In this document: in pieces, positions 1 through 64,000 of the stretch | How the letters are laid out: each line of letters opens with the position of its first letter | How positions within the stretch are numbered: the stretch's first letter is position 1 | DNA from: Aquimarina intermedia | GTDB lineage: Bacteria; Bacteroidota; Bacteroidia; Flavobacteriales; Flavobacteriaceae | DNA length: 64,000 bases | Reading direction: 5' to 3' | Assembly (NCBI RefSeq): GCF_008124785.1 | Contig: NZ_VNHU01000008.1 | Location: 62,001 to 126,000 of the forward strand | Program-made: the position numbers and the translations under genes | Notes under the pieces: generated by a model | What the model saw: the letters and a program-made list of their open reading frames with translations, nothing else | Told to the model about the DNA's origin: nothing | The model's database searches: none

Positions 1-2898
1 AAATTAACCGACGGTGGTGGTAACTTCACCCTTTTTGAGTATAACAGAAAAGGCGCGCGTACAAAAGCCACGGCCTATGACGGTTCGGTAGCGCATTTTA
101 TACACAAGACAGATTTTGATAAGCGTGGACTTCCGATATCTGTTTTGGATGGTAGAGGAAATCAGGTAACCAATCAGTTTGACGAAATGGGGCGATTAAT
201 TCAACGTGATATTCTTCTGGCTCCAGGTGTTGGTGGACCCACCTTTGAACGCTTTACTTATGACGATATGAATCAACTGCTGAGAGCTGAGAATGATTTT
301 TCAAGCTTCAGTCAAAGCTTTAATGTACAGGGACTAATCGAAAGTGAATTACAGGCATTTCAAATTGGCTCTCAAAGCGGCACTAAATCGATTAGGCGTG
401 AGTTCAATCTGGCAGGTGATCAAACCGAAATCGAATATCCGGGAGGCCGCATTCTAAAGTATGATTATGACATGGTTGGCCATCCAACAAGCGTACGGGA
501 AGGATCTTTTCAAATAGCAAAATTTAATTACCTGGCCCCCAATATGTTTTTTAGAAAGGTTTATGGCAATGGCACCCAGACCACTTGTATCTATGACGGT
601 CTTGCCAATATGAAAACTGTACATTCTGATGGTCCGGGAGGACAAATGCATCCTGCATATAACTATCAATATGATTCATTGGGGAACGTTTTGTCGGAAA
701 TTGAGACCAGCAAGAATCTGGAAGATGCCTATCATTACGATGCTCTAAATCAACTAACTTCGGTAGAATTGTCCAAAAATTTGATTAGCGGAACAAGTGG
801 CACGCTCATTCATTATGAATACGACTGGGCTGGTAACTTTTTTAAGGTTGAACGAGCGAGTCAGGCCACTTTATACTCATCTAACGGCATCAATCAATAC
901 ACGGCTGTTGGTCCTCAAGGGCAACAAAAACCATTTATCTGGGATAAGGATTTTAATCTGACCGAGAGTCCCGGACGAAAACTCTATTATGATTATGGCA
1001 GGTGTTTAATAAAAGCAGAAGTTGGGCAAAGGGTATTTGAGTTTACCTACGATGCGGTAAGAAGATTGATCCATAAAAGTATTTCAGAACCAGGTCAGGT
1101 CACAAAGGAAACCCATTATTATTACGATGATGATCGGGTAATTGAAACCGAAGGAGACAATGCTGCTACTTATGTTTACGGGGAAGGGCTCGATGAGCTA
1201 ATTTCCTATAAATACGGAGGAAGTGATTATTATATCCACCAAAAAAGGCTTTGGCATGTTTCACACATCACTGACGATCAAGGGAACGTGGTAGAATTTT
1301 ACAAATACGACCCCCATGGAAAAAGAACGGTATTCGACGGTCAAGGTAATCAGATAAGGGAAACAGCAGTAGGCAACTTGATTGGTTTCACTGGGCGATG
1401 GCTCGAACATGAATTGCGACTTTATTATTTTAGGGCTCGCTGGTATGATGTTGAACTGGGTAGGTTTACCACGCCCGATCCGGATGGATGGGTGGATGGA
1501 TTGAATGTATATCGATATGCTAGGAACAACCCTTCCACCTTTTTTGACCCATATGGTACAACAGCAGCTGAATTTTTATCGGGGATCAAAGATGGTTTTA
1601 AAGAAAAATTTCTGGGAGGATTTTGGGATACGCTCGAAACGATGGCCGATATTGTGATGAATATCGGAGATTATGTTAACACCTTTAAGACCATGTTAAA
1701 GGCCCTTACCGATCCAAATGCCATGAAAAATGTATGGGGTGCGGTTAAGGAAGCCGTAGAGAGCGAGCTTTCAGATGCTTGGAGTATGGTTGAAGGGGCT
1801 ATCAATGCCCTAAAAGGTGAAGCCAGTCACTTTGCAGGGAAACAGCTTGGTAAGGCCCTAGGTTTTTTGGCATCTAAACTTATAAGGGGCGGGGGATCGA
1901 TTGCCTTGTTCTTTGCAAAGATCGGAAAAAAGGTAAAAAATCTGTTAAAGAAAGCTAAATGTAAAGTCAGCAGAGCCACAGGTATGGGGCCAGGATGCTT
2001 TCTTGATGGAACCCTTGTAGTCTTAAGAGATGAATTAAAGAGAATTGAAGACATAAAAATAGGCGATGAGGTGCTATCTTGTAATGAGGAAACCGGAGAA
2101 GAGGGCTACAAAAAAGTGGTTCGTTTGTATCGAGGTCATACTTCGAAGGTGGTCAATCTAGAAATTATCCCGCATTTGACGGAACAGTTGAATAAGGAAC
2201 AGGGAGCAGCATATAATGAACAAGTCGCAGTTCGGGACAAACAAATCATTCGTTGTACAGAAGGTCATCCTTACTGGGTGGCCGATCGTGGTTGGGAAAA
2301 GGCTCTCAACCTTTCTGAGGGTGATATCCTTGTGAATCCTAATGGAAATGAGTCGATTGTTCTCAATGTGAATCTTTGCGAGGAAAAGGCCTATCACTAC
2401 AATTTTGAGGTAGCAGATTGGCATACTTATTTTGTGTCAGACAAATATGTCGAAAACAGTCTATGGGTACATAACCAACAGACTTGTAGTGTTGGAGGTT
2501 CTTCAGCCTCTGGCGGATCTTTAAGTCCGGATAGCCCACCTGCACCTATAACAACTAAAAGGGGTAATGTAAATACATCTACACGAAAAGCTATTGGTGG
2601 TAAGAAGGGTGATGGAGATGATGCCAGACATATGATATCCGATAGGTCAATTAGAACTATGCAGGAGACTGCACTGGGATCTCAGCCTACCCGCGGTGGT
2701 CAGGCATATTTATTGGCTATGGTCGGTCATCCTCCAAAATCCTTGTCTGATAAAGACATCAATCGAGCAACACGCAAATGGCAGCAACAAATGACTAATA
2801 ATCAAGAGAATCTTTGGATGGGTGATAGAAGTAAGAATAGAAGTATTGGCGCTGACCGTGATTTTCCTCCTGGCACAACACCGGGTAACAGGAAGTAG
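1..2898 (+). CDS. Rhs/YD-repeat polymorphic toxin with Hint domain and C-terminal toxin (5' end outside window)
   Basis: The frame is open from the first base, so the N-terminal part lies upstream. Codons 1 to about 440 are YD repeats, the beta-sheet cocoon of Rhs proteins. An Rhs-associated core follows near codons 430-520 (RLYYFRARWYD, GRFTTPDP, YARNNP, DPYG). After an alpha-helical linker comes a Hint (hedgehog/intein-type) domain: Cys at codon 666 (GCFLDGT), TEGHPYW block, and a terminal His-Asn at codons 824-825 (LWVHN). The last 140 residues form the toxin tip, with conserved-looking DARHMIS and NLWMGDRSKNRSIG stretches; I cannot assign it to a named toxin family. In this class the Hint domain is thought to release the tip by autoproteolysis. 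No immunity gene follows on the same strand, and no type VI or other secretion genes are in the window. The Rhs and Hint calls are firm; the toxin activity is inferred. Confidence 0.93.
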   Translation, partial: KLTDGGGNFTLFEYNRKGARTKATAYDGSVAHFIHKTDFDKRGLPISVLDGRGNQVTNQFDEMGRLIQRDILLAPGVGGPTFERFTYDDMNQLLRAENDFSSFSQSFNVQGLIESELQAFQIGSQSGTKSIRREFNLAGDQTEIEYPGGRILKYDYDMVGHPTSVREGSFQIAKFNYLAPNMFFRKVYGNGTQTTCIYDGLANMKTVHSDGPGGQMHPAYNYQYDSLGNVLSEIETSKNLEDAYHYDALNQLTSVELSKNLISGTSGTLIHYEYDWAGNFFKVERASQATLYSSNGINQYTAVGPQGQQKPFIWDKDFNLTESPGRKLYYDYGRCLIKAEVGQRVFEFTYDAVRRLIHKSISEPGQVTKETHYYYDDDRVIETEGDNAATYVYGEGLDELISYKYGGSDYYIHQKRLWHVSHITDDQGNVVEFYKYDPHGKRTVFDGQGNQIRETAVGNLIGFTGRWLEHELRLYYFRARWYDVELGRFTTPDPDGWVDGLNVYRYARNNPSTFFDPYGTTAAEFLSGIKDGFKEKFLGGFWDTLETMADIVMNIGDYVNTFKTMLKALTDPNAMKNVWGAVKEAVESELSDAWSMVEGAINALKGEASHFAGKQLGKALGFLASKLIRGGGSIALFFAKIGKKVKNLLKKAKCKVSRATGMGPGCFLDGTLVVLRDELKRIEDIKIGDEVLSCNEETGEEGYKKVVRLYRGHTSKVVNLEIIPHLTEQLNKEQGAAYNEQVAVRDKQIIRCTEGHPYWVADRGWEKALNLSEGDILVNPNGNESIVLNVNLCEEKAYHYNFEVADWHTYFVSDKYVENSLWVHNQQTCSVGGSSASGGSLSPDSPPAPITTKRGNVNTSTRKAIGGKKGDGDDARHMISDRSIRTMQETALGSQPTRGGQAYLLAMVGHPPKSLSDKDINRATRKWQQQMTNNQENLWMGDRSKNRSIGADRDFPPGTTPGNRK

Positions 2899-3252
2899 TT
2901 TGAAGTATTTTAAATAAGCATGTTGCACTTATAACTTGAACTTAGATATTATTTTCTGGTTTGAATTAAAAGGTTTAATATGCAATACATTTTTATAACT
3001 CTTTAAATGATGTACAACTTTAAGTGTAAGATGAGCTTTAGCGTCGTTAATTAAATCGTTTTACGCAGCGATAGCAAAGACAAACTATTTAATCAATGCG
3101 ATCTTACATAGGGTTTGTTCTTTATGCTTTTTAATTTAGCTTTTTTCAAAATCAAGAAATAAAGAGACTGTAGTTCAGCTTCGGTAACATTTTTAAATGT
3201 GATAAATCTTAATCTATCAATTCTATATCGAGGAGTTGGGAAGGGGGGGACA
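2899..3252. other. Intergenic gap after the Rhs gene with a possible coding remnant
   Basis: No full gene is visible. On the minus strand, from about 3245 down to a TGA at 3093-3095, one frame is open for about 50 codons with a protein-like composition (for example YRIDRLRFITFKNVTEAELQ). It has no convincing start codon and begins just past the stop of the next gene, beside a run of seven G at 3243-3249. It could be a remnant of a displaced immunity or orphan gene, or chance. The gap is also the place where a same-strand immunity gene for the Rhs toxin would be expected, and none is seen. Confidence 0.4.
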
Positions 3253-3891
3253 CTAATCGATCTCTCTAAAAACCTCCATACTTTCTGACCCCAATGGTGG
3301 AGGGACTAGGTGAGCATGCATCACATTCGATAGGTTTCCTGATATTTTTTCTATGGTATAGGAGGATTCCTGAACTTCTGAAACTATCTCTATAGCATAG
3401 TGGTTTTTATATTCGCGAATAATCATGGTGTCCTCAAAATCAGTTATATCGATAGATCCAACTTCAGTACTTTTATTGATTGCTTTCAAAACAAATTGAG
3501 TATTCAATTTTGTTTCGTTTGTTTCTTTGTAAAATGGAATGTTCTTATTGTTAGTATCATCAATTCCGTTAGAAATAGGACTATACACAGTTGTTTTTCC
3601 GAAAATACTTACTATCACATCAGTGTAAAAAATGGTCTCGATTGGAAGATATGTTATTGGATTGCTAAAATAAACATACACCTCATTACCATTGGTCGTT
3701 ACTTTAATCTTGGCAAAATTTTGAATACTTGCGCTGTCATCAACTATATCTAGTGCCAGTTGCACCACAGCATCTTTTCCGAGGCGTATGATTGCTTCAG
3801 TTTCTTTATTCATTTTAATGTCTTGAGAATAGCAATAGGTATTATCTAACAGTAATAATAGCAGAAGTAGTATTTTTAATATCTTAATCAT
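3253..3891 (-). CDS. Secreted protein of unknown function
   Basis: 212 aa. The first 23 or so residues form a signal peptide: Lys near the N-terminus, a long Leu-rich core, then YCYSQ as a plausible signal peptidase I site. No Cys follows the core in lipobox position, so export to the periplasm is more likely than lipidation. The mature part is hydrophilic and beta-rich, with no motif I recognise. It lies opposite the Rhs toxin gene and is separated from it by about 350 bp. An immunity role is possible because of the position, but the opposite strand and the gap make this weak. Composition is a little more AT-rich than the core genes, which suits an accessory region. Confidence 0.7.
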   Translation of the reverse strand: MIKILKILLLLLLLLDNTYCYSQDIKMNKETEAIIRLGKDAVVQLALDIVDDSASIQNFAKIKVTTNGNEVYVYFSNPITYLPIETIFYTDVIVSIFGKTTVYSPISNGIDDTNNKNIPFYKETNETKLNTQFVLKAINKSTEVGSIDITDFEDTMIIREYKNHYAIEIVSEVQESSYTIEKISGNLSNVMHAHLVPPPLGSESMEVFREID

Positions 3892-4192
3892 TGATCTATT
3901 ATGAACGTTAACAATTGCACATACGAATCATAGGAACTATACATCTTTTGCATACATACTCTAAGTAACACACCTTACCAAGGGACGGTGAATACATTAG
4001 TTATACTTGTGACTAAGCTACACAATTATTTTTAACAAACACATTTTAAAGCGTCCATTTTCAACGGCGTAGTCCTTAAATTTTCAGGAATGAGGCTTAT
4101 TAATACAAACAATTACCGATCTGGTTTAGTCAACAAAGTATTGTTGTTTTGTAGCATCGGCCGTGTGAATGTTTAGTTGTCCTACAGTGTTT
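3892..4192. other. Intergenic gap, nothing identified
   Basis: About 300 bp between two minus-strand orphan genes. I see no reading frame of useful length, no clear terminator hairpin and no repeat. It should contain the promoter of the secreted-protein gene at 3253-3891, but no convincing TTG-N19-TAnnTTTG pair was found. Confidence 0.5.
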
Positions 4193-4720
4193 TCAATCTG
4201 CTAAAATTTTTCTCATTTCTTTAATTGAATTAGTATAATCGGATATTTTTCGCCCTTTGCCTATTCGAATAGGACTTGTGTTAATTCTGTTAGTTAGCTC
4301 TTTGATTGGCATATTCTCCAAGCTTCCAAAATCATATTTCCACCAATCCAATTCATAAAGTCTTTGATTTTGAAATGCCGTAGTACTTCGATCATTATCC
4401 GTAGGCAAGAAATCTAGTCCACCAATAATTGACTGTAGCTGTTTAAAGTCCGTCATTATTCCATCATAAATTAATTGAGTATATACCGAGTTTAGAAATA
4501 TAGAATCAATATTTTTTAGATCAGCAGCTTTTATATCTGTCAAGATTACATTATACTTTGTAATTCCGTTAGTGAGTAACCAGCATTTTTTTCGATCTAC
4601 ATAGAAAACCGTTGCGTTCCACTTCCCAAGTTTTCCATATTCAGCATTTTGGTCAGTTGAAATCAGTTTTTTAATTAACTTTTCAAGTTTTTTAGTAGTA
4701 TGTATTTTAGTTCGTATCAA
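4193..4720 (-). CDS. DUF6933-like protein
   Basis: 175 aa with no signal peptide or membrane segment, so probably cytoplasmic. The N-terminal 95 residues have the layout I recall for DUF6933: an RTKIHTTKKL start, a short Trp-containing strand (GKWNATVF), then RKKCWLLTNGITKYNVIL and a helix rich in Lys and Asp. The last 70 residues (DRSTTAFQNQRLYELDWW onward) also fit a family that ends with a helix over a conserved Arg. The function of the family is not known to me. It stands alone, with large AT-rich gaps on both sides, next to a toxin gene and decayed sequence. The assignment is from memory of the pattern and should be tested by a profile search. Confidence 0.7.
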   Translation of the reverse strand: MIRTKIHTTKKLEKLIKKLISTDQNAEYGKLGKWNATVFYVDRKKCWLLTNGITKYNVILTDIKAADLKNIDSIFLNSVYTQLIYDGIMTDFKQLQSIIGGLDFLPTDNDRSTTAFQNQRLYELDWWKYDFGSLENMPIKELTNRINTSPIRIGKGRKISDYTNSIKEMRKILAD

Positions 4721-5458
4721 TGGTGTAAGACTTTATATAGTAGGTTTGTATCAGAGTAAAAAGTTACACAGTAATTATTTACGTGATTTTATTTCTTAAT
4801 AAACTTATGAAAATTTAACAACATTGGAAAAGAATGCTCACAAGATAATTTTTTGACCCTCTGGTAGTTTTAGCGTTAGTTAGTATGTTGTATAGTAAAT
4901 TCTTTTACTGCCTTGCTATTGTAACCCCCTCATTCTATGCGCTAGCAATTTCTTTTGTATCCCGTGTCAGGATGCTTTCGTTCACTGTAAATTTAACGAT
5001 GCCATTTTCATTTACTCTTCCTAACAAAATAGTATGTTCCTAATTAAGAAATACGGCTAGTTTTTTTAGATTGATCTTTGTTGCTAGATGTAAGTGGTAA
5101 ATGTTCCTTTCGTTTTTTTAATTTAGTGATCGTTATACCTTCTAACTTATTTATTTCAGAAATCAAGTATTTAGCAGTGGACACTACTTTCTTCCACCGT
5201 TCGTCTATAACTTCCAAATATTGCTAGGCAATTGCCGTATTGTTCCAGTTTTGAAAAACGGTGCCTACGTGAATTTTAATTTGATGCCCAATATTATCAA
5301 TGAGTCCTGCATCACCACATGGGATAGCACCTCCGGAAGCGTTCAGATATTTATATAACATAATATAAACGTTATAAAAATTAGAGGCCTACTCTGTAAT
5401 AGAAACCTTATCCTCTTGACGTAACTTAGAGGATAAGGTAATTGAATTATCAGTAGTT
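4721..5458. other. Long gap with decayed coding sequence
   Basis: About 740 bp without an intact gene. Positions 4935-5361 hold a broken minus-strand frame (listed separately). The rest, 4721-4934 and 5362-5458, is AT-rich with scattered stops and no hairpin or repeat that I trust. The gap divides the accessory stretch from the ECF sigma operon that ends at 5459. Confidence 0.5.
4935..5361 (-). pseudogene. Degenerate gene of unknown family, interrupted by TAG and a frameshift
   Basis: From an ATG at 5361 a frame with protein-like composition runs to TAA at 5044-5046, broken only by one TAG at 5224-5226. The first part reads like a folded protein (ASGGAIPCGDAGLIDNIGHQ, then HVGTVFQNWNN), and after the TAG it continues as QYLEVIDERWKKVVSTAKYL. 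A second coding-like piece follows in another frame, 5039 down to a TAG at 4935-4937 (LLGRVNENGIVKFTVNE). The simplest reading is one short gene disabled by a nonsense mutation and a frameshift. I do not recognise the family. Confidence 0.5.
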
Positions 5459-6058
5459 TTATTCTTCCTCTAAACTGCGTAGAATAGCTTCTGCAGCAGT
5501 GGTGGTGCTTTGATACTTTTCATATACCCATTTGGCAAAAAAATAAAACAAAGGTACTGCTGCAGGAGCGATCCAGATCCAGTCTTTGTCTTCTGTAATA
5601 ATATCAACGCCACTTAGTAACTTTCCCATCACTGGCAGTATGACCAATATCAAAAAGAAACTTAGATAGTAAGTGATTCTCTGCAACTTCATGAATCGAT
5701 GTTTACTTTTGAGGTAAGAAACTATCGCTTCTTTATAGGTAGCTTTACTAATTTGAATATTACGTAATTGTTGCAAGGAGCGTAGGGATAAGATTGGGAG
5801 AATCAAACATGCCAGTGCAGTAAGCCCGCCCGAGAGTTGCAAATACCAGGTGTCGAGCTTGCTGAAATTACTTGTTATAAAAAGAACAGTAGCAAAACAA
5901 AGTACGGCTCCGATAATTTCGGGGATGGATATGGCTTGCAATTTTGAGGTATAGCGTTGTTGTGTCATTTGTACGATCATTTTGTCTGTTAATACTTTTT
6001 GGGCTTCCAGCTGTTGCGACATATCGGTCCATAAGGTTTTCATTTCGTCAAGTTCCAT
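5459..6058 (-). CDS. Membrane protein co-transcribed with ECF sigma factor (possible anti-sigma role)
   Basis: 199 aa. A short cytoplasmic N-terminus with a helix (MELDEMKTLWTDMSQQLEAQ) is followed by two hydrophobic segments near residues 47-65 and 73-90, then a charged loop and two more near 125-145 and 163-180. It starts 5 bp after the stop of the sigma gene and reads in the same direction, so the two form an operon. Proteins of this shape, with an N-terminal MKxLW-type helix, are common partners of flavobacterial ECF sigma factors. It has no zinc-binding HxxxCxxC motif, so it is not a classical ZAS anti-sigma factor. The regulatory role is inferred from position. Confidence 0.75.
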   Translation of the reverse strand: MELDEMKTLWTDMSQQLEAQKVLTDKMIVQMTQQRYTSKLQAISIPEIIGAVLCFATVLFITSNFSKLDTWYLQLSGGLTALACLILPILSLRSLQQLRNIQISKATYKEAIVSYLKSKHRFMKLQRITYYLSFFLILVILPVMGKLLSGVDIITEDKDWIWIAPAAVPLFYFFAKWVYEKYQSTTTAAEAILRSLEEE

Positions 6059-6063
6059 AGCGA

Positions 6064-6549
6064 TTATTTTTTGAATGATTTTTTTAATTGTTGTTTGATT
6101 CTCATGATCCTGGTACCGATATTGGTCACACTAAATCCTGTAATTTCTGCAATTTCTTTATGGCTTTTATCTTCAAGAAATAAGAGTATAATCCCACGAT
6201 CGACTACATTGAGCATCTTTATATGTGTATACAAAGCTGCTACACGTTCTTCGATAATAGTATCTGCATGTTCCATTCGATTTGCTAATTGCTGATCCAT
6301 GGCAATACGCATAGGTTTCCAGTTATCTTTTTTAAGATGGGTGATTGCGGTATTCAACGCAATGCGATACATCCAGGTACTAATTTTGGAATCTCCTTTA
6401 AATGAAGGATATGATTTCCAGAGTTGGTATACTATTTCCTGAAATAAATCCTTTTGGTCTTCGGTCGTATTGGAGTACAATCTGGCGATCTTATAGATCA
6501 GTCCTTCGTTCTGTTGTACGTCTGTTACAAATTGTTGTTTTTCTTTCAT
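6064..6549 (-). CDS. ECF-type RNA polymerase sigma factor
   Basis: 161 aa, the usual ECF length. Region 2 is clear (DLFQEIVYQLWKSYPSFKGDSKISTWMYRIALN, residues about 34-70), with the WMYRIALN part that contacts the -10 element. Region 4 near residues 110-155 contains a helix-turn-helix (HKEIAEITGFSVTNIGTRIMRIKQQLKK) that would bind the -35 element. The downstream membrane gene at 5459-6058 is probably its partner. The upstream gap of about 150 bp to the nitroreductase fragment should hold the promoter. The stimulus sensed cannot be read from the sequence. Confidence 0.95.
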   Translation of the reverse strand: MKEKQQFVTDVQQNEGLIYKIARLYSNTTEDQKDLFQEIVYQLWKSYPSFKGDSKISTWMYRIALNTAITHLKKDNWKPMRIAMDQQLANRMEHADTIIEERVAALYTHIKMLNVVDRGIILLFLEDKSHKEIAEITGFSVTNIGTRIMRIKQQLKKSFKK

Positions 6550-6687
6550 GTAAAATCTATTACACTCTATAAGTATAAACCTACATCAAAAAATCACAGA
6601 AAAGACAGCATTTTTTTTCAGAAGGAAAAAAAGATAGAGTTTCTGAACAATATATTTATTATATAAAACAACAAAAACCGTTACAAT

Positions 6688-6712
6688 GAAGAGGCCCCAA
6701 AAAGTTAGACAC
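6688..6712. mobile_element. Insertion-sequence end remnant (IS3-family-like terminal sequence)
   Basis: On the minus strand this reads GTGTCTAACTTTTTGGGGCC, matching from memory the terminal repeat type of IS3-family elements (TGTCTAACTTTTTGGGG). No transposase or second end is nearby. The broken nitroreductase gene runs straight into it: its stop codon at 6705-6707 lies inside this sequence. I read it as the scar of an insertion followed by deletion of the element and of the 3' half of the gene. Confidence 0.5.
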
Positions 6713-7049
6713 TATTTGGGGGTATTTTATGAGTAGAAAAATCAAACATTTTATTGATACGATTCTCGATATAGGTATCCCATGCAGCAACAACTAATAA
6801 ATGTGAGCAATCTGTAATTACTGACTGGTTCCATGCTACCGGTCTGATCTTTTCTTTGATTTCCTGATTCGTGATTACCAAAATTTCGAAGGGTAGTAAT
6901 CCACTAGAAGTAGGAGCAAGCGAAGCGGCTTCTATAATATTATCAATTTTATCCTGAGGTACTTTCTCGCCATTCATGGCTTTGGCAGCATAGCGCCATT
7001 GTAATTTATCTAATAATTCCAGAAGAGTCTTTTGCTTCAAAGATACCAT
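6705..7049 (-). pseudogene. Nitroreductase-family NAD(P)H oxidoreductase, C-terminal half lost
   Basis: The 114-aa frame matches the N-terminal half of the FMN-dependent nitroreductases of the NfsB-like group: LLDKLQWRYAAKAMN at residues 10-24, the IIEAASLAPTSSGLLPFEILVI FMN-binding stretch at 38-60, and VAWNQSVITDCSHLLVVAA at 71-90. Complete members are about 200-210 aa. Homology stops near residue 103 (NRINKMFDF), and the last residues are read from an insertion-sequence-like end. The C-terminal part, which completes the FMN site and the dimer, is missing, so the enzyme should be inactive. Start ATG at 7049. Confidence 0.8.
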
Positions 7050-7263
7050 GTCGTATACAGAACTAAAATTGATGTATGCTAAGAAAACACAAGGTAATTC
7101 GTCTATATTGATGTGATTACTGATTTAAATCATTGATAATGAGCTGCTTTTTTTGTATCTTCAATACCCTCTGCATTTTATAGATAGCTACCTATTATAA
7201 GGTATCGTAGATTTCAACGCTGAAGTTTTTATAATAATTGTGCCGTGTTAATATTTTGAAGGT

Positions 7264-8007
7264 ATGAATCCTGTTGTCATTTTTATAGTATTGATCATTG
7301 TGTTTCTGTTATCAGGAATACGTATAATTTTTGAATATAAGCGTGCGCTAAAATTTCGTTTCGGTAAGTACATCAGTACACTGCAACCTGGATTGCGCTG
7401 GATTATTCCTATTGTTGAGACCATTCAAGTTGTGGATATTCGGGTAATTACTATTAATGTGGACTCTCAAGAAGTGATGACAGAAGATAATGTACCGTGT
7501 AGTATTGATGGCGTAGTATTTTATAAAGTATCCAATCCCGAAAAAGCGGTATTAGAAGTAGAACAATATAATTATGCGATTATGCAACTCGCTCAGGCAG
7601 CATTACGTGATGTCTGCGGAAAGGTAGAGTTAGATACTATCTTATCCAAGCGTGAGGAAATGGGCAAAAATATCAAAGCAATTGTGGAACAGGAGACCAT
7701 GGAATGGGGGATCCAAATCATTGACGTAAAGATTAAAGATATCCAGTTACCAGAAAATATGCGTCGTATGATGGCTAATCAGGCAGAGGCAGAGCGTTCC
7801 AGACGTGCACGTATTATTTTGGCACAGGCCGAAGAGCAGGCTGCACAAAATTTATTAGCAGCAGGTAAAATCATCGATCAATCGCCATCGGCCATAAAAC
7901 TGCGCTTATATCAGACGCTAGCTAATATAGCTTCAGAAAAGAATTCAACAATTTTATTTCCGTTTCCGGAAGAAGTCCTACCTAAAATCCCAAAAGAGAA
8001 GAACTGA
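7264..8007 (+). CDS. Slipin / SPFH (band 7) membrane protein
   Basis: 247 aa. One N-terminal membrane helix (residues 4-22), then a full SPFH domain: EYKRALKFRFGKYISTLQPGLRWIIP, VVDIRVITINVDSQEVMTEDNVPCSIDGVVFYKV, AQAALRDVCGKVELDTILSKREEM. The C-terminal helix (ANQAEAERSRRARIILAQAEEQAAQ, residues about 177-201) is the typical coiled coil that forms large ring oligomers on the membrane. Bacterial slipins often pair with an NfeD protein; none is next to it here. Its role is in membrane organisation or stress, as far as the family is understood. It is a single-gene unit on the plus strand; the start is the ATG before a good membrane anchor. Confidence 0.95.
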   Translation: MNPVVIFIVLIIVFLLSGIRIIFEYKRALKFRFGKYISTLQPGLRWIIPIVETIQVVDIRVITINVDSQEVMTEDNVPCSIDGVVFYKVSNPEKAVLEVEQYNYAIMQLAQAALRDVCGKVELDTILSKREEMGKNIKAIVEQETMEWGIQIIDVKIKDIQLPENMRRMMANQAEAERSRRARIILAQAEEQAAQNLLAAGKIIDQSPSAIKLRLYQTLANIASEKNSTILFPFPEEVLPKIPKEKN

Positions 8008-8425
8008 AATTTTCCTTCTTTATGATCGCAGTACAAGAGATTAAAATCGAATACTGAATGTCGAATAACGAATTTTGAAGGCAGAATTTTGAATTATTTA
8101 CTGTATTATTTTTAGGGAAGCTTACGATGAACATACACTAGTGATTATAAAATTATAGGAGGAAGTTAAGGTTTATGAATGTAGAATTATTAACTGTCCT
8201 ATTTGTAGGGAAGTCTACAAATAGAATATCCTACGAACTACTCCTTTCCCTTGTCAGGGAAAGGTGGCCAAGCAGCGCGCGGTCGGAAAGGGTAGGAGAT
8301 AAATACTGAATTTTGAATATCGAATGTGGAAGTTAGGATTTCAAATACACAACGTAAAAGTGTCCTGACTGCTGACTTCTGTGCTCCCTGCGTAAAAATG
8401 TCTACACCTTATAAAATGGACTGAT
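8008..8425. repeat. Intergenic repeat region with two perfect inverted repeats
   Basis: Two hairpins stand out. At 8199-8224 the arms CTATTTGTAG and CTACAAATAG are perfect 10-bp complements around a 6-nt loop. At 8243-8264 CCTTTCCCT pairs with AGGGAAAGG around TGTC, and a second partner GGAAAGGG follows near 8285. Degenerate copies of a word like ATACTGAATNTNGAATANCGAAT occur near 8050 and near 8306. The make-up resembles dispersed palindromic repeats that I recall from flavobacterial intergenic regions. No coding frame is visible. The region lies between the slipin gene and the convergent DUF1697 gene, so the hairpins could also act as terminators. Confidence 0.55.
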
Positions 8426-8977
8426 CTACACCTGATTTATACACAATTCATATAATTTCAGCACAGTTTTCCAATTACGTGTAGTTGCGGGAGCTGCTAA
8501 TTTTTTCTCAAAAAAAGTATTGGTGAATTTTGATTTGTGATACGAATCCGTACAATGAAGATAAATATTCGAATTGTCAATAGTAAAAGAATCGGTGGGC
8601 TGATCCATCTTTTGTAAGGCTTCAACCGCTTCTTTACTCGGAAGGTGTCGTAAAAAGGTTACGTGGCAATCCTTAATTTCAATAGCAGGATCTTCCAAAA
8701 AAGGATTGTTCAGTGCAACTTGTTCGAGTTCGCTGATGGTTTTTACTACCACAGGCACCTCGAAACCAAATTGATTTAGAATCGCATCATGAATTAGTAA
8801 GGAAAGTTCAATTGTTGTTTGTTTCTTTAGAGAAGTGAAAATAACGTTCCCGCTTTGGATATAGGTTTGAACGTTCGTGAAATTTAGTCTTGCGAATAGT
8901 TGCTTCAGATCGCTCATCAAAATCTTTCGTTTTCCACCAACATTGATCCCTCTAAGCAATGCAATATATGTTGTCAT
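8426..8977 (-). CDS. DUF1697 family protein
   Basis: 183 aa, the usual family length. The N-terminus MTTYIALLRGINVGGKRKILMSDLKQLFARLNFTNVQTYIQSGNVIF is the DUF1697 signature. The family is found widely as small cytoplasmic proteins, and its biochemical function is not established. It begins 9 bp after the stop of the DUF4287/DUF5655 gene upstream, so the two are probably co-transcribed. No signal peptide, membrane helix or metal site is visible. Confidence 0.95.
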   Translation of the reverse strand: MTTYIALLRGINVGGKRKILMSDLKQLFARLNFTNVQTYIQSGNVIFTSLKKQTTIELSLLIHDAILNQFGFEVPVVVKTISELEQVALNNPFLEDPAIEIKDCHVTFLRHLPSKEAVEALQKMDQPTDSFTIDNSNIYLHCTDSYHKSKFTNTFFEKKLAAPATTRNWKTVLKLYELCINQV

Positions 8978-8986
8978 ATAATTGTT

Positions 8987-9529
8987 TTAAGTGGCTTTTG
9001 TATAGGCTTCGGTTAGCCAGGATTGCAATTCGCTATCCAGATCTTCTGTCGAAGTTAATTGAACACGGTGCGTGCACATGGCTCCAAAAGGTCCGGAGTT
9101 CAAAAGACGATCGGTGGTTGGTACATCTTTTAACTTTAAACCCAAATCGATCCGTGTTTTAGTAGCAGGTTTAATTAATACAAATTGCTTATTTCGTATC
9201 ACACTGACACTAGTCTTTTTTGGAGTAATGGTCACATCATCTCCTAGCGTTTTTACAAAATCTACTAGTTTATCATGAATAGGTAGTAAACTCTCTTTGC
9301 CCTGATATTGATTTTTTACTAAGTCATCAGGAGTAGTATTTTCCTCTTTTGATAAGGTAACAATAGTATTTGCAAACCCATGAGTTACCTTATGCTCTTT
9401 TTTCAGATAGTTGACACCTTCAGAATGTTTAGAGAACTGTTTTTTTTGAAGTAACTTTTTCCATTCCTGTAATGATTTCCCGGTTTTTTCGGGCATATTG
9501 TCAATCATAGTTTGTAAAGCCTTATCCAT
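8987..9529 (-). CDS. DUF4287/DUF5655 domain protein
   Basis: 180 aa. Residues 1-60 carry the DUF4287 pattern (TGKSLQEWKKLLQ, then a short helix and LKKEHKVTHGFANTIV). Residues about 80-175 fit DUF5655 (LPIHDKLVDFVKTLGDDVTITPKKTSVSVIRNKQFVLIKPATKTRIDLGLKLK). Proteins with this pair of domains are common in Bacteroidota and usually cytoplasmic; their job is unknown, though DUF5655 resembles domains linked to DNA transport or helper functions. Downstream by 9 bp lies the DUF1697 gene. The upstream gap of 126 bp to the SRPBCC gene could hold its promoter. Confidence 0.9.
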   Translation of the reverse strand: MDKALQTMIDNMPEKTGKSLQEWKKLLQKKQFSKHSEGVNYLKKEHKVTHGFANTIVTLSKEENTTPDDLVKNQYQGKESLLPIHDKLVDFVKTLGDDVTITPKKTSVSVIRNKQFVLIKPATKTRIDLGLKLKDVPTTDRLLNSGPFGAMCTHRVQLTSTEDLDSELQSWLTEAYTKAT

Positions 9530-9655
9530 TATATTATAAGTGTTTTATATTATTTTTGGTATAGTGGGACAATTGGACATAGCGGTGCTTATCTATAAAA
9601 ATACAAATTTTGTAAAACCAGGGTGCCTGTAAATTAAGCAATTTTTTAAAATATG

Positions 9656-10090
9656 TTATTGTTTCAGGTAAGCAGGTAAACGTTCCTGAATAAAATATTG
9701 CCAGCCCCCGATGCAACTTTCTCTTGTAAACTCTGATACGGTATCCGGGAAATCTGCCACAACTTTTGTAGTAAGCCGTAAGATAAGGTTTACTTCATGT
9801 TCGATAATCTCAAAAGTAACAAAAGAATCACCGGGATATTCTTGATACCGCCAGTTGTAGGTAATTTTATGCTGAGGTACTACTTCAATGATTTCCCATA
9901 GATGTGTAAAAATACGATCCTCTACCTGTACCCTAAACTGTGTTTTAAAACCAACTTGAGGTTCGAATGCCTCTATATTTTCAAAAAACCATTGTGTCAA
10001 TTGAGTTACCTGTGTAATGGCTTCCCAAAGGCGATTCCGCGATACTTTAAAAGGTTGTGTTACTACGATTGGTACATCTGTATGTTTCAT
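9656..10090 (-). CDS. SRPBCC / AHSA1-like ligand-binding protein
   Basis: 144 aa, the size of a single START-like (SRPBCC) fold. Typical points are the N-terminal strand and helix (VTQPFKVSRNRLWEAITQVTQLTQWF), VGFKTQFRV, the HLWEIIEVVPQHKITYNWRY segment and the C-terminal helix ending GGWQYFIQERLPAYLK. Members of the AHSA1-like branch are small cytoplasmic proteins thought to bind hydrophobic ligands, and most are uncharacterised. The MarC gene upstream ends 15 bp before this start, so the two are likely co-transcribed. Confidence 0.9.
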   Translation of the reverse strand: MKHTDVPIVVTQPFKVSRNRLWEAITQVTQLTQWFFENIEAFEPQVGFKTQFRVQVEDRIFTHLWEIIEVVPQHKITYNWRYQEYPGDSFVTFEIIEHEVNLILRLTTKVVADFPDTVSEFTRESCIGGWQYFIQERLPAYLKQ

Positions 10091-10105
10091 AAAGTAGTTA
10101 ATTTT

Positions 10106-10738
10106 TTAGTTCATCATGTCTAAAACGATCGGTTTGAGTCCGCTAAAAAAGAATTCGACCGCGATCACCATTACAATTAACCCCATGAGTCGCATCATGA
10201 CATTGACGCCTGTTTGTCCTAAAAATTTCATGATTTGGGAAGAACTATACAAAATAATATAGGTCAAAATTATAACCAAAAATACTGCAAAAATCAAAAC
10301 TCCTTTTAGTTCAGCTGTATCAGCATCTTCCATCATCACAATGGCATTAGTCATAGCACCCGGACCACATATCATTGGAATAGCCAAGGGTGTTACCGAA
10401 ATATCATCTACATACGTTTTAACTTCAGCAGTGTTTACCTTTACCTTACCTAATCGTGCTTGTAACATATCCATTCCCATAAGGAAGAAAATAACGCCAC
10501 CAACTACTCGAAAACTATTGACCGAAATACCGAAAAAATTAAATAATAATTGACCAGAAAATGCAAACAGAATGATGGTTATAAATGATACGATGGAAGC
10601 TTTTTTTGCAGTTTTGGTACGATGCGCTTGATCTAGATCGGCGGTCATCGTCATAAAGATAGGCATGGTGCCAAACGGGTTTAAAAGGGTAAAGAAAGAG
10701 GTGAACGTTAAAATTCCGAAAGATAAAATATCATTCAT
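10106..10738 (-). CDS. MarC-family (UPF0056) membrane protein
   Basis: 210 aa with six hydrophobic segments, as expected for the family. Diagnostic stretches are FTLLNPFGTMPIF near the N-terminus and TPLAIPMICGPGAMTNAIV near residue 115-135. MarC was once linked to multiple antibiotic resistance, but that link was later withdrawn, and the substrate is unknown. It lies in the inner membrane. The SRPBCC gene follows 15 bp downstream. The start ATG at 10738 gives a short cytoplasmic end before the first helix. Confidence 0.93.
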   Translation of the reverse strand: MNDILSFGILTFTSFFTLLNPFGTMPIFMTMTADLDQAHRTKTAKKASIVSFITIILFAFSGQLLFNFFGISVNSFRVVGGVIFFLMGMDMLQARLGKVKVNTAEVKTYVDDISVTPLAIPMICGPGAMTNAIVMMEDADTAELKGVLIFAVFLVIILTYIILYSSSQIMKFLGQTGVNVMMRLMGLIVMVIAVEFFFSGLKPIVLDMMN

Positions 10739-10934
10739 GTAGCTGGTAGACTTTTAATTAGTGAATTGGTTCAAATAAGACTGATCATAGAAGTACATAA
10801 CACAAGTTTAAAACTACATATTTTATTTGTTTATAGAAGGATTTTATTATCTAAATCAAAAACATTGAATACCGATAAACTGATAACTGTTTTTTTGTGA
10901 AATAATGCTGTTTTTATAGGGTTTTCGGGAACTC

Positions 10935-11360
10935 TCATCTTTTTTCATAGAACAAAGCAGGTCCGTCGCATGCTTGCCAGTTGCTAATCATCGTAGTTGC
11001 AGATGTGATGTAAAGTTGTTCTTGAGGAGTACCGGAGCAAGATCCGATAATTTCGTTATCCTCCGGGTAGCTTAGAAACAAGACTGCTTCTCCCTGTACT
11101 ACCGAATCCTTATACACGCCGAATATTTCAATAGTTTTATTGTCTCGGGTTCTGGATTTTATAAAAGTATTATCATCAGAGAAATCGTAAAATTCCTGCC
11201 ATTCCATTGCATCCCCTGTGGTTTCTGAATTCGGTTGGGTTCCGGACATTTTCACAAGTACCCATAGATTTTCATATACTCGAGGATTGGTGTCGTCATC
11301 GGAATTACAAGAATAGCTTACCAAAATTAATATGATAATAAATAAAACGATTTTCTTCAT
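10935..11360 (-). CDS. Small lipoprotein of unknown function
   Basis: 141 aa. A Lys-Lys start, a hydrophobic core and SYSC form a lipobox (Cys at residue 18), followed by NSDDD, a pattern that in Bacteroidota fits an outer-membrane or surface lipoprotein. The mature part has strands in the order WVLVKMSG, WQEFYDFSDDNTFIKSRT, EIFGVYKD, AVLFLSYP, EQLYITSATTMI, which looks like the small lipocalin-like barrels of many flavobacterial lipoproteins. Two Cys (residues about 108 and 130) might form a disulphide. The lipoprotein call is firm, the fold is inferred. Confidence 0.8.
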   Translation of the reverse strand: MKKIVLFIIILILVSYSCNSDDDTNPRVYENLWVLVKMSGTQPNSETTGDAMEWQEFYDFSDDNTFIKSRTRDNKTIEIFGVYKDSVVQGEAVLFLSYPEDNEIIGSCSGTPQEQLYITSATTMISNWQACDGPALFYEKR

Positions 11361-11418
11361 GAAGCTTTCAGTTTCTTATTAGATACATAGATAATTAAAT
11401 AGTTGCTTTCTGGTACTA

Positions 11419-11451
11419 AAAAATCCTGTTTGACTCGTCAAACAGGATTTT
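11419..11451 (-). terminator. Intrinsic terminator of the zinc metalloprotease gene
   Basis: A perfect hairpin with AAATCCTGTTTGA and TCAAACAGGATTT arms around a 4-nt loop, followed on the minus strand by a run of T. It lies about 30 bp past the stop at 11480. Confidence 0.85.
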
Positions 11452-11479
11452 AGTAATGTTACTGTTTAGCTTTGAAGTA

Positions 11480-13984
11480 CTAGGCCTTAGGATCTAATAT
11501 CAAAGAAACACGCTCTACAATGTCTTGCAAATGGTATTTAGTCATTCTATCCAACGTTCTCGCAATTGCATTGCGCGCGTCACGACGAAGTGTATTAAGC
11601 TCAGCACGAACCACGGCACGAATATCACTTTGCGATGCATTTACATCGGTGCGAACTACCCAGCGTCTCATATTTTCAGGAATTTTAGGTTGTTCCTTAG
11701 TCATTAGAAACTCCATACGATCGATGTAAGCCCTTTGTAAATTACGACGATAAACATCTGTTTTCTTGCCTGACCTCAATTCTGACCAGAGCCCTTTGCG
11801 TAAGGCGCCCATCATGTCAAGTAATGTGTAGGCTTCCTTAGTATTCAGTGCTTCGTTTTCAATTAAACGTGCCATTCTGCCATGATCTAAAAGATTATCC
11901 AAGGTACGCACTTGAAACTTGCGAATACGTTCTATTGTACCGGCAGATTCGATTTTGTCAAAAATATTCTTTTCTAATAACCATTCAGGCGTATCAAAAA
12001 GTTGTTCCTGTAAGAATGCCATGGCACGTTCTTGATTTGCTTTTGTAACATGAGTATACACGGCACCTTCTTGATCATAAGTTTTATAGTACTCGTATAC
12101 CCCACCAATATTAGAAGTTACGTGGCCCATATAACGATTATACTGTCCCAATACCTGTTCGTACATCGTTTTGAGATCTTCATAGTTTTTACCATCCTCT
12201 GCAGTCCATGTGATTAGATTAGGTACGATACGCTGTAAATTTTTGATTCCGTACATACTTGCTTTTACGGCATCATCTCCTAAGTCTTCAGTTTGTGAGC
12301 TCGGATCGATTACACCACGTTGTTGCTTACCAAAACGATACATAGGATCATCCTGATGTTTTAGTATCCAACTATCCAAGGTTTTCTTTTCACCTTCGGC
12401 AGTAGCGTCCAATATAGGTTTGTACCCCCACATAATGGCATATTTGTCATATATTCCGATGTTAGGCATCAGCGCAACATCACCATCGCCTGGTTGCGCC
12501 ACATAATTAAAGCGAGCATAATCCATTATTGAGGGAGCTGTTCCGTACTTTTTTGTAAACTCCGGATCTCTTAATGAATCCACAGGATATGCAACACTGC
12601 TTCCCATATTATGTGGTAATCCTAAAGTATGACCTACCTCATGTGAAGAAACAAAGCGAATTAAACGTCCCATAACTTCATCCTTAAACGCCAGACCTTG
12701 TGCATTCGGGTTGATGGCTGCAGTCTGTACAAAAAACCAGTTGCGTAGTAAAGACATTACATTATGATACCAGTTGATATCACTTTCTAATATTTCACCG
12801 GATCTTGGATCACTAACATGGGGTCCATTAGCATTGGGAATTGGAGAAGCCAAATAGCGAACTACAGAATATCGAACATCTTCCGGACTCCAGTCAGGAT
12901 CTTCTTCGACACTAGGTGGGTCTTTAGCAATGATCGCATCTTTAAAGCCGGCAGCTTCAAAAGCAACCTGCCAATCCTCTATACCTTCTTTTATGTATTT
13001 TCTCCATTTTTGTGGTGTTGCACGATCTATGTAATAAACGATCTGCTTTTTAGGGATCACAAGCTTCCCTCTTTTAAACTTTTCCTGGTCTTCCTCACGC
13101 ACCTCAAGTCTCCATCGATCAAGATAACGTACGGTTTCACTTTTTTGCGCTTCTAATCCGTAATCAACCTGCCCTCTGGCAAACCATCCCACACGTTGAT
13201 CAAAATAACGTCGTTTCATTGGATTCTTAGGAAGTAAGATCATTGAGTTACTCATTTCTATCGAAATGGATCCCGTACTTGCATTAGAAGGAGGTTCGGC
13301 TGCGATATAGGTTTTTACGTGACGCGCTTCAATGTTTAACGGATAACTTCGTATGGTATCAATATAAGAGCGACTGTCGTCGAGCTTGGATATTTTATAT
13401 TGTTTTCTACGATTTTGAGGAAGTCCTAAAGCTTTGACATCTTTTTTAAACAGATTTGTTACTTCAATAACCGTAGCATTGTTACCATTTACTGAGTCTT
13501 TATTGAAAGCTTTAATGGGAAAAGCATAAAGTACAGGCTCAAAATTAGAGTTTTCTACGGCTTCGTGAATGGGTAGCGAATCTGATGCAACAACTTGGTG
13601 AGACACCACACGTAACAAAACTTGTTTGTTTTTACGTTGCCAACGGAGAACTTGCGTATTTTGTTTACCACCACCAAAGCCTATACCGTTAGCAGTTTTA
13701 GCGATTCGGGTTACCATTAACATTTCACGATTCAGCAACGAATCCGGAATTTCATAATAATACTTACTGTCAATATTGTGGACAGTAAATAAGCCTGAAT
13801 CGCTCACCGCTTTATCGGTAATAACCTTATTATAAGGTTTGATTGCATCTTTATCAGTTGATTTTGATTTGTTTGTTTCTGTGGTTGTTGCAGTCTTTCC
13901 TTTCTTAAACGGAAGCACAGAACATCCACTAATGGATAAGGCGACTGCGGTAGATAAGAGCAGTCGGTATGTGTTTTTAATCAT
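11480..13984 (-). CDS. Zinc-dependent metalloprotease lipoprotein (DUF5117/DUF5118 type)
   Basis: 834 aa. A lipobox (LSISGC, Cys near residue 21) follows a short signal peptide, so the mature protein should be membrane-anchored outside the cytoplasm. The N-terminal part has the DUF5118 and DUF5117 layout. The catalytic zinc site is HEVGHTLGLPHN near residue 445, that is HExxHxxGxxH, and a Met-turn SIMDYARFNYVA follows about 35 residues later, as in metzincins. The C-terminal 200 residues are helical and Arg-rich. Such proteins are common in Bacteroidota; their substrates are unknown. It is a single-gene unit with a strong terminator and a 495-bp upstream gap. Confidence 0.93.
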   Translation of the reverse strand: MIKNTYRLLLSTAVALSISGCSVLPFKKGKTATTTETNKSKSTDKDAIKPYNKVITDKAVSDSGLFTVHNIDSKYYYEIPDSLLNREMLMVTRIAKTANGIGFGGGKQNTQVLRWQRKNKQVLLRVVSHQVVASDSLPIHEAVENSNFEPVLYAFPIKAFNKDSVNGNNATVIEVTNLFKKDVKALGLPQNRRKQYKISKLDDSRSYIDTIRSYPLNIEARHVKTYIAAEPPSNASTGSISIEMSNSMILLPKNPMKRRYFDQRVGWFARGQVDYGLEAQKSETVRYLDRWRLEVREEDQEKFKRGKLVIPKKQIVYYIDRATPQKWRKYIKEGIEDWQVAFEAAGFKDAIIAKDPPSVEEDPDWSPEDVRYSVVRYLASPIPNANGPHVSDPRSGEILESDINWYHNVMSLLRNWFFVQTAAINPNAQGLAFKDEVMGRLIRFVSSHEVGHTLGLPHNMGSSVAYPVDSLRDPEFTKKYGTAPSIMDYARFNYVAQPGDGDVALMPNIGIYDKYAIMWGYKPILDATAEGEKKTLDSWILKHQDDPMYRFGKQQRGVIDPSSQTEDLGDDAVKASMYGIKNLQRIVPNLITWTAEDGKNYEDLKTMYEQVLGQYNRYMGHVTSNIGGVYEYYKTYDQEGAVYTHVTKANQERAMAFLQEQLFDTPEWLLEKNIFDKIESAGTIERIRKFQVRTLDNLLDHGRMARLIENEALNTKEAYTLLDMMGALRKGLWSELRSGKKTDVYRRNLQRAYIDRMEFLMTKEQPKIPENMRRWVVRTDVNASQSDIRAVVRAELNTLRRDARNAIARTLDRMTKYHLQDIVERVSLILDPKA

Positions 13985-14478
13985 GTAAGGGAATTTTTAA
14001 TCATTTTGAAGCTACTAAAGTACCAAAAAACGTGGGTTTTGTAAGTATTGAAGTCTTAAATTTATCAGTTATCTGTTCCTAATTAATCTTGCTATGTTAA
14101 AGTACTTACTTTGTGCACTTGTAGTATGCTGAATGTAAAAGAGAATTAGGGTTGAAGTGGATTGAATTATTATTGAAATCTAAAATAGCTTTAAAGCCGT
14201 TGAATAAAGCACTTTTTTTAAATAATCAGTTGTGTTATATACTTTCTATATCAGCGTTAATTTTTGAGATATAAATTTGGTAGACGCTCAATTTCCCGAT
14301 TCTAAATTAAGGAATTATATATTCACCTGATTTTCTCGGATTCCTATTAGTAATTAATAGAATACTATATAAATAATCAGTTTGTGTGGAATTGCTTTGC
14401 ATATGTAGAGAAGGTTAGAATATGTATGTTTCGTTCAGTTTATTAAAGAATATAATAGAAAGAAAGATCGTAAAACTT
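13985..14478. other. Intergenic gap between the metalloprotease and D-cysteine desulfhydrase genes
   Basis: About 490 bp, very AT-rich. I find no coding frame, no RNA-like hairpin and no dispersed repeat beyond a short word (AAATAATCAGT) that occurs twice, near 14220 and 14371. The part next to 13985 should hold the minus-strand promoter of the metalloprotease gene. I cannot place a confident pair of promoter boxes. Confidence 0.5.
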
Positions 14479-15462
14479 TTATCTTAATTGAATTTGATCA
14501 GCGTACTCAAAAATAGCAGGAAAACCTCCGCTGTGCCAAAATAGAACATTCGCACCCTTTTTTATTTTATGTTGTTTCAAGTGATCGAGCATAGCATAGA
14601 AGGCTCTTGCCGTATACACAGGATCTAAAAGGATGCCCTCCTGTTGAGCTAGTTCATGTAAAACTGATTTTTCATCTTCAGATATTTGTCCGTATCCGGC
14701 TTCGTCGTACCCGGTGATTAAGGGAATGTCGGATAGGGTGAAATCACGGTCGATATTAAGCAGCTCAGCGCCAGACCGAACAATAGACAAGACAGATTCC
14801 TGAATTGAGCGTCCATTATTTCTTTCTTTATCGATACGTATGGGAACGAGGGTGGTTGTCAGGTTATACTTGGCAACACCTAAGGTCAATCCGGCTTGCA
14901 TGCCTCCCGAACTGGATGCAAAAAAAATATAGTCTATTGTGGTATGAGTCTGCTTAAGCTGATTTTTTAATTCTTTTACAGCAGTGACAAAGCCCAAAGC
15001 ACCCGTGAAGTTTGATCCTCCATAAGGTATCACGTAACTTTTTTTCCCAGAAGCTTTTAATCTCTTCTCTACAACATCAATATCTTCCCCTTTGCGATTT
15101 TTTCCTGTAAAATGGATGTGAGCCCCAAGTATATGTGATAGCAATAAGTTTCCGTCATACTTTTCAGGTTCTTTTCCGCCGAGCAGCAAATGACATTCTA
15201 AGCCGGCTTTAGCACACGCTGCGACTGTTTGCCGACAGTGATTAGATTGTTGAGCTCCTGCAGTGATAACGGTATCGCAACCATTTTGTAAAGCCGCTTG
15301 AATCAAATATTCCAATTTTCGGGTTTTATTTCCGCCAGAGGCTAAACCGGTTATATCATCTCTTTTAATAAAAATGCTATAATCAGAATAATTTGCAGAT
15401 AGATTTTTGAGACTTTGTAAGGGTGTAGGGAAGAAGCCTAAGTTGTATCGATTAGTTAGCAT
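14479..15462 (-). CDS. D-cysteine desulfhydrase / ACC-deaminase-family PLP enzyme
   Basis: 327 aa from the ATG at 15462; a GTG at 15504 would add 14 unconserved residues. The fold is PLP type II. FIKRDDITGLASGGNKTRKLEYLI near residue 35-58 holds the PLP lysine (GGNKTRK), followed by AGAQQSNHCRQTVAACAKAG. SSSGGMQAGLTLG binds the phosphate. The family splits D-cysteine into pyruvate, sulphide and ammonia (DcyD) or deaminates ACC; the two are hard to tell apart by eye, but the order of motifs fits DcyD better. Cytoplasmic. The gene stands alone; its upstream gap to 15603 is short and contains the start region. Confidence 0.85.
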   Translation of the reverse strand: MLTNRYNLGFFPTPLQSLKNLSANYSDYSIFIKRDDITGLASGGNKTRKLEYLIQAALQNGCDTVITAGAQQSNHCRQTVAACAKAGLECHLLLGGKEPEKYDGNLLLSHILGAHIHFTGKNRKGEDIDVVEKRLKASGKKSYVIPYGGSNFTGALGFVTAVKELKNQLKQTHTTIDYIFFASSSGGMQAGLTLGVAKYNLTTTLVPIRIDKERNNGRSIQESVLSIVRSGAELLNIDRDFTLSDIPLITGYDEAGYGQISEDEKSVLHELAQQEGILLDPVYTARAFYAMLDHLKQHKIKKGANVLFWHSGGFPAIFEYADQIQLR

Positions 15463-15602
15463 AGAATATTGGTTATCTGTTGTATTAAATTCAATCCTTA
15501 TCACAATGGAATAAAATATCTATTATCATGGTATTAAAAATACAATAAACCAAGAATCTTTTTTTGATATTGTACTCCTACTAACTTGTCTTAAACTTTA
15601 AA

Positions 15603-16082
15603 TCAAAAATTAGTCAATTCATCCAATTCTTGCTTATAATCATATTGAAGGTCTTCATGCAATGCCTGTATCTTCTTTTCAATCGAGGCTAGCTCACGAC
15701 GGTATAGATTGAGCAAGGTATTGTTACGTTTAATGGAAGGTGAAAACTCCGAGAGTTGTTCGCAGAAAAAGAGGAGAAGCTCTACTTCAGTTTCTTTATT
15801 TTTGGAATAGCGAATATACTTTTTGACCATCCGCAGAATTTTACGCACACTTTTCTTTATAAAGTAAAATGTTTTGGTATTGATTTCTGAAAATTGATCG
15901 GTTATTTCTTCCTTCACACTCTCGATAAAACCAGCTTCGTTTTGCGCTTCTAATAACAGATAGGTAAGCAATTCCTTGTTTTCTTTTTTAAACTTAGATA
16001 AACGTAGACACAGCTCTACCAGTTCATGATGAGAACGCTCGTTTAATTCAATCTTTAGTGTTTTAACGGTAACTGCTTTCAT
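15603..16082 (-). CDS. Conserved flavobacterial protein of unknown function
   Basis: 159 aa, almost entirely helical and very rich in Lys, Glu and Leu. Motif-like stretches are SHHELVELCLRLSKFKKENKELLTYLL at residues 17-43, FIKKSVRKILRMVKKYIRYSKNKETEVELLLFF near 74-106, and LHEDLQYDYKQE near the end. No signal peptide or membrane segment. It starts 9 bp after the stop of the M1 peptidase gene, so it is the last gene of the exported-hydrolase operon, although it looks cytoplasmic itself. I do not know its function. Confidence 0.75.
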   Translation of the reverse strand: MKAVTVKTLKIELNERSHHELVELCLRLSKFKKENKELLTYLLLEAQNEAGFIESVKEEITDQFSEINTKTFYFIKKSVRKILRMVKKYIRYSKNKETEVELLLFFCEQLSEFSPSIKRNNTLLNLYRRELASIEKKIQALHEDLQYDYKQELDELTNF

Positions 16083-16091
16083 GCTGTGATA

Positions 16092-17714
16092 CTACCTTTT
16101 TTCTTTTTTATTCACATTAAAATTCGGATCTATCGACCACTCTTTGTCAATAACTGCAAGGGTCTGCCATGTTGCATTAGGCTGTATCCATTGCAACGTA
16201 TCATTTACACGAATACGAATAGGCATATCAAAATCTTTTACAATATTACTATATCGATAACGTAACTTATTTTTGTCAACCATTTCATATTCCAAGACTG
16301 GAATTCGGGTATCTCTTAAATATTGATTAAAAAAAGCAGAAAGATCGATGCCGGTACTATCACTTAGAAAGGATTCAATTTGTTTTGTTGTAACTGTTTG
16401 ATGATAGAATTTCTTATTTAGACCTCTTAAAATAGTACGCCATTTATCATCATTATCCACCAGTTGCCTTAGCGTATGTAGCATGTTGGCACCTTTATAA
16501 TACATGTCTCCGGAACCTTCTTGATTCACATTGTACGTACCAATGATGGGAGTATCATTACGTATTGATCTTCGTGTACCAATTACATACGCTGCTGACG
16601 CCTCTTTACCGTAATAGTAATCCAAAAACAAATTTTCTGAATAAGCCGTAAAACTCTCATGAATCCACATATCAGCCGCATCTTTGTAGGTGATATTGTT
16701 AGCAAACCATTCATGCCCGGATTCATGTATGATGATAAAATCAAACTTAAGACCCCAACCGGTACCAGAGAGATCCTTGCCAAGATAACCGTTCTTATAT
16801 TGGTTACCATAGGTCACAGAGCTCTGATGCTCCATCCCCAGATAAGGAACTTCTACTAGTTTGAAACTGTCTTCATAAAAGGGATAGGGGCCAAACCAAT
16901 GCTCAAAAGCTTTCATCATTTTGGGAGCATCTTTAAATTGTTTTTTAGCTTTCTCCAGATGATTGCGCAAAACGTAATAATCCATATCTAGCGGACCTTT
17001 TTCACCTTCGTAAGATTCGCCAAAATGTACATAGTCACCAATATTTATATTGACTCCGTAATTGTTGATTGGATTACTTACAAACCAATGGTATGTTTTG
17101 GTGATTTGGTCAGAAGTTACCTTCCGTAAACGTCCGTTAGAAACATTCATAAGATCTTTGGGCACCGTGACACTGATAAGCATACTGTCCACCTCGTCAT
17201 ACATGTGATCTTTGTTAGGCCACCATACACTGGCACCCAACCCCTGACATGATGATGCGATAAAAGGTTTTCCATTAGCATCTGTTTTCCACGAAATTCC
17301 TCCGTCCCAAGGCGCATTCACGGCTTCTCGGGGATGACCACTATAATATACATGTAATGAATCGGTAGCACCCGGTTGTTGTTTCTTTTCTAACGATACA
17401 AAATGTGCATTCTTCTCACTGCGTACTTTTAAGGTTTTACCATGCTGAATAACACTGTCTATTTGCAAGGGTTCTTGTAGATCTACCTGAAGCACATCCT
17501 TAGCTTCCAGAACCGTATACTGAATGGTAGTGGATCCTGAAATATATTTGGTTTCAGGCTTTACTTCGATATCCAGGTGGTAATACGTCAAATCCCACCA
17601 AGCACGCTCAGGGGTGATACTACCTCTTAAAGTATCTTGACGCGTATATGATTTTTGAGCAGTCAGTGAAGAAATGCAAACCAATGCTAGTATGGATAAA
17701 TATTTATTCATCAA
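16092..17714 (-). CDS. M1-family zinc aminopeptidase, exported
   Basis: 540 aa with a signal peptide (MMNKYLSILALVCISSLTAQ). The N-terminal beta-domain is followed by the thermolysin-like catalytic domain. GMEHQSSVTYG takes the place of the GAMEN exopeptidase motif. HESGHEWFANN near residue 330 gives HExxH, and ESFTAYSE gives the third zinc ligand 18 residues after the second His. The family removes N-terminal residues from peptides. It lacks the long C-terminal helical domain of PepN, as other short Bacteroidota members do. It follows the esterase gene by 10 bp. Location is probably periplasmic. Confidence 0.95.
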   Translation of the reverse strand: MMNKYLSILALVCISSLTAQKSYTRQDTLRGSITPERAWWDLTYYHLDIEVKPETKYISGSTTIQYTVLEAKDVLQVDLQEPLQIDSVIQHGKTLKVRSEKNAHFVSLEKKQQPGATDSLHVYYSGHPREAVNAPWDGGISWKTDANGKPFIASSCQGLGASVWWPNKDHMYDEVDSMLISVTVPKDLMNVSNGRLRKVTSDQITKTYHWFVSNPINNYGVNINIGDYVHFGESYEGEKGPLDMDYYVLRNHLEKAKKQFKDAPKMMKAFEHWFGPYPFYEDSFKLVEVPYLGMEHQSSVTYGNQYKNGYLGKDLSGTGWGLKFDFIIIHESGHEWFANNITYKDAADMWIHESFTAYSENLFLDYYYGKEASAAYVIGTRRSIRNDTPIIGTYNVNQEGSGDMYYKGANMLHTLRQLVDNDDKWRTILRGLNKKFYHQTVTTKQIESFLSDSTGIDLSAFFNQYLRDTRIPVLEYEMVDKNKLRYRYSNIVKDFDMPIRIRVNDTLQWIQPNATWQTLAVIDKEWSIDPNFNVNKKEKR

Positions 17715-17724
17715 TTTTATTTAA

Positions 17725-18654
17725 TTATTTTTTTAAAATGAATTCTATAGGAATGTGTATTCTGGCATTCCAGCTCTGGATGTTATGTGAGGCGCCTTCA
17801 AATTTTTTAGAAATAAAATCTACACCTTCTTTATACCCGTTAATCTTCAAAATTTCATTCACGCGTAACTGGTACGGTTCATATTGAGCGTCCAAAGATA
17901 AGGTGCCATAGTCAAAATATAACGTATGAGTTGTTGGATCCGGTAAGGTGTTGGTGAGCGTATTAATATAGGCATTTCCCAAAAAAGGAACCGGCCAATG
18001 TGTCGATAAACAAGCGGCAGCACCAAAGATATGAGGATAGGTTGTTAACGCATGTAGCGAAATAAGCCCTCCCATAGATGCTCCCATAATAGCAGTATGC
18101 TTAGGTGCTGTTGCGGTATTATAAGTGCTGTCAATAAACGGTTTCAATTCTGTAATGATAAATTTTAAATACTCATCAGAATATAATTTGTCATAGCCCG
18201 TTTTTTGCAGTAGCGCTTTTCTAGCTTCTGGATTCTCGGTTGCTACCACTGGTGCCTTCGGCATATATTCAGAAAACCGTTTAGCTCCATTATTCCAGAT
18301 TGCGACAACCAGCGTATTTTTAATCACATTTGCTTGTAACAAACTATCGAGTACTTCATCTAATCCCCAATCCAACCTTACATCAGCAGTTTTTGCATTA
18401 AAAACATTCTGTCCGTCGTGCACGTATAAAACTCCGTAAGGTGTTGAGGTATCAGAATATCCTGTGGGCAAAAAAACTTCGATTGTACGGGCATCTATAT
18501 ATTGCGAAGAAAGATTAGGGTGCTTAATCAAAGTCCCGTGATTGGTTTTAGTAACAAGAGCTTCCGAAGACGATACTTCGTTAGATTGCGAAAAACCAAG
18601 TGTGGTAATTAACAGTACTAAGATCCAACCGATACTATGAGACTTTGATAGCAT
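17725..18654 (-). CDS. Exported alpha/beta-hydrolase esterase (esterase D / enterochelin-esterase-like)
   Basis: 309 aa with a signal peptide (core ILVLLITTLGFSQ). The nucleophile elbow is GASMGG near residue 193, in the setting TAIMGASMGGLISLHAL. YGVLYVHDGQNVF near residue 75 is the oxyanion-strand motif of the putative esterase (PF00756) family, and VVAIWNNGAKRFSEYMP follows. An acid in the FDYGTLSLDAQYEP region and a His at SHNIQSW near the C-terminus complete a plausible triad. The substrate is unknown. It sits between the M28 and M1 peptidase genes with gaps of 8 and 10 bp, which suggests a shared role in handling extracellular peptides or esters. Confidence 0.88.
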   Translation of the reverse strand: MLSKSHSIGWILVLLITTLGFSQSNEVSSSEALVTKTNHGTLIKHPNLSSQYIDARTIEVFLPTGYSDTSTPYGVLYVHDGQNVFNAKTADVRLDWGLDEVLDSLLQANVIKNTLVVAIWNNGAKRFSEYMPKAPVVATENPEARKALLQKTGYDKLYSDEYLKFIITELKPFIDSTYNTATAPKHTAIMGASMGGLISLHALTTYPHIFGAAACLSTHWPVPFLGNAYINTLTNTLPDPTTHTLYFDYGTLSLDAQYEPYQLRVNEILKINGYKEGVDFISKKFEGASHNIQSWNARIHIPIEFILKK

Positions 18655-18662
18655 TTTATTTT

Positions 18663-20024
18663 TTAATGGTCACTAGTTCTAAAAATTTCTGAAGGAAATA
18701 CAACTGGACTTTCATGTCCGTCCTTACCTACGGTGGCAACACCAAAGAAATAATTATCAATAACAATGCCTTTTAATAAAAAATGATCTACATCACCCAC
18801 AAATCGACTGTGATCCCATGTTGGTGATGTTGTAGCTCTCCAATAAATCTTGTATCCTTTAACTTCTGAATGATTTGCTTTTTGCCATTTTAGCTGAACT
18901 GATGGCTCTACAATTCCGCCGATGGCAACCTTAGTTGGTGCGGGCGGTGCCGATGCAATACTAGCCATGGTGATAGCGTTTACCGCAGTAAGCTTAGCCG
19001 CATAGTCAAAATTGACATGCTCAACCACGTCGCCATATTTGATACCATTCTCTTCTCTCAGATCCTGATGTTGTTGTGTGTAATTTTCATGAGCTTCCAT
19101 AATACGAATACCGGCAAATCCGGCATCATTAAAAGGGCGGTGATGACCACCACGTCCAAATCGATCTAATCGATAGACCATCATTGGATTCATTTCGGGC
19201 ATATACGTTTGTACCGTTTTATGGATATAACGCGCTAATTGTCGTGAGATTCCGTCTACTTCGCCGCCATAAAAACGTCTGGCGTTACGCTCTTTTTCAG
19301 TTTCAGTTGGAGGAACAGGTTCAGAAAATATTCTAAAGGTTCTATTATCGATTACTCCATCTACCCCTTTTATGTTTCCGATCATATCATTGTTTAAAAC
19401 TCCAACTAGATCCCAATTTTTTTCCTTTGCATATTCGGCAAGCCCTTTGCCTCCAAAAAGACCTTGTTCTTCACCCGACAACCCGGCATAGATAATACTG
19501 CTGTCAAATTTGTACTTTGATAAAACGCGTGCAGCTTCAATCGCACCTGCCATACCGCTGGCATTGTCATTGGCACCCGGAGAATCTGAGGTGAAATCCG
19601 TAGGATCAGTTACACGAGAATCAATATCTCCGCTCATCATAACAAAGCGATTTGGATGCTGTGTCCCACGCTGAATTGCAATAACATTCACTACCCAAAC
19701 GTCTTTTACTATTCGTGGATTTGTTCCTTTTTTGACTAAATTCTTCTGGTAAAAAACTTCAAGACAGTTCCCGCAAGCTTGAGAAATTTTTTCAAACTCA
19801 GATTTTATCCAGCGCCGCGCGGCTCCTATTCCACGTGTTTCTGAAACCGTATCACTTAGTGTATGTCTTGTGCCAAAGTCTGCTAAAATATTGATGTTCT
19901 TTTCAATACGATCTGCAGATATATCATCGACGATTTGATAGATTTTGGTATCTGTTTGTGCACTTATTATTTTACTATTGATAATAAGCAATACCAGCAT
20001 CGTACTTAATAGCTTAAATTTCAT
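18663..20024 (-). CDS. M28-family zinc peptidase with C-terminal Fn3-like domain, exported
   Basis: 453 aa with a signal peptide (MKFKLLSTMLVLLIINSKIISAQ). The catalytic domain shows GANDNASGMAG (bridging Asp), GLSGEEQGLFGG (general base and ligand Glu), NNDMIGN (Asp ligand) and HHRPFNDAGFAGIRIME (His ligand). The first ligand motif, usually HxDS, reads SGDIDSR here, so the His is replaced by Asp. The last 95 residues (APPAPTKVAIGG onward) look like a fibronectin type III domain. It is the first gene of the exported-hydrolase operon; its stop is 8 bp from the esterase start. Confidence 0.93.
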   Translation of the reverse strand: MKFKLLSTMLVLLIINSKIISAQTDTKIYQIVDDISADRIEKNINILADFGTRHTLSDTVSETRGIGAARRWIKSEFEKISQACGNCLEVFYQKNLVKKGTNPRIVKDVWVVNVIAIQRGTQHPNRFVMMSGDIDSRVTDPTDFTSDSPGANDNASGMAGAIEAARVLSKYKFDSSIIYAGLSGEEQGLFGGKGLAEYAKEKNWDLVGVLNNDMIGNIKGVDGVIDNRTFRIFSEPVPPTETEKERNARRFYGGEVDGISRQLARYIHKTVQTYMPEMNPMMVYRLDRFGRGGHHRPFNDAGFAGIRIMEAHENYTQQHQDLREENGIKYGDVVEHVNFDYAAKLTAVNAITMASIASAPPAPTKVAIGGIVEPSVQLKWQKANHSEVKGYKIYWRATTSPTWDHSRFVGDVDHFLLKGIVIDNYFFGVATVGKDGHESPVVFPSEIFRTSDH

Positions 20025-20187
20025 TTTTATTTATTTAATACATTAATCAATTTGTGTTCTCTAGCTACGAACTATGAAGTAAATTATTTGCAAAGTCATG
20101 TATCGTACCGTTTTCAAAGTTAAAAATTATATTACCAATCACCATGGTTTTCTCTGGTTTTGAAATTCATGTTGAAAGGTTTGCTAT

Positions 20188-21360
20188 TTACTTTCTCAAA
20201 AAATACAATCCGATTAACGGTCCAATACTGAGTAAAACAAATAGGAAGGTGATGGGTATCGTATCGGTTAAAGCATTTAATAGTTGAATACTAATGATGG
20301 TTATCGCAAAGCCAATACAATTAACGATGGTCAATCCTGTACCTTTTAACTCGGGAGGAGCAGCATCGGCTATCATCGTCGAAAATTGAGGAGAGTCAGC
20401 GATCACAAACATTCCCCATAAACAAAGTATAATCAGAAATAAGTAAGGGGATACTGTAAAAAATAGCGGGGACGCCAAGCAAAAGAGGGCGGAGCACATT
20501 AACATGAAGCGTGCTACTTTTTTGCTGCCTATTTTTAGGGAAATAAAGCCTCCGACAACACAGGAGATAGATCCAATGGCAATAATAATAAAAGACCATA
20601 GCGCAATGGGAATAGATATGCCCTGAAGTTGAGAATATGTCTTTAAAATTAAGGGAACAAATCCCCAAAATGCATATAGCTCCCACATATGGCCAAAATA
20701 TCCAATTGCAGCTTTTCTAAAGGAAGTTATACTGAATAACTGGGTGATTACACCCAACTGAATGCGAAGTGCCGGGGATCGATACGGACCATCGGGAACA
20801 AAAATGAAAATTAAAAATCCGCCCAATGTAGACAGAAAAGAGGTGCTTAGAAGCACTGTATTAAAAGCATTATCGCTATTGAACTCAAAAAGTAAATGAG
20901 GTAATGCAGTACCCAAAACTAAAGCGCCGACCAAGAATCCAAGTGCAGTACCTAATCCTTCTTTATAATAATCTGAAGCAATTTTCATTCCTACCGGGTA
21001 AATACCTGCAAGAAAAAAGCCTGTAGCAAAACGGGCAGTGAGTAAATTAAAAATACTTATCTCAGGAAGTAACAAAGGGAGATTGGATAAGGCTCCAAGT
21101 AAAGCACACGTAAAAAAGACTTTAGAAGGTGAAAATCTATCTGCCAACGTAAGCAGTGCAAAGCTTAAGGTTCCAATAATAAAGCCAAGTTGTACCGAAG
21201 AAAGTACATAACCCTCTATGTTAAAACCTACCGTGAATTTGTTGGTGAGGTCATCAATCACCGCATTCCCTGCAAACCACAAAGAAGTGCAAAAAAATTG
21301 CGCAATGATAATAATGGGAAGTATGTGAAATTTTGATTTCAGGCGATTCTTTTTAATCAG
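20188..21360 (-). CDS. MFS-family transporter without a normal start codon
   Basis: 390 aa if read from the codon after the otsAB stop. About 12 hydrophobic segments are visible, with LWFAGNAVIDDL after helix 1, as in a flavobacterial branch of the major facilitator superfamily. The only TTG that a gene finder would choose, at 21280-21282, would remove helix 1 (ILPIIIIAQFFCTS). Upstream in the same frame the codons run CTG ATT AAA AAG directly after the TAG of otsAB at 21361-21363, with no ATG, GTG or TTG. So it starts at a CTG or ATT codon by coupled translation, or is made by stop-codon readthrough. The substrate is unknown; its position suggests a link to trehalose or osmotic stress. Confidence 0.8.
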   Translation of the reverse strand: MIKKNRLKSKFHILPIIIIAQFFCTSLWFAGNAVIDDLTNKFTVGFNIEGYVLSSVQLGFIIGTLSFALLTLADRFSPSKVFFTCALLGALSNLPLLLPEISIFNLLTARFATGFFLAGIYPVGMKIASDYYKEGLGTALGFLVGALVLGTALPHLLFEFNSDNAFNTVLLSTSFLSTLGGFLIFIFVPDGPYRSPALRIQLGVITQLFSITSFRKAAIGYFGHMWELYAFWGFVPLILKTYSQLQGISIPIALWSFIIIAIGSISCVVGGFISLKIGSKKVARFMLMCSALFCLASPLFFTVSPYLFLIILCLWGMFVIADSPQFSTMIADAAPPELKGTGLTIVNCIGFAITIISIQLLNALTDTIPITFLFVLLSIGPLIGLYFLRK

Positions 21361-23571
21361 CTACAAGTATACGAATTCTTTTAAAAGCGCATGCACCTGC
21401 TCGGTATCATCCACATAATATTGAGCAACTGTTTTTTTTAAGCCAACTTTTACCGTATGAGCAGTTTCTGGTAATTCTTTAAACATGTATTCATCGGTCC
21501 AGTCATCACCAATCGCAAATATGAAATCATAGGAGTCATCTACTAACATTTTTGACGCAGATTTCCCTTTGTTCACTCCGCTCACTTTTATTTCAAGAAC
21601 TTTATCCCCTTCTAAGATTTCAAGATTATGATTTGCAATTAATTGTTGAATTGTAATTTTGAGTTCATTAGATCTATTCTTGCCCAGTTCGGGGTCTACA
21701 TTTCTAAAATGCCAGGCCAACGAATAATTTTTTCTCTCGATTAACGAGCCAGGTGTGCGATCAGTAAAGGATTCCAAAATAGGAGCGATGGCATCAAACC
21801 ATTTGTTATCTACACGCTCAAGAAGTTCCCAATCCTTTTTAGGCTGCTTTAACCAGACACCATGTTCGGTAATCAAAGTGTAGTCCTTATAACCAAACCA
21901 TTCATCAAAAGTCATTTTATCTCGTCCTGTTATAATGACGAGTTTTGTGTTTTCTTGCTGATTCAGGGTATCAAGTACATCAAATATTTTTGATGTTGGT
22001 TTTGCATTTTCCGGAAGTTTTTCAAAGGGTGCGAGTGTTCCATCATAGTCCACAAAAAGAATTTTGTTTTCCGCTTTCTTAAACTGTTCTACTAAATTAG
22101 TTCTCGACTGATTCTCCAGTCGTTGCAAGGTGTATCGCTTGTCATGATGGGTGGAGCTTTTCAAGGCCTCCATAAAATCAGTAGCCCATTTATCTACGTT
22201 GTAACGTTTTAATCGTTTTTGCAAAGCTGAATTTCGTTTAATTTGTTCCTTTTCGGGCATTTCCAAAGCTAACTTTAGGGTGTCGGCAATTTCTTCAAAG
22301 TTATTAGGGTTGATAAGTAATGCTTCACTCATTTCATTAGCTGCCCCGGTCATTTCGCTTAAAATCAACACTCCTTTTTTGTCAACTTTTGAAGCGATAT
22401 ATTCTTTGGCAACCAAATTCATCCCGTCTCTAATAGGTGTCAATAAAGCAACTTCACTTGATGTATAGAGATCAATTAGATTCTCAAAAGGGAGGGAACG
22501 ATAAAAATACCAGATAGGTGTCCAACTAATTTCGGCAAATTTTCCATTGATTCTTCCAACCAACTGATCGATTTCTTTTTTTAATCGTTGATATTGGGGC
22601 ACTTTTGCTCGGGAAGGAACTGCAAGCATCACCAATCGAACTTTACCTTTAAACTCAGGGTATTTCTCCAGAAAATACTCAAAAGCTCTTAGGCGTTTAT
22701 CAATTCCTTTGGTATAATCCAATCGATCAATGGATAAAATCAGTTTGGCTTGATCATTATCAAGCTGATGTTTGTCTAAGCCTTGTTGAATTATACTTTT
22801 ATCTCTTTTCTCTTTTGCATTGTGAAGTTTTGCACTTTCATGAAAATTATCATAATCTATACCCATCGGAAAAGAATCGACTTTTACACTGCGATTATCT
22901 AGGGTGATGGTATTAAAGCTACTGTCGTATCCTAGTATGCGTTGTACAGAACTTAAAAAATGGCGTTCGTAATCGTAGGTGTGAAACCCCAACAAATCAG
23001 CACCCAGCATACCTTGTAATAATGCTTCTCTACAAGGGATAGTTCTAAATACTTCGTAGGAGGGAAACGGAATATGCAGAAAAAAACCGATGGAAACATC
23101 GGATCTCTTTTTGCGTATAAGATTAGGGACCAATAATAATTGATAATCATGTATCCAAATCCTGTCTCCGCTTTCGACCGTATCTAGGATTACATTGGCA
23201 AATTTTTGGTTAACGACTTGGTAGGTTTCCCAGGTATGTTTTTCAAATTCAGTATATTCTAAGAAGTAATGAAACAGAGGCCATAGCGTAGTATTGCTAA
23301 AACCATAATAATACTCATCAACCTCTTTTTTTGTTAAAGAAACACCTAAGCACTTATGGGCTAGTAATGTACTGTCTATTTTTGCTTTTATGCTATCGTC
23401 AATTTCTTCTTCATTTACACCATTCCACCCAATCCATATACTATCATTAGCTGCATGCACCGGCTTCATTCCAGTGGCTAATCCACCAACGCTAGGAGTA
23501 CTGGTTACTATTTTATTATCGATATGTAATTGCAGTGGTAGTCTGTTTGATATAATGATAGTTTTACTCAT
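21361..23571 (-). CDS. otsAB: Bifunctional trehalose-6-phosphate synthase / phosphatase
   Basis: 736 aa. Residues 1 to about 470 are a GT20 synthase: SNRLPLQL, GGLATGMKP, WIHDYQLLLVP, RLDYTKGIDKRL, and LTPIRDGMNLVAKEYIASK. Residues about 500-736 are a HAD phosphatase: FVDYDGTLAPFE near residue 505 (DxDGT nucleophile), TGRD, and GDDWTDEYMF near the end. The first half joins glucose from UDP-glucose to glucose-6-phosphate, and the second removes the phosphate to give trehalose. Such fusions are common in Bacteroidota. The gene is divergent from the GH15 gene (95 bp between starts) and is followed in the same frame, after one TAG, by the MFS gene. Confidence 0.97.
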   Translation of the reverse strand: MSKTIIISNRLPLQLHIDNKIVTSTPSVGGLATGMKPVHAANDSIWIGWNGVNEEEIDDSIKAKIDSTLLAHKCLGVSLTKKEVDEYYYGFSNTTLWPLFHYFLEYTEFEKHTWETYQVVNQKFANVILDTVESGDRIWIHDYQLLLVPNLIRKKRSDVSIGFFLHIPFPSYEVFRTIPCREALLQGMLGADLLGFHTYDYERHFLSSVQRILGYDSSFNTITLDNRSVKVDSFPMGIDYDNFHESAKLHNAKEKRDKSIIQQGLDKHQLDNDQAKLILSIDRLDYTKGIDKRLRAFEYFLEKYPEFKGKVRLVMLAVPSRAKVPQYQRLKKEIDQLVGRINGKFAEISWTPIWYFYRSLPFENLIDLYTSSEVALLTPIRDGMNLVAKEYIASKVDKKGVLILSEMTGAANEMSEALLINPNNFEEIADTLKLALEMPEKEQIKRNSALQKRLKRYNVDKWATDFMEALKSSTHHDKRYTLQRLENQSRTNLVEQFKKAENKILFVDYDGTLAPFEKLPENAKPTSKIFDVLDTLNQQENTKLVIITGRDKMTFDEWFGYKDYTLITEHGVWLKQPKKDWELLERVDNKWFDAIAPILESFTDRTPGSLIERKNYSLAWHFRNVDPELGKNRSNELKITIQQLIANHNLEILEGDKVLEIKVSGVNKGKSASKMLVDDSYDFIFAIGDDWTDEYMFKELPETAHTVKVGLKKTVAQYYVDDTEQVHALLKEFVYL

Positions 23572-23666
23572 AAAATGTGGTTAAAGGAGGTCAATTGTTT
23601 TTTTTATTTTTTAAATTTCGTGAATCGAGACTTAATAAAAGACTTTTTAAAAGAATTTTAGTATTT

Positions 23667-25478
23667 ATGAATAACTTGGACTACGGAATTATTGGAAACT
23701 GTAAGAGTGCAGCCCTCATTTCAAAATATGGCTCTTTAGATTGGTGTTGCTTGCCTAATTTTGATTCTTATTCAGTATTTGCCAAGATTTTGGATGAGAA
23801 AATAGGAGGGAGCTTTAGTATAGAAGTGGGAGATGATTATACTATTTCTCAAAAGTATATTCATAAAACAAATATTCTGGTTACCGAGTTTAGTAATGGC
23901 ACCGATGTCTTCGAATGTATTGATTTTATGCCACGATACAAAAATGAAGATGGCTCTTTTTATGCTCCGCCAGATGTCATACGATATATTAAACTTATCT
24001 CGGGAACTCCCAAATTTACTCCGCATTACCATCCCAAACTAGAATATGCGCTGGGTGTTACCGAGTTTGAGGTAGCAGATGAGTATATTAAGAGTATTAA
24101 TAATGAAGATAAATATGACACCCTATATCTTTACTCTAACTTCAATCTTCAGGGAGTTCATGATTCTCAAGAAATTGAATTGAGAGAGCATGGCTATTTT
24201 GTAATTAGTTATCACGAGAAAATCTTAACGCAATCCTTGGAGCGTTGCTATTTGAAATTACAACGTACACGTGTTTACTGGCTCAACTGGAGCGAAAATA
24301 CAACGGAATATAAATATTACAACGATCAAATTTTACGAAGTGCTTTAGTCCTCAAATTATTAAGTTATGATAAATCCGGAGCGGTATTGGCAGCAGCAAC
24401 TACCTCGTTACCCGAAACTATCGGGGAGGTTCGTAATTGGGATTATCGTTTTTGCTGGATTCGTGATGCTTCTATGGTAATAAAAGTAGTCTCCAATTTA
24501 GGACATAAGCGATTAGCACAACGTTTTCTTCAGTTTATTATTGATATCATACCCGATAAGGATGAAAAGATACAAATCATGTATGGGATCAATGGAGAAA
24601 AAGATCTTACCGAAAAGACATTGGATCATTTAAGCGGCTATCAAAATTCAAAACCTGTTCGTATTGGGAATGCTGCGTATCATCAAAAACAAAATGATAT
24701 TTATGGTATTCTGATGGATGTTATTTACCAGCAATTTGCCGAGTTTGAATGTGATCTAGATAACAGTGAGGGCTTGTGGACAATATGTAAAAGTATTGTA
24801 CACATCGTTAACGTGAATTGGGAAAAAGCAGATAAAGGGATATGGGAATTTAGGACCGAAGAGCGGCATTTTACTTTTTCTAAATTATTATGCTGGGTAG
24901 CGATAGATCGTGCTATAAAAATCGGTAAGTTAATTAATAAGCCAAAAACAAATCCACGTTGGGTAGCACTAAGAGATCGTATTTATGAGGACATTTATGA
25001 AAATGCGTGGAACGAGGATATTCAGGCGTATACGCAATCATATGGTACTAGTGACCTGGATGCTTCAACGCTGTTAATGGAATCTTATGGGTTCATAACT
25101 GCAAATGATCCTCGATTTATAAGTACCGTCAAGGCTACAGAACGTGAATTATGTAATAACGGGCTCATGTATCGCTATAAGAATAAGGATGATTTTGGGT
25201 TGCCTTCTTCTTCTTTTACGATCTGTAGCTTTTGGTTCATCAATAGTTTATATAAAATTGGAGAAAAAGAAAAATCGAAGCGGTTGTTTGATCAATTGTT
25301 ATCGTATAGCAATCATCTAGGCTTGTTCAGTGAGGATATAGATTTTGACAGTAAACGTCTGTTGGGCAACTTTCCTCAAGCGTATTCACACCTGGCACTT
25401 ATAGAAACCGCCGCTAACTTTTCCGGAGGTCTAACCAAGGAGGAGGAAGTAATGGATATTATTCATCACGATCAGTAG
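23667..25478 (+). CDS. Glycoside hydrolase family 15 protein (glucoamylase- or trehalase-like)
   Basis: 603 aa from the ATG at 23667 (MNNLDYGIIGNCKSAALISKYGSLDWCCLPNFDS); an upstream TTG at 23577 would add 30 unconserved residues. The N-terminal beta-domain is followed by the (alpha/alpha)6 barrel, with the GH15 signature GEVRNWDYRFCWIRDAS near residue 250. GLYSEDIDF-like LFSEDIDFDSKRLLGNFPQAYSH near the C-terminus is also typical. Members cut alpha-glucans or, in some bacteria, trehalose. Because it is divergent from otsAB, a trehalase role is attractive but unproved. The 3' end overlaps that of the convergent MscS gene by 20 bp. Confidence 0.93.
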   Translation: MNNLDYGIIGNCKSAALISKYGSLDWCCLPNFDSYSVFAKILDEKIGGSFSIEVGDDYTISQKYIHKTNILVTEFSNGTDVFECIDFMPRYKNEDGSFYAPPDVIRYIKLISGTPKFTPHYHPKLEYALGVTEFEVADEYIKSINNEDKYDTLYLYSNFNLQGVHDSQEIELREHGYFVISYHEKILTQSLERCYLKLQRTRVYWLNWSENTTEYKYYNDQILRSALVLKLLSYDKSGAVLAAATTSLPETIGEVRNWDYRFCWIRDASMVIKVVSNLGHKRLAQRFLQFIIDIIPDKDEKIQIMYGINGEKDLTEKTLDHLSGYQNSKPVRIGNAAYHQKQNDIYGILMDVIYQQFAEFECDLDNSEGLWTICKSIVHIVNVNWEKADKGIWEFRTEERHFTFSKLLCWVAIDRAIKIGKLINKPKTNPRWVALRDRIYEDIYENAWNEDIQAYTQSYGTSDLDASTLLMESYGFITANDPRFISTVKATERELCNNGLMYRYKNKDDFGLPSSSFTICSFWFINSLYKIGEKEKSKRLFDQLLSYSNHLGLFSEDIDFDSKRLLGNFPQAYSHLALIETAANFSGGLTKEEEVMDIIHHDQ

Positions 25479-26508
25479 TACCATGTGGCTTATCCAAATA
25501 AATACGTGTATGAGGGATGCTTTCTGTATGATGTTTTTGAATAAACATAAGTAACTTTTCTCGAACGAGTACCCGTAGATCCCATGCGTCAGACGAGTTT
25601 CTGGCGCTCATAAGTGCTCTTATTTCAATAGCGTCTTTAGTTGCGTTCGTCACCTGAATATTTTGAACATTATTATCCCACAAAGGGGTGTTATCCAAAA
25701 TATTTTTTAGTTCGGTACGTAAGGCTTCAATTTGAATCTGATAATCGGTGTAAATATATACAGTACCTAAAAGATCCGAAGAGCTTCGCGTCCAATTTTG
25801 AAAGGGTTTTTCAATAAAATAGGTTGTCGGTACAACCAGTCTTCTTTTGTCCCATATTTTTATAACGACGTATGTCAAAGTTATTTCTTCAATGGTACCC
25901 CATTCTCCCTCTACAATGACTACATCATCCATTCGTATTGGTTGTGTAAAAGCAATTTGAATCCCGGCCAATAAAGTTCCTAATGCCTTTTGTGCGGAAA
26001 AGCCTATGATGATACCTGCTACTCCGGCCGAAGTAAGCATACTCACACCTACACTGCGTATACTATCAAAGCTCATAAGTGCAACACCAATGGCAAAGAG
26101 GATGATAATAAAAATAACAATCCGTTCCAATATATTAAATTGGGTATAAATTTTACGAGCTTGCAGGTTATCAGATACGCTGAGATCATAATGTCGTATT
26201 ACGCGATGCTTGATAATTTTGATCGTTACGATCAATCCCCAAGTGATGGATATAATATAAAGGACTGTGCTTATTGATTTGATATATTCAAAGTAGTGTT
26301 CGGGAATATATTGACTTACCAGACCCAAACGTACCCCGGTGGCTAACAAGAATAGAAATAAAGGAATCTTGATACGTTTGGCAAAACGAACCGGTAAAAT
26401 GGAATTAGAATTCTTACCGATTTTTTGTAATAAAAACTGCAGTAAGAAAAAAGTAACAAGTAAAACTAGTATCCCGATTGCAATTTGTTTAGCGAACTGT
26501 AAATCCAT
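25459..26508 (-). CDS. MscS-family mechanosensitive channel
   Basis: 349 aa from the ATG at 26508 (MDLQFAKQIAIG); an earlier start at 26589 would add 27 residues. There are four or five membrane helices. The last one lines the pore (SVGVSMLTSAGVAGIIIGFSAQKALG), and the MscS beta-domain follows (IRMDDVVIVEGEWGTIEEITLTYVVIKIWDKRRLVVPTTYF). These channels open on membrane tension and let solutes out after osmotic downshift, which suits its place beside trehalose genes. Its 3' end overlaps the GH15 gene by 20 bp in a tail-to-tail arrangement. Confidence 0.95.
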   Translation of the reverse strand: MDLQFAKQIAIGILVLLVTFFLLQFLLQKIGKNSNSILPVRFAKRIKIPLFLFLLATGVRLGLVSQYIPEHYFEYIKSISTVLYIISITWGLIVTIKIIKHRVIRHYDLSVSDNLQARKIYTQFNILERIVIFIIILFAIGVALMSFDSIRSVGVSMLTSAGVAGIIIGFSAQKALGTLLAGIQIAFTQPIRMDDVVIVEGEWGTIEEITLTYVVIKIWDKRRLVVPTTYFIEKPFQNWTRSSSDLLGTVYIYTDYQIQIEALRTELKNILDNTPLWDNNVQNIQVTNATKDAIEIRALMSARNSSDAWDLRVLVREKLLMFIQKHHTESIPHTRIYLDKPHGTTDRDE

Positions 26509-26619
26509 GAGGTAGCCTATTTTAAGCAAAAATACAGGTGTTATTAATAAATTGTAAGGAAATAGTTTTAAAACTATGCTAATATTCAAATTTTAGTGGA
26601 TAATGAAACTTCACTAACT

Positions 26620-26655
26620 AAAGAAGCCATCTATTATTTGTAGACGGCTTCTTTT
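26620..26655 (-). terminator. Terminator of the beta-oxidation operon
   Basis: Hairpin AAAGAAGCCATCTA / TAGACGGCTTCTTT around a short loop (one mismatch), about 50 bp past the stop at 26703. The T-run on the minus strand is short (CTTTAG), so strength is uncertain. Confidence 0.6.
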
Positions 26656-26702
26656 GAACAATTCACATTTTAAAAATTATATCTAAGGAATGCTATTTTT
26701 AA

Positions 26703-28514
26703 TTAAGCAATGAAATATCCGTTTTCTGCAGCTATTTTATCTGCTATTTTTGTACGTAATGCGACAACATTAGGTTGATTTGCATATTTTGTAAAACGTT
26801 TAAGTCCCATAAGCATCATACGTTGTTCGTCACCTTCAGCGAAAGAGACAATAGCTTCCTTACCTTGTTTGATAACAATGTCTACGGCGTTGTAAAGATA
26901 AAGTTGAGACATCGCGATTTGAGTTTCTTGTGACTCTTCTCCAAAACGCTTTGCGTTTTTCTCTGTACGTAGAATAGTAGATTCTGCCATATAGATTTCG
27001 ATGAGAATATCAGATGCAGCTAACAATAATTGTTGGTGCTTATCTAATTCTGGACCGAATTTCTGCACTGCAGCTCCAGCTACCATAAGAAATACCTTCT
27101 TTAGCTTCCCTAAAATTTCTTTTTCTTCAGCGAATAATTCTGAATAATCAGGCGTATCAAATGAAGGTATTCCGGTAAGCTCATCAGCAACTTTCATCGC
27201 AGGCCCTAAAAGATCTACATGACCTTTCATCGCTTTTTTGACTAACATACCTACAGCGAGCATTCTGTTAATTTCATTCGTTCCTTCATAGATTCGAGAG
27301 ATACGTGCATCTCTCCACGCAGATTCCATTGGAGTATCTGCAGAGAATCCCATGCCTCCAAAAATTTGAATACCTTCATCAGTTGTATTCTGAACATCTT
27401 CAGAAACAGCTACTTTAAGGATAGAACATTCAATTGCATATTCTTCAACCCCTTTAAGTTCTGCTTCCTGATGTGAATTCCCTTCCGCTTGACGTAAAGC
27501 AATTCGATCTTCAATATTTTTAGCAGCACGGTAGCTAGCAGATTCATCTGCGTACGTATTGGTTGCCATTTCTGCTAATTTGGCTTTAATTGCACCAAAA
27601 TTTACGATGGGTGTTTTAAACTGAATACGTTCGTTAGCATACTTTGTAGCTTCTCCAATTACACGACGTTGTGCATCCAGACACGCTGCAGCTAATTTGA
27701 TACGACCCACATTCAAGGCATTCATAGCAATTTTGAATCCATTACCACGCTCAGATAACATATTTTCTACCGGTACTTTGGTATCATTAAAGAATACCTG
27801 ACGGGTAGAAGAGGAGTGAATACCTAACTTCTTCTCTTCATCTCCCATGGAAATACCATTTGATGCATCATTTTCAACAATGAATCCGGTAATGTTTTTA
27901 TCGTCTCCAATTCTGGCAAATACGATAAACACATTGCAAAACCCAGCATTCGAAATCCACATCTTTTGACCAGAAATCAAATAATGTTTACCGTCATCAG
28001 ATAAAACTGCTTTTGTTTTTCCTGAGTTTGCATCAGATCCAGCTCCCGGTTCTGTAAGGCAATAGGCGCCAAACCACTCACCAGTAGCTAATTTTGGAAC
28101 GTATTTTTTCTTTTGCTCCTCATTGCCGTATAAGGTGATAGGCATTGTACCGATACCCGTATGTGCACCAAATGCTGTACTAAACGAACCTGTAGCGCCA
28201 GAAATATAATCACAAACTAACATTGTAGATACGAATCCCATACCTAAGCCATCATAAGCTTCTGGTACAGCTACACCCAGTAAACCAAGTTCACCTGCTT
28301 TACGCATGCACTCTTCTGTAAAAGCATAGTCTTTTTGTTCAAAGCGCTCCCAATTTGCCCATAATTCACGATCAACGAATTCTTTGGCACTATCGCGCAT
28401 CATTTTTTGTTCCTCAGAGAAATCTTCCATGGTGAAAATATCTTCTGCTTTTGTTTCTTTTACAAGGAATTGCCCTCCTCTAAGTAGATCTTTATTTATA
28501 GCTTCTGTACTCAT
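26703..28514 (-). CDS. Acyl-CoA dehydrogenase
   Basis: 603 aa, the long flavobacterial form. The dehydrogenase core covers residues about 30-430: YCLTEPGAGSDANSGKT (FAD and substrate motif), WISNAGFCNVFIVFA, RIYEGTNEINRML with the catalytic Glu region. About 170 extra C-terminal residues form a helical domain as in VLCAD- and ACAD9-like enzymes. It catalyses the first step of fatty-acid beta-oxidation, giving trans-2-enoyl-CoA and passing electrons to ETF. It is the last gene of the marR-led operon, after the four-helix-bundle gene. Cytoplasmic or membrane-associated. Confidence 0.96.
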   Translation of the reverse strand: MSTEAINKDLLRGGQFLVKETKAEDIFTMEDFSEEQKMMRDSAKEFVDRELWANWERFEQKDYAFTEECMRKAGELGLLGVAVPEAYDGLGMGFVSTMLVCDYISGATGSFSTAFGAHTGIGTMPITLYGNEEQKKKYVPKLATGEWFGAYCLTEPGAGSDANSGKTKAVLSDDGKHYLISGQKMWISNAGFCNVFIVFARIGDDKNITGFIVENDASNGISMGDEEKKLGIHSSSTRQVFFNDTKVPVENMLSERGNGFKIAMNALNVGRIKLAAACLDAQRRVIGEATKYANERIQFKTPIVNFGAIKAKLAEMATNTYADESASYRAAKNIEDRIALRQAEGNSHQEAELKGVEEYAIECSILKVAVSEDVQNTTDEGIQIFGGMGFSADTPMESAWRDARISRIYEGTNEINRMLAVGMLVKKAMKGHVDLLGPAMKVADELTGIPSFDTPDYSELFAEEKEILGKLKKVFLMVAGAAVQKFGPELDKHQQLLLAASDILIEIYMAESTILRTEKNAKRFGEESQETQIAMSQLYLYNAVDIVIKQGKEAIVSFAEGDEQRMMLMGLKRFTKYANQPNVVALRTKIADKIAAENGYFIA

Positions 28515-28562
28515 TGTTTTTAGATTTTATTTGTTAAGAAAAAAGAAGAGAGAAAAAAGACT

Positions 28563-28922
28563 TTAAGAATTCAAACTATTTTGGAAACCCATAGTCATTT
28601 TTTGCCATTCTTCAATTTTATATTCAAGTTTTTGTAAAGTGTTAATATCAATATATCCTCTATGATTTGCTACTAAAAGTTGTGTTCCTAATTCGAAAGA
28701 AGAACTCAAAGAATAATCAATGAAATTATTAAATGATTTATTCGATCTTCCTGACCCTTCAGCTATGTTACTAGGTAAAGAAACAGAGCATCTACTAATT
28801 TGTGAGCTTAAATCATATCTTTCATGTTTAGGAAAAGACAGTAAAATATCAGATATATCATTAGCGATTTCTAATCCTAACTTCCATATTTTCAAATTTT
28901 TATAATTATGTCTTTTCTTCAA
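28563..28922 (-). CDS. Four-helix-bundle protein (S23/IVP family)
   Basis: 119 aa. The family pattern is clear: NYKNLKIWKLGLEIANDI, then FPKHERYDLSSQISRCSVSLPSNIAEGSGR and FIDYSLSSSFELGTQL. The family was first seen in intervening sequences of 23S rRNA genes, and many free-standing copies exist in Bacteroidota; the function is unknown. It lies inside a beta-oxidation operon, between thiolase and acyl-CoA dehydrogenase genes, with odd A/G- or C/T-rich strings on both sides (near 28540-28560 and 28925-28970). That setting suggests a later insertion rather than a part in fatty-acid breakdown. Confidence 0.92.
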   Translation of the reverse strand: MKKRHNYKNLKIWKLGLEIANDISDILLSFPKHERYDLSSQISRCSVSLPSNIAEGSGRSNKSFNNFIDYSLSSSFELGTQLLVANHRGYIDINTLQKLEYKIEEWQKMTMGFQNSLNS

Positions 28923-28968
28923 AATTAATTTTCTCTGTTCCTTGCTCTTTGCTCTCTGCTCTCTATTC

Positions 28969-30159
28969 TTATTTTAGGAACTCATAGATTCCTGCAGCAC
29001 CTTGTCCGGTTCCTACACACATGGTTACCATTCCGTATTTTCCTGTCATATCACGCTTACGCATCTCATCGAATAATTGAACGGATAACTTAGCTCCCGT
29101 ACATCCTAGTGGATGACCTAAAGCAATAGCACCACCATTAACATTCACGATGTCCTGATTAAGATCAAGTTCTCTCATCACGGCAAGTGATTGCGAAGCA
29201 AAAGCCTCATTCAATTCGATTAACTCAACATCTTGTTGTTTTAATCCTGCTTGTTTTAGAGCTTTTGGAATCGCTTTTACAGGTCCGATTCCCATAATTC
29301 TCGGTTCAACACCCGCTGCAGCGTAGTTAACGAGTCGGGCGATTGGTTCCAGATTGAGCTCTTTCACCATTTCTTCGCTCATTACTAATACAAATGCTGC
29401 GCCATCACTCATTTGAGAAGAGTTACCGGCAGTTACACTTCCGCCAGCTTCAAAAACCGGACGCAACTTACCGAGTACTTCTTTTGAGGTTCCGGCACGG
29501 GGGCCTTCATCTTTATTTACTGTGTAGTTTTTGGTTACCTTTTTACTGTTTTCATCGACATAAGTATGCTCAACATTGATAGGAACAATCTGGTCATCAA
29601 ATTTGCCTTCTGCTTGTGCTTTTAACGCTTTCATATGCGAATTGTAGGCAAATTCATCTTGATCTTCACGAGAAACATTGAATTGATGGGCTACTGCTTC
29701 TGCGGTAAGTCCCATTCCCCAATAGTAATCTTCGTGACCATTGGCAGCTAGTTTATAATCCGGAGTAGGTTTATAACCACCCATCGGAATGTAAGACATG
29801 CTTTCTGCACCACCTGCAATAATACAATCTGCCATACCTGACTGGATTTTAGCCGTCGCCATACCAATCGTTTCGATACCTGATGCACAGTATCTATTCA
29901 CGGTTACTCCAGGGACATCTTCTATCTTTAAACCCATAAGAGAAATGAGACGCGCTACGTTAAGTCCCTGCTCAGCTTCTGGCATGGCATTACCTACAAT
30001 AACATCATCGATTCGGGTCTTATCAAAATTAGGCAGTTCACTCATCATATGTTCGATGGTTTCTGCAGCCAATTCATCGGGTCTTTTAAATCTGAACACT
30101 CCGCGAGGTGCCTTACCTACGGCAGTTCGATATGCTTTTACTATATATGCTGTTTTCAT
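28969..30159 (-). CDS. fadA: Acetyl-CoA C-acyltransferase (3-ketoacyl-CoA thiolase)
   Basis: 396 aa from the ATG at 30159 (MKTAYIVKAYRTAVGKAPRG); an earlier start at 30186 would add 9 residues. The thiolase pattern is complete: active-site Cys in NRYCASGIETIGMA near residue 90, NGGAIALGHPLGCTGAK with the catalytic His, and MCVGTGQGAAGIYE with the second Cys near the C-terminus. It releases acetyl-CoA in the last step of beta-oxidation and probably works with the FadB-type protein encoded 77 bp upstream. The upstream spacer also carries a string (30179-30210) like those that flank the four-helix-bundle gene. Confidence 0.96.
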   Translation of the reverse strand: MKTAYIVKAYRTAVGKAPRGVFRFKRPDELAAETIEHMMSELPNFDKTRIDDVIVGNAMPEAEQGLNVARLISLMGLKIEDVPGVTVNRYCASGIETIGMATAKIQSGMADCIIAGGAESMSYIPMGGYKPTPDYKLAANGHEDYYWGMGLTAEAVAHQFNVSREDQDEFAYNSHMKALKAQAEGKFDDQIVPINVEHTYVDENSKKVTKNYTVNKDEGPRAGTSKEVLGKLRPVFEAGGSVTAGNSSQMSDGAAFVLVMSEEMVKELNLEPIARLVNYAAAGVEPRIMGIGPVKAIPKALKQAGLKQQDVELIELNEAFASQSLAVMRELDLNQDIVNVNGGAIALGHPLGCTGAKLSVQLFDEMRKRDMTGKYGMVTMCVGTGQGAAGIYEFLK

Positions 30160-30236
30160 TTTTTTTATGTTATAAAATTGATTCAAGAATCAAGGGACAG
30201 GAACCAAGACGTAAATTAGTCTAAACTGTCAATTTT

Positions 30237-32642
30237 CTAATTTCTAAGAGGTTTTCCTTTTTTAAGCATATGTTCTATACGCTCCAACGTTTTACGTTCG
30301 GTTGTAAGCGACAAGAATGCTTCTCTTTCTAGATCTAGTAGATATTGCTCAGACACGTAAGAAGCTTCCGATAAATCACCACCAGCCATTACATAGGCTA
30401 GTTTGTTGGCGATCTTTCTATCATGTTCAGAAATGTATTTACCGGCTTCCATCGAGTCTGTTCCAACAAGGAACATACCCAAGGCTTGTTTACCCAATAC
30501 CTTCACATCTTTACGACGAATCGGTTGCGTGTAACCTTGCTCGGCCATTAATTTGGCATGTGCTTTTGCTGTAGCGATCTGTCGATCTTTGTTCACTACT
30601 ACAATATCTTTACCTTTTTGAAGGATGTTGGTGTCGTATGCTTCAGAAGCAGAGGTAGATACTTTTGCCATTCCAATAGTTAAGAAATGTTCTTGTAATA
30701 CGTTCAGTTCTACATCATTTTTTTGGAATAAGTCCGACGCTCTAAGTGCCATCTCTTTGGAACCACCACCACCGGGTATCACTCCAACACCAAATTCTAC
30801 AAGTCCGATATAACTTTCTGCGGCAGCCACTACTTTATCAGCGTGTAGCGTCATCTCACAGCCACCACCCAGTGTCATACCGTGCGGCGCAACAACCGTT
30901 GGAATAGAGGAGTAGCGCAATCGCATACATGAGTCCTGAAAATACTTAATAGCCATATTCAACTCATCATATTCCTGCTCTACAGCCATCATGAAAATCA
31001 TACCGATATTAGCTCCTACCGAGAAGTTAGGTCCCTGATTTCCTACAACCAGTCCTTGAAAATCTTTTTCTGCTATATCAATAGCCTTGTTTAGTCCGGC
31101 AAGTACATCACCGCCAATACTATTCATTTTACTTTGAAACTCTACATTTAGGATACCGTCACCGAGATCTTCGACAACAACACCACTATTTTTAAAGACT
31201 TCGGAAGATTTTCTAATATTATCTAAAATGATAAAAGCATCTTGACCAGGCTTTTTAATCAATTCCTTTTTAGGAATATCATAAAAGTAGGTAGCTCCAT
31301 TTTTAACAGAATAAAACGAAGTGTTTCCTGAAGCAATCATTTCATTTACCCATGCTGCAGGTTCCTCACCTTCAGCTTTCATCATTTCAATTCCTTTTTC
31401 AAGTCCGATAGCATCCCAAATTTGGAAAGGACCATGTTCCCATCCAAAACCGGCTTTCATTGCATCATCGATTTTGTAAAGCTCATCGGTAATTTCAGGA
31501 ATACGATTCGAAACATAGGCGAAAAGCGCGGAGAAATTTTTACGATAAAACTCACCTGCTTTATCTTTTCCTTTTACCAATACTTTAAAACGATCAGCTA
31601 CCTTATCAATAGTCTTAGTCATTTCTAAGGTTGGAAAAGAAGCTCTTTTATTTGCTCTGTAATCTAATGTATTAAGGTCTAAAGAAAGAATTTGTTTAGC
31701 TCCGTCTTTAGCAACTTCTTTTTTGTAGAATCCTTGTCCGGTCTTACTTCCTAACCATTTTTTCTCCATCATTGTGTCGATGAAACCTGGAAGTTTGAAG
31801 AGGTCATGTTTTTCGTCATTCGGACAGTTTTCTGCAATTCCGTTTGCTACATGAACCAAGGTGTCTAACCCAACAACATCAACCGTACGGAAAGTTGCCG
31901 ATTTAGGTCGACCAATTACCGGTCCGGTAAGTTTGTCAACTTCTTCGATGGTCAGATCCATGTCTTTGACCATGTGAAATAAACTCATGATGCTAAAAAT
32001 ACCAACACGGTTACCGATAAACGCCGGAGTATCTTTAGCTACCACCGATGTTTTACCTAAATATTGCTCTCCATAACTGTTTAAGAAATCAAGTACTTCT
32101 GGAGCAGTGTTAGGTCCCGGAATAATTTCAAATAACTTTAAATAGCGAGGAGGGTTAAAAAAGTGTGTCCCACAGAAATGCTTCTGAAAATCTTCACTAC
32201 GTCCTTCATTCATGAATTTTATTGGAATACCAGAAGTATTCGAAGTAATTAAAGTACCCGGAGTTCTATGTTTTTCAAGGTTTTCAAAAACCATTTTCTT
32301 AATATCAAGGCGTTCTACAACGACCTCGATGATCCAATCCACCTCACTTACTTTTGCGATATCATCTTCTAAGTTACCGGTAGTAATTCTATTGGCAAAT
32401 TTTTGATGATAAATAGGAGAAGGTTTTGATTTTAATGAAGCGGTAAGCGCATCATTTACCAATCGGTTACGAACAACCTTATCTTCTAAGGTTAGTCCTT
32501 TTGCTTTTTCTTTATCATTAAGCTCTCTTGGCACAATGTCTAATAGTAATACTTCGACACCAATGTTTGCGAAATGACATGCAATACCGGATCCCATTAT
32601 TCCTGATCCAACAACTGCAACTTTTTTTATACGTCTCTTCAT
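30237..32642 (-). CDS. fadB: 3-hydroxyacyl-CoA dehydrogenase / enoyl-CoA hydratase
   Basis: 801 aa. The NAD-binding hydroxyacyl-CoA dehydrogenase domain comes first (VVGSGIMGSGIACHFANIG at residues 9-28; GTHFFNPPRYLKLFEIIPG; its C-terminal domain at about 200-470). The enoyl-CoA hydratase domain is C-terminal (residues about 490-720, GPNFSVGANIGM and MTLGGGCEMTLHADKVVAA). This order is the reverse of E. coli FadB, which is usual for the Bacteroidota form. It hydrates the enoyl-CoA and oxidises the product. It begins 13 bp after marR and shares its transcript; thiolase follows. Confidence 0.95.
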   Translation of the reverse strand: MKRRIKKVAVVGSGIMGSGIACHFANIGVEVLLLDIVPRELNDKEKAKGLTLEDKVVRNRLVNDALTASLKSKPSPIYHQKFANRITTGNLEDDIAKVSEVDWIIEVVVERLDIKKMVFENLEKHRTPGTLITSNTSGIPIKFMNEGRSEDFQKHFCGTHFFNPPRYLKLFEIIPGPNTAPEVLDFLNSYGEQYLGKTSVVAKDTPAFIGNRVGIFSIMSLFHMVKDMDLTIEEVDKLTGPVIGRPKSATFRTVDVVGLDTLVHVANGIAENCPNDEKHDLFKLPGFIDTMMEKKWLGSKTGQGFYKKEVAKDGAKQILSLDLNTLDYRANKRASFPTLEMTKTIDKVADRFKVLVKGKDKAGEFYRKNFSALFAYVSNRIPEITDELYKIDDAMKAGFGWEHGPFQIWDAIGLEKGIEMMKAEGEEPAAWVNEMIASGNTSFYSVKNGATYFYDIPKKELIKKPGQDAFIILDNIRKSSEVFKNSGVVVEDLGDGILNVEFQSKMNSIGGDVLAGLNKAIDIAEKDFQGLVVGNQGPNFSVGANIGMIFMMAVEQEYDELNMAIKYFQDSCMRLRYSSIPTVVAPHGMTLGGGCEMTLHADKVVAAAESYIGLVEFGVGVIPGGGGSKEMALRASDLFQKNDVELNVLQEHFLTIGMAKVSTSASEAYDTNILQKGKDIVVVNKDRQIATAKAHAKLMAEQGYTQPIRRKDVKVLGKQALGMFLVGTDSMEAGKYISEHDRKIANKLAYVMAGGDLSEASYVSEQYLLDLEREAFLSLTTERKTLERIEHMLKKGKPLRN

Positions 32643-32655
32643 TGTAAACTTCTGG

Positions 32656-33114
32656 TTATTTAGCTATTATAGATTCTTGATTAATATATATTTTTTTTGT
32701 TGCTATCAAATCGTTGATAATTTGAAAAACTTCTAAAAACGTGTCCAGTTTTTCTTTGGGCACATGTTTCTTCACAGCAGTATCAAAAGCAAAAACAACT
32801 CCTTTTGAGAAATTTCTCATTTCTACACCAAAAGGCGTAAGGTAAATAAGTACACCACGACCATCTTGGGGATTTTTCTTTCTATAAATCAATCCCTTTT
32901 CTTCCATGGTTTTCAACGTTCTCGAAAGACTTGTTGCTTCCATTCCCATCTTAGGACCAAGTGACGTTGATGGCGTTCCGTTTTCAGGATCAATACTTAG
33001 TAGTGCAAATCCTGTTGCCATGGTACTACCTTTTTTACTAGCTTCTTCGTTATACATTTTTGTGACAGCCATCCAGGTAGCTCTAAGTGCATAATCAATT
33101 GTTTTTTCTCTCAT
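32656..33114 (-). CDS. MarR-family regulator of the beta-oxidation genes
   Basis: 152 aa. The winged helix-turn-helix is clear: LGPKMGMEATSLSRTLKTMEEKGLIYRKKNPQDGRGVLIYLTPFG at residues about 50-95, where DGRGVLIYLT is the wing. Dimerisation helices flank it. It is the first gene of the operon with the fadB-type gene. A palindrome 37-56 bp before its start, TTATTATGCGTGCATAATAA, is nearly the same as one placed in the fadD promoter, so this protein probably represses both units and is released by a fatty acyl-CoA or a similar ligand. That is inferred from the site layout and family habits. Confidence 0.93.
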   Translation of the reverse strand: MREKTIDYALRATWMAVTKMYNEEASKKGSTMATGFALLSIDPENGTPSTSLGPKMGMEATSLSRTLKTMEEKGLIYRKKNPQDGRGVLIYLTPFGVEMRNFSKGVVFAFDTAVKKHVPKEKLDTFLEVFQIINDLIATKKIYINQESIIAK

Positions 33115-33145
33115 TCAAAAAATGTATTACAATTGTAAAAATACT

Positions 33146-33170
33146 AAAATTTATTATGCGTGCATAATAA
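33146..33170 (-). promoter_or_regulatory. Proposed MarR operator upstream of marR
   Basis: TTATTATGCGTGCATAATAA at 33151-33170 has 9-bp perfect arms around GT. A possible -7 box on the minus strand (TAAATTTT, at 33146-33153) overlaps its edge; no good -33 TTG is visible. It matches the site in the fadD promoter at 16 of 20 positions. Confidence 0.7.
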
Positions 33171-33230
33171 ATTTGATAAAAAATAATGATAAAACGATTC
33201 TATTTGTAATTAGCTATCAATTTAACAAAA

Positions 33231-33254
33231 AAACTCCTCAATTAATGAGGAGTT
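33231..33254 (-). terminator. Terminator of fadD
   Basis: Perfect hairpin AAACTCCTCA / TGAGGAGTTT with a short AT loop. On the minus strand it is followed by a run of seven T. It lies about 55 bp beyond the fadD stop and before the marR promoter, so it separates the two units. Confidence 0.85.
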
Positions 33255-33307
33255 TGTTGATTTAAAGTTAAGGTGTTCTCAACTTTAAAATTCAATGAAA
33301 CATTGAA

Positions 33308-35080
33308 CTAGCCATAAATTTTTGCGTATAAATCGCTGTATCGTTGTTTGATAATTCTTCTTTTTAGCTTTAAAGTAGGAGTGAGGTGCCCTGCTTCTAT
33401 GCTCCATTCATCCGGAGTAAGTTCAAAACGTTTGACCTGTTCCCACTTACCAAAACGAGCATTATGTTCTGTTACTTCTTCTTGAAAACGCTCAATTACT
33501 TTTTCGTTTGTGATCAGATCTTCATTGGAACTCCCTACTTTTAAATGTTTGCGTTCTGCCCATTCTCTCAAAAATTCAAAATTTGGTTGAATAAAAGCTG
33601 CTGGCATTTTCTCTCCCTCACCAATCACCATTATTTGTTCAATAAAACGCGATTGCTTCATCGCATTTTCGATTAATTGTGGGGCTACATATTTACCGCC
33701 CGAAGTTTTGAACATTTCTTTTTTACGATCGGTGATACGTAAAAAGCCTTCACTATCTATTTCACCTATATCTCCGGTATGAAAATATCCATCTTTTAAA
33801 ACTTCTTTGGTTTTAACATCATCCTTGTAGTAGCCCATCATAACTTGTGGACCTTGCACTAATATCTCACCATCATCAGCTATCTTGACAACAGTTTCAG
33901 GAATAAGTTTCCCTACACTTCCAATTTTGAAACCGTGGTTTCTTTCATCATTAACAGAAATTACAGGTGAAGTTTCTGTTAATCCATACCCTTCCATAAC
34001 CGGAATACCTGCAGCATTGTATACTCTGGCTAACCTTGGCTGAAGCGCAGCACTCCCTGAAGCTACTACCTTGATATTACCTCCCAGAGCTTCTTGCCAC
34101 TTACTGAAGATTAATTTACGGGCAACACCTAATTTTTTCTCATACCACCAACCATTAGCTCCGTAAGGTTGATATTCTAACCCCAATTCTACAGCCCAAA
34201 AGAATAATTTTTTCTTTATACCTGTTAGATCAGTGCCCTTTGCAATAATCTTGTCATATACTTTTTCAAGCAAACGTGGAACTGCAGTCATGACATCAGG
34301 AGAAACTTCTTTTAGATTGTCAGAAATTGTGTCAATCGATTCGGCAAAATGAATGCTGACACCTCTATATTGATATAAATACATTAACATACGTTCGTAA
34401 ATATGACAGACAGGTAGGAAACTTAAAGCCTTAGCCTCACCATCCTGAATTGGAAAACGCGTAGAGCTGTTTAATGCATTACTCACTACGTTTTTATGAC
34501 TTAACATAACACCTTTAGGTCTTCCTGTGGTTCCTGAGGTGTAAATTAGTGTTGCGAGATCATCCTCTTTAACACCTGCCATTATAGCTTCTACTTCATT
34601 TTGATTGCTTACATCGATACCCAATTCAAGGACCTCATTCCAACTTTTGCACCCTGGTACATCATTAAAGCAATATACTTCTTTTAAGGTAGGTACATTA
34701 TCCTTAATATTTTTTACTTTTTGATAAACTTCTGCATCCGAAACAAAACAATACGATGCACCCGAATGATTCAATACATATTCGTAATCTTCTTGAGATA
34801 TCGTTGGATAGATAGGAACATCCTGAGCACCGGTTTGTAAAACACCAATGTCAACAATATTCCATTCTGTTCGATTATTGGAAGATATAATAGCAATTTT
34901 ATCATTTGGTTGTACACCCAATCGTAACAATCCTCGACTGATTTTATTAGCCTGATCTATGTACTCTTGAGTAGAAGTAGCAATCCACTTGCCATCATAC
35001 TTAGTAACTAATGCTTTTTTTAAATTGAAACGCTCTAATTGATAGTGAGGGAAATCAAATAATCTAGTAATTTTATTCAT
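33308..35080 (-). CDS. fadD: Long-chain acyl-CoA synthetase (AMP-forming)
   Basis: 590 aa. The ANL-superfamily motifs are complete: LIYTSGTTGRPKGVMLSHKN near residue 185-205 (P-loop), GYGLTETSP near residue 370, YFHTGDIGEID and FLRITDRKKEMFKTSGGKYVAPQ (hinge and A8 motif), and a catalytic Lys near the C-terminus (LTPTLKLKRR). It activates fatty acids with ATP and CoA and so feeds the beta-oxidation operon downstream. The closest relatives by length and motifs are the long-chain ligases of Bacteroidota. It is transcribed alone, from a promoter overlapped by the palindrome shared with marR. Confidence 0.96.
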   Translation of the reverse strand: MNKITRLFDFPHYQLERFNLKKALVTKYDGKWIATSTQEYIDQANKISRGLLRLGVQPNDKIAIISSNNRTEWNIVDIGVLQTGAQDVPIYPTISQEDYEYVLNHSGASYCFVSDAEVYQKVKNIKDNVPTLKEVYCFNDVPGCKSWNEVLELGIDVSNQNEVEAIMAGVKEDDLATLIYTSGTTGRPKGVMLSHKNVVSNALNSSTRFPIQDGEAKALSFLPVCHIYERMLMYLYQYRGVSIHFAESIDTISDNLKEVSPDVMTAVPRLLEKVYDKIIAKGTDLTGIKKKLFFWAVELGLEYQPYGANGWWYEKKLGVARKLIFSKWQEALGGNIKVVASGSAALQPRLARVYNAAGIPVMEGYGLTETSPVISVNDERNHGFKIGSVGKLIPETVVKIADDGEILVQGPQVMMGYYKDDVKTKEVLKDGYFHTGDIGEIDSEGFLRITDRKKEMFKTSGGKYVAPQLIENAMKQSRFIEQIMVIGEGEKMPAAFIQPNFEFLREWAERKHLKVGSSNEDLITNEKVIERFQEEVTEHNARFGKWEQVKRFELTPDEWSIEAGHLTPTLKLKRRIIKQRYSDLYAKIYG

Positions 35081-35171
35081 AAGTTGTTTTGGGTATTATT
35101 GATGCTATGGGCATAATCAACTGTCAGAACATGTTACAAAATTTATTGCTTTGTTAACAGTGGTATTGACT

Positions 35172-35201
35172 CAAAATTATTATGCGCGCATAGTTTCGCA
35201 A
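35172..35201 (-). promoter_or_regulatory. fadD promoter with embedded MarR operator
   Basis: On the minus strand a TTG (35199-35201) and TAATTTTG (35172-35179) are 19 bp apart, a full match to the Bacteroidota promoter (TTG-N19-TAnnTTTG). The near-palindrome TTATTATGCGCGCATAGTTT (35177-35196), with the perfect core TATGCGCGCATA, fills the spacer. A bound repressor would block the polymerase. Confidence 0.8.
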
Positions 35202-35409
35202 ATTATAAAAAATCTAATAATCTGCAACCCTAATATATAAAAAAACGTTTAAACCTTTATTAATCTGATAACATAATATGTGTTCGACTATCAAAATGAT
35301 GGAGATACCACCATAATATTCTTTATTCTTGAATAAAAACAGTGTTAAATTGCTGAATTAAAACTCTAATCTTCAGTTGTAAGAGGAGAACTAATTATTA
35401 TTATAGAAC

Positions 35410-35438
35410 AAAAATGCCGGTAAACTACCGGCATTTTT
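35410..35438 (-). terminator. Terminator of purL
   Basis: Perfect hairpin AAAATGCCGGTA / TACCGGCATTTT with a 3-nt loop and a T-run on the minus strand, 20 bp after the purL stop. Confidence 0.88.
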
Positions 35439-35457
35439 ATTTAACATATGTGATTTT

Positions 35458-38400
35458 TTATGCATTCTTAGCGTCAATCCATTCTTTTGCATTTACAAAA
35501 GCTTCTAACCATGGTGATACTTCATCGGTGCGTCCTTCTGGATAATGTGCCCAATTCCACTGAAAAATAGAACGCTCTATATGAGGCATCATAACTAAAT
35601 GTCGACCCGTAGTGTCTGTCATCATAGCAGTATTATAATCCGATCCATTGGGATTGGCAGGATACTGATCGTAGCCATACTTGGCAACTATTTCATATTC
35701 CTTCTCAGCTAAGGGTAGCTCAAAGCGTCCCTCTCCGTGAGATATCCATACACCAAGGGTGCTACCTTTGAGGCTAGACAACATTACTGAATTATTTTCT
35801 TGGATAGTTACAGAGGTAAAGCCGCTTTCGTGTTTATTAGATGTATTGTGAAGCATCTTCGGTTTTGTATCATGCTCAGGATTAATTTTACCCAACTCAA
35901 TAAATAGCTGACATCCATTACATATTCCTACAGAAAGTGTGTCTTCTCTGTTAAAGAAATTGGTCAATGCGGTGTTTGCTTTTTCGTTATATAAAAATGC
36001 TCCGGCCCAACCTTTGGCTGACCCTAAAACATCACTGTTCGAAAACCCTCCAACGGCACCTATAAACTGAATGTCCTCAAGCGTTTCGCGTCCTGAAATC
36101 AAATCAGTCATATGAACATCTTTGACATCAAAGCCAGCTAAAAACATGGCATTTGCCATTTCACGTTCAGAGTTACTACCTTTTTCTCTAATAATAGCTG
36201 CTTTTGGTCTATCGGTTTTGGAAGTGTTTTTTGGTAATTTACCGGTAAACTGTTTCGGAAATGTAAACTGAAGCGGTTGCTTTGAGTAATTATGGTAGCG
36301 ATCAGTAGCTAAGTTATTAGCTGTTTGTTGTTGATCTAATAAATAAGAAGTTTCGAACCAAGTATCACGTAGAGCTATAATATCCAATGTGATCGCATCA
36401 TCTCCGTTTTTGATGACTAAATCAGCACTTTCAGTTACGGTACCTATTTCAAAAAATTCGATCTCATTTTCAGTAAAAAAGTTTTCAATTTCTTTTTCTG
36501 CTTGTAAAACAATACCGGCATTTTCAGCAAATAAAAGCTTTATAAGATCAGTTTCACCTAATGCTGTCAAATCTAAATCTGCTCCCAAATTTTGATCAGC
36601 AAAACATAATTCAAGTAAAGTTGTTATCAACCCACCCGAGGCAACATCGTGACCCGCATGTAGTAGATTTGATTTAATGGCTTGTTGAATTGTATTAAAA
36701 ACCTTCTTAAAGTTATCAGGATTGTTAATAGTTGGTGCATCGTTACCAATCTTATTTAGCGTTTGTGCAAAGGACGATCCTCCTAATTTGTAAGTGTCCT
36801 GAGACAAATTAATATAGTAAATTTTAGCAGTATTCTTCTTTAGTACAGGCTCAACTACATTTGTTATATCATTACAATTTCCGGCGGCCGAAATAATTAC
36901 CGTACCGGGAGCAATAACTTCTTCGTTAGCGTATTTCTGCTTCATGGATAAAGAATCCTTTCCTGTAGGAACATTAATGCCAAGTGCTATGGCAAAATCA
37001 GAAATTGCTTTTACGGCTTCGTATAAGCGCGCATCTTCTCCTTCATTTTTACATGGCCACATCCAGTTGGCAGATAAAGAAACAGAGGTTAAGCCATCTT
37101 TTAACGGAGCCCAGATAATATTAGATAAGGCCTCGGCTATAGAGTTTCGTGACCCGGCTTTAGGATCAACTAAACCAGAAATAGGAGAGTGACCTATACT
37201 GGTTGCTATCCCTTCTTTTCCTTTGTAATCCAACGCCATAACGCCGCAGTTGTTTAAAGGAAGTTGTAAAGGACCCGCACATTGTTGTTTTGCCACTTTA
37301 CCACCAACACAACGGTCAACTTTATTCGTTAACCAGTCTTTGCAAGCCACAGCTTCCAATTGAAGTACTTGGTGTAGGTATTCATGAATATTATCTGAAC
37401 TATACTGTAAAGATTCATAATTACGTGTGATAGTTGAATCTTTTAATTCTGTTTTGGGTGAACTCCCAAACATGTCAGTAAGATCCATGTCCATTGGTTT
37501 TTCGCCCGTTGTTTTTGATTCAAAGGTAAAACGATGATCACCCGTTACATCACCTACGGTATACATAGGGGAGCGTTCACGATCTGCAATACGTTTTAAA
37601 GTACTGACATCTTTTTCTCCAATGACCAATCCCATGCGTTCCTGAGATTCGTTACCGATAATTTCTTTAGCAGACAATGTAGGATCTCCTACAGGAAGCG
37701 CGTCAAGATCTATTTTACCACCAGTTTCTTCTACTAACTCTGATAGACAGTTAAGGTGCCCGCCGGCTCCATGATCATGAATGGAAACAATAGGATTGGT
37801 TTCACTCTCCACCATACCCCGTATCGCATTAGCAGCACGTTTTTGCATTTCCGGATTAGAACGTTGTATAGCGTTGAGTTCGATACCACTGCTCAACTCT
37901 CCCGTATCTGCTGATGAGACTGCAGCGCCTCCCATTCCTATTCGGTAGTTCTCACCACCAAGTATTACAATCTTGTCTCCGGTTTTCGGAGTATCTTTTA
38001 GTGCCTGGTCTGCCTTACCATAACCAATTCCGCCAGCCTGCATAATTACTTTATCAAAGCCAAGCTTGCGTGCACTTTCTTCATGTTCAAAGGTTAAAAC
38101 GGATCCGGTAATAAGCGGTTGTCCGAATTTGTTACCAAAGTCTGAAGCTCCGTTAGAGGCTTTTATCAGGATGTCCATCGGCGTTTGGTATAACCAATCT
38201 CTCTCCTTCATGGCTTTTTCCCATGGACGGTTTTCTTCTAGCCTTGAGTAGGAGGTCATATACACTGCACTTCCTGCTAAGGGCAGGGAACCTTTACCAC
38301 CGGCAAGACGATCACGAATTTCTCCACCAGAACCGGTCGCAGCTCCATTAAAAGGCTCTACGGTAGTTGGAAAATTATGGGTTTCTGCTTTCAAAGAGAT

Positions 38401-39123
38401 GACACTATCAAAATCAGTTTCTTGATAAAAATCGGGGCGATCTGCCGTTTTTGGAGCAAATTGTGTGACTTTTGGTCCTTTAATAAAAGCAACATTGTCC
38501 TTATATGCCGACACTATATCATTAGGATGTGTTTCTGAAGTTTTTCTAATTAACTTAAACAAGGAAGTTGGCATCTCTTTACCATCAATTGTAAAGGTTC
38601 CATTAAAAATTTTATGACGACAATGTTCGGAGTTTACCTGAGAGAAACCAAATACCTCTGAGTCGGTTAATGATCGTCCTATTTTCTTTGCTATTTGCTC
38701 AAGATATAGTATTTCTTCTTCGTTGAGTGCTAAGCCTTCTTTAGCATTATATGCGGCAATATCATCAATTTCAAGAACGGTTTCTGGGGCTATGTCGATA
38801 GTAAAGATGGCTTGATCTAATCTAGGATACTTTTGAGAGAGCATAGGATCGAATTGATCAAAAGCATCAGACACGGCCTTAAATTCTTCAATTCTAATGA
38901 TACCATCTACACCCATGTTTTGAGTAATCTCAACAGCGTTGGTACTCCAAGGGGTAATCATCGCGGCACGGGGACCAACAAAAAAAGCGTCAATAGACGC
39001 CATGGATAGTTGAGGTTGGTTGCCAAATAACCAGATAAGTTTCTTACTGTTTTCGGTCGAAATTTCTTTTTCAGTCTGAACTGCAAATACTTTTTCCTTT
39101 GGGTTTCCGAAGAAATTAATCAT
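35458..39123 (-). CDS. purL: Phosphoribosylformylglycinamidine synthase
   Basis: 1221 aa, the large single-chain form. The N-terminal and FGAM synthase domains show SQVNSEHCRHKIFNG, LKAETHNFPTTVEPFNGAATGSGGEIRD and the second-half repeat near residue 690 (TGKDSLSM). The C-terminal 280 residues are a class I glutamine amidotransferase: GFSNSDVLGSAKGWAG, the nucleophile VGICNGCQLFIELG, and the late SHGEGRFELP and His-Glu region (MPHIERSIFQWNWAH). It makes FGAM from FGAR, glutamine and ATP, the fourth step of purine synthesis. Single-gene unit with its own terminator; a possible -7 box TAAATTTG lies at 39158-39165 on the minus strand. Confidence 0.97.
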   Translation of the reverse strand: MINFFGNPKEKVFAVQTEKEISTENSKKLIWLFGNQPQLSMASIDAFFVGPRAAMITPWSTNAVEITQNMGVDGIIRIEEFKAVSDAFDQFDPMLSQKYPRLDQAIFTIDIAPETVLEIDDIAAYNAKEGLALNEEEILYLEQIAKKIGRSLTDSEVFGFSQVNSEHCRHKIFNGTFTIDGKEMPTSLFKLIRKTSETHPNDIVSAYKDNVAFIKGPKVTQFAPKTADRPDFYQETDFDSVISLKAETHNFPTTVEPFNGAATGSGGEIRDRLAGGKGSLPLAGSAVYMTSYSRLEENRPWEKAMKERDWLYQTPMDILIKASNGASDFGNKFGQPLITGSVLTFEHEESARKLGFDKVIMQAGGIGYGKADQALKDTPKTGDKIVILGGENYRIGMGGAAVSSADTGELSSGIELNAIQRSNPEMQKRAANAIRGMVESETNPIVSIHDHGAGGHLNCLSELVEETGGKIDLDALPVGDPTLSAKEIIGNESQERMGLVIGEKDVSTLKRIADRERSPMYTVGDVTGDHRFTFESKTTGEKPMDMDLTDMFGSSPKTELKDSTITRNYESLQYSSDNIHEYLHQVLQLEAVACKDWLTNKVDRCVGGKVAKQQCAGPLQLPLNNCGVMALDYKGKEGIATSIGHSPISGLVDPKAGSRNSIAEALSNIIWAPLKDGLTSVSLSANWMWPCKNEGEDARLYEAVKAISDFAIALGINVPTGKDSLSMKQKYANEEVIAPGTVIISAAGNCNDITNVVEPVLKKNTAKIYYINLSQDTYKLGGSSFAQTLNKIGNDAPTINNPDNFKKVFNTIQQAIKSNLLHAGHDVASGGLITTLLELCFADQNLGADLDLTALGETDLIKLLFAENAGIVLQAEKEIENFFTENEIEFFEIGTVTESADLVIKNGDDAITLDIIALRDTWFETSYLLDQQQTANNLATDRYHNYSKQPLQFTFPKQFTGKLPKNTSKTDRPKAAIIREKGSNSEREMANAMFLAGFDVKDVHMTDLISGRETLEDIQFIGAVGGFSNSDVLGSAKGWAGAFLYNEKANTALTNFFNREDTLSVGICNGCQLFIELGKINPEHDTKPKMLHNTSNKHESGFTSVTIQENNSVMLSSLKGSTLGVWISHGEGRFELPLAEKEYEIVAKYGYDQYPANPNGSDYNTAMMTDTTGRHLVMMPHIERSIFQWNWAHYPEGRTDEVSPWLEAFVNAKEWIDAKNA

Positions 39124-39191
39124 GCTTCGCTTATTTATGTTGTGCGTTAGTAAGCTGCAAATTTACTCTTTTATCTGTAATAATTTGCATG

Positions 39192-39232
39192 AAAAAAACC
39201 AGTAAATAAACAGAGTTATTCACTGGTTTTTA
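39192..39232 (-). terminator. Terminator of the rRNA methyltransferase gene
   Basis: Hairpin AAAAACCAGT(A)AA..TT(C)ACTGGTTTTT, about 45 bp after the stop at 39277, with flanking T-run on the minus strand. One or two mismatches in the upper stem. Confidence 0.7.
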
Positions 39233-39276
39233 AAAGTTTTTTAGTCTTAAAAATACGTAAGAAATTGTATGTCGTT

Positions 39277-40488
39277 CTACGCTTTCTTTTCTAACAAGGC
39301 CATATAAAATCCATCATATCCTGAAACATGAGACAAAACCTTTTTATCTTTTATAAAATTAAATTCCTGCCCGGCCTCACTAGCCAAAAAGTTTTTTACT
39401 TGTTGTTCGTTCTCTGATGGCAATATGGAACAGGTCGCATACACTAATTTACCGCCTGCTTTTACTATTTTTGAGTAATCATTAAGGATGGTACGTTGTG
39501 TTTCTCTAATTTGATCCAAAAATTCGGGTTGTAACTTCCATTTTGCATCCGGATTTCTGCGCAGTACACCAAGTCCGCTACACGGAGCGTCTATTAATAC
39601 ACGATCAGCTTTACCGTGCAGTTTTTTAATATCTTTTGTACTTTCAATGACTCTGGTCTCAATATTATGAGCTCCCGCACGACGAGTACGTCTTTTAAGT
39701 TCTTTTAATTTATTTTCATAAATATCCATGGCTATGATTTGCCCTTTATTTTCCATCAAAGCAGCAATATGCAAAGATTTTCCACCAGCACCCGCACAGG
39801 TATCAACTACGCGTTGACCAGGTTTTACATCGAGAAACTGAGCGACCAACTGGGATGAGGCATCTTGTACTTCAAAGAAACCATCGGTAAATGCTTTGGA
39901 TGAGAACACATTCATTCGCTCTGTTAGTTGTAAAGCATCTGGGTATCCTTTAATAAATTCAGTATCTACTTCCTGATCTTCAAGAACACTACGCAACTTA
40001 TCACGTGTAATCTTCAAGGTATTGGCACGAAGTACAACCGGAGCCTGGATATTTAGTGCAGCAATCTCTTTGTCCCATTTTGCACCCAATTCCTTTTCTC
40101 CTAAGGCATCCAACCAATCAGGAATGGACTCTCTGTATTTTCTTATTTTTATTAATTCGTCAAACTTACCTTTGATACGACGTGTAGGGGTAGGTTCAAT
40201 TTGTTTCCAATCAGGTAGTGTGATACCCCTCAATGTTGCCCATACTGCAAAGAGACGAAAGGCGTTCTCTCTGGAATAAGGCGCACCAACTTCTGCGATT
40301 TCAGAATATAATCTTTTCCATCGTACGATTTCGTATAAGGTTTCTGCTACAAAACTACGGTCTCTGGAGCCCCAACGCTTATCTCTTTTTAATAGATTAC
40401 GCACGACTTTGTCGGCATATTTACCTTCGTTGAAGATTTCTCGTAATCCGTCAACGACGGCAAAGACTAAATTTCTATGTAAACGCAT
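39277..40488 (-). CDS. RsmB/NOP-family rRNA (cytosine-C5) methyltransferase
   Basis: 403 aa. The N-terminal part has a NusB-like helical region (residues about 5-80, NLLKRDKRWGSRDRSFVAETLYEIVRWKRLY). The SAM-binding domain follows: FEVQDASSQLVAQFLDVKPGQRVVDTCAGAGGKSLHIAALM, then two catalytic motifs, VLIDAPCSGLGVLRRNPDAKW and VYATCSILPSENEQQV. The two Cys match the Cys pair of m5C methyltransferases, one forming the adduct and one releasing it. The likely target is a cytosine of 16S rRNA (RsmB-like). A TACCTTTG -7 box lies at 40508-40515 on the minus strand. Confidence 0.93.
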   Translation of the reverse strand: MRLHRNLVFAVVDGLREIFNEGKYADKVVRNLLKRDKRWGSRDRSFVAETLYEIVRWKRLYSEIAEVGAPYSRENAFRLFAVWATLRGITLPDWKQIEPTPTRRIKGKFDELIKIRKYRESIPDWLDALGEKELGAKWDKEIAALNIQAPVVLRANTLKITRDKLRSVLEDQEVDTEFIKGYPDALQLTERMNVFSSKAFTDGFFEVQDASSQLVAQFLDVKPGQRVVDTCAGAGGKSLHIAALMENKGQIIAMDIYENKLKELKRRTRRAGAHNIETRVIESTKDIKKLHGKADRVLIDAPCSGLGVLRRNPDAKWKLQPEFLDQIRETQRTILNDYSKIVKAGGKLVYATCSILPSENEQQVKNFLASEAGQEFNFIKDKKVLSHVSGYDGFYMALLEKKA

Positions 40489-40561
40489 TGTATTTTTTTA
40501 AGGGTTGCAAAGGTAATTGTTTGATTTAGAATAGTGTTATATTTAGCCCTAAAATATTACT

Positions 40562-41632
40562 ATGCGATTCTCAATTTACCTAGTAAGTAGTGTTATCTTT
40601 TTTGCTTGCGGAGAACAACAGAAGGCTGTCGTTCAACGAGATTTCAATCAAGTAACAGTTCAAATGCTTTCTACGGATACGATGAGTATCCGTTCTTTGA
40701 CTCAAATTAATGATTCTATTATTGGATTTGGCTATGATAAAGGGTATGGTTTTCTAAATTTGATAACGACCGATAAAACGTTGTTTCCTGTTGATAATTC
40801 AAATTTTATCTCACAAGATGCGCAGTCAGCAACTGCTGAGCAGAGGGCAACAGCTTTTTCGGGATCACATTTCTTTTCTCTGGGAGTAGGATCTCCTGCA
40901 GTTTTAAGAAAGCACGATGTCAATACTGGTCAGAGTCGTATCGTATATGTCCAACAGCACGAAGCAGTTTTTTATGACGCTATGGCTTTTTGGAACAAAA
41001 ACGAGGGGATTGCTATGGGAGATCCAACCGATGATTGTATGTCGATCCTAATAACGAGAGATGGTGGCGAACAGTGGAAAAAAATAAACTGTGAGCGTTT
41101 ACCAGAGATTGTAAAGGGAGAAGCTGCCTTTGCTGCAAGTAATAGTAATATTGTACTACATGAGGAAAATGTCTGGATAGTTTCAGGAGGTGTGGTAAGC
41201 CGCGTGTATCATTCTTCGGATAAAGGGAATAGCTGGAGTGTGGTGAGTACTCCGATGATCTCTGGTGCATCAACGACAGGTGCTTATGCTATGGATTTTT
41301 ACGACACCCAACATGGGATGATTGTAGGAGGAGATTATACTAAACCCGCAAGTAATAACGCAAATAAAGCTGTAACTAAGGATGCGGGTAGATCCTGGAA
41401 TCTGGTAGCTGATAATAACGGACCGGGATATAAAAGTTGTATACGTTACGTGCCTCATAGTGGAGGTGATAAAGTAGTAGCCATTGGAGTCACGGGCGTT
41501 TCTTACTCTCCTGATAACGGAAACACCTGGAAAAATTTAAGTGAAGAAGGCTTTTATACCATGCAATTTCTCAATGACACGACAGCCATAGCCGCAGGTA
41601 AAAATAAAATCGCCACATTACATTTTCAATAG
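40562..41632 (+). CDS. YCF48/BNR-type beta-propeller lipoprotein
   Basis: 356 aa. A short signal sequence ends in FFACGE, a lipobox with Cys at residue 17. The rest is built from repeated strands with Asp-box-like turns (TRDGGEQWKKI, SSDKGNSWSVV, TKDAGRSWNLV, SPDNGNTWKNL), the pattern of BNR/YCF48 propellers also seen in sialidases. Flavobacterial proteins of this form are often called oxidoreductases or sialidase-like, but no catalytic residues of sialidases are obvious. It is probably an outer-membrane or surface lipoprotein of unknown role. Convergent with the ECF operon; the stop codons are 16 bp apart. Confidence 0.88.
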   Translation: MRFSIYLVSSVIFFACGEQQKAVVQRDFNQVTVQMLSTDTMSIRSLTQINDSIIGFGYDKGYGFLNLITTDKTLFPVDNSNFISQDAQSATAEQRATAFSGSHFFSLGVGSPAVLRKHDVNTGQSRIVYVQQHEAVFYDAMAFWNKNEGIAMGDPTDDCMSILITRDGGEQWKKINCERLPEIVKGEAAFAASNSNIVLHEENVWIVSGGVVSRVYHSSDKGNSWSVVSTPMISGASTTGAYAMDFYDTQHGMIVGGDYTKPASNNANKAVTKDAGRSWNLVADNNGPGYKSCIRYVPHSGGDKVVAIGVTGVSYSPDNGNTWKNLSEEGFYTMQFLNDTTAIAAGKNKIATLHFQ

Positions 41633-41648
41633 GGTAGAAGACGTACAG

Positions 41649-42086
41649 TTATTCTTTTGATTTTTGTCGTAATCGTTGCATTAATTTTTTATGAAACTCA
41701 TATTCTGCTCTAAAAAGTAATAAAATCTTGTGACTTGAAATAACTTTTTTGAGATCTGTGATCATTGCAAGTTTTGTAGAGAGTTGTTTCTGTTCAGTCT
41801 CGCGATACTCATTTAAAAGTTCTTTGGCAGTTGTTTCCGATTGTTCCTGTTCTGATTGTGATTTGAAGGTTCTAAAAATTTGACGTTCCTTTCGTTTTAA
41901 GTCATGCATTTGCGTGTCATATTTATTATAAACAGGCCAAAATTTTGTTGCCTCGTCTGAGGATAGCTGGAGCTGTTCTGTAAAAAATGCAATTTTATAC
42001 GCTTTAATTTTTTCTCTTGAATTCTTTTGTGCTGTACCAAACTGGACAGCAAAAAGGATGCTTAAAATTAGACTAATCTTTTTCAT
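41649..42086 (-). CDS. Small exported Spy/CpxP-like protein of an ECF operon
   Basis: 145 aa with a signal peptide (MKKISLILSILFAVQFGTAQ). The mature part is all-helical and charged, with LQLSSDEATKFWPVYNKYDTQMHDLKRKE, which fits the Spy/CpxP-like sensor proteins common in ECF operons of Bacteroidota. It probably sits in the periplasm and senses or binds something there. It is the third gene of a three-gene unit (sigma factor, membrane protein, this), 5 bp after the membrane gene. Confidence 0.82.
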   Translation of the reverse strand: MKKISLILSILFAVQFGTAQKNSREKIKAYKIAFFTEQLQLSSDEATKFWPVYNKYDTQMHDLKRKERQIFRTFKSQSEQEQSETTAKELLNEYRETEQKQLSTKLAMITDLKKVISSHKILLLFRAEYEFHKKLMQRLRQKSKE

Positions 42087-42091
42087 AGGTT

Positions 42092-42610
42092 TTATTCTTG
42101 TATAAGTAAATCTACTTGTATGTCTTCTGATAATAAATAATTTTCAATATTCTTTTCTTCAATCGACGAGAAACTCATTGTATTCGTCAATTCTTCTGTC
42201 GTACTATATAAATAGCTTTGATAGTTTTCATAGTCAATAGGTTCTTCACCCAAATAATTTTCTATATCCGCTATAGTAAGGTCATTAATTGTAAACGTTT
42301 TTGAAGGAGCATTAACAATAGTGAGTATTAGGATAAACACAGCAGCTATGGATGCCATGACCGTTAGCTGGGTTTTTGTAAGATAAAAAATAGGACTGTG
42401 CTGTTTCTGCTTAGAATGATTAAAAACACCTTCGGATAAGGTTTTAAAATAACCTTCTGGCACGATAAAACCAGTTTTAGCAGGTTTTGAAACTACGGGA
42501 ACCTTCGTGGTACTATTCACAGCATTATACAATGACTCATTTAATGTTTCAAAGTAATTTTCTGGAGTTGTGAATCCTGATTCAGGTATGTTGTTATGAG
42601 ATGATTTCAC
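42092..42610 (-). CDS. Membrane protein of an ECF operon, probable anti-sigma factor
   Basis: 172 aa. A hydrophilic N-terminal part of about 85 residues carries two PENYFETL-like repeats (TPENYFETLNESLYN at about 15-29 and VPEGYFKTLSEGVFN at about 49-63). One membrane helix follows at residues about 86-104 (LTVMASIAAVFILILTIVN), then an acidic outside tail. This layout, one helix with an inner N-terminus, is that of anti-sigma factors, although no zinc motif is present. It begins 7 bp after the sigma gene. Repeats of the PxxYFxxL type are frequent in such flavobacterial partners. Confidence 0.8.
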   Translation of the reverse strand: MKSSHNNIPESGFTTPENYFETLNESLYNAVNSTTKVPVVSKPAKTGFIVPEGYFKTLSEGVFNHSKQKQHSPIFYLTKTQLTVMASIAAVFILILTIVNAPSKTFTINDLTIADIENYLGEEPIDYENYQSYLYSTTEELTNTMSFSSIEEKNIENYLLSEDIQVDLLIQE

Positions 42611-42617
42611 CTTTTTT

Positions 42618-43178
42618 TTAATTATCTTGATGGTTCTTGATGTAACTTTCTATTTTTTTTGATGCCAGATGATAAGTAGCCTTAAGTGCTCCTTCACTAA
42701 TTTCTAAAATTTGTGCAATTTCCTTATACTTTAGATCCTCAAAATATTTCATATTAAAAACTTGTTGTTGCCTTTGAGGTAGGGTAGCTATTGCTTTCTG
42801 TAACTTAAGTTGTAAGGCGTCTCCCTCAAAATAAACATCCGCTTCAAGATTTGCTGTCAATTGTAAATATAATTCTGCATTTGAAATATTATTCTTTTTT
42901 GCTTTAGAGTTTAAAAATGTTAAGGATTCATTAGTAGCTATACGATATAACCATGTAAAAAGCTTACTGTCTCCTTTGAAACTATCGATATATGTATGTA
43001 CTTTAATAAATACATTCTGAAGGATGTCGTTGGCATCATCATGATCTTTCACCATATTCCTAATATGCCAGTATAAGGGTTTGCCATAGTGCTCAATTAG
43101 CATTTTAAAAGCGTAATCCTTATCACTACCATTAACCAGAAGCTCCGCGATATGTTGGTCTTTATTTGATGTTGCCAA
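42618..43178 (-). CDS. ECF-type RNA polymerase sigma factor
   Basis: 186 aa. Region 2: ANDILQNVFIKVHTYIDSFKGDSKLFTWLYRIATNESLTFL, residues about 48-88. Region 4: LPQRQQQVFNMKYFEDLKYKEIAQILEISEGALKATYHLASKKIESYI, residues about 133-180, with a clear helix-turn-helix. It leads an operon with the putative anti-sigma factor and the Spy-like protein. Its start faces away from the triplicated small-RNA units, whose first copy begins about 130 bp upstream; the region between is AT-rich and should hold its promoter. Confidence 0.95.
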   Translation of the reverse strand: MATSNKDQHIAELLVNGSDKDYAFKMLIEHYGKPLYWHIRNMVKDHDDANDILQNVFIKVHTYIDSFKGDSKLFTWLYRIATNESLTFLNSKAKKNNISNAELYLQLTANLEADVYFEGDALQLKLQKAIATLPQRQQQVFNMKYFEDLKYKEIAQILEISEGALKATYHLASKKIESYIKNHQDN

Positions 43179-43347
43179 GGATTCGATCGATAATAAATTT
43201 AATAGTTAATATAAGTAAGACTTTAATTTAATCAAAAGGTTTAATGCATATATAATTTTAATTGTAAGAATAAGACTACAAATAGACAGGTTGTTTAAAC
43301 TTGATAGTGTTAAAAATGCTAAATTTATCGATTAAGAGCATTGTTGG

Positions 43348-43379
43348 TTTGGTGGATTGAATTTTCTATGGTATGTTTG
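43348..43379 (+). promoter_or_regulatory. Promoter of small-RNA copy 1
   Basis: TTTG at 43348-43351 and TATGTTTG at 43372-43379 are 20 bp apart, a good match to the Bacteroidota sigma-A consensus. The same pair recurs at 43661-43664 / 43685-43692 and 43974-43977 / 43998-44005. Confidence 0.8.
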
Positions 43380-43385
43380 TCATGT

Positions 43386-43517
43386 AACAATGAAATACTA
43401 CTTTCATTTTCCCCAAGATGAAAGTTTTATATAAGAGTGAGTTTTAATTTTAGAATAAGCCCTAAAAATTAAGATGATTTGTGTGAAAGGAAAAAAGCGC
43501 TACTAGCGCTTTTTTTC
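43386..43517 (+). ncRNA. Candidate small RNA, copy 1
   Basis: Predicted from the promoter at 43372-43379 to the T-run after the terminator. Hairpin 1 pairs ACTTTCAT (43400-43407) with ATGAAAGT (43418-43425) around a C-rich loop (TTTCCCCAAG). Hairpin 2 pairs 43442-43453 with 43462-43474, 12 pairs and one bulged A, loop AATAAGCC. The terminator stem is 43491-43501 with 43505-43515 (AAGCGCT/AGCGCTT core). A start of translation is not evident. It could be a trans-acting regulator with an exposed CCCC loop. The ends are estimates. Confidence 0.75.
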
Positions 43518-43660
43518 ATTTATATAGGTTTCTCAAAGGAAAACTTTGATCGCTACTTAATGCGTTCATCATATTTGTAAGAAAAAGATTACTAACACTA
43601 GTGTTTTTAGATTAACTATATGTTAAAAACACTAAATTTATCGATTAAGAACATTTTTTG

Positions 43661-43692
43661 TTTGGTAAATTAAATTATGAATGGTATGTTTG
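43661..43692 (+). promoter_or_regulatory. Promoter of small-RNA copy 2
   Basis: TTTG at 43661-43664 and TATGTTTG at 43685-43692, 20 bp apart. The 20-bp spacer differs from copy 1 at several places, but both boxes are unchanged. Confidence 0.8.
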
Positions 43693-43698
43693 TCATGT

Positions 43699-43830
43699 AA
43701 CAATGAGATACTACTTTCATTTTCCCCAAGATGAAAGTTTTATATAAGAGTGAGTTTTAATTTTAGAATAAGCCCTAAAAATTAAGATGATTTGTGTGAA
43801 AGGAAAAAAGCGCTACTAGCGCTTTTTTTC
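43699..43830 (+). ncRNA. Candidate small RNA, copy 2
   Basis: Body identical to copy 1 except one A-to-G change near the 5' end (TGAAAT to TGAGAT), outside the stems. The three hairpins lie at 43713-43738, 43755-43787 and 43804-43828. The promoter boxes are also identical, while the sequence between the units differs more, which suggests selection on the RNA. Confidence 0.75.
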
Positions 43831-43973
43831 ATTTATATAGGTTTCTCAAAATAAAACTTTGATCGCTACTTAATGCGCCTACCGAATTTGTAAGAAAAAG
43901 ATTACGGATACAAGTATTTTTACATTAATAATATGTTAAAAATGCTAAATTTATCGATTAAAAGCATTTTTGG

Positions 43974-44005
43974 TTTGGTAAATTGAATTTTGTATGGTAT
44001 GTTTG
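43974..44005 (+). promoter_or_regulatory. Promoter of small-RNA copy 3
   Basis: TTTG at 43974-43977 and TATGTTTG at 43998-44005, 20 bp apart, the same boxes as in copies 1 and 2. Confidence 0.8.
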
Positions 44006-44011
44006 TCATGT

Positions 44012-44143
44012 AACAATGAGATACTGCTTTCATTTTCCCCAAAATGAAAGTTTTATATAAGAGTGAGTTTTAATTTTAGAATAAGCCCTAAAAATTAAGA
44101 TGATTTGTGTGAAAGGAAAAGAGCGCCTACGGCGCTCTTTTCT
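44012..44143 (+). ncRNA. Candidate small RNA, copy 3, with compensatory changes
   Basis: Against copy 2 there are two changes in the body: the outer pair of hairpin 1 goes from A-U to G-U, and one loop base changes. The terminator stem differs but still pairs fully: AAGCGCT/AGCGCTT became GAGCGCC/GGCGCTC (44117-44127 with 44131-44141), that is two paired substitutions. Such double changes argue for a real structured RNA. The same hairpin may also end transcription of the convergent ABC transporter gene. Confidence 0.75.
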
Positions 44144-44169
44144 ATTTATAAATAATAAATATGTAGATG

Positions 44170-45999
44170 TTATTCAAAAGATTGCATGGTCACCAGTTTT
44201 TGATAGGCGCCATTTTTTGATAACAACGTTTCGTGAGTACCTTGTTCTACAATACGTCCTTTTTGCATAACCACGATTACGTCAGAATTTTGTATCGTTG
44301 ATAAACGATGAGCGATAACAATACTTGTTCTGTTCTTCATCATATTTTCTAAAGCAGATTGAACCAAGCGTTCACTCTCTGTATCTAAAGCAGAGGTAGC
44401 TTCATCTAAAATCATAATGGGTGGGTTTTTAAGAACCGCACGTGCAATGGATATGCGTTGTTTTTGTCCTCCACTCAACTTGTTTCCGCTATCACCGATA
44501 TTCGTATGAATGCCTTTTGGTAATTCTTTGACGAATTCCCATGCATTAGCAATTTTAAGAGCTTCTATGATTTCTTCTTCTGTAGCGTTCTCTGATCCAA
44601 TTAGAAGATTATTTTGGATGGTGTCATTAAATAGAATTGAATCTTGTGTTACTAAGCCCATCAAACCGCGAAGCGACTCTTTTTTTAAGTCTTTTATTTC
44701 AATACCATCTATTGTAATTTCTCCTTCATTCACATCATAAAATCGAGTAACGAGATTTGCGATGGTGGATTTACCACTACCGGACTGCCCAACCAATGCT
44801 ACCGAACTTCCTTTGGGCACAGTAAGATTAAAATCTTTGAGCACATATTCGTCTTCATACTTAAAGGAAATATTTTGAAGGCTGATATTAGTAGTAAAAT
44901 CATTTTTTACAATAGCATCGGATTTATCTTGAAGAGGGGATTCTGTGTTCAAAATCTCTAAGACACGCTCTGCCGCAGCATTTCCTTTTTTAACTCCGTA
45001 ATTTGCTTTCGAAATAGCTTTTGCAGGTGTCAGAATATTATACGCCAATCCAATATAGGCCAAAAACATTTCAGCTTGTAACGATTCATCAATAAACACC
45101 AATCTACCTCCGTATAATAATAGGACCGAGATTACACAGATTCCTAAAAACTCACTTGTAGGGGAGGCAAGATTTTGTCGATTGAGTAGTGTGTTTGAGT
45201 AATCGAAAAAACGATTCGTAGAAGCTTTAAATTTGTTACTGAAGGCTTTTTCAGCATTAAAACCCTTGATAACTTTCAGTCCGCCTAGAGTTTCTTCGAC
45301 TATAGATAAAAATATTCCTTGTTCTTTCTGAACCTTATCAGAATGTTTTTTTAAAGATTTACCAATTAGTGATATAATAAATCCTGATACCGGAATAAAA
45401 ATAAAAACAAATAGTGTCAACTTCGTACTTAAAAACAGCATAGCACCCAGTGTGAAAAGAATGGTTAGAGGTTCCCTTACAATAAGCTCCAAAATTGATA
45501 AAAAAGAATGTTGAATCTCAAGAACATCAGATGATATGCGTGCCATGGTATCTCCTTTTCTCTTTTCTGAAAAGAAAGATAAGGGAAGGCTTACTGTTTT
45601 GTCGTACAGCTCATTCCTAATATCTTTGAGTACACCATTACGCAAAAAGGTGATAAAAAACATGGCCAGATAATTGAACAGGTTTTTCAACATAAAAATA
45701 GTAATGATCCCGATAATCATATACGAAAGGACATACATTTTTCCTTCACTTTCTACAGTTTCTACAATAAAACAATTTAGTGTATCGGTCAGATAAGCTT
45801 TGGCATTTGAAATACCATTCCATACCGGTTCGTAATACTCTACATCCTTTTCTGAACTAAAAAGCACCTTCAATACAGGGATTAAAGCAATAAATGAGAG
45901 GGTGCTAAATATTGCGTAGAATATATTACATATAATATTAAGTATACCATATGTTCGATAGGGTATTGCAAAACGCAGAATTTGTTTGAAATAGGTCAT
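44170..45999 (-). CDS. ABC transporter, fused permease and ATPase (MsbA-like exporter)
   Basis: 609 aa. An N-terminal membrane domain with six helices (residues about 15-320) precedes an ATPase domain: Walker A GQSGSGKST near residue 395-405, Q-loop VTQDSILFND, signature LSGGQKQRISIARAVL, Walker B PPIMILDEATSALD, and the H-loop IVIAHRLST. Half-size exporters of this type work as homodimers; in Bacteroidota this one is usually grouped with lipid A or multidrug exporters. It begins 27 bp before the end of the phosphosugar mutase gene upstream, so the two may be co-transcribed. Inner membrane. Confidence 0.95.
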   Translation of the reverse strand: MTYFKQILRFAIPYRTYGILNIICNIFYAIFSTLSFIALIPVLKVLFSSEKDVEYYEPVWNGISNAKAYLTDTLNCFIVETVESEGKMYVLSYMIIGIITIFMLKNLFNYLAMFFITFLRNGVLKDIRNELYDKTVSLPLSFFSEKRKGDTMARISSDVLEIQHSFLSILELIVREPLTILFTLGAMLFLSTKLTLFVFIFIPVSGFIISLIGKSLKKHSDKVQKEQGIFLSIVEETLGGLKVIKGFNAEKAFSNKFKASTNRFFDYSNTLLNRQNLASPTSEFLGICVISVLLLYGGRLVFIDESLQAEMFLAYIGLAYNILTPAKAISKANYGVKKGNAAAERVLEILNTESPLQDKSDAIVKNDFTTNISLQNISFKYEDEYVLKDFNLTVPKGSSVALVGQSGSGKSTIANLVTRFYDVNEGEITIDGIEIKDLKKESLRGLMGLVTQDSILFNDTIQNNLLIGSENATEEEIIEALKIANAWEFVKELPKGIHTNIGDSGNKLSGGQKQRISIARAVLKNPPIMILDEATSALDTESERLVQSALENMMKNRTSIVIAHRLSTIQNSDVIVVMQKGRIVEQGTHETLLSKNGAYQKLVTMQSFE

Positions 46000-46026
46000 G
46001 TATAATGTATCTGTAAATAGCTACAA

Positions 46027-47754
46027 TTAATCCAACTTTAAGTCCGATTTGATAGCGTGTATTTTTTGATCTAGTTTAGTTTCAACAGCTTTGTAATCAC
46101 TTTCCTCTTTTAGCGGAGCCTGCACACTGATATAGAATTTAATTTTAGGTTCTGTTCCGCTTGGGCGAGCTGCGATTTTACTTCCTTCTTCGGTATAAAA
46201 AATCAGAACATTAGACTTTGGGACATCGAGTGTTGTGACCGTGTGATCTTGTGTGTTTTCTGAAGTACTTTCTTGATAATCTTCAATGAGTACTACTTTT
46301 TCGCCACCGATTTCTTTTGGAGCTTTAGTCCTCAAATCAATCATAGTTTGCTGAATCTCCTTGGCACCATCTCTTCCTTTTTTAACGAGGGAAATTAAAC
46401 TCTCTTTATAACAACCATGTTTAGTATATAAATCCAATAACATGTTATAGAAAGAACTTCCTTTATCTTTGGCATACGCAACAATTTCACAAGCGAGTAG
46501 GGTAGCGGTAACCGCATCTTTATCACGTACAAAATCCCCAACCATAAAACCGAAGCTTTCTTCTCCTCCACCAATAAAATGCTTATCAGGAAAGTCCTTG
46601 ATCAATTTTGCAATCCATTTAAATCCGGTAAGTACTTCTTTATAGTCAACGTTATACGCTTCAGCGAGATTGCGCATCATGGGTGTCGATACGATAGTAG
46701 ATGCTATAAACTCATTACCTTTTAAACCTTGCATTTTGTAGTGTTCTAACAGAAACCAGGTCATGGTCACCATAGTTTGATTACCATTAAGCAGCTGTAA
46801 GTTACCTTCATTATTCTTCACGGCAATACCCAGTCGGTCACAATCCGGATCTGTACCAATAACGATATCTGCATCGATCTCACGCGCCAGTTTCATCGCC
46901 ATTTCTAAAGCTTCAGGCTCCTCCGGGTTTGGAGATACTACTGTTGGGAAATTCCCATCAGGACTTGCTTGTTCTGCAACAATATGAACATCGGTGTAAC
47001 CCGCCTGCTTTAATGTTTCGGGAACTAGTGTTATAGAAGTACCATGTAAGGAAGTAAAAACAATTTTTGTTTGTTTTTTGGCCTCACTGGTAGCAACAAA
47101 ACTTCCGTTTTTTACACTTCGCTCAATAAAGACCTGATCTATTTTATCGTCGATTAATTCAATTAACTCTGGCGTTGCATCAAATTTGATATCAGCATAC
47201 GTCAGAGAGTCAATTTCCTGTATAATTTCGGCATCTTGTGGAGGAACTAATTGCCCTCCATCTTCCCAATACACTTTGTAACCATTGTATTCGGGAGGAT
47301 TGTGACTAGCAGTTAATACAATACCGCATTGACAACCTAATTCTTTAACGGCAAAGGATAATTCTGGTGTGGGACGAAGTTCAGAAAATAAAAATACTTT
47401 AATGCCGTTGGCAGAAAACACATCAGCTACAAGCTTTGCCAGGGTATCACTTTGGTTTCTGCAATCATAAGCGATTACCGCTTTTGGTTGTATTTCAGGG
47501 AAGGTGCGTTTCAAATAATTACTTAGTCCCTGTGTGTTTTTTCCTAACGTATATTTATTAATTCTATTGGTCCCCACACCCATAATACCTCGCATACCAC
47601 CGGTACCAAATTCAAGATTTTTGTAGAAACTCTCTTCTAGTTCTTTGGGATCAGTATTTTGTAAGTTATGGATCTCTTGTTGTGTCGTGGTGTCAAATAT
47701 TGGAGTTAACCATTCGTCGATTCGTGCTTGTATATTAGAATCCTTATGCTGCAT
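46027..47754 (-). CDS. Phospho-sugar mutase (phosphoglucomutase / phosphomannomutase)
   Basis: 575 aa from the ATG at 47754 (MQHKDSNIQARIDEWL); a TTG at 47775 would add 7 residues. All four alpha-D-phosphohexomutase domains are present: TASHNPPEYNGYKVYWEDGGQL (catalytic Ser), GTDPDCDRLGIAV (metal site), GGGEESFGFMVGDFVRDKDAV (sugar binding) and RPSGTEPKIKFYIS (phosphate binding). It moves phosphate between C1 and C6 of a hexose, feeding sugar-nucleotide synthesis. The length is that of the PgcA/PGM2-like group. ABC exporter and glycosyltransferase genes lie on either side, on the same strand. Confidence 0.95.
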   Translation of the reverse strand: MQHKDSNIQARIDEWLTPIFDTTTQQEIHNLQNTDPKELEESFYKNLEFGTGGMRGIMGVGTNRINKYTLGKNTQGLSNYLKRTFPEIQPKAVIAYDCRNQSDTLAKLVADVFSANGIKVFLFSELRPTPELSFAVKELGCQCGIVLTASHNPPEYNGYKVYWEDGGQLVPPQDAEIIQEIDSLTYADIKFDATPELIELIDDKIDQVFIERSVKNGSFVATSEAKKQTKIVFTSLHGTSITLVPETLKQAGYTDVHIVAEQASPDGNFPTVVSPNPEEPEALEMAMKLAREIDADIVIGTDPDCDRLGIAVKNNEGNLQLLNGNQTMVTMTWFLLEHYKMQGLKGNEFIASTIVSTPMMRNLAEAYNVDYKEVLTGFKWIAKLIKDFPDKHFIGGGEESFGFMVGDFVRDKDAVTATLLACEIVAYAKDKGSSFYNMLLDLYTKHGCYKESLISLVKKGRDGAKEIQQTMIDLRTKAPKEIGGEKVVLIEDYQESTSENTQDHTVTTLDVPKSNVLIFYTEEGSKIAARPSGTEPKIKFYISVQAPLKEESDYKAVETKLDQKIHAIKSDLKLD

Positions 47755-47814
47755 GTTCTCAAGATTTATGTGCAAAAATACTATTTTATAGCGAACTCAG
47801 GATAGAACTATCCT

Positions 47815-48762
47815 TTACACTTTAATCTGATCGGCAATTTTATAACGCTCTTTGTTGCGCTTACTGGTTAGGATGATTTCTCCCAGAAATCCGGCTAGAA
47901 AAAATTGCGTTCCTAACAGCATTGCTGTCAGTGCAATATAAAACTCAGGGCGCTGTGCTATCATTCTGCCCTCTGTCTCAATAAACAATTTATCGATACC
48001 CAGATATAAAGAGAAACATAGCCCGACAAAAAAGACGATGGTACCGATTAATCCAAAAAAGTGCATGGGTCTGCGCCCAAAACGTGACATAAACCAAATA
48101 GTAACCAAGTCTAAAAAGCCATTAATAAATCGATTCATGCCAAATTTTGTAGTTCCGTATTTTCTGGCTTGATGAAGGACTATCTTTTCTCCGATTTTAT
48201 TGTAGCCGGCATTTTTTGCTAGCACAGGAATATAACGATGCATTTCACCATGCACATCTATATTTTTTATGACCTGACTTTTATACGCTTTCAGACCGCA
48301 GTTGAAGTCATTTAATTTAACTCCCGAAGTCTTTCTTGCTGCGGCATTAAACAGTTTTGAAGGTAAATTTTTTGCAACTACCGAGTCGTAACGTTTCTTT
48401 TTCCATCCGGATACCAGATCATAATTTTCTGCTATGATCATTTGGTATAGTTCTGGTATTTCTTCGGGGTTGTCTTGTAGATCTGCATCCATGGTAATAA
48501 CCACCGTTCCTTTCGCGGCAGCAAACCCTGCATGCAAAGCTTGAGATTTACCAAAATTTCTTAAAAACCGGATGCCTTTTACAAACTCATCTTCTTGTGA
48601 TAATTGTTGTATCGTTTCCCATGAACCATCGGTACTTCCGTCATCTATAAATAGAATTTCATAAGAAAAAGAATTGGATTGCATGACTTTTGCAATCCAA
48701 TTATGTAATTCGGTAAGTGATTCTTGCTCATTAAGCAAAGGTATGACCACAGATATATCCAC
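47815..48762 (-). CDS. Family 2 glycosyltransferase (polyprenyl-phosphate sugar transferase type)
   Basis: 315 aa from a GTG start. A GT2 domain (SVVIPLLNEQESL, FIDDGSTDGSWETI, MDADLQDNPEEIPEL) covers about 225 residues. Two C-terminal membrane helices follow (about 232-256 and 270-292), the layout of the DPM1/GtrB-like enzymes that load a sugar on undecaprenyl phosphate. The DxD-like metal motif is DADLQD. A TAAATTTG -7 box lies on the minus strand at 48786-48793. The product probably feeds surface glycan or lipid modification. Confidence 0.93.
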   Translation of the reverse strand: MDISVVIPLLNEQESLTELHNWIAKVMQSNSFSYEILFIDDGSTDGSWETIQQLSQEDEFVKGIRFLRNFGKSQALHAGFAAAKGTVVITMDADLQDNPEEIPELYQMIIAENYDLVSGWKKKRYDSVVAKNLPSKLFNAAARKTSGVKLNDFNCGLKAYKSQVIKNIDVHGEMHRYIPVLAKNAGYNKIGEKIVLHQARKYGTTKFGMNRFINGFLDLVTIWFMSRFGRRPMHFFGLIGTIVFFVGLCFSLYLGIDKLFIETEGRMIAQRPEFYIALTAMLLGTQFFLAGFLGEIILTSKRNKERYKIADQIKV

Positions 48763-48875
48763 GTTTCAGATTTTTGTTACAAATACAAATTTATAAGTAT
48801 TTAAGTAAAAAGTTAGATAAACTGATTAAAGTTATAAACGTTAGTGAGCAAGAAATCAAATAGCAATGTCTTTAA

Positions 48876-49403
48876 TTAATTAAAGGTTTGTTTTTTCTGC
48901 ATAACTAAACTCGCTATCAATGCGAAGATGAATCCAAAAAACAAATTGAATAGTAAGCTAAAAGCAGAAATAATGAAAGGTGATGAGAATTTTTCAGCCA
49001 TTGCAGCGCTTTGATCCAACTGCTCTTGTGTAAAATCAGGGTATTGTTCCTGCATTTTTTCACGAGAAACTTCGGCCATTCTTTCCATCATATCAGGTTC
49101 GATAACTTGCATCAGTAATAAGGTCCAAACGACACTTATTAATCCGCCTACCAAGGCAATACCTATTCCTACTTTAATACCTTCTCCTAAGGTAAGAAAA
49201 CCTCCATTAGCGGTTTTGTAGGCTTTAATACCATAAACAATTGCACCGATAAGGATTAAAAAACCAATAAGCGAATGCATCCAGTTTTGATCCATGTAGC
49301 TATCGGTAACATAGAGAATAACGCCAAAGACTACGGAAACAATACCTAGTAGAAGACCATAATTAATAATAATTTTTTTTGCAGAAACTTGTGTATTTTC
49401 CAT
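48876..49403 (-). CDS. DUF4199 membrane protein
   Basis: 175 aa with four membrane helices. The first two are close together (residues about 11-30 and 38-58), then GGFLTLGEGIKVGIGIALVGGLISVVWTLLLMQVI, a charged loop (MERMAEVSREKMQEQYPDF) and a last helix near 145-168. The pattern is that of DUF4199, a Bacteroidota inner-membrane family without known function. It is often found upstream of a GT2 glycosyltransferase, as here. A TATATTTG -7 box lies on the minus strand at 49441-49448. Confidence 0.92.
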   Translation of the reverse strand: MENTQVSAKKIIINYGLLLGIVSVVFGVILYVTDSYMDQNWMHSLIGFLILIGAIVYGIKAYKTANGGFLTLGEGIKVGIGIALVGGLISVVWTLLLMQVIEPDMMERMAEVSREKMQEQYPDFTQEQLDQSAAMAEKFSSPFIISAFSLLFNLFFGFIFALIASLVMQKKQTFN

Positions 49404-49517
49404 TTTTGAAAGGTTTGGTTGATTATATTTGATCAGTATACAAATATAGGAAAACGTTACACGTACTACCCAAAAATCATTTTTTGCATCAAAAACATAA
49501 AAAAAGTTGCTTTGGTC

Positions 49518-49547
49518 TTGTAGATTCGCATAATATATTTAAATTTG
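49518..49547 (+). promoter_or_regulatory. Promoter of the L31 gene
   Basis: TTG at 49518-49520 and TAAATTTG at 49540-49547 are 19 bp apart, a full match to the Bacteroidota consensus. Transcription would start about 20 bp before the L31 ATG at 49576. Confidence 0.8.
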
Positions 49548-49575
49548 CACCTCGAAAAAAGAAAAGATTATAACC

Positions 49576-49827
49576 ATGAGAAAAGATATTCATCCTGAAA
49601 ATTATAGATTAGTAGCGTTTAAAGACATGTCTAACGAAGAAGTTTTTTTAACGAAATCTACAGCGAATACTAAAGAAACTCTTGAAGTTGACGGAGTTGA
49701 ATATCCGTTGGTAAAATTAGAGATCTCTAGAACGTCTCACCCTTTCTATACAGGAAAATCAAAACTTATCGATACCGCTGGTCGTATTGATAAATTCAAA
49801 AATAAATACGCTAAATTTAAAAAGTAA
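49576..49827 (+). CDS. rpmE2: Ribosomal protein L31 type B
   Basis: 83 aa. [24 protein letters not shown] and [28 protein letters not shown] are typical of L31. It lacks the CxxC zinc pair of the A type, so it is the zinc-free B form. It is part of the large ribosomal subunit. Own promoter and terminator. Confidence 0.97.
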
Positions 49828-49849
49828 TTTAGTTTTAAGATTTTTTTAT

Positions 49850-49877
49850 AAGCCTTTCCAGATGGAAAGGCTTTTTT
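49850..49877 (+). terminator. Terminator of the L31 gene
   Basis: Hairpin AAGCCTTTCC / GGAAAGGCTT around AGAT, then six T, 23 bp past the stop. Confidence 0.88.
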
Positions 49878-49939
49878 GTTGCCTAGAGTTGATGTATTTT
49901 TGACCGACAATTAAATGCAACATTATACAACTGTTTTTT

Positions 49940-51121
49940 ATGAACTATATTCTGTTTGACGGGAGTGCTCGTAATGCCCTTTTACCCTTTACCTTTACAA
50001 GACCAATCGCTGAGATTCGTATTGGTATATTAACTATTAGAGAGAAGTGGGAAAGTTATTTGGGAAGTACTACGTCAACGGTAACCGAGGAGTATCTTAG
50101 TGAAAAATTCCCGATGGTTGAATTAGCTGAGAATGTAATGATTAATGCGTCCTATCTACCCACACCAACCCTGGTAGAGGCAATAAAAAGCTTACAGCCA
50201 AATCAAGGGGTTTTTATAGAAGGTGAACCTGTCGCTTTTTATGTATTAGAGGGTCAAGAAGTGGCATTAGAAAATTATGAGGCGATCAGTTTTGATCAAA
50301 AAGTGGAAACTGTGAAAACTACTTGGGATATTTTTGCAAAAAATGGAACTGCATTACAAGCTGATTTCGATTTGTTAACCGAAGGTCGCACCAGTGCACC
50401 CTTAGATGAAACAAACACTTGCATACATCCTGAGAATATCTTTGTCGAAGAAGGAGCTTCTATATCGTGTGCGATTATAAATGCAACTGATGGCCCCGTT
50501 TACATAGCTAAGGATGCCCATATTATGGAGGGTAGTATAATCCGCGGACCTTTTGCTTTGTGTGAAGGTGCAACGGTTAAAATGGGAGCAAAAATATATG
50601 GACCAACCACCATCGGACCGTTTTCAAAAGTCGGAGGCGAGGTTAATAACTCCGTGCTCTTCGGGTATTCTAATAAAGGTCATGATGGTTTTTTAGGGAA
50701 TTCAGTAATTGGTGAATGGTGCAACCTGGGAGCAGATACAAACACTTCTAACTTAAAGAATAATTACGCACCGGTGCGGCTGTGGAGTTACGAAACTGAG
50801 AATTTTGCAAAAACCGGATTACAGTTTTGTGGCTTGATGATGGGAGATCATTCAAAATGTGGGATTAATACCATGTTTAACACCGGGACGATGATCGGGG
50901 TTAACGCCAATATTTTTGGTAGTGGTTTTCCACGAAATTTTATTCCCAGCTATAGTTGGGGAGGCAGTAATGGCTTCACTACGTATTTGACAAAAAAAGC
51001 CTTTGAAGTGGCTAAAGTAGTTATGTCAAGACGTAGCGTTGAATTTACCGAAATGGATGAAAAAATTCTGGAACATGTCTTCGAAATTACGCAGCAGTGG
51101 CGAACGTCCTACGATAAATAA
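49940..51121 (+). CDS. GlmU-family putative sugar-nucleotidyltransferase
   Basis: 393 aa. The N-terminal part (LFDGSARNALLPFTFTRPIAEIRIGILTIREKWE) is a short nucleotidyltransferase-like domain, without the full LAAGxGTRM motif of GlmU. Residues about 165-345 form a left-handed beta-helix of hexapeptide repeats (ATDGPVYIAKDAHIMEGSIIRGPFALCEGATVKMGAKIYGPTTIGPFSKVGGEVNNSVLFGYSN). Bacteroidota carry this as a separate GlmU-like protein. The substrates are unknown; acyl or nucleotidyl transfer to a sugar phosphate is likely. It is convergent with the peptide-binding lipoprotein gene, with 4 bp between the stops. Confidence 0.92.
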   Translation: MNYILFDGSARNALLPFTFTRPIAEIRIGILTIREKWESYLGSTTSTVTEEYLSEKFPMVELAENVMINASYLPTPTLVEAIKSLQPNQGVFIEGEPVAFYVLEGQEVALENYEAISFDQKVETVKTTWDIFAKNGTALQADFDLLTEGRTSAPLDETNTCIHPENIFVEEGASISCAIINATDGPVYIAKDAHIMEGSIIRGPFALCEGATVKMGAKIYGPTTIGPFSKVGGEVNNSVLFGYSNKGHDGFLGNSVIGEWCNLGADTNTSNLKNNYAPVRLWSYETENFAKTGLQFCGLMMGDHSKCGINTMFNTGTMIGVNANIFGSGFPRNFIPSYSWGGSNGFTTYLTKKAFEVAKVVMSRRSVEFTEMDEKILEHVFEITQQWRTSYDK

Positions 51122-51125
51122 ACAG

Positions 51126-52754
51126 CTATATTTTTTCTTTCCAAACACGTTTTAGCACTAAAAAATTTTGAGGATTGGTTGTCAATCCGCGGACATTTTT
51201 TTGAGTAAATCTAACTACTTCATCATAATACAGGGGTACTATAGGGGCTTTGGCTATGATGATAGAATCCATTTTTGCATATAGCTTAGCGCGCACCTTA
51301 TCATCTGTAATAAGGAAGCTTTGCTCATACAAGGCATCAAATGTTTTATTTTTAAAGTGTGTGTAATTTGGGCCGTTAGGCGTAAAGTTTTTGCTATAAA
51401 ATGGCGATAAAAAATTCTCAGCATCCGGGTAATCAGCAATCCAACTAGCTCTAAAGGTTTGTAGTTTACCACTCCATTTTTGTTCTCGAATAGTTGACGG
51501 CGGTAAGACATCTACATTGACGTTAATCCCTATTTTTTCTAATTCTCTTTGTATAAATTCACAAATACTCAGGTAATTAGAATCCGTAGCAATGGTAATA
51601 CTTGGCTCGGTGTCTCCCGTAGCCTCTGTATACTGCGCAACAAGGGAACGTGCTTTATTAATGTCATAGTTGTATCCTTCTTGCGCTGTATATCCCTGTA
51701 TGCCTTTGGGAATAAAACCACTAAGTGCGGGTGTGCCGATACCGTTTTTGAGATAGGTAATCATTTTTTTTCGGTCAAAGCCATGATTTATAGCTCTCCG
51801 AAGTACCTCAGATTGTATTTCGGGCACCTCTATATCCAGATAAAAGCCCAGATATTCGGAATTTAAGTAAGGTCCTTTGTCCAGCGTAATTCTATTACGA
51901 TACCGATCTCTTAGTTTTCCTGAAGGAGTTAATAGCTCATCTTTATACGACGCATCTAAACTATTAAGCAAGTCAATATTTCCTTTTGCAAATTGTAGAA
52001 ACTCACTTTGTTTATCCGGTAAGAAAGTTACCGCTACCGCTTCGAGGTAAGGCAATGATTTGCCTTCAAGATCCTTTTCATAATATAAATGATTCTTGCG
52101 AAGTACCAATTTTATGTTTTCTTCCCAGAGTTTAAATTGAAATGGTCCTGTTCCTATTGGGTGAGATCTAAACGCATTACCATAATGAGTTACAATTTCT
52201 TTAGGTACCACAGAACAATACCGCATACTGAGTAATCCTAAAAAAGCAGGAAATGGTTTTTTTAGCTCTATTTTAAAAATTGTATCATTTACAGCTGAAT
52301 ACTCTTTTACGTTTTTAAGCACCCAATTGCCGGGAGAAGCAACAGAGGGATTAATTAGTCTGTCAAAACTATAGACAAAATCATTGGCGGTAACCTGCCG
52401 AGTGCTATCGGGAGTGTTGAATTTAGGATGTTTGTGAAAATATACGTCATCGCGAAGCGCAAAAGTGTAAACTAAACCGTTTTCACTTTGGTTCCATTGC
52501 TTTGCAATATCCGGTATTATTTTTAGGGAATCATCTAGTTGAACTAAGCCATTAAAAATTTGATTTGTAGCCCATATATTTCCAATATTTCTTGCAAATG
52601 CAGGGTCAAGCGAGCTGATATTGTCATATTGATTGTATCTAAACACCAGATGCTCATGAGCCTTATTTACATCACTGGAACAAGATGTAAGGAATATAAA
52701 CAGATAAACTACTAAGGTTAAGTTTCTTATAATTTTGATTGTATATGTTTTCAA
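51126..52754 (-). CDS. ABC transporter peptide-binding lipoprotein (family 5)
   Basis: 542 aa from a TTG at 52754 (MKTYTIKIIRNLTLVVYLFIFLTSCSS), which gives a good lipobox with Cys at about residue 25; the frame stays open further upstream (TTG at 52832), but that stretch is unlike a signal peptide. The mature part is the family 5 solute-binding fold: VFRYNQYDNISSLDPAFARN, NDFVYSFDRLINPSVASPG, HPIGTGPFQFKLWEEN, ALRRAINHGFDRKKM and WIADYPDAENFLSPF. It should bind di- or oligopeptides. No ABC permease genes are adjacent, so it is an orphan lipoprotein here. Confidence 0.92.
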   Translation of the reverse strand: MKTYTIKIIRNLTLVVYLFIFLTSCSSDVNKAHEHLVFRYNQYDNISSLDPAFARNIGNIWATNQIFNGLVQLDDSLKIIPDIAKQWNQSENGLVYTFALRDDVYFHKHPKFNTPDSTRQVTANDFVYSFDRLINPSVASPGNWVLKNVKEYSAVNDTIFKIELKKPFPAFLGLLSMRYCSVVPKEIVTHYGNAFRSHPIGTGPFQFKLWEENIKLVLRKNHLYYEKDLEGKSLPYLEAVAVTFLPDKQSEFLQFAKGNIDLLNSLDASYKDELLTPSGKLRDRYRNRITLDKGPYLNSEYLGFYLDIEVPEIQSEVLRRAINHGFDRKKMITYLKNGIGTPALSGFIPKGIQGYTAQEGYNYDINKARSLVAQYTEATGDTEPSITIATDSNYLSICEFIQRELEKIGINVNVDVLPPSTIREQKWSGKLQTFRASWIADYPDAENFLSPFYSKNFTPNGPNYTHFKNKTFDALYEQSFLITDDKVRAKLYAKMDSIIIAKAPIVPLYYDEVVRFTQKNVRGLTTNPQNFLVLKRVWKEKI

Positions 52755-52932
52755 TTTTAGTAAACGAATTTTTGTTGGTATCTTTGCGCCTTCAAAATAA
52801 GAAAGTTTCTTTATCTTATCGTAACAAGCCAAGCTTTTATGTGTTGAAACTATAAATTAATTAATTCTAAGATTATTTTTATTCATTTTTTAAATAGAAT
52901 AGAAATCGAAGGAGTTGAGAGAAGCAAAGTAC

Positions 52933-54255
52933 ATGGTCCAAAAAAAAGTAGCATTTTATACCTTAGGTTGTAAATTGAATTTTTCTGAAACTTCTACCAT
53001 AGCACGAAGTTTTACTCAGGAGAATTTTGAGCGAGTTGAGTTTAATGAAATGGCAGATATTTATGTCATTAATACTTGTTCTGTTACCGATAATGCAGAT
53101 AAACGGTTTAAAACAATTGTAAAACAGGCACAAAAAGTAAATCCGGATGCTTTTGTAGCAGCGGTAGGTTGTTATGCACAACTTAAACCAAATGAACTGG
53201 CAGCGGTTGATGGTGTTGATTTGGTACTTGGAGCTACCGAAAAATTTAAGATAACCGATTATATAAATGATTTGTCCAAAAATGATTTTGGAGAAGTGCA
53301 TTCTTGTGAGATTGAAGAAGCCGATTTTTATGTGGGTAGTTATTCAATCGGTGATCGAACTCGTGCGTTTTTAAAAGTTCAGGATGGCTGCGATTATAAG
53401 TGTACTTACTGTACCATTCCGTTAGCCAGAGGGATTTCTAGAAGTGACTCTTTGCAAAATGTACTGCAAAATGCAAAAGAGATCTCAAGTAAAAATATAA
53501 AAGAGATTGTTCTTACAGGTGTTAATATCGGGGATTATGGTAAAGGAGAATTCGGAAATAAAAAGCACGAACATACATTCTTTGAGCTTGTTCAGGCGTT
53601 AGATGAAGTTGAGGGCATAGAGCGATTACGTATTTCTTCGATTGAGCCTAATTTATTAAAAAATGAGACCATCTCATTTGTGAGTGATTCAAAAGCTTTT
53701 GTACCACATTTTCACATTCCGTTACAATCAGGTAGTGATGAAGTCTTGAAGCTGATGCGTCGTAGGTATTTGACCGATACCTACGTGGATCGTGTTCTCA
53801 AAATAAAGGAACAAATGCCAGATGCATGTATTGGTGTTGACGTTATAGTTGGTTTTCCCGGAGAAACTGATGATTATTTCTTGGATACATACAATTTTTT
53901 ATCAAACCTTGATATCTCATACTTACATGTTTTTACCTATTCTGAACGTGAAAATACTGTTGCTGCAAAAATGGACGGGGTGGTGCCGCTAAATGTTAGA
54001 AAAAAACGAAGCAAAATGCTGCGAGGCTTATCAGTCAAGAAACGCAGAGCATTTTATGAAAGTCAATTAGGAAGTACGCATACAGTTCTTTTCGAATCCG
54101 AAAATAAAGAAGGATATATCCATGGATTTACTGAAAACTATGTAAAAGTACGAAAGCCCTGGAATCCAGCCTATATAAACAGCATACATCAAGTGATTCT
54201 AAAAGAAATTGATGAGGAGGGTATGGTTCGCTTTGATTTAATCTCTGAGAAATAA
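52933..54255 (+). CDS. mtaB: tRNA t6A37 methylthiotransferase
   Basis: 440 aa from the ATG at 52933 (MVQKKVAFYTLGCKLNFSET). The N-terminal UPF0004 domain has three Cys (TLGCKLN, NTCSVTD, VGCYAQL) for one [4Fe-4S] cluster. The radical-SAM domain has DGCDYKCTYCTIPLARG near residue 150 (CxxxCxxC), then GVNIGDYG and SIEPNLL. A TRAM-like end follows (VLFESENKEGYIHGFTENYVKVR). It adds a methylthio group to t6A at position 37 of certain tRNAs. A TATCTTTG -7 box at 52779-52786 may be its promoter. A strong terminator follows. Confidence 0.95.
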   Translation: MVQKKVAFYTLGCKLNFSETSTIARSFTQENFERVEFNEMADIYVINTCSVTDNADKRFKTIVKQAQKVNPDAFVAAVGCYAQLKPNELAAVDGVDLVLGATEKFKITDYINDLSKNDFGEVHSCEIEEADFYVGSYSIGDRTRAFLKVQDGCDYKCTYCTIPLARGISRSDSLQNVLQNAKEISSKNIKEIVLTGVNIGDYGKGEFGNKKHEHTFFELVQALDEVEGIERLRISSIEPNLLKNETISFVSDSKAFVPHFHIPLQSGSDEVLKLMRRRYLTDTYVDRVLKIKEQMPDACIGVDVIVGFPGETDDYFLDTYNFLSNLDISYLHVFTYSERENTVAAKMDGVVPLNVRKKRSKMLRGLSVKKRRAFYESQLGSTHTVLFESENKEGYIHGFTENYVKVRKPWNPAYINSIHQVILKEIDEEGMVRFDLISEK

Positions 54256-54260
54256 GAATA

Positions 54261-54292
54261 AAAAAATCCGTTTTAACAAACGGATTTTTTTA
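54261..54292 (+). terminator. Terminator of mtaB, probably bidirectional
   Basis: Hairpin AAAAAATCCGTTT / AAACGGATTTTTT around TAAC, with T-runs on both strands. It sits between the convergent mtaB and GNAT genes. Confidence 0.88.
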
Positions 54293-54296
54293 TATT

Positions 54297-54608
54297 CTAA
54301 ATATTGATTCCTACAGGAAGCAAGTCTTTATATTTGCGTCTGTTCTTTCTCATAAAATTAGCGATCGTTGGACTCGTTGGCACTAATCGGATGTTACGAT
54401 CTTCTATAATCTTGAAGACAGCGATGATAAATTCTTCGTCATAACCTTTTTCTGCTAGTTCATCGCTCATCACAAGTTTTGTTAGAAAAATTTTACGCTC
54501 CTGTTGAGAATACTCAATTTTAGCCTTTTGACCTTCGATAGTAGTTTCGAATTGTCTTAGAAATTCATTGTCAATAACTTCTAATTCAACCCCGCTCATG
54601 TGTTCCAT
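54297..54608 (-). CDS. Small GNAT-like (YjdJ/COG2388-type) acetyltransferase
   Basis: 103 aa, the length of the compact GNAT family that includes human-NATD1-like and YjdJ proteins. The core reads ERKIFLTKLVMSDELAEKGYDEEFIIAVFKIIEDRNIRLVPTSPTIANFMRKNRRKY, in which MSDELAEKGYDEEFI and NIRLVPTSPTIANFMRKN correspond to the acetyl-CoA-binding loop and following helix of this branch. Substrate unknown. It is convergent with mtaB. The family call is by pattern, not search. Confidence 0.75.
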   Translation of the reverse strand: MEHMSGVELEVIDNEFLRQFETTIEGQKAKIEYSQQERKIFLTKLVMSDELAEKGYDEEFIIAVFKIIEDRNIRLVPTSPTIANFMRKNRRKYKDLLPVGINI

Positions 54609-54898
54609 ATTTAAAAAATTAAATCCAATTTAATACGTTGCATAATACTATAGACAACTGTTTGCGATCGATAGCAATCAAAAGTATCGAGTCTTAAATA
54701 GAAATTTACTATTTAAAGCATAGCTCAAGGCTATGTTTTAAGACTATTTAAGTTTTGGTTCCGACGGTTAGAAATGTTTTCCCTTTACAATAATTTAAAC
54801 CCATGTTTCCTTTTTTCTCACATGAGAAAACTATAATTTTGATACGCAAAGATAAGAAAATAAGAGCCTTAATCATACAATCCATTGTTAAAAAACCT

Positions 54899-55561
54899 AT
54901 GCAACAACTAGTTGAACACATTTACTTTGTTCCGGGAATGGCAGCAGATGTTTCCATTTTTGAATACATCCAACTTCCCACAAGTGATTATAAAACCTAT
55001 ACAATTCCCTGGAAACTGCCAGAACCAAGTGAATCAATAGTCGATTACGCCAGGCGGATGTGTGAAGATGTAAATCATGATAATTGCGTGTTAATCGGAG
55101 TATCCTTTGGCGGTGTGATTGTTCAGGAAATGGCTAAAATTAGAAGCTTCAAAAAAGTTATAATCATATCAAGTGTAAAGAGTAAATATGAGTTGCCCAA
55201 ACGTATGAAGCTGGCCAGGAAGACAAAAGCCTACAAATTATTGCCTACGACCTTAATTTCAAAGATTGATAATTGGGAAAAACTGGCGTTTGGCGATTTT
55301 GCAAAGAAGCGAGCAGTTATGTATCAAAAATATTTATCTATCAAAGATAAAAGCTACCTGGACTGGGCTATTGAGAAGATGGTTTGCTGGGATCAAGAAG
55401 TGCCTCCTGCTAATTTGATACACATACATGGAGATAAGGATATTGTGTTTCCGATAGTAAATATAAAAAACAGAATTTGTGTTCCCGGAGGTACCCATGT
55501 TATGATTGTAAACCGCGCAAGATGGTTTAATAAACACCTTCCTGAAATAATTAAGAAATAA
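54899..55561 (+). CDS. Alpha/beta hydrolase
   Basis: 220 aa from the ATG at 54899 (MQQLVEHIYFVPGMAADVSIFEYI); the open frame begins at 54803, but its first 32 residues look non-coding. FVPGMAADVSIF is the oxyanion-strand motif, GVSFGGVIVQEMA near residue 70 holds the nucleophile Ser, and the Asp (HGDKDIVFP) and His (GGTHVMI) complete a triad. No signal peptide, so cytoplasmic. The substrate is unknown. It lies before the lytic transglycosylase gene with 68 bp between; co-transcription is possible. Confidence 0.88.
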   Translation: MQQLVEHIYFVPGMAADVSIFEYIQLPTSDYKTYTIPWKLPEPSESIVDYARRMCEDVNHDNCVLIGVSFGGVIVQEMAKIRSFKKVIIISSVKSKYELPKRMKLARKTKAYKLLPTTLISKIDNWEKLAFGDFAKKRAVMYQKYLSIKDKSYLDWAIEKMVCWDQEVPPANLIHIHGDKDIVFPIVNIKNRICVPGGTHVMIVNRARWFNKHLPEIIKK

Positions 55562-55629
55562 TACATGGATTTACGCTGATTTCCCTTATATTAGGAGCGT
55601 TAGAGTAACCTGAATAAAACCTACGGATA

Positions 55630-56577
55630 ATGAAGAGGATAAAGAGAATTTTAGTATGTCTTGGGGTAGTTTTTACTGCCGGAGTATTAATCAATGCTAC
55701 ACAAGAGGAACCCCAAAAGCCTGTAGAACAACAACAGCTTGAAAAAAAATTAATTAACGACTATAATGTGTACGCCATACCGATGCCTAACAATTTGAAT
55801 TTTGCAGGAGAGTTGGTGCCTATAGAAAATCCGGACATTAGAGAACGAATGGATAGGGAATTACTGGTTAATACCTATTGGCAATCAAATGGACTGCTTC
55901 TTTTCAAGCGAGCAAATAAATACTTCCCATTAATAGAGCCTATTTTGGAAAAATATGGTATTCCGGATGATTTTAAATATCTCGCGGTTATCGAAAGTGG
56001 CTTGACACAAGCTGTATCTCCAGCAAATGCTAAAGGTTTTTGGCAATTATTGAGTGCTACAGGTAAAGAATTAGGGTTGGAAGTTAATAGTAATGTTGAC
56101 GAGCGCTACCATATTGAAAAAAGTACTGAAGCAGCGTGTAAGTATATCTTAGCTGCCAAAGAACGATTTGGTAATTGGACTCTAGCAGCTGCAGCTTATA
56201 ATGCCGGTAACTACGGTATCGATAAACAATTACAACGTCAAAATGTAGCAAATTACTATGATATATTATTAGGAGAAGAAACCGGCAGATATGTTTTTAG
56301 AATTGTTGCGCTTAAAGAAATACTAAGTAATCCTGCTAAGTATGGCTTTAATTTTTCTGAGAAAGACCTATATGATAAAATACCCACATTTACAGTGAAG
56401 GTTGATACGGCAGTAACTAATTTTACACAGTTTGCTGAAAAATTTGAAATCAATTATAAGATTTTAAAATTACATAACCCTTGGTTACGAGAGACACATT
56501 TGAATAATGCTTCACGTAAGGAATATCTAATCAAAATTCCTGAAAAAGGAGTTTACAAAACAATTGTAGGTCAATAA
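55630..56577 (+). CDS. Lytic transglycosylase (MltD/SLT type)
   Basis: 315 aa. A signal sequence (ILVCLGVVFTAGVLINA) is followed by a short linker and an SLT domain. The catalytic Glu is at about residue 121 (LAVIESGLTQAVSPANAKGFWQLL), and AAAAYNAGNYGI completes the fold near residue 190. LRLT-type enzymes cut the peptidoglycan sugar chain to give 1,6-anhydro ends. The last 90 residues lack an obvious LysM repeat, unlike E. coli MltD, although the KLHNPWLRE stretch resembles the hinge before it. The cardiolipin synthase gene follows 8 bp downstream, so both envelope genes share a transcript. Confidence 0.92.
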   Translation: MKRIKRILVCLGVVFTAGVLINATQEEPQKPVEQQQLEKKLINDYNVYAIPMPNNLNFAGELVPIENPDIRERMDRELLVNTYWQSNGLLLFKRANKYFPLIEPILEKYGIPDDFKYLAVIESGLTQAVSPANAKGFWQLLSATGKELGLEVNSNVDERYHIEKSTEAACKYILAAKERFGNWTLAAAAYNAGNYGIDKQLQRQNVANYYDILLGEETGRYVFRIVALKEILSNPAKYGFNFSEKDLYDKIPTFTVKVDTAVTNFTQFAEKFEINYKILKLHNPWLRETHLNNASRKEYLIKIPEKGVYKTIVGQ

Positions 56578-56585
56578 GTAGTAGT

Positions 56586-58046
56586 ATGTTTGATTGGGTA
56601 CTCGCTAATATTTGGACACTTCTTTTTGTACTCAATTATATTGTAGCACTTTCTGTGATGGGATTTTTATTAATGCATAATAAAAATCCACATACCACAA
56701 TGTCTTATATCTTGGCATTGGTAGTTTTGCCTTTTGTTGGCATTATAATCTACTTATTTTTTGGTCAGGAGTATAGAAAAACCAAAATCTTTAGAAGAAA
56801 ACATGTTTTTGATAATGCTAAGATTAAAAAGTGGGAAAAAGAGTTGCTGCTTGATGAAGAGGAATTAGAATACTACGAGGATAAGTTTCTGGATCATAAA
56901 GTTCGTCTGGTTCGACTCATCCAAAAAAATGAAAACTCACCATTAACCTTTAAAAATGAGGTGAGTGTTATAATTAATGGTGAGAACAAGTTTGAATCTC
57001 TATTTGCAGATCTTAAAAAAGCACAACGTCATATACACGTAGAATACTATATTATTCGTAATGATACTATTGGTAATAGGTTAATTAATATTCTTTGTGA
57101 TAAGGCTGAAGCAGGTATTGATGTACGTGTGAGTTATGATTATGTGGGTAGTGAATTACCTTCTAAGCTAATTAAAAAAATGCGCAAATGTGGAATTTCC
57201 ATACAGCCCTTTATGCCGGTATGGTTTCCTAATCTAACCCGTAAATTGAATTATAGAGATCATCGCAAAATTGTCGTGATCGATGGGGTAATTGGCTATG
57301 TTGGTGGAGTAAATGTTTCTGATACGTATGTCAATGGGTTAAATGATACGTACTGGAGAGATACACATTTGAAAATTGAAGGGCACGCCGTTAAATCTCT
57401 GCAGAGTCAATTTCTGCTGAATTGGGATTTTGTTTGTGGTGAAGATGAAAGTATCGAAATTAATGACTCTATTTTTCCTAAAGTCACTCAAAAAGGTAAA
57501 GTACCTGTTCAGATAGCCGCAAGTGGCCCGGATACAGATTGGGCGAATATTATGGAGGCTATTTTTACCGCCGTAAATACTGCAGAGGAGTATGTGTATA
57601 TTACTACGCCATACTTTATTCCTAATGAACCTATATTAACAGCTTTAAAAGCCGCATCAAGAAGCGGTATTGATGTTAGGATAATGATTCCTGATATCGG
57701 TGATTCGTGGGCGGCCAAATACGCTAGTAATTCCTATCTGGAGGGTTTACTCGAATCAGATGTAAGAGTTTTTCGCTATTGTAAAGGGATGCTGCATGCA
57801 AAGACCATTGTCATTGATGACTCTTTTGCTACCGTAGGAACTTCTAATATGGACTATAGAAGTTTTAATATTAATTTTGAAATTAACGCTCTTATATACG
57901 ATAATGTAACCACACAGAAATTATTGTCCATATATAAAGACGATCTTAAGGAATGTAAAGAAATTAGCCTGGATGATTGGAGAAACAGGCCTTTTGGAGA
58001 TAAACTAAAAGAATCATTTTGTCGTTTGTGGGCACCGTTATTATAA
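56586..58046 (+). CDS. cls: Cardiolipin synthase
   Basis: 486 aa. Two N-terminal membrane helices (residues about 7-28 and 38-60) precede two phospholipase D domains. The HKD motifs are YRDHRKIVVIDGVIGYVGGVN near residue 225 and LHAKTIVIDDSFATVGTSN near residue 403. The enzyme joins two phosphatidylglycerol molecules into cardiolipin at the inner membrane. It follows the lytic transglycosylase gene by 8 bp, and the TSUP gene starts 5 bp after its stop, so the three form one operon. Confidence 0.96.
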   Translation: MFDWVLANIWTLLFVLNYIVALSVMGFLLMHNKNPHTTMSYILALVVLPFVGIIIYLFFGQEYRKTKIFRRKHVFDNAKIKKWEKELLLDEEELEYYEDKFLDHKVRLVRLIQKNENSPLTFKNEVSVIINGENKFESLFADLKKAQRHIHVEYYIIRNDTIGNRLINILCDKAEAGIDVRVSYDYVGSELPSKLIKKMRKCGISIQPFMPVWFPNLTRKLNYRDHRKIVVIDGVIGYVGGVNVSDTYVNGLNDTYWRDTHLKIEGHAVKSLQSQFLLNWDFVCGEDESIEINDSIFPKVTQKGKVPVQIAASGPDTDWANIMEAIFTAVNTAEEYVYITTPYFIPNEPILTALKAASRSGIDVRIMIPDIGDSWAAKYASNSYLEGLLESDVRVFRYCKGMLHAKTIVIDDSFATVGTSNMDYRSFNINFEINALIYDNVTTQKLLSIYKDDLKECKEISLDDWRNRPFGDKLKESFCRLWAPLL

Positions 58047-58051
58047 TTCTT

Positions 58052-58420
58052 ATGAGTTCTACAGTAGTACTATATTTAATTGCAATCGGTTTATTGGCTG
58101 GGTTTTTAAGTGGAACGCTAGGTATTGGGGGGAGTATCGTGATGATTCCGTTATTGATCCTGTTTGTTGGTTTTTCTCAGCATGAAGCACAAGGAACAAG
58201 TTTAGCAGTATTATCTGTCCCGGTAACAATATTAGCGGCGTATACCTATTACAAAGAAGGTTTCGTGAATTGGAAATACGCTATGGTAATTGCATTAACC
58301 TTTGTCATAGGTGGATACCTGGGGAGCAAATTGGCAATATCAATAAATCAACTGTTATTGAAAAAGATTTTTGGAGGTATTCTTCTGTTAGTATCCCTAA
58401 AAATGATTTTTAACAAATAA
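58052..58420 (+). CDS. Half-size TauE/SafE (TSUP) permease
   Basis: 122 aa from the ATG at 58052 (MSSTVVLYLIAIGLLAGFLSGTLGIGGSIVMIPLLIL). It has three or four membrane helices and the TSUP signature GxLGIGGSxVMIP with the KLAIS motif of the second part (GGYLGSKLAISI). Full TSUP proteins are about 250 aa and made of two such halves; this one-half form should work as a dimer. Substrates of the family are sulfite, sulfonates or other small anions. An upstream start at 58019 would overlap the cls gene. No terminator is visible before the converging next gene. Confidence 0.88.
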   Translation: MSSTVVLYLIAIGLLAGFLSGTLGIGGSIVMIPLLILFVGFSQHEAQGTSLAVLSVPVTILAAYTYYKEGFVNWKYAMVIALTFVIGGYLGSKLAISINQLLLKKIFGGILLLVSLKMIFNK

Positions 58421-58437
58421 AGGTGGAAATTATAATT

Positions 58438-59244
58438 TTAATAATTTCCACCTTCTTCTTCTTCTTCTTCTTCTTCTTCTTCTTCTTCTTCTTCTTCTTC
58501 AGGATCTGAAAAGTCGTCTTCGTCGTATAATTCTAAACCGTCATCAGGTTTGTCGATAGCAGGGTTTTCTGAATTTTTATCCAAATCTGCCATTAGTAAC
58601 GATACTCCTTTGGATAGGGAATTAAAATGAATGTTATATGAATTGCTTAAAGTTTCGCTTGAATGATGCGTAACTATCTTACGTATGTCAAGCATCTTCT
58701 TTTCCGAATTCATGAAGTACATCATAGGAAAACCAAGTGAATGCTTCAACTTATTAATTATAGCCCCGTCTTGGTTTGTTCTTTCATCTACGTAGACTAA
58801 GTGTATGTTTGGACTGTAATCTTTCATTACATCCTTAAGATCCTCAACATTATCCCAAAACAATACGATAAAATCTATTTGATCGTGAAAACGATCCGCG
58901 AGGTCATTTAAAGCTGGAATTTCTCCTGCGCCGGGAACACACCAAGTCGCATAGGTAATAAGGAATATAGGTTTTTCATACTCCTCAAAATAAATAGGAT
59001 CTCCTTTTATTGGGTTCACATTAAAGTTGTCCAAATAGGTGCCAACAAGATGAAAATTAACTAAAGAATCAAATAAAAAAGTAGCTCGCTCTAAGTCCTG
59101 TTCTTCATAAGCAACATCAATTTTTTGGTTGTACTTTACAATATGGGCAGAGATCGCAGTAGAAAAAGGAACCCTTCTTTCTTCTTGAGCGCTACCGGTC
59201 AAATATCCAAAAAATATAATGCTAAGGAGTAATACGTTCTTCAT
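58438..59244 (-). CDS. Exported thioredoxin-fold protein with a poly-Glu tail
   Basis: 268 aa with a signal peptide (MKNVLLLSIIFFGYLTGSA). Residues about 85-200 have a TlpA-like thioredoxin fold: PIFLITYATWCVPGAGEIPALNDLADRF, FIVLFWDN, FPMMYFMNSEKKMLDIRKI. The redox site reads CVPG, with Gly where the second Cys of CxxC should be, so it cannot be a normal disulphide oxidoreductase; a monothiol or binding role is more likely. The C-terminus is acidic and ends in 16 Glu coded by (GAA)16, then GGNY. It converges with the TSUP gene with 17 bp between the stops. Confidence 0.85.
   Translation of the reverse strand: MKNVLLLSIIFFGYLTGSAQEERRVPFSTAISAHIVKYNQKIDVAYEEQDLERATFLFDSLVNFHLVGTYLDNFNVNPIKGDPIYFEEYEKPIFLITYATWCVPGAGEIPALNDLADRFHDQIDFIVLFWDNVEDLKDVMKDYSPNIHLVYVDERTNQDGAIINKLKHSLGFPMMYFMNSEKKMLDIRKIVTHHSSETLSNSYNIHFNSLSKGVSLLMADLDKNSENPAIDKPDDGLELYDEDDFSDPEEEEEEEEEEEEEEEEGGNY
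58452..58500 (-). repeat. Trinucleotide microsatellite, (GAA)16
   Basis: Sixteen GAA triplets on the minus strand, all in frame as Glu codons. It may vary in length by slippage without breaking the frame. Confidence 0.95.
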
Positions 59245-59403
59245 TGTTAATTGATTACAAAAGCTAATGTACTATAAAGGCACCATATAAACTTATAATT
59301 CTAGAAAAAACTTGTTGTCTGTATGGGAAAACCATTTAAATTATAAAGATCTATATAATCTTATCAGGCTTTAATAACGCTAGAATAAGATCAATTAGTA
59401 TAC

Positions 59404-59919
59404 CTAGATTTTTTTCATTTGCTGCTTCATCATATTAATTTGATCTTTCAGCATATTATGCTTATCCAATTTTTTAGCCTCTGTAAGTAAAATTTGTGCC
59501 TCGCGTTTACGGCGTTTTGTCATTGCGATTCCGGCTAAATTTAACTTAGCAACTGCTAGATCCTGATCCATGGATAACCCTAACTTTATTGCTTTTTTGA
59601 GATATTTTTCTGCTTTAGAGATGTTTGTTTGTGATAACATAATTCCCAAGAGGTAATTATAATACCCTTGTTGCTTAGTGGTAAGTGCTGTTTCCGGATT
59701 TTTGATTTTGTCGAGCCATGCTTTAGCACCTTCAAAATCCTGTTTTCTTAATTTTAGAAAAGCGAGGAGAATAAATTCATTTTTGAAATATAAAAAGATA
59801 AATATTGAAGATAACAAAATCAACATAATACCATTTCCTATAGATCCTTCGATGATCTGCCAAATTCCTGACCCTATGATAAGAGCCGCTATAAATAATT
59901 TTATATTTTTGTTGTACAT
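59404..59919 (-). CDS. Membrane-anchored TPR protein
   Basis: 171 aa. Two short hydrophobic segments at the N-terminus (residues about 6-25 and 29-47) anchor it. The rest is two or three TPR-like helical pairs, with YNYLLGIMLSQTNISKAEKYLKKAIKLG near residues 86-113 as the best match and AKLNLAGIAMTKRRKREAQILLTEAKKLD after it. TPR proteins bind partners; none is suggested here. It lies upstream of the L34 gene on the opposite strand. Confidence 0.82.
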   Translation of the reverse strand: MYNKNIKLFIAALIIGSGIWQIIEGSIGNGIMLILLSSIFIFLYFKNEFILLAFLKLRKQDFEGAKAWLDKIKNPETALTTKQQGYYNYLLGIMLSQTNISKAEKYLKKAIKLGLSMDQDLAVAKLNLAGIAMTKRRKREAQILLTEAKKLDKHNMLKDQINMMKQQMKKI

Positions 59920-59986
59920 AAAATGTGTGATTTTTTAATAGCGGCAAAGGTAAGAAAAACAAATAAAAATATTTTGATATTTAGGT

Positions 59987-60016
59987 TTGTGAAAGTAAAA
60001 ACTCTTTGTATATTTG
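59987..60016 (+). promoter_or_regulatory. Promoter of rpmH
   Basis: TTG at 59987-59989 and TATATTTG at 60009-60016, 19 bp apart, match the Bacteroidota consensus. The leader to the ATG at 60092 would be about 65-70 nt. Confidence 0.8.
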
Positions 60017-60091
60017 CCCGCAGTTTTGGGGACATAGCCAGAGCATAACGTAAATAGATATTTCACGAAGATTTATAAAGATAGATAGCAA

Positions 60092-60250
60092 ATGAAAAGA
60101 ACGTTTCAACCATCGAAGAGAAAAAGAAAAAACAAACACGGTTTTAGAGAGCGCATGGCCAGTGTCAATGGAAGAAAAGTCTTGGCTCGTAGACGAGCTA
60201 AGGGAAGAAAGAAGCTGTCTGTTTCATCTGAGTTAAGACATAAGCACTAA
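60092..60250 (+). CDS. rpmH: Ribosomal protein L34
   Basis: 52 aa. [20 protein letters not shown] and [22 protein letters not shown] are the complete L34 pattern. It has its own promoter, and a terminator follows. In many bacteria rpmH sits by dnaA; here it lies just before carB. Confidence 0.97.
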
Positions 60251-60274
60251 TGGTTTTAGTGTATTAAACATATT

Positions 60275-60307
60275 AAAGGTGTTACTGTATAGGTAACGCC
60301 TTTTTTT
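60275..60307 (+). terminator. Terminator of rpmH
   Basis: Hairpin AAAGGTGTTAC / GTAACGCCTTT (one G-U), then seven T, 25 bp past the stop. Confidence 0.85.
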
Positions 60308-60348
60308 ATATCTAATCGACAAATTTATTCAACTGCAATTTTTAGTAC

Positions 60349-63201
60349 ATGCCAAAGAACGAAAATTTAAAAAGTATACTAATCATAGGGTCTGGTCCAA
60401 TCGTAATTGGTCAGGCATGTGAGTTCGATTATTCAGGAACACAAGCATTACGTTCTCTTAGAGAAGATGGTATCGAAACCATTTTGATCAATTCGAATCC
60501 GGCAACGATCATGACGGATCCATCGATGGCGGATCATGTGTATCTGAAACCTTTAACCACCAAGTCAATTATCCAGATTTTAAAAGAACATCCTCAAATT
60601 GATGCCGTGTTACCAACGATGGGAGGACAGACTGCTCTAAACCTTTGTATAGAAGCTGATGAAAAAGGTATTTGGAAAGATTTTAATGTTGATATAATCG
60701 GTGTTGATATAGATGCAATTAATATTACCGAGGATCGAGAGCAGTTTAGAGAGTTGATGCTCAAAATTGGTATACCGATGGCTCCGCAGGCTACGGCAAA
60801 TTCATACCTTAAAGGAAAAGAAATCGCTCAAGAGTTTGGTTTTCCTTTGGTTATACGTGCTTCTTATACCTTAGGAGGTGCCGGAGCTTCAATCGTTCAT
60901 AAAGAAGAGGATTTTGACGAATTATTAACTCGCGGACTGGAGATCTCACCAATTCATGAGGTGATGATTGATAAAGCTTTGATGGGTTGGAAAGAGTATG
61001 AATTAGAGTTATTACGGGATAATAATGACAACGTTGTTATTATCTGTACTATAGAGAATATGGATCCTATGGGGATTCATACAGGGGATTCTATCACCGT
61101 GGCACCTGCAATGACCTTAAGTGATCGTACCTTCCAAAGAATGCGAGATATGGCTATTCACATGATGCGTAGCATTGGAGATTTCGCAGGAGGTTGTAAT
61201 GTGCAATTTGCAGTTAGTCCAGATGAAAAAGAAGATATCATTGCGATCGAGATTAATCCCAGAGTATCAAGATCATCTGCCTTAGCTTCAAAGGCAACAG
61301 GTTATCCTATTGCTAAAATAGCTTCTAAGCTTGCTATCGGATATACTTTGGACGAATTGGATAATCAGATAACCAAGTCAACTTCAGCCTTATTTGAGCC
61401 TACACTTGATTATGTAATCGTTAAAATACCTCGTTGGAATTTTGATAAGTTTGAAGGTTCTGATCGTACTTTAGGACTACAAATGAAGTCTGTAGGTGAG
61501 GTAATGGGTATCGGAAGATCCTTCCAAGAAGCTTTGCATAAGGCTACACAATCTTTAGAGATTAAAAGAAACGGTCTTGGTGCAGATGGAAAAGGCTACA
61601 AAGATTATGATCAGATTATCGATAAGCTAACACATGCTAGCTGGGATAGAGTTTTTGTAATTTACGATGCGATACAAATGGGAATTCCGCTGAGCAGAAT
61701 TCATGAGATTACTAAAATAGACATGTGGTTCTTAAAACAATACGAAGAACTGCACCATCTAGAAAAAGAAATTAACACGTTCTCAATTAATTCAATCACA
61801 AAGGATTTGTTGTTGGAAGCCAAACAAAAAGGTTTTGCAGACAGGCAAATCGCTCATATGATGCGTTGTTACGAGAGTGAAGTATACAATAAACGAGAAG
61901 AATTAGGTATTAATCGTGTTTATAAATTGGTAGATACCTGTGCTGCAGAATTTAAAGCGCAAACACCTTATTATTATTCAACATTTGAGGCCGCAGTTGA
62001 AACGCCGGATGGAATCACCTATGTATCCAATGAAAGTGAAGTCTCTGATAAAAAGAAAATTGTCGTTCTCGGATCGGGGCCTAACAGAATAGGACAGGGG
62101 ATTGAATTTGATTACTGCTGTGTGCATGGGGTTTTAGCTGCTGCAGAATGTGGTTATGAAACTATCATGATCAACTGTAACCCAGAAACAGTTTCTACGG
62201 ATTTTGATGTTGCTGATAAATTATATTTTGAACCCGTATTCTGGGAGCATATCTATGACATTATTCGACATGAAAAACCAGAAGGTGTTATAGTGCAATT
62301 GGGAGGACAAACAGCGCTTAAACTGGCAGAGAAGCTGGATCGTTACGGAATCAAAATTCTGGGAACCAGCTATAAATCTTTGGATCTAGCAGAGGATCGA
62401 GGAAGTTTCTCTACGCTTTTAAAAGAAAATAATATTCCATATCCTGAATTTGATATTGCAAGTACTGCAGATGAGGCATTAGCGGTTGCCGATAAACTAG
62501 ATTTTCCTATCTTGGTAAGACCTTCTTATGTATTAGGCGGCCAAGGAATGAAAATTGTTATCAACAAAAAAGAGCTTGAAGAGCATGTGGTTGATTTATT
62601 GAGAAAAATGCCGGACAATAAATTGTTACTTGATCATTACCTTGATGGAGCTATTGAAGCTGAAGCAGATGCCATTTGTGATGGAGAGAATGTATATATT
62701 ATTGGTATCATGGAGCATATAGAGCCCTGCGGAATCCACTCTGGGGATTCTAATGCCACTTTACCACCCTTTAACTTAGGTGAATTTGTGATGCAACAAA
62801 TAAAAGATCATACGCACAAAATCGCTTTAGCATTAAATACTGTCGGATTGATCAATATTCAATTTGCAATTAAAAATGATACCGTATACATAATTGAAGC
62901 TAATCCAAGAGCTTCTAGAACAGTGCCTTTTATAGCAAAAGCCTATGGAGAGCCTTATGTCAATTATGCTACAAAAGTAATGTTAGGAGATAAAAAAGTG
63001 ACGGATTTTGATTTCAATCCGAAGCTCGAAGGATATGCAATCAAACAACCGGTCTTCTCGTTTAATAAGTTTCCAAGTGTTAACAAAAAGCTGGGACCGG
63101 AAATGAAAAGTACCGGAGAAAGCATTCTTTTTATTGATGACTTAAAAGATGATCAGTTTTATGATCTGTACGCAAGACGTAAAATGTATCTGAGTAAATA
63201 A
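60349..63201 (+). CDS. carB: Carbamoyl-phosphate synthase, large subunit
   Basis: 950 aa. Both ATP-grasp halves are complete: the first has GSGPIVIGQACEFDYSGTQA and SNPATIMTDP, the second repeats them as GSGPNRIGQGIEFDYCCVH and NPETVSTDFD, with the usual oligomerisation domain between (residues about 400-550). The chain ends at residue 950, just after the second ATP-grasp domain, without the MGS-like allosteric domain of about 120 residues seen in E. coli CarB (1073 aa). Bacteroidota CarB proteins of this length are known. It makes carbamoyl phosphate for pyrimidines and arginine with CarA, which is not in the window. It is read after the L34 terminator. Confidence 0.97.
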   Translation: MPKNENLKSILIIGSGPIVIGQACEFDYSGTQALRSLREDGIETILINSNPATIMTDPSMADHVYLKPLTTKSIIQILKEHPQIDAVLPTMGGQTALNLCIEADEKGIWKDFNVDIIGVDIDAINITEDREQFRELMLKIGIPMAPQATANSYLKGKEIAQEFGFPLVIRASYTLGGAGASIVHKEEDFDELLTRGLEISPIHEVMIDKALMGWKEYELELLRDNNDNVVIICTIENMDPMGIHTGDSITVAPAMTLSDRTFQRMRDMAIHMMRSIGDFAGGCNVQFAVSPDEKEDIIAIEINPRVSRSSALASKATGYPIAKIASKLAIGYTLDELDNQITKSTSALFEPTLDYVIVKIPRWNFDKFEGSDRTLGLQMKSVGEVMGIGRSFQEALHKATQSLEIKRNGLGADGKGYKDYDQIIDKLTHASWDRVFVIYDAIQMGIPLSRIHEITKIDMWFLKQYEELHHLEKEINTFSINSITKDLLLEAKQKGFADRQIAHMMRCYESEVYNKREELGINRVYKLVDTCAAEFKAQTPYYYSTFEAAVETPDGITYVSNESEVSDKKKIVVLGSGPNRIGQGIEFDYCCVHGVLAAAECGYETIMINCNPETVSTDFDVADKLYFEPVFWEHIYDIIRHEKPEGVIVQLGGQTALKLAEKLDRYGIKILGTSYKSLDLAEDRGSFSTLLKENNIPYPEFDIASTADEALAVADKLDFPILVRPSYVLGGQGMKIVINKKELEEHVVDLLRKMPDNKLLLDHYLDGAIEAEADAICDGENVYIIGIMEHIEPCGIHSGDSNATLPPFNLGEFVMQQIKDHTHKIALALNTVGLINIQFAIKNDTVYIIEANPRASRTVPFIAKAYGEPYVNYATKVMLGDKKVTDFDFNPKLEGYAIKQPVFSFNKFPSVNKKLGPEMKSTGESILFIDDLKDDQFYDLYARRKMYLSK

Positions 63202-63220
63202 AAAGTTTCTAGATATGATA

Positions 63221-63254
63221 AAGAGTATAAGTTTTTTCTTATACTCTTTTTTTA
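63221..63254 (+). terminator. Terminator of carB
   Basis: Hairpin AAGAGTATAAG / CTTATACTCTT around TTTTTT, followed by a T-run. It lies 20 bp past the stop and before the converging lipoprotein gene. Confidence 0.88.
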
Positions 63255-63280
63255 TGCAGTTAGTTTTAGGAAAAAAAGCT

Positions 63281-63673
63281 TTACTTTTCAAGAAAACCAT
63301 CTGCTTCCCAGTCAAGAATGATGGTCACAGTCTCTTGAGGTAAACGACCGGTAGGTGGCATAACATTACGGGTAGCGGTAGTATTTACTCGTCCGATAAC
63401 GTCTCTCCCGTTATTAATTGCTGCTATGACTTCGCTATATGTACTCAGCGCCATAGGAGCACCTTGTGTAGGCGGGTTATTATGACATTGTAAGCATTGA
63501 GACTCGAAGATAGCTTTGATATCGTCGTCGTAGGTCGTTCTTTTTGATGGAATAGGATTCTCATTGCTCGTAGGAGGTTCTATATTCTCCATCTCATCAG
63601 AATCAGAACTGCTGCATCCAATGATGCCTAGAACAACTAGCATAGGTATTATATAAAAAAGAGATTTTTTCAT
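63281..63673 (-). CDS. Mono-haem c-type cytochrome-like lipoprotein
   Basis: 130 aa. A lipobox (LGIIGC) with Cys at about residue 20 is followed by SSSDSDE, the acidic tail seen in exported Bacteroidota lipoproteins. A haem c site QCLQCH (CxxCH) lies near residues 59-63, and the MPPTG stretch near 103-107 offers the Met ligand. The fold should be a small class I cytochrome c, so a role in electron transfer near the outer membrane is likely, but its partner is unknown. It converges with carB. I do not recognise a more specific family. Confidence 0.85.
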   Translation of the reverse strand: MKKSLFYIIPMLVVLGIIGCSSSDSDEMENIEPPTSNENPIPSKRTTYDDDIKAIFESQCLQCHNNPPTQGAPMALSTYSEVIAAINNGRDVIGRVNTTATRNVMPPTGRLPQETVTIILDWEADGFLEK

Positions 63674-63730
63674 AACTTTTACTTTGAGATCTTACTAAGA
63701 TATAAAAAGATTTCTTAAGAGAAGATGAAA

Positions 63731-64000
63731 TTACAATTCGACTTTTACTGCATATTCTTTGAGAGTTTCCATATGATCTTCTAAAATAAACTCCGATTCT
63801 TTAAAACGATTAAAGCGCATTTTTGTTTCTTCTTTTCGAGAAATACTTCGAACAAAGCGTCGGATGCTGGTTTTATCTTTCAAAATTAATCCCGGTACAG
63901 CTACGCTTACACCGTCTTTATTTTTGGCAACCATGGTAAAATAACTCGAGTTACAGTGCTTTCTTTTTCCGTTTTGAATGTTTTCCGCCTCCACTCTAAC
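63731..64000 (-). CDS. Acyl-CoA thioesterase (hotdog fold), 5' end outside window
   Basis: The minus-strand frame is open to the window edge, and the GTG at 63994 is an internal Val codon. The visible 88 or so residues begin RVEAENIQNGKRKHCNSSYFTMVAKNKDGVSVAVPGLIL, which fits the end of the YciA/BFIT-type hotdog domain, where NSSYFTMVA is a conserved strand. Enzymes of this family split acyl-CoA to fatty acid and CoA. The N-terminal half, with the catalytic Asp, should lie upstream. The family call is from motif memory. Confidence 0.75.
   Translation of the reverse strand, partial: VRVEAENIQNGKRKHCNSSYFTMVAKNKDGVSVAVPGLILKDKTSIRRFVRSISRKEETKMRFNRFKESEFILEDHMETLKEYAVKVEL

Follow-up and report, generated by a model that had tools for sequence, protein, structure and literature searches.

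A CTG codon as the probable, genus-conserved start of an MFS transporter gene behind otsAB in Aquimarina

The MFS transporter gene that lies behind otsAB in Aquimarina intermedia is very probably an ordinary, separate gene that starts at a CTG codon, and, judged against its homologues, it is neither damaged nor part of a fusion. At the level of aligned sequences, the data presented here establish the position of this start, the conservation of CTG or TTG at that position across the Aquimarina orthologue group, and the absence of any conserved alternative. As bacteria are known to use CUG starts, albeit very rarely, we regard the case as a well-supported new instance of a known phenomenon. It is unusual, however, for CUG to be the majority start codon throughout a genus, and a keyword search of the open literature found no report of such a case.

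The window is a 64,000-nt stretch of contig NZ_VNHU01000008.1 (positions 62,001 to 126,000 of the forward strand), from an assembly with a completeness of 99.98%. At the junction of interest (Table 1), the minus strand reads ...GTA TAC TTG TAG CTG ATT AAA AAG AAT CGC CTG AAA TCA AAA TTT CAC ATA CTT CCC ATT.... A first-pass annotation had described otsAB and the MFS gene as sharing one frame split by a single TAG, with no ATG, GTG or TTG ahead of the first membrane helix, and the sequence confirms both points: the frame is open from 23571 to 20188 apart from that TAG, after which it continues for 390 codons, and the first in-frame canonical triplet is the internal TTG, at which a start would result in the loss of most of helix 1. 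Read from the second CTG of the junction, the transporter is a 384-aa protein, (fMet)KSKFHILPIIIIAQFFCTSLWFAG, with a match to MFS_1 (PF07690) over residues 12-349 (E 6.6e-23; 81.6 bits against a gathering cut-off of 33.4). A search of the PDB returned no relative by sequence with an E-value of 0.01 or lower.

Table 1. Features of the otsAB-transporter junction, in window coordinates.
Feature	Coordinates	Strand	Basis or remark
otsAB, bifunctional trehalose-6-phosphate synthase / trehalose-phosphatase	23571..21361	-	736 aa, ATG start; PF00982 + PF02358; NCBIfam NF011071, 1037 bits vs cut-off 634
otsAB stop codon TAG	21363-21361	-	sequence
Spacer, otsAB stop to CTG start, 18 nt	21343..21360	-	counted as N-terminus in the first-pass annotation
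Inferred CTG start codon of MFS transporter	21340..21342	-	homologue alignment, conservation onset
MFS transporter gene read from CTG, 384 codons + stop	20188..21342	-	Pfam, orthologues
Internal TTG, first in-frame canonical start triplet	21280..21282	-	ORF list; inside helix 1

On the other side of otsAB, a GH15/trehalase-like gene (PF00723 and TREH_N, 23577-25478, plus strand) lies head to head with it, and the 3' end of this gene overlaps a convergent mechanosensitive-channel gene (25459-26589, minus strand) by 20 nt. The region from 23571 to 26589 looks like an osmotic-stress/trehalose cluster. By association, the neighbours of the transporter (trehalose synthesis, the GH15/trehalase-like gene and the mechanosensitive channel) suggest an osmoprotection or sugar context for it.

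To place the start, we compared homologues from 80 named loci in GTDB species genomes and from matches in 33 of 57 relatives. The alignment was anchored on a conserved QFxxTSLWF motif, and the start column was defined as the codon 14 positions before the conserved Q. Of 103 distinct homologues, 85 have an NTG triplet here (38 TTG, 21 ATG, 20 CTG and 6 GTG), and in most of the other 18 a canonical start lies in frame a few codons off. Where the column holds ATG, that codon is often the sole canonical start available (L031, L032, L037, L054, L067 and L081). In the Maribacter orientalis homologue (L021), the ATG of the start column is directly followed by GTG, and either one could be used.

Orthologues are present in most Aquimarina genomes, with 65-71% identity to the protein of the window, and the start column of the 31 distinct Aquimarina orthologues contains 19 CTG and 12 TTG codons. 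Leucine (or the start codon) occupies 18 columns in all 31 sequences, and only in the start column is the third base always G; in the other 17, a third-base G is found in 1 to 16 of the 31. Leucine codons in the body of these genes are NTG in 17% of cases and CTG in 4.5%, but because the sequences are related, the product of such codon frequencies is not a p-value. The contrast between the start column and the 17 internal control columns on the same tree is nonetheless clear.

The onset of conservation coincides with the same codon. Mean pairwise nucleotide identity per codon is ~0.3-0.5 upstream and 0.33 in the codon just before, rises to 0.84 at the CTG column, where the second-position T and third-position G are invariant, and remains high from there on, with a codon periodicity. 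Neither the sequence nor the length of the 18-nt spacer is kept among relatives. In 19 of the 20 CTG species there is no ATG, GTG or TTG from the preceding in-frame stop to the CTG, and in the sole exception (L007) the upstream ATG and TTG fall within otsAB; two of these species (L006 and L009) also lack any other near-cognate triplet in this interval. Downstream of the CTG, the first in-frame canonical triplet occurs anywhere from codon +12 to codon +62 and is not conserved.

We also searched 69 Aquimarina genomes for a 26-base N-terminal motif with HTG, examining part of the matches by full alignment. The motif was present in 50 of the 69 genomes, with CTG in 32, TTG in 18 and ATG in none; two further TTG matches of different sequence (G030 and G028) were treated as unrelated and are outside the 50. 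A control pattern with a non-G third base gave 7 matches in the same 69 genomes, of which the 2 in G475 were examined as sequence and the other 5 were judged from position and sequence only. Considered as exceptions to the invariant G, the 2 G475 matches were rejected, as the transporter gene of that genome is on a different contig and neither match falls within it. Copies at a greater distance (47-52% identity) for the most part carry ATG or TTG at the site or close to it, and a family-wide search outside the genus with the CTG pattern, a strict one, matched only short unrelated frames. On the gene tree, several branches of which are weakly supported, four changes between CTG and TTG are enough to account for the states at the start column. 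The genome from which the window comes forms a long branch in this tree and measures 3.49 Mb, against 4.3-7 Mb in most complete congeners; it perhaps represents a lineage that is reduced or divergent within the genus.

We propose that initiator fMet-tRNA would read the CTG weakly, yielding a protein that begins fMet-Lys-Ser-Lys-Phe-His-Ile-Leu-Pro. Because a CUG start is weak, translation of the transporter would be expected to be low and to depend mostly on ribosomes coming off the co-directional otsAB, whose stop is 18 nt upstream, by translational coupling or reinitiation. An A-rich upstream context, with A at -6 and -12, may assist, as has been reported in Flavobacteriia; among the 20 CTG species, A is found at -6 in 15, at -12 in 13 and at -3 in 7. 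Counting against the CTG start are the great inefficiency of CUG starts in E. coli (PMC11497404) and the C at -3 in the window, a position where A is the strongest reported context. An altered initiator tRNA (the M1-type G30-C40 swap; PMC11497404) was considered as a cause and rejected. The GGG/CCC anticodon stem of tRNA-fMet is normal, with GGGCTCATAACCC intact at G000:C1:512623-512635, within a tRNA gene, and in 37 of 37 genomes searched, so relaxed discrimination by the initiator tRNA does not account for the CTG start.

The arrangement of the genes makes reinitiation after otsAB termination plausible, as the spacer is short and non-ATG starts are enriched close behind upstream genes. The distance from an upstream ORF stop to the start is at most 35 nt in 16 of 19 CTG genes, 22 of 38 TTG genes and 3 of 21 ATG genes, suggesting that a supply of ribosomes from termination nearby makes a weak start tolerable. 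This association between CTG and closeness to an upstream gene is confounded by phylogeny: a tree-based test of CTG against adjacency to otsAB had four independent contrasts, one of them on well-supported branches, which gives it too little power, and it did not reach significance. It is possible, though on balance somewhat doubtful, that the CTG start is real and that expression is independent of otsAB, with ribosomes binding directly to an unstructured, A/T-rich leader. Consistent with this, the spacer measures 66-95 nt in some of the CTG species, and in three loci (L085, L102 and L103) a CBM9-like lipoprotein gene (PF06452) takes the place of otsAB upstream of the CTG start; the 16 of 19 CTG genes close behind an upstream stop are suggestive of the opposite. 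As for a separate promoter between otsAB and the transporter, no minus-strand promoter-like site was found near the junction, and counts in the region showed no excess over shuffles, which together are weak evidence against one.

Other upstream partners were observed among TTG-start homologues. In the A. macrocephali clade (L010, L004, L083, L084 and others), the transporter follows the CBM9-like lipoprotein gene (PF06452) by a few nucleotides (4 nt by the ORF limits of our script). In Maribacter and relatives (L013, L018, L020 and L022), the homologue lies 10 nt or less behind a gene for a beta-propeller-like protein, which, judged by eye, has an apparent SnoaL/NTF2-like C-terminal part.

As one of three options, the first-pass annotation had offered coupled reinitiation at a CTG or ATT, namely the CTG adjacent to the TAG (21360-21358) or the ATT that follows it. 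Both are near-cognate triplets close to the otsAB stop, but neither has a conserved in-frame counterpart in relatives; G462 (locus L121), whose spacer is much like that of the window, reads CTC CTT at this place, and conservation sets in only six codons beyond the TAG-adjacent CTG. Initiation at either triplet is therefore improbable. The earlier proposal anticipated the kind of start correctly but not the codon: the CTG that we favour (21342-21340) is the seventh codon after the TAG, within the interval that the annotation covered, and had been passed over.

It is very unlikely that a recent mutation broke an ATG and left the gene decaying or translated from the internal TTG. The missing canonical start ahead of helix 1 and the long branch of the window's copy would fit such an event, but all 384 codons stand in an unbroken frame with 65-71% identity to orthologues, and the orthologue group has CTG or TTG throughout, with ATG at the site in 0 of 50 genomes. 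As the CTG is old in the genus, we reject this explanation. A sequencing error at the junction, also raised earlier, is excluded, as 31 further genomes share the CTG at the aligned position. Comparison with relatives, which the annotation had suggested as a check for separate genes and an ATG, thus bore out the former and gave none of the latter in the 50 Aquimarina orthologue genomes.

The chance that readthrough of the TAG fuses OtsAB and the transporter into one protein of about 1127 residues is negligible: in this genome a single TAG is indeed the only break in one open frame, but where otsAB is the neighbouring gene in relatives, its stop (TAA or TAG, mostly TAA) occurs in each of the three frames (0, 1 and 2) relative to that of the transporter, the spacer ranges from 2 to over 100 nt, often with further in-frame stops, and is not conserved as protein, and in the A. 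macrocephali clade the transporter is not behind otsAB at all. G462 even has an in-frame TAG like that of the window, yet its otsAB stops at a TAA in another frame. Because the stops of relatives occupy all three frames, the frame shared by otsAB and the transporter here is a one-in-three coincidence.

A conserved poor start has precedent in infC, the gene for IF3, which in E. coli and other bacteria begins with a clade-conserved, deliberately poor AUU and is autoregulated by IF3. The transporter resembles infC in the clade-wide conservation of a poor start, but shows no sign of IF3 autoregulation and has an NTG codon rather than AUU. Among bacterial start codons generally, CUG accounts for 0.024%, and in E. 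coli its expression is 0.86% of that from AUG (PMC11497404). The features of these rare starts (reviewed in PMC11497404), namely a first-base-mismatched NUG, an ordinary initiator tRNA and the expectation of weak initiation, are shared by the proposed start of the transporter. Switches of ancestral starts to CUG were counted at 2 of 61,358 for AUG, 1 of 5,080 for GUG and 1 of 2,468 for UUG (PMC5622118); unlike such CUG starts, which are usually sporadic, the CTG of the transporter is found in most members of an orthologue group that spans the genus (32 of 50).

Carbohydrate regulators of the Enterobacteriaceae have conserved GTG or TTG starts that are kept by selection and set expression low (PMC11445065). 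The likeness lies in non-ATG starts in sugar-related genes; the difference is that those genes are regulators with GTG/TTG, whereas the Aquimarina gene encodes a membrane transporter with CTG/TTG. Initiation in Bacteroidetes proceeds without Shine-Dalgarno pairing; low structure and adenines at -3, -6, -12 and -13 favour it (PMC6847099). The Aquimarina starts resemble the SD-independent, Kozak-like initiation described in that work for Flavobacterium johnsoniae, a member of the same bacterial class, in that A at -6 and -12 is common, and differ from it in that A at -3 is absent in the window; the main text of PMC6847099 mentions neither CUG nor CTG.

It is conceivable, although we consider it rather unlikely, that the CUG/UUG start is a selected device that would keep the transporter low, tie it to translation of the gene in front and possibly make it responsive to conditions that alter initiation stringency. 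We are just as tentative about the corollary that the gene in front would be otsAB in one lineage and the CBM9-like lipoprotein gene in another. In practical terms, gene callers restricted to ATG, GTG and TTG must truncate the transporter inside helix 1 in each CTG species, because the first canonical triplet in frame comes 12 to 62 codons into the gene. For the biology of the genus, the persistence of so rare a start offers a natural test case for how CUG is accepted by ribosomes that work without Shine-Dalgarno pairing, and for whether coupling to an upstream gene makes CUG tolerable.

Follow-up and report, generated by a model that had tools for sequence, protein, structure and literature searches.

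The window analysed is a stretch of 64,000 nucleotides from Aquimarina intermedia (G000:C8:62001-126000; an Aquimarina-type genome). Three direct repeats, spaced at exactly 313 and 313 bp, lie at 43308-44150 of the window, in a slot bordered on the left by a divergent ECF sigma factor gene (42618-43178, minus strand) and on the right by a convergent MsbA-like ABC transporter gene (44170-45999, minus strand). Each of the three units is built in the same order: a direct-repeat box, a promoter, an RNA body and an intrinsic terminator, all on the plus strand. In copy 1, the direct repeat with a 21-bp period (GTTAAAAATGC-N10-GATTAAGAGCA), a putative activator site, occupies 43308-43340 and is followed at 43348-43379 by a Bacteroidota promoter, TTTG-N20-TATGTTTG, with TTTG at 43348-43351, 20 nt, and TATGTTTG at 43372-43379 (copies 2 and 3 at +313 and +626). 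The predicted sRNA runs from 43385 to 43518, the 5' end being inferred from the promoter and the 3' end from the terminator. It comprises hairpin 1 (43400-43425), whose loop carries CCCCAA at 43411-43416; hairpin 2 (43441-43474) with the loop AATAAGCCC, nearly invariant in sequence across the genus; an invariant linker TGATTTGTGTGAAAG 5' of the terminator (43475-43489); and the intrinsic terminator itself (43491-43517). The box, promoter and predicted sRNA of copy 2 are found at 43621-43653, 43661-43692 and 43698-43831 (terminator included), and those of copy 3 at 43934-43966, 43974-44005 and 44011-44143, with the terminator at 44115-44143. With 27 bp between it and the stop codon of the ABC gene, which runs convergently, this last terminator might possibly terminate both strands. 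An element 5' of each copy (43259-43282, plus strand; also 43572-43595 and 43885-43908, where it reads TTTGTAAGAAAAAGATTAC) resembles TTTGTAGGAAAATATTTACTA in the promoters of a paralogue, the A-type sRNA described below. No further copies were found in the source genome beyond the three in the window.

The initial annotation had described three units with an exact 313-bp period, each with its own TTTG-N20-TATGTTTG promoter and terminator, and this description held for all three copies. Its claim of a nearly invariant body of about 130 nt between drifted linkers held as well: the RNA bodies (predicted length ~130 nt) are identical at 112-114 of 115 positions (97-99%) and the linkers between units at only 27-40 of 49 (55-82%), with the upstream box (30-33/34, or 88-97%) and the -33/-10 segment (30-34/38) also compared. 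The compensatory change reported for the terminator stem of copy 3 was confirmed as stated (AAGCGCT/AGCGCTT in copies 1 and 2 versus GAGCGCC/GGCGCTC in copy 3), as was the A-U to G-U change in hairpin 1 of the same copy, located at the stem base, to which a U-G to U-A change near the loop can be added. Missing from that annotation were the direct-repeat box at 43308-43340, which is conserved alongside the promoter, and the C-rich loop of hairpin 2, the second of its kind in the RNA; being confined to the local array, it also lacked the locus shared across the family, the constancy of the CCCCAA loop and the complementary G-loop paralogue.

The predicted fold of the RNA reaches -34.1 kcal/mol against -18.1 ± 2.9 kcal/mol for shuffled sequences (z -5.45), and none of 200 shuffles was as good. 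No conserved reading frame was present among 56 relatives, in agreement with the initial claim that none explains the array; the longest ORF has 27 aa and its identity differs from copy to copy. A short peptide was considered and rejected, every frame being broken by insertions or deletions among the copies. A dual-function RNA encoding a short peptide, such as MKVFNKSEF, has in its favour that such an ORF, of nine codons, is seen repeatedly in some of the copies. However, the same ORF is broken elsewhere by insertions, deletions and start changes, and selection acts on pairing and loops, which makes this alternative very unlikely. Overall, the array is almost certainly a conserved structured RNA gene.

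Relatives in Aquimarina and in the same slot of other genera

Relatives were detected by blastn in 54 of 55 genomes of the Aquimarina genus, the sole exception (G031) being an incomplete assembly, and outside the genus blastn gave one marginal match only. The only match of model R1 outside the genus, a weak one (G434, 36.9 bits), was judged to be chance, as its alignment ran mainly via the terminator. In the named Aquimarina species the arrays are found in the corresponding position, between the ABC and ECF sigma genes and on the 3' side of the former, and contain up to 11 copies (11 in A. pacifica). Additional copies occur outside the array. Examples are three genomes with a copy next to a DUF456 gene (L020, L028 and L119) and two with one next to a dehydrogenase-type gene (L024 and L123); as these neighbours recur across species, the dispersed copies appear conserved in their own right.

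In an alignment of 56 genus copies, the segment from hairpin 2 up to the terminator is almost invariant. Double compensatory changes occur in five of the eight pairs of hairpin 1 and in three of the ten of the terminator, and hairpin 2 shows almost no covariation because its sequence hardly varies. Two genomes (G005 and G007) possess single diverged copies that have a rewritten yet paired hairpin 1 and retain hairpin 2, AAGCCCC and GATTTGTGT included. One further Aquimarina copy (L058:5859-5970) has a different hairpin 1 and no hairpin 2, and keeps TGATTTGTGTGAAG and the terminator.

The gene order around the slot is conserved across the family: PGM, ABC, slot, ECF sigma, two small genes, YCF48-like, rRNA methyltransferase. 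Apart from ABC and ECF, the flanking-gene names were read from sequence, and PGM, YCF48-like and rRNA methyltransferase are what we take these genes to be. In the window, the ECF sigma gene and then two small genes without a Pfam match, family-wide neighbours of the slot, fill 41649-43178; these genes are missing in some genera where the sRNA persists. In other genera the sRNA genes of the slot likewise consist of a direct repeat, a promoter, a hairpin of 8 bp whose loop reads CCCCAA, and a terminator, most genera having a single copy with one or two C-rich loops. A covariance model, R2, built from 27 slot sRNAs of other genera, matched 143 of 400 genomes and 96 of 237 sampled Flavobacteriaceae genera. 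When the genome-wide searches with R2 and R3 (the model of the A-type sRNA) were taken together, all 60 of the 60 best loci bordered the ABC gene. Since the sRNA remains in loci from which the ECF gene is absent (L148 and L149, for example), the constant flank is the one with the ABC gene. Beyond the family, a search of the order with R2 gave almost no matches (one marginal, G573, 37.3 bits), and g153, a large genus of the family, was absent from the R2 matches examined.

The Aquimarina array shares with the slot sRNAs its position, the promoter box, the 8-bp stem with the CCCCAA loop, and the terminator. The Aquimarina copies, which have the extra hairpin 2, did not match R2 significantly (best E 0.12). 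We consider it likely that the array in the window represents, in Aquimarina, an sRNA gene that is ancestral to the Flavobacteriaceae and became fixed between the msbA-like ABC and the ECF sigma genes.

Two other explanations bear on this distribution. The several scattered copies per Aquimarina genome might suggest a dispersed DNA repeat or a mobile element with no role as an RNA, but outside the genus there is a single orthologous slot, the compensatory changes require an RNA, and promoter and terminator are retained in every copy, so that this possibility is all but excluded. A 6S-like RNA, binding RNA polymerase or the ribosome with its loops as the protein contact, would fit the strong structure and a single syntenic gene in many genera; however, the structure does not form a long bulged rod, Rfam gave no 6S match, and a separate 6S RNA has been reported for F. 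psychrophilum (PMC9723704). It is very unlikely.

The box upstream of the promoter is part of the conserved unit. Its half-sites, GWTWAARWGCA (also written GATWAARTGCA), recur with a period of 20 bp in 41 loci and of 21 bp in 17, just upstream of -33 and mostly 30-43 bp 5' of the model start. Allowing at most 3 mismatches in 22 positions, 48 of 60 loci contained the direct repeat, against 53 of 1200 random stretches drawn from those loci, some of which overlap real sites. A search with the box alone recovered a diverged copy with a rewritten hairpin 1 in two genomes. Because the half-sites are two helical turns apart and placed just upstream of -33, the repeat is inferred to be the site of a transcription activator, of which only the conservation is shown. 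The repeat period suggests a LytTR response regulator as a possible box-binding factor; no supporting paper was found in the open-licence literature searched. The same box pattern occurs in the opposite orientation upstream of orthologous T9SS type B sorting-domain (TIGR04131) genes in four Aquimarina genomes (L157, L160, L167 and L179, near 1501-1532), and these genes may possibly belong to the regulon of the sRNA.

Covariation in hairpin 1, the CCCCAA loop and a G-loop paralogue

Hairpin 1 was aligned at fixed offsets around CCCCAA in 45 distinct sequences (31 from other genera and 14 from the Aquimarina genus), with omission of a few loci in which the loop is one base shorter or the stem shifted. 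In these 45 hairpins, 97.2% of the cells were paired versus 70.8% after shuffling, 115 cells versus 30 were doubly changed, and all eight stem pairs showed double changes. Covariation was 0.94 versus 0.374 in shuffled controls, and all slid registers were far worse. The loop CCCCAA is identical in 45 of 45, albeit in rows picked by that motif. Stems that are rewritten with pairing kept, around a fixed loop, point therefore to selection on the presented loop and not on the stem sequence. A second C-rich loop is provided by the terminator hairpin in many other genera, where it again reads CCCCAA, and by hairpin 2 in Aquimarina, with the sequence AAGCCC.

Of the checks that the initial annotation had named, all those open to computation spoke for it. 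No Rfam family matched, the same structure was found outside the locus with tandem copies elsewhere, and covariation is strong against shuffled and slid controls; the refuting case it had foreseen, a dispersed repeat or known mobile element, is contradicted by the 60 of 60 best loci in one orthologous slot. Its reading of the array as a candidate small RNA under selection is supported, with transcription remaining inferred.

The A-type sRNA (model R3) is a second RNA, tandem and upstream, that was present in 35 of 400 genomes, 32 of which also match R2. Since models R2 and R3 cross-match, the A-type and B-type sRNAs are paralogues. The A-type terminator loop GCGGGGGC is invariant over 13 aligned rows (picked by that loop). 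Its sequence complements AGCCCC/GCCCC in the loops of the B-type, and pairing of the loops alone is predicted at -11.8 to -13.7 kcal/mol. The spacer of the A-type promoter holds a strongly conserved, dyad-like TAGGAAAATATTTACTA (e.g., L106:6036-6183 and L089:6059-6206). The base before CCCC is G in all 34 loci with an A-type sRNA; in the 25 loci without one it is T in 20, C in 1 and G in 4, and among these four, L078 carries a relic A-type without the G run. The G run was lost in two A-type relatives, L078 and L077. On the ABC-protein tree, one of the two traits (loop base and G-loop partner) changed twice and the other three times. With only two independent contrasts, the correlation between loop base and A-type partner is suggestive and not significant.

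The main rival to an RNA that pairs with other RNAs is a protein sponge in the manner of CsrB/RsmX, in which CCCCAA hairpins titrate an unknown RNA-binding protein and the copies add up. In its favour, the loop is invariant although the stems are freely rewritten, there are two C-rich loops per RNA, and multiple copies go together with an activator-type box upstream. In such RNAs, as for the GGA loops of RsmX, the stems need only hold the loop. Known sponges of this kind have GGA motifs in their loops and CsrA/RsmA in the genome; the invariant loop here reads CCCCAA, and CsrA was outside the search. On the other hand, in most genera one copy with one or two loops is few for efficient titration unless strongly expressed, the paralogue with a complementary G loop fits RNA-RNA contacts better, and no candidate protein is at hand (RRM_1 is absent, with CsrA not covered). 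The sponge remains possible.

Proposed function and comparable systems

We favour, by a modest margin, a regulator-controlled, Hfq-independent, trans-acting sRNA that pairs via its C-rich loops. Conservation, structure, loop invariance, synteny, the promoter box and the absence of Hfq and RRM_1 matches are shown; targets, regulator and transcription are not. Each copy would be transcribed separately from its housekeeping-type Bacteroidota promoter, which is inferred without transcript data, and a regulator at the direct repeat just upstream would switch the copies on. The stable RNA would display the C-rich loops CCCCAA (hairpin 1) and AAGCCC (hairpin 2), or elsewhere CCCCAA in the terminator loop, and these may pair with G-rich sites of target RNAs with no need for Hfq. 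Tandem amplification in Aquimarina would raise the RNA dose, and in one clade the tandem paralogue with the GCGGGGGC loop could pair with the C loops, perhaps as a target mimic or antagonist.

A bolder reading, which we are inclined to doubt, is that the CCCCAA RNA and the GCGGGGGC RNA neutralise each other by loop-loop kissing, as an RNA-only switch. It would include separate promoter control, via the common direct repeat plus TAGGAAAATATTTACTA in the A-type spacer, and an adjustment of dosage through copy number in lineages without a G-loop partner, e.g., Aquimarina.

No match to Hfq or RRM_1 was found in the source genome, while the controls gave matches. Antisense targets of the invariant linker AAGATGATTTGTGTGAA were sought in 18 genomes, where all placeable exact complements were the sRNA genes themselves and the remaining complements were mismatched, with no clear pattern. 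C-rich loops are generally known as Shine-Dalgarno blockers. Translation in flavobacteria does not depend on Shine-Dalgarno sequences (Baez 2019, as cited in PMC11697453). With such sites hardly in use, C-rich loops lack their usual target, and selection on these loops raises the question of what else they bind. Few flavobacterial sRNAs have a known function. Moreover, the natural series of 1 to 11 copies makes the additivity of tandem sRNA copies testable.

With Rfam 15 at the gathering cut-off, there were no matches in the window or in the loci of 14 relatives, and relaxed thresholds gave only weak matches at chance level. No published description of such an RNA was found in the open-licence literature searched. 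The closest parallel is LhrC1-5 of Listeria monocytogenes, multicopy RNAs of ~111-114 nt for which Hfq is dispensable, with UCCC in a hairpin loop and the terminator loop and two-component control via a conserved promoter element; LhrC acts by blocking the Shine-Dalgarno site (PMC4132741). Both systems are multicopy, repeat a C-rich motif in hairpin and/or terminator loops and have a conserved element at each promoter, and because the genome lacks Hfq and RRM_1 matches, an Hfq-independent, LhrC-like mode is, by analogy, the natural model. However, the sequences are unrelated (no match to an LhrC family appeared among the Rfam results), the phylum is another one, and flavobacteria hardly use the Shine-Dalgarno sites that LhrC blocks. 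No mention of a G-loop partner RNA, such as the A-type here, was found for LhrC in PMC4132741.

FopS/GibS of Bacteroides are likewise multicopy paralogous Bacteroidota sRNAs with their own promoters and terminators (PMC11697453). FopS has a single-stranded 5' seed, then a terminator hairpin, and is bound by the RRM protein RbpB (PMC11697453), whereas the conserved part here is a hairpin loop, the copies are tandem, and the source genome has no RRM_1 match; the GibS covariance model scored 21.5 bits, its gathering cut-off being 115. Among the conserved sRNAs of F. psychrophilum (Rfp11, 13, 15 and 18; PMC9723704), Rfp18 is, by its published description, similar in being from Flavobacteriaceae and in having several stem-loops with a predicted pairing region in a stem-loop, kept between species. 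Qrr1-5, the CiaR csRNAs and RsmX are familiar cases in which a single regulator controls several sRNA copies whose dosage adds up, but their loops, structures, regulators and phyla all differ from those described here. Overall, the new element is a family-wide sRNA without an Rfam 15 family, and the kind to which it belongs, multicopy sRNAs with C-rich loops, is a known one.
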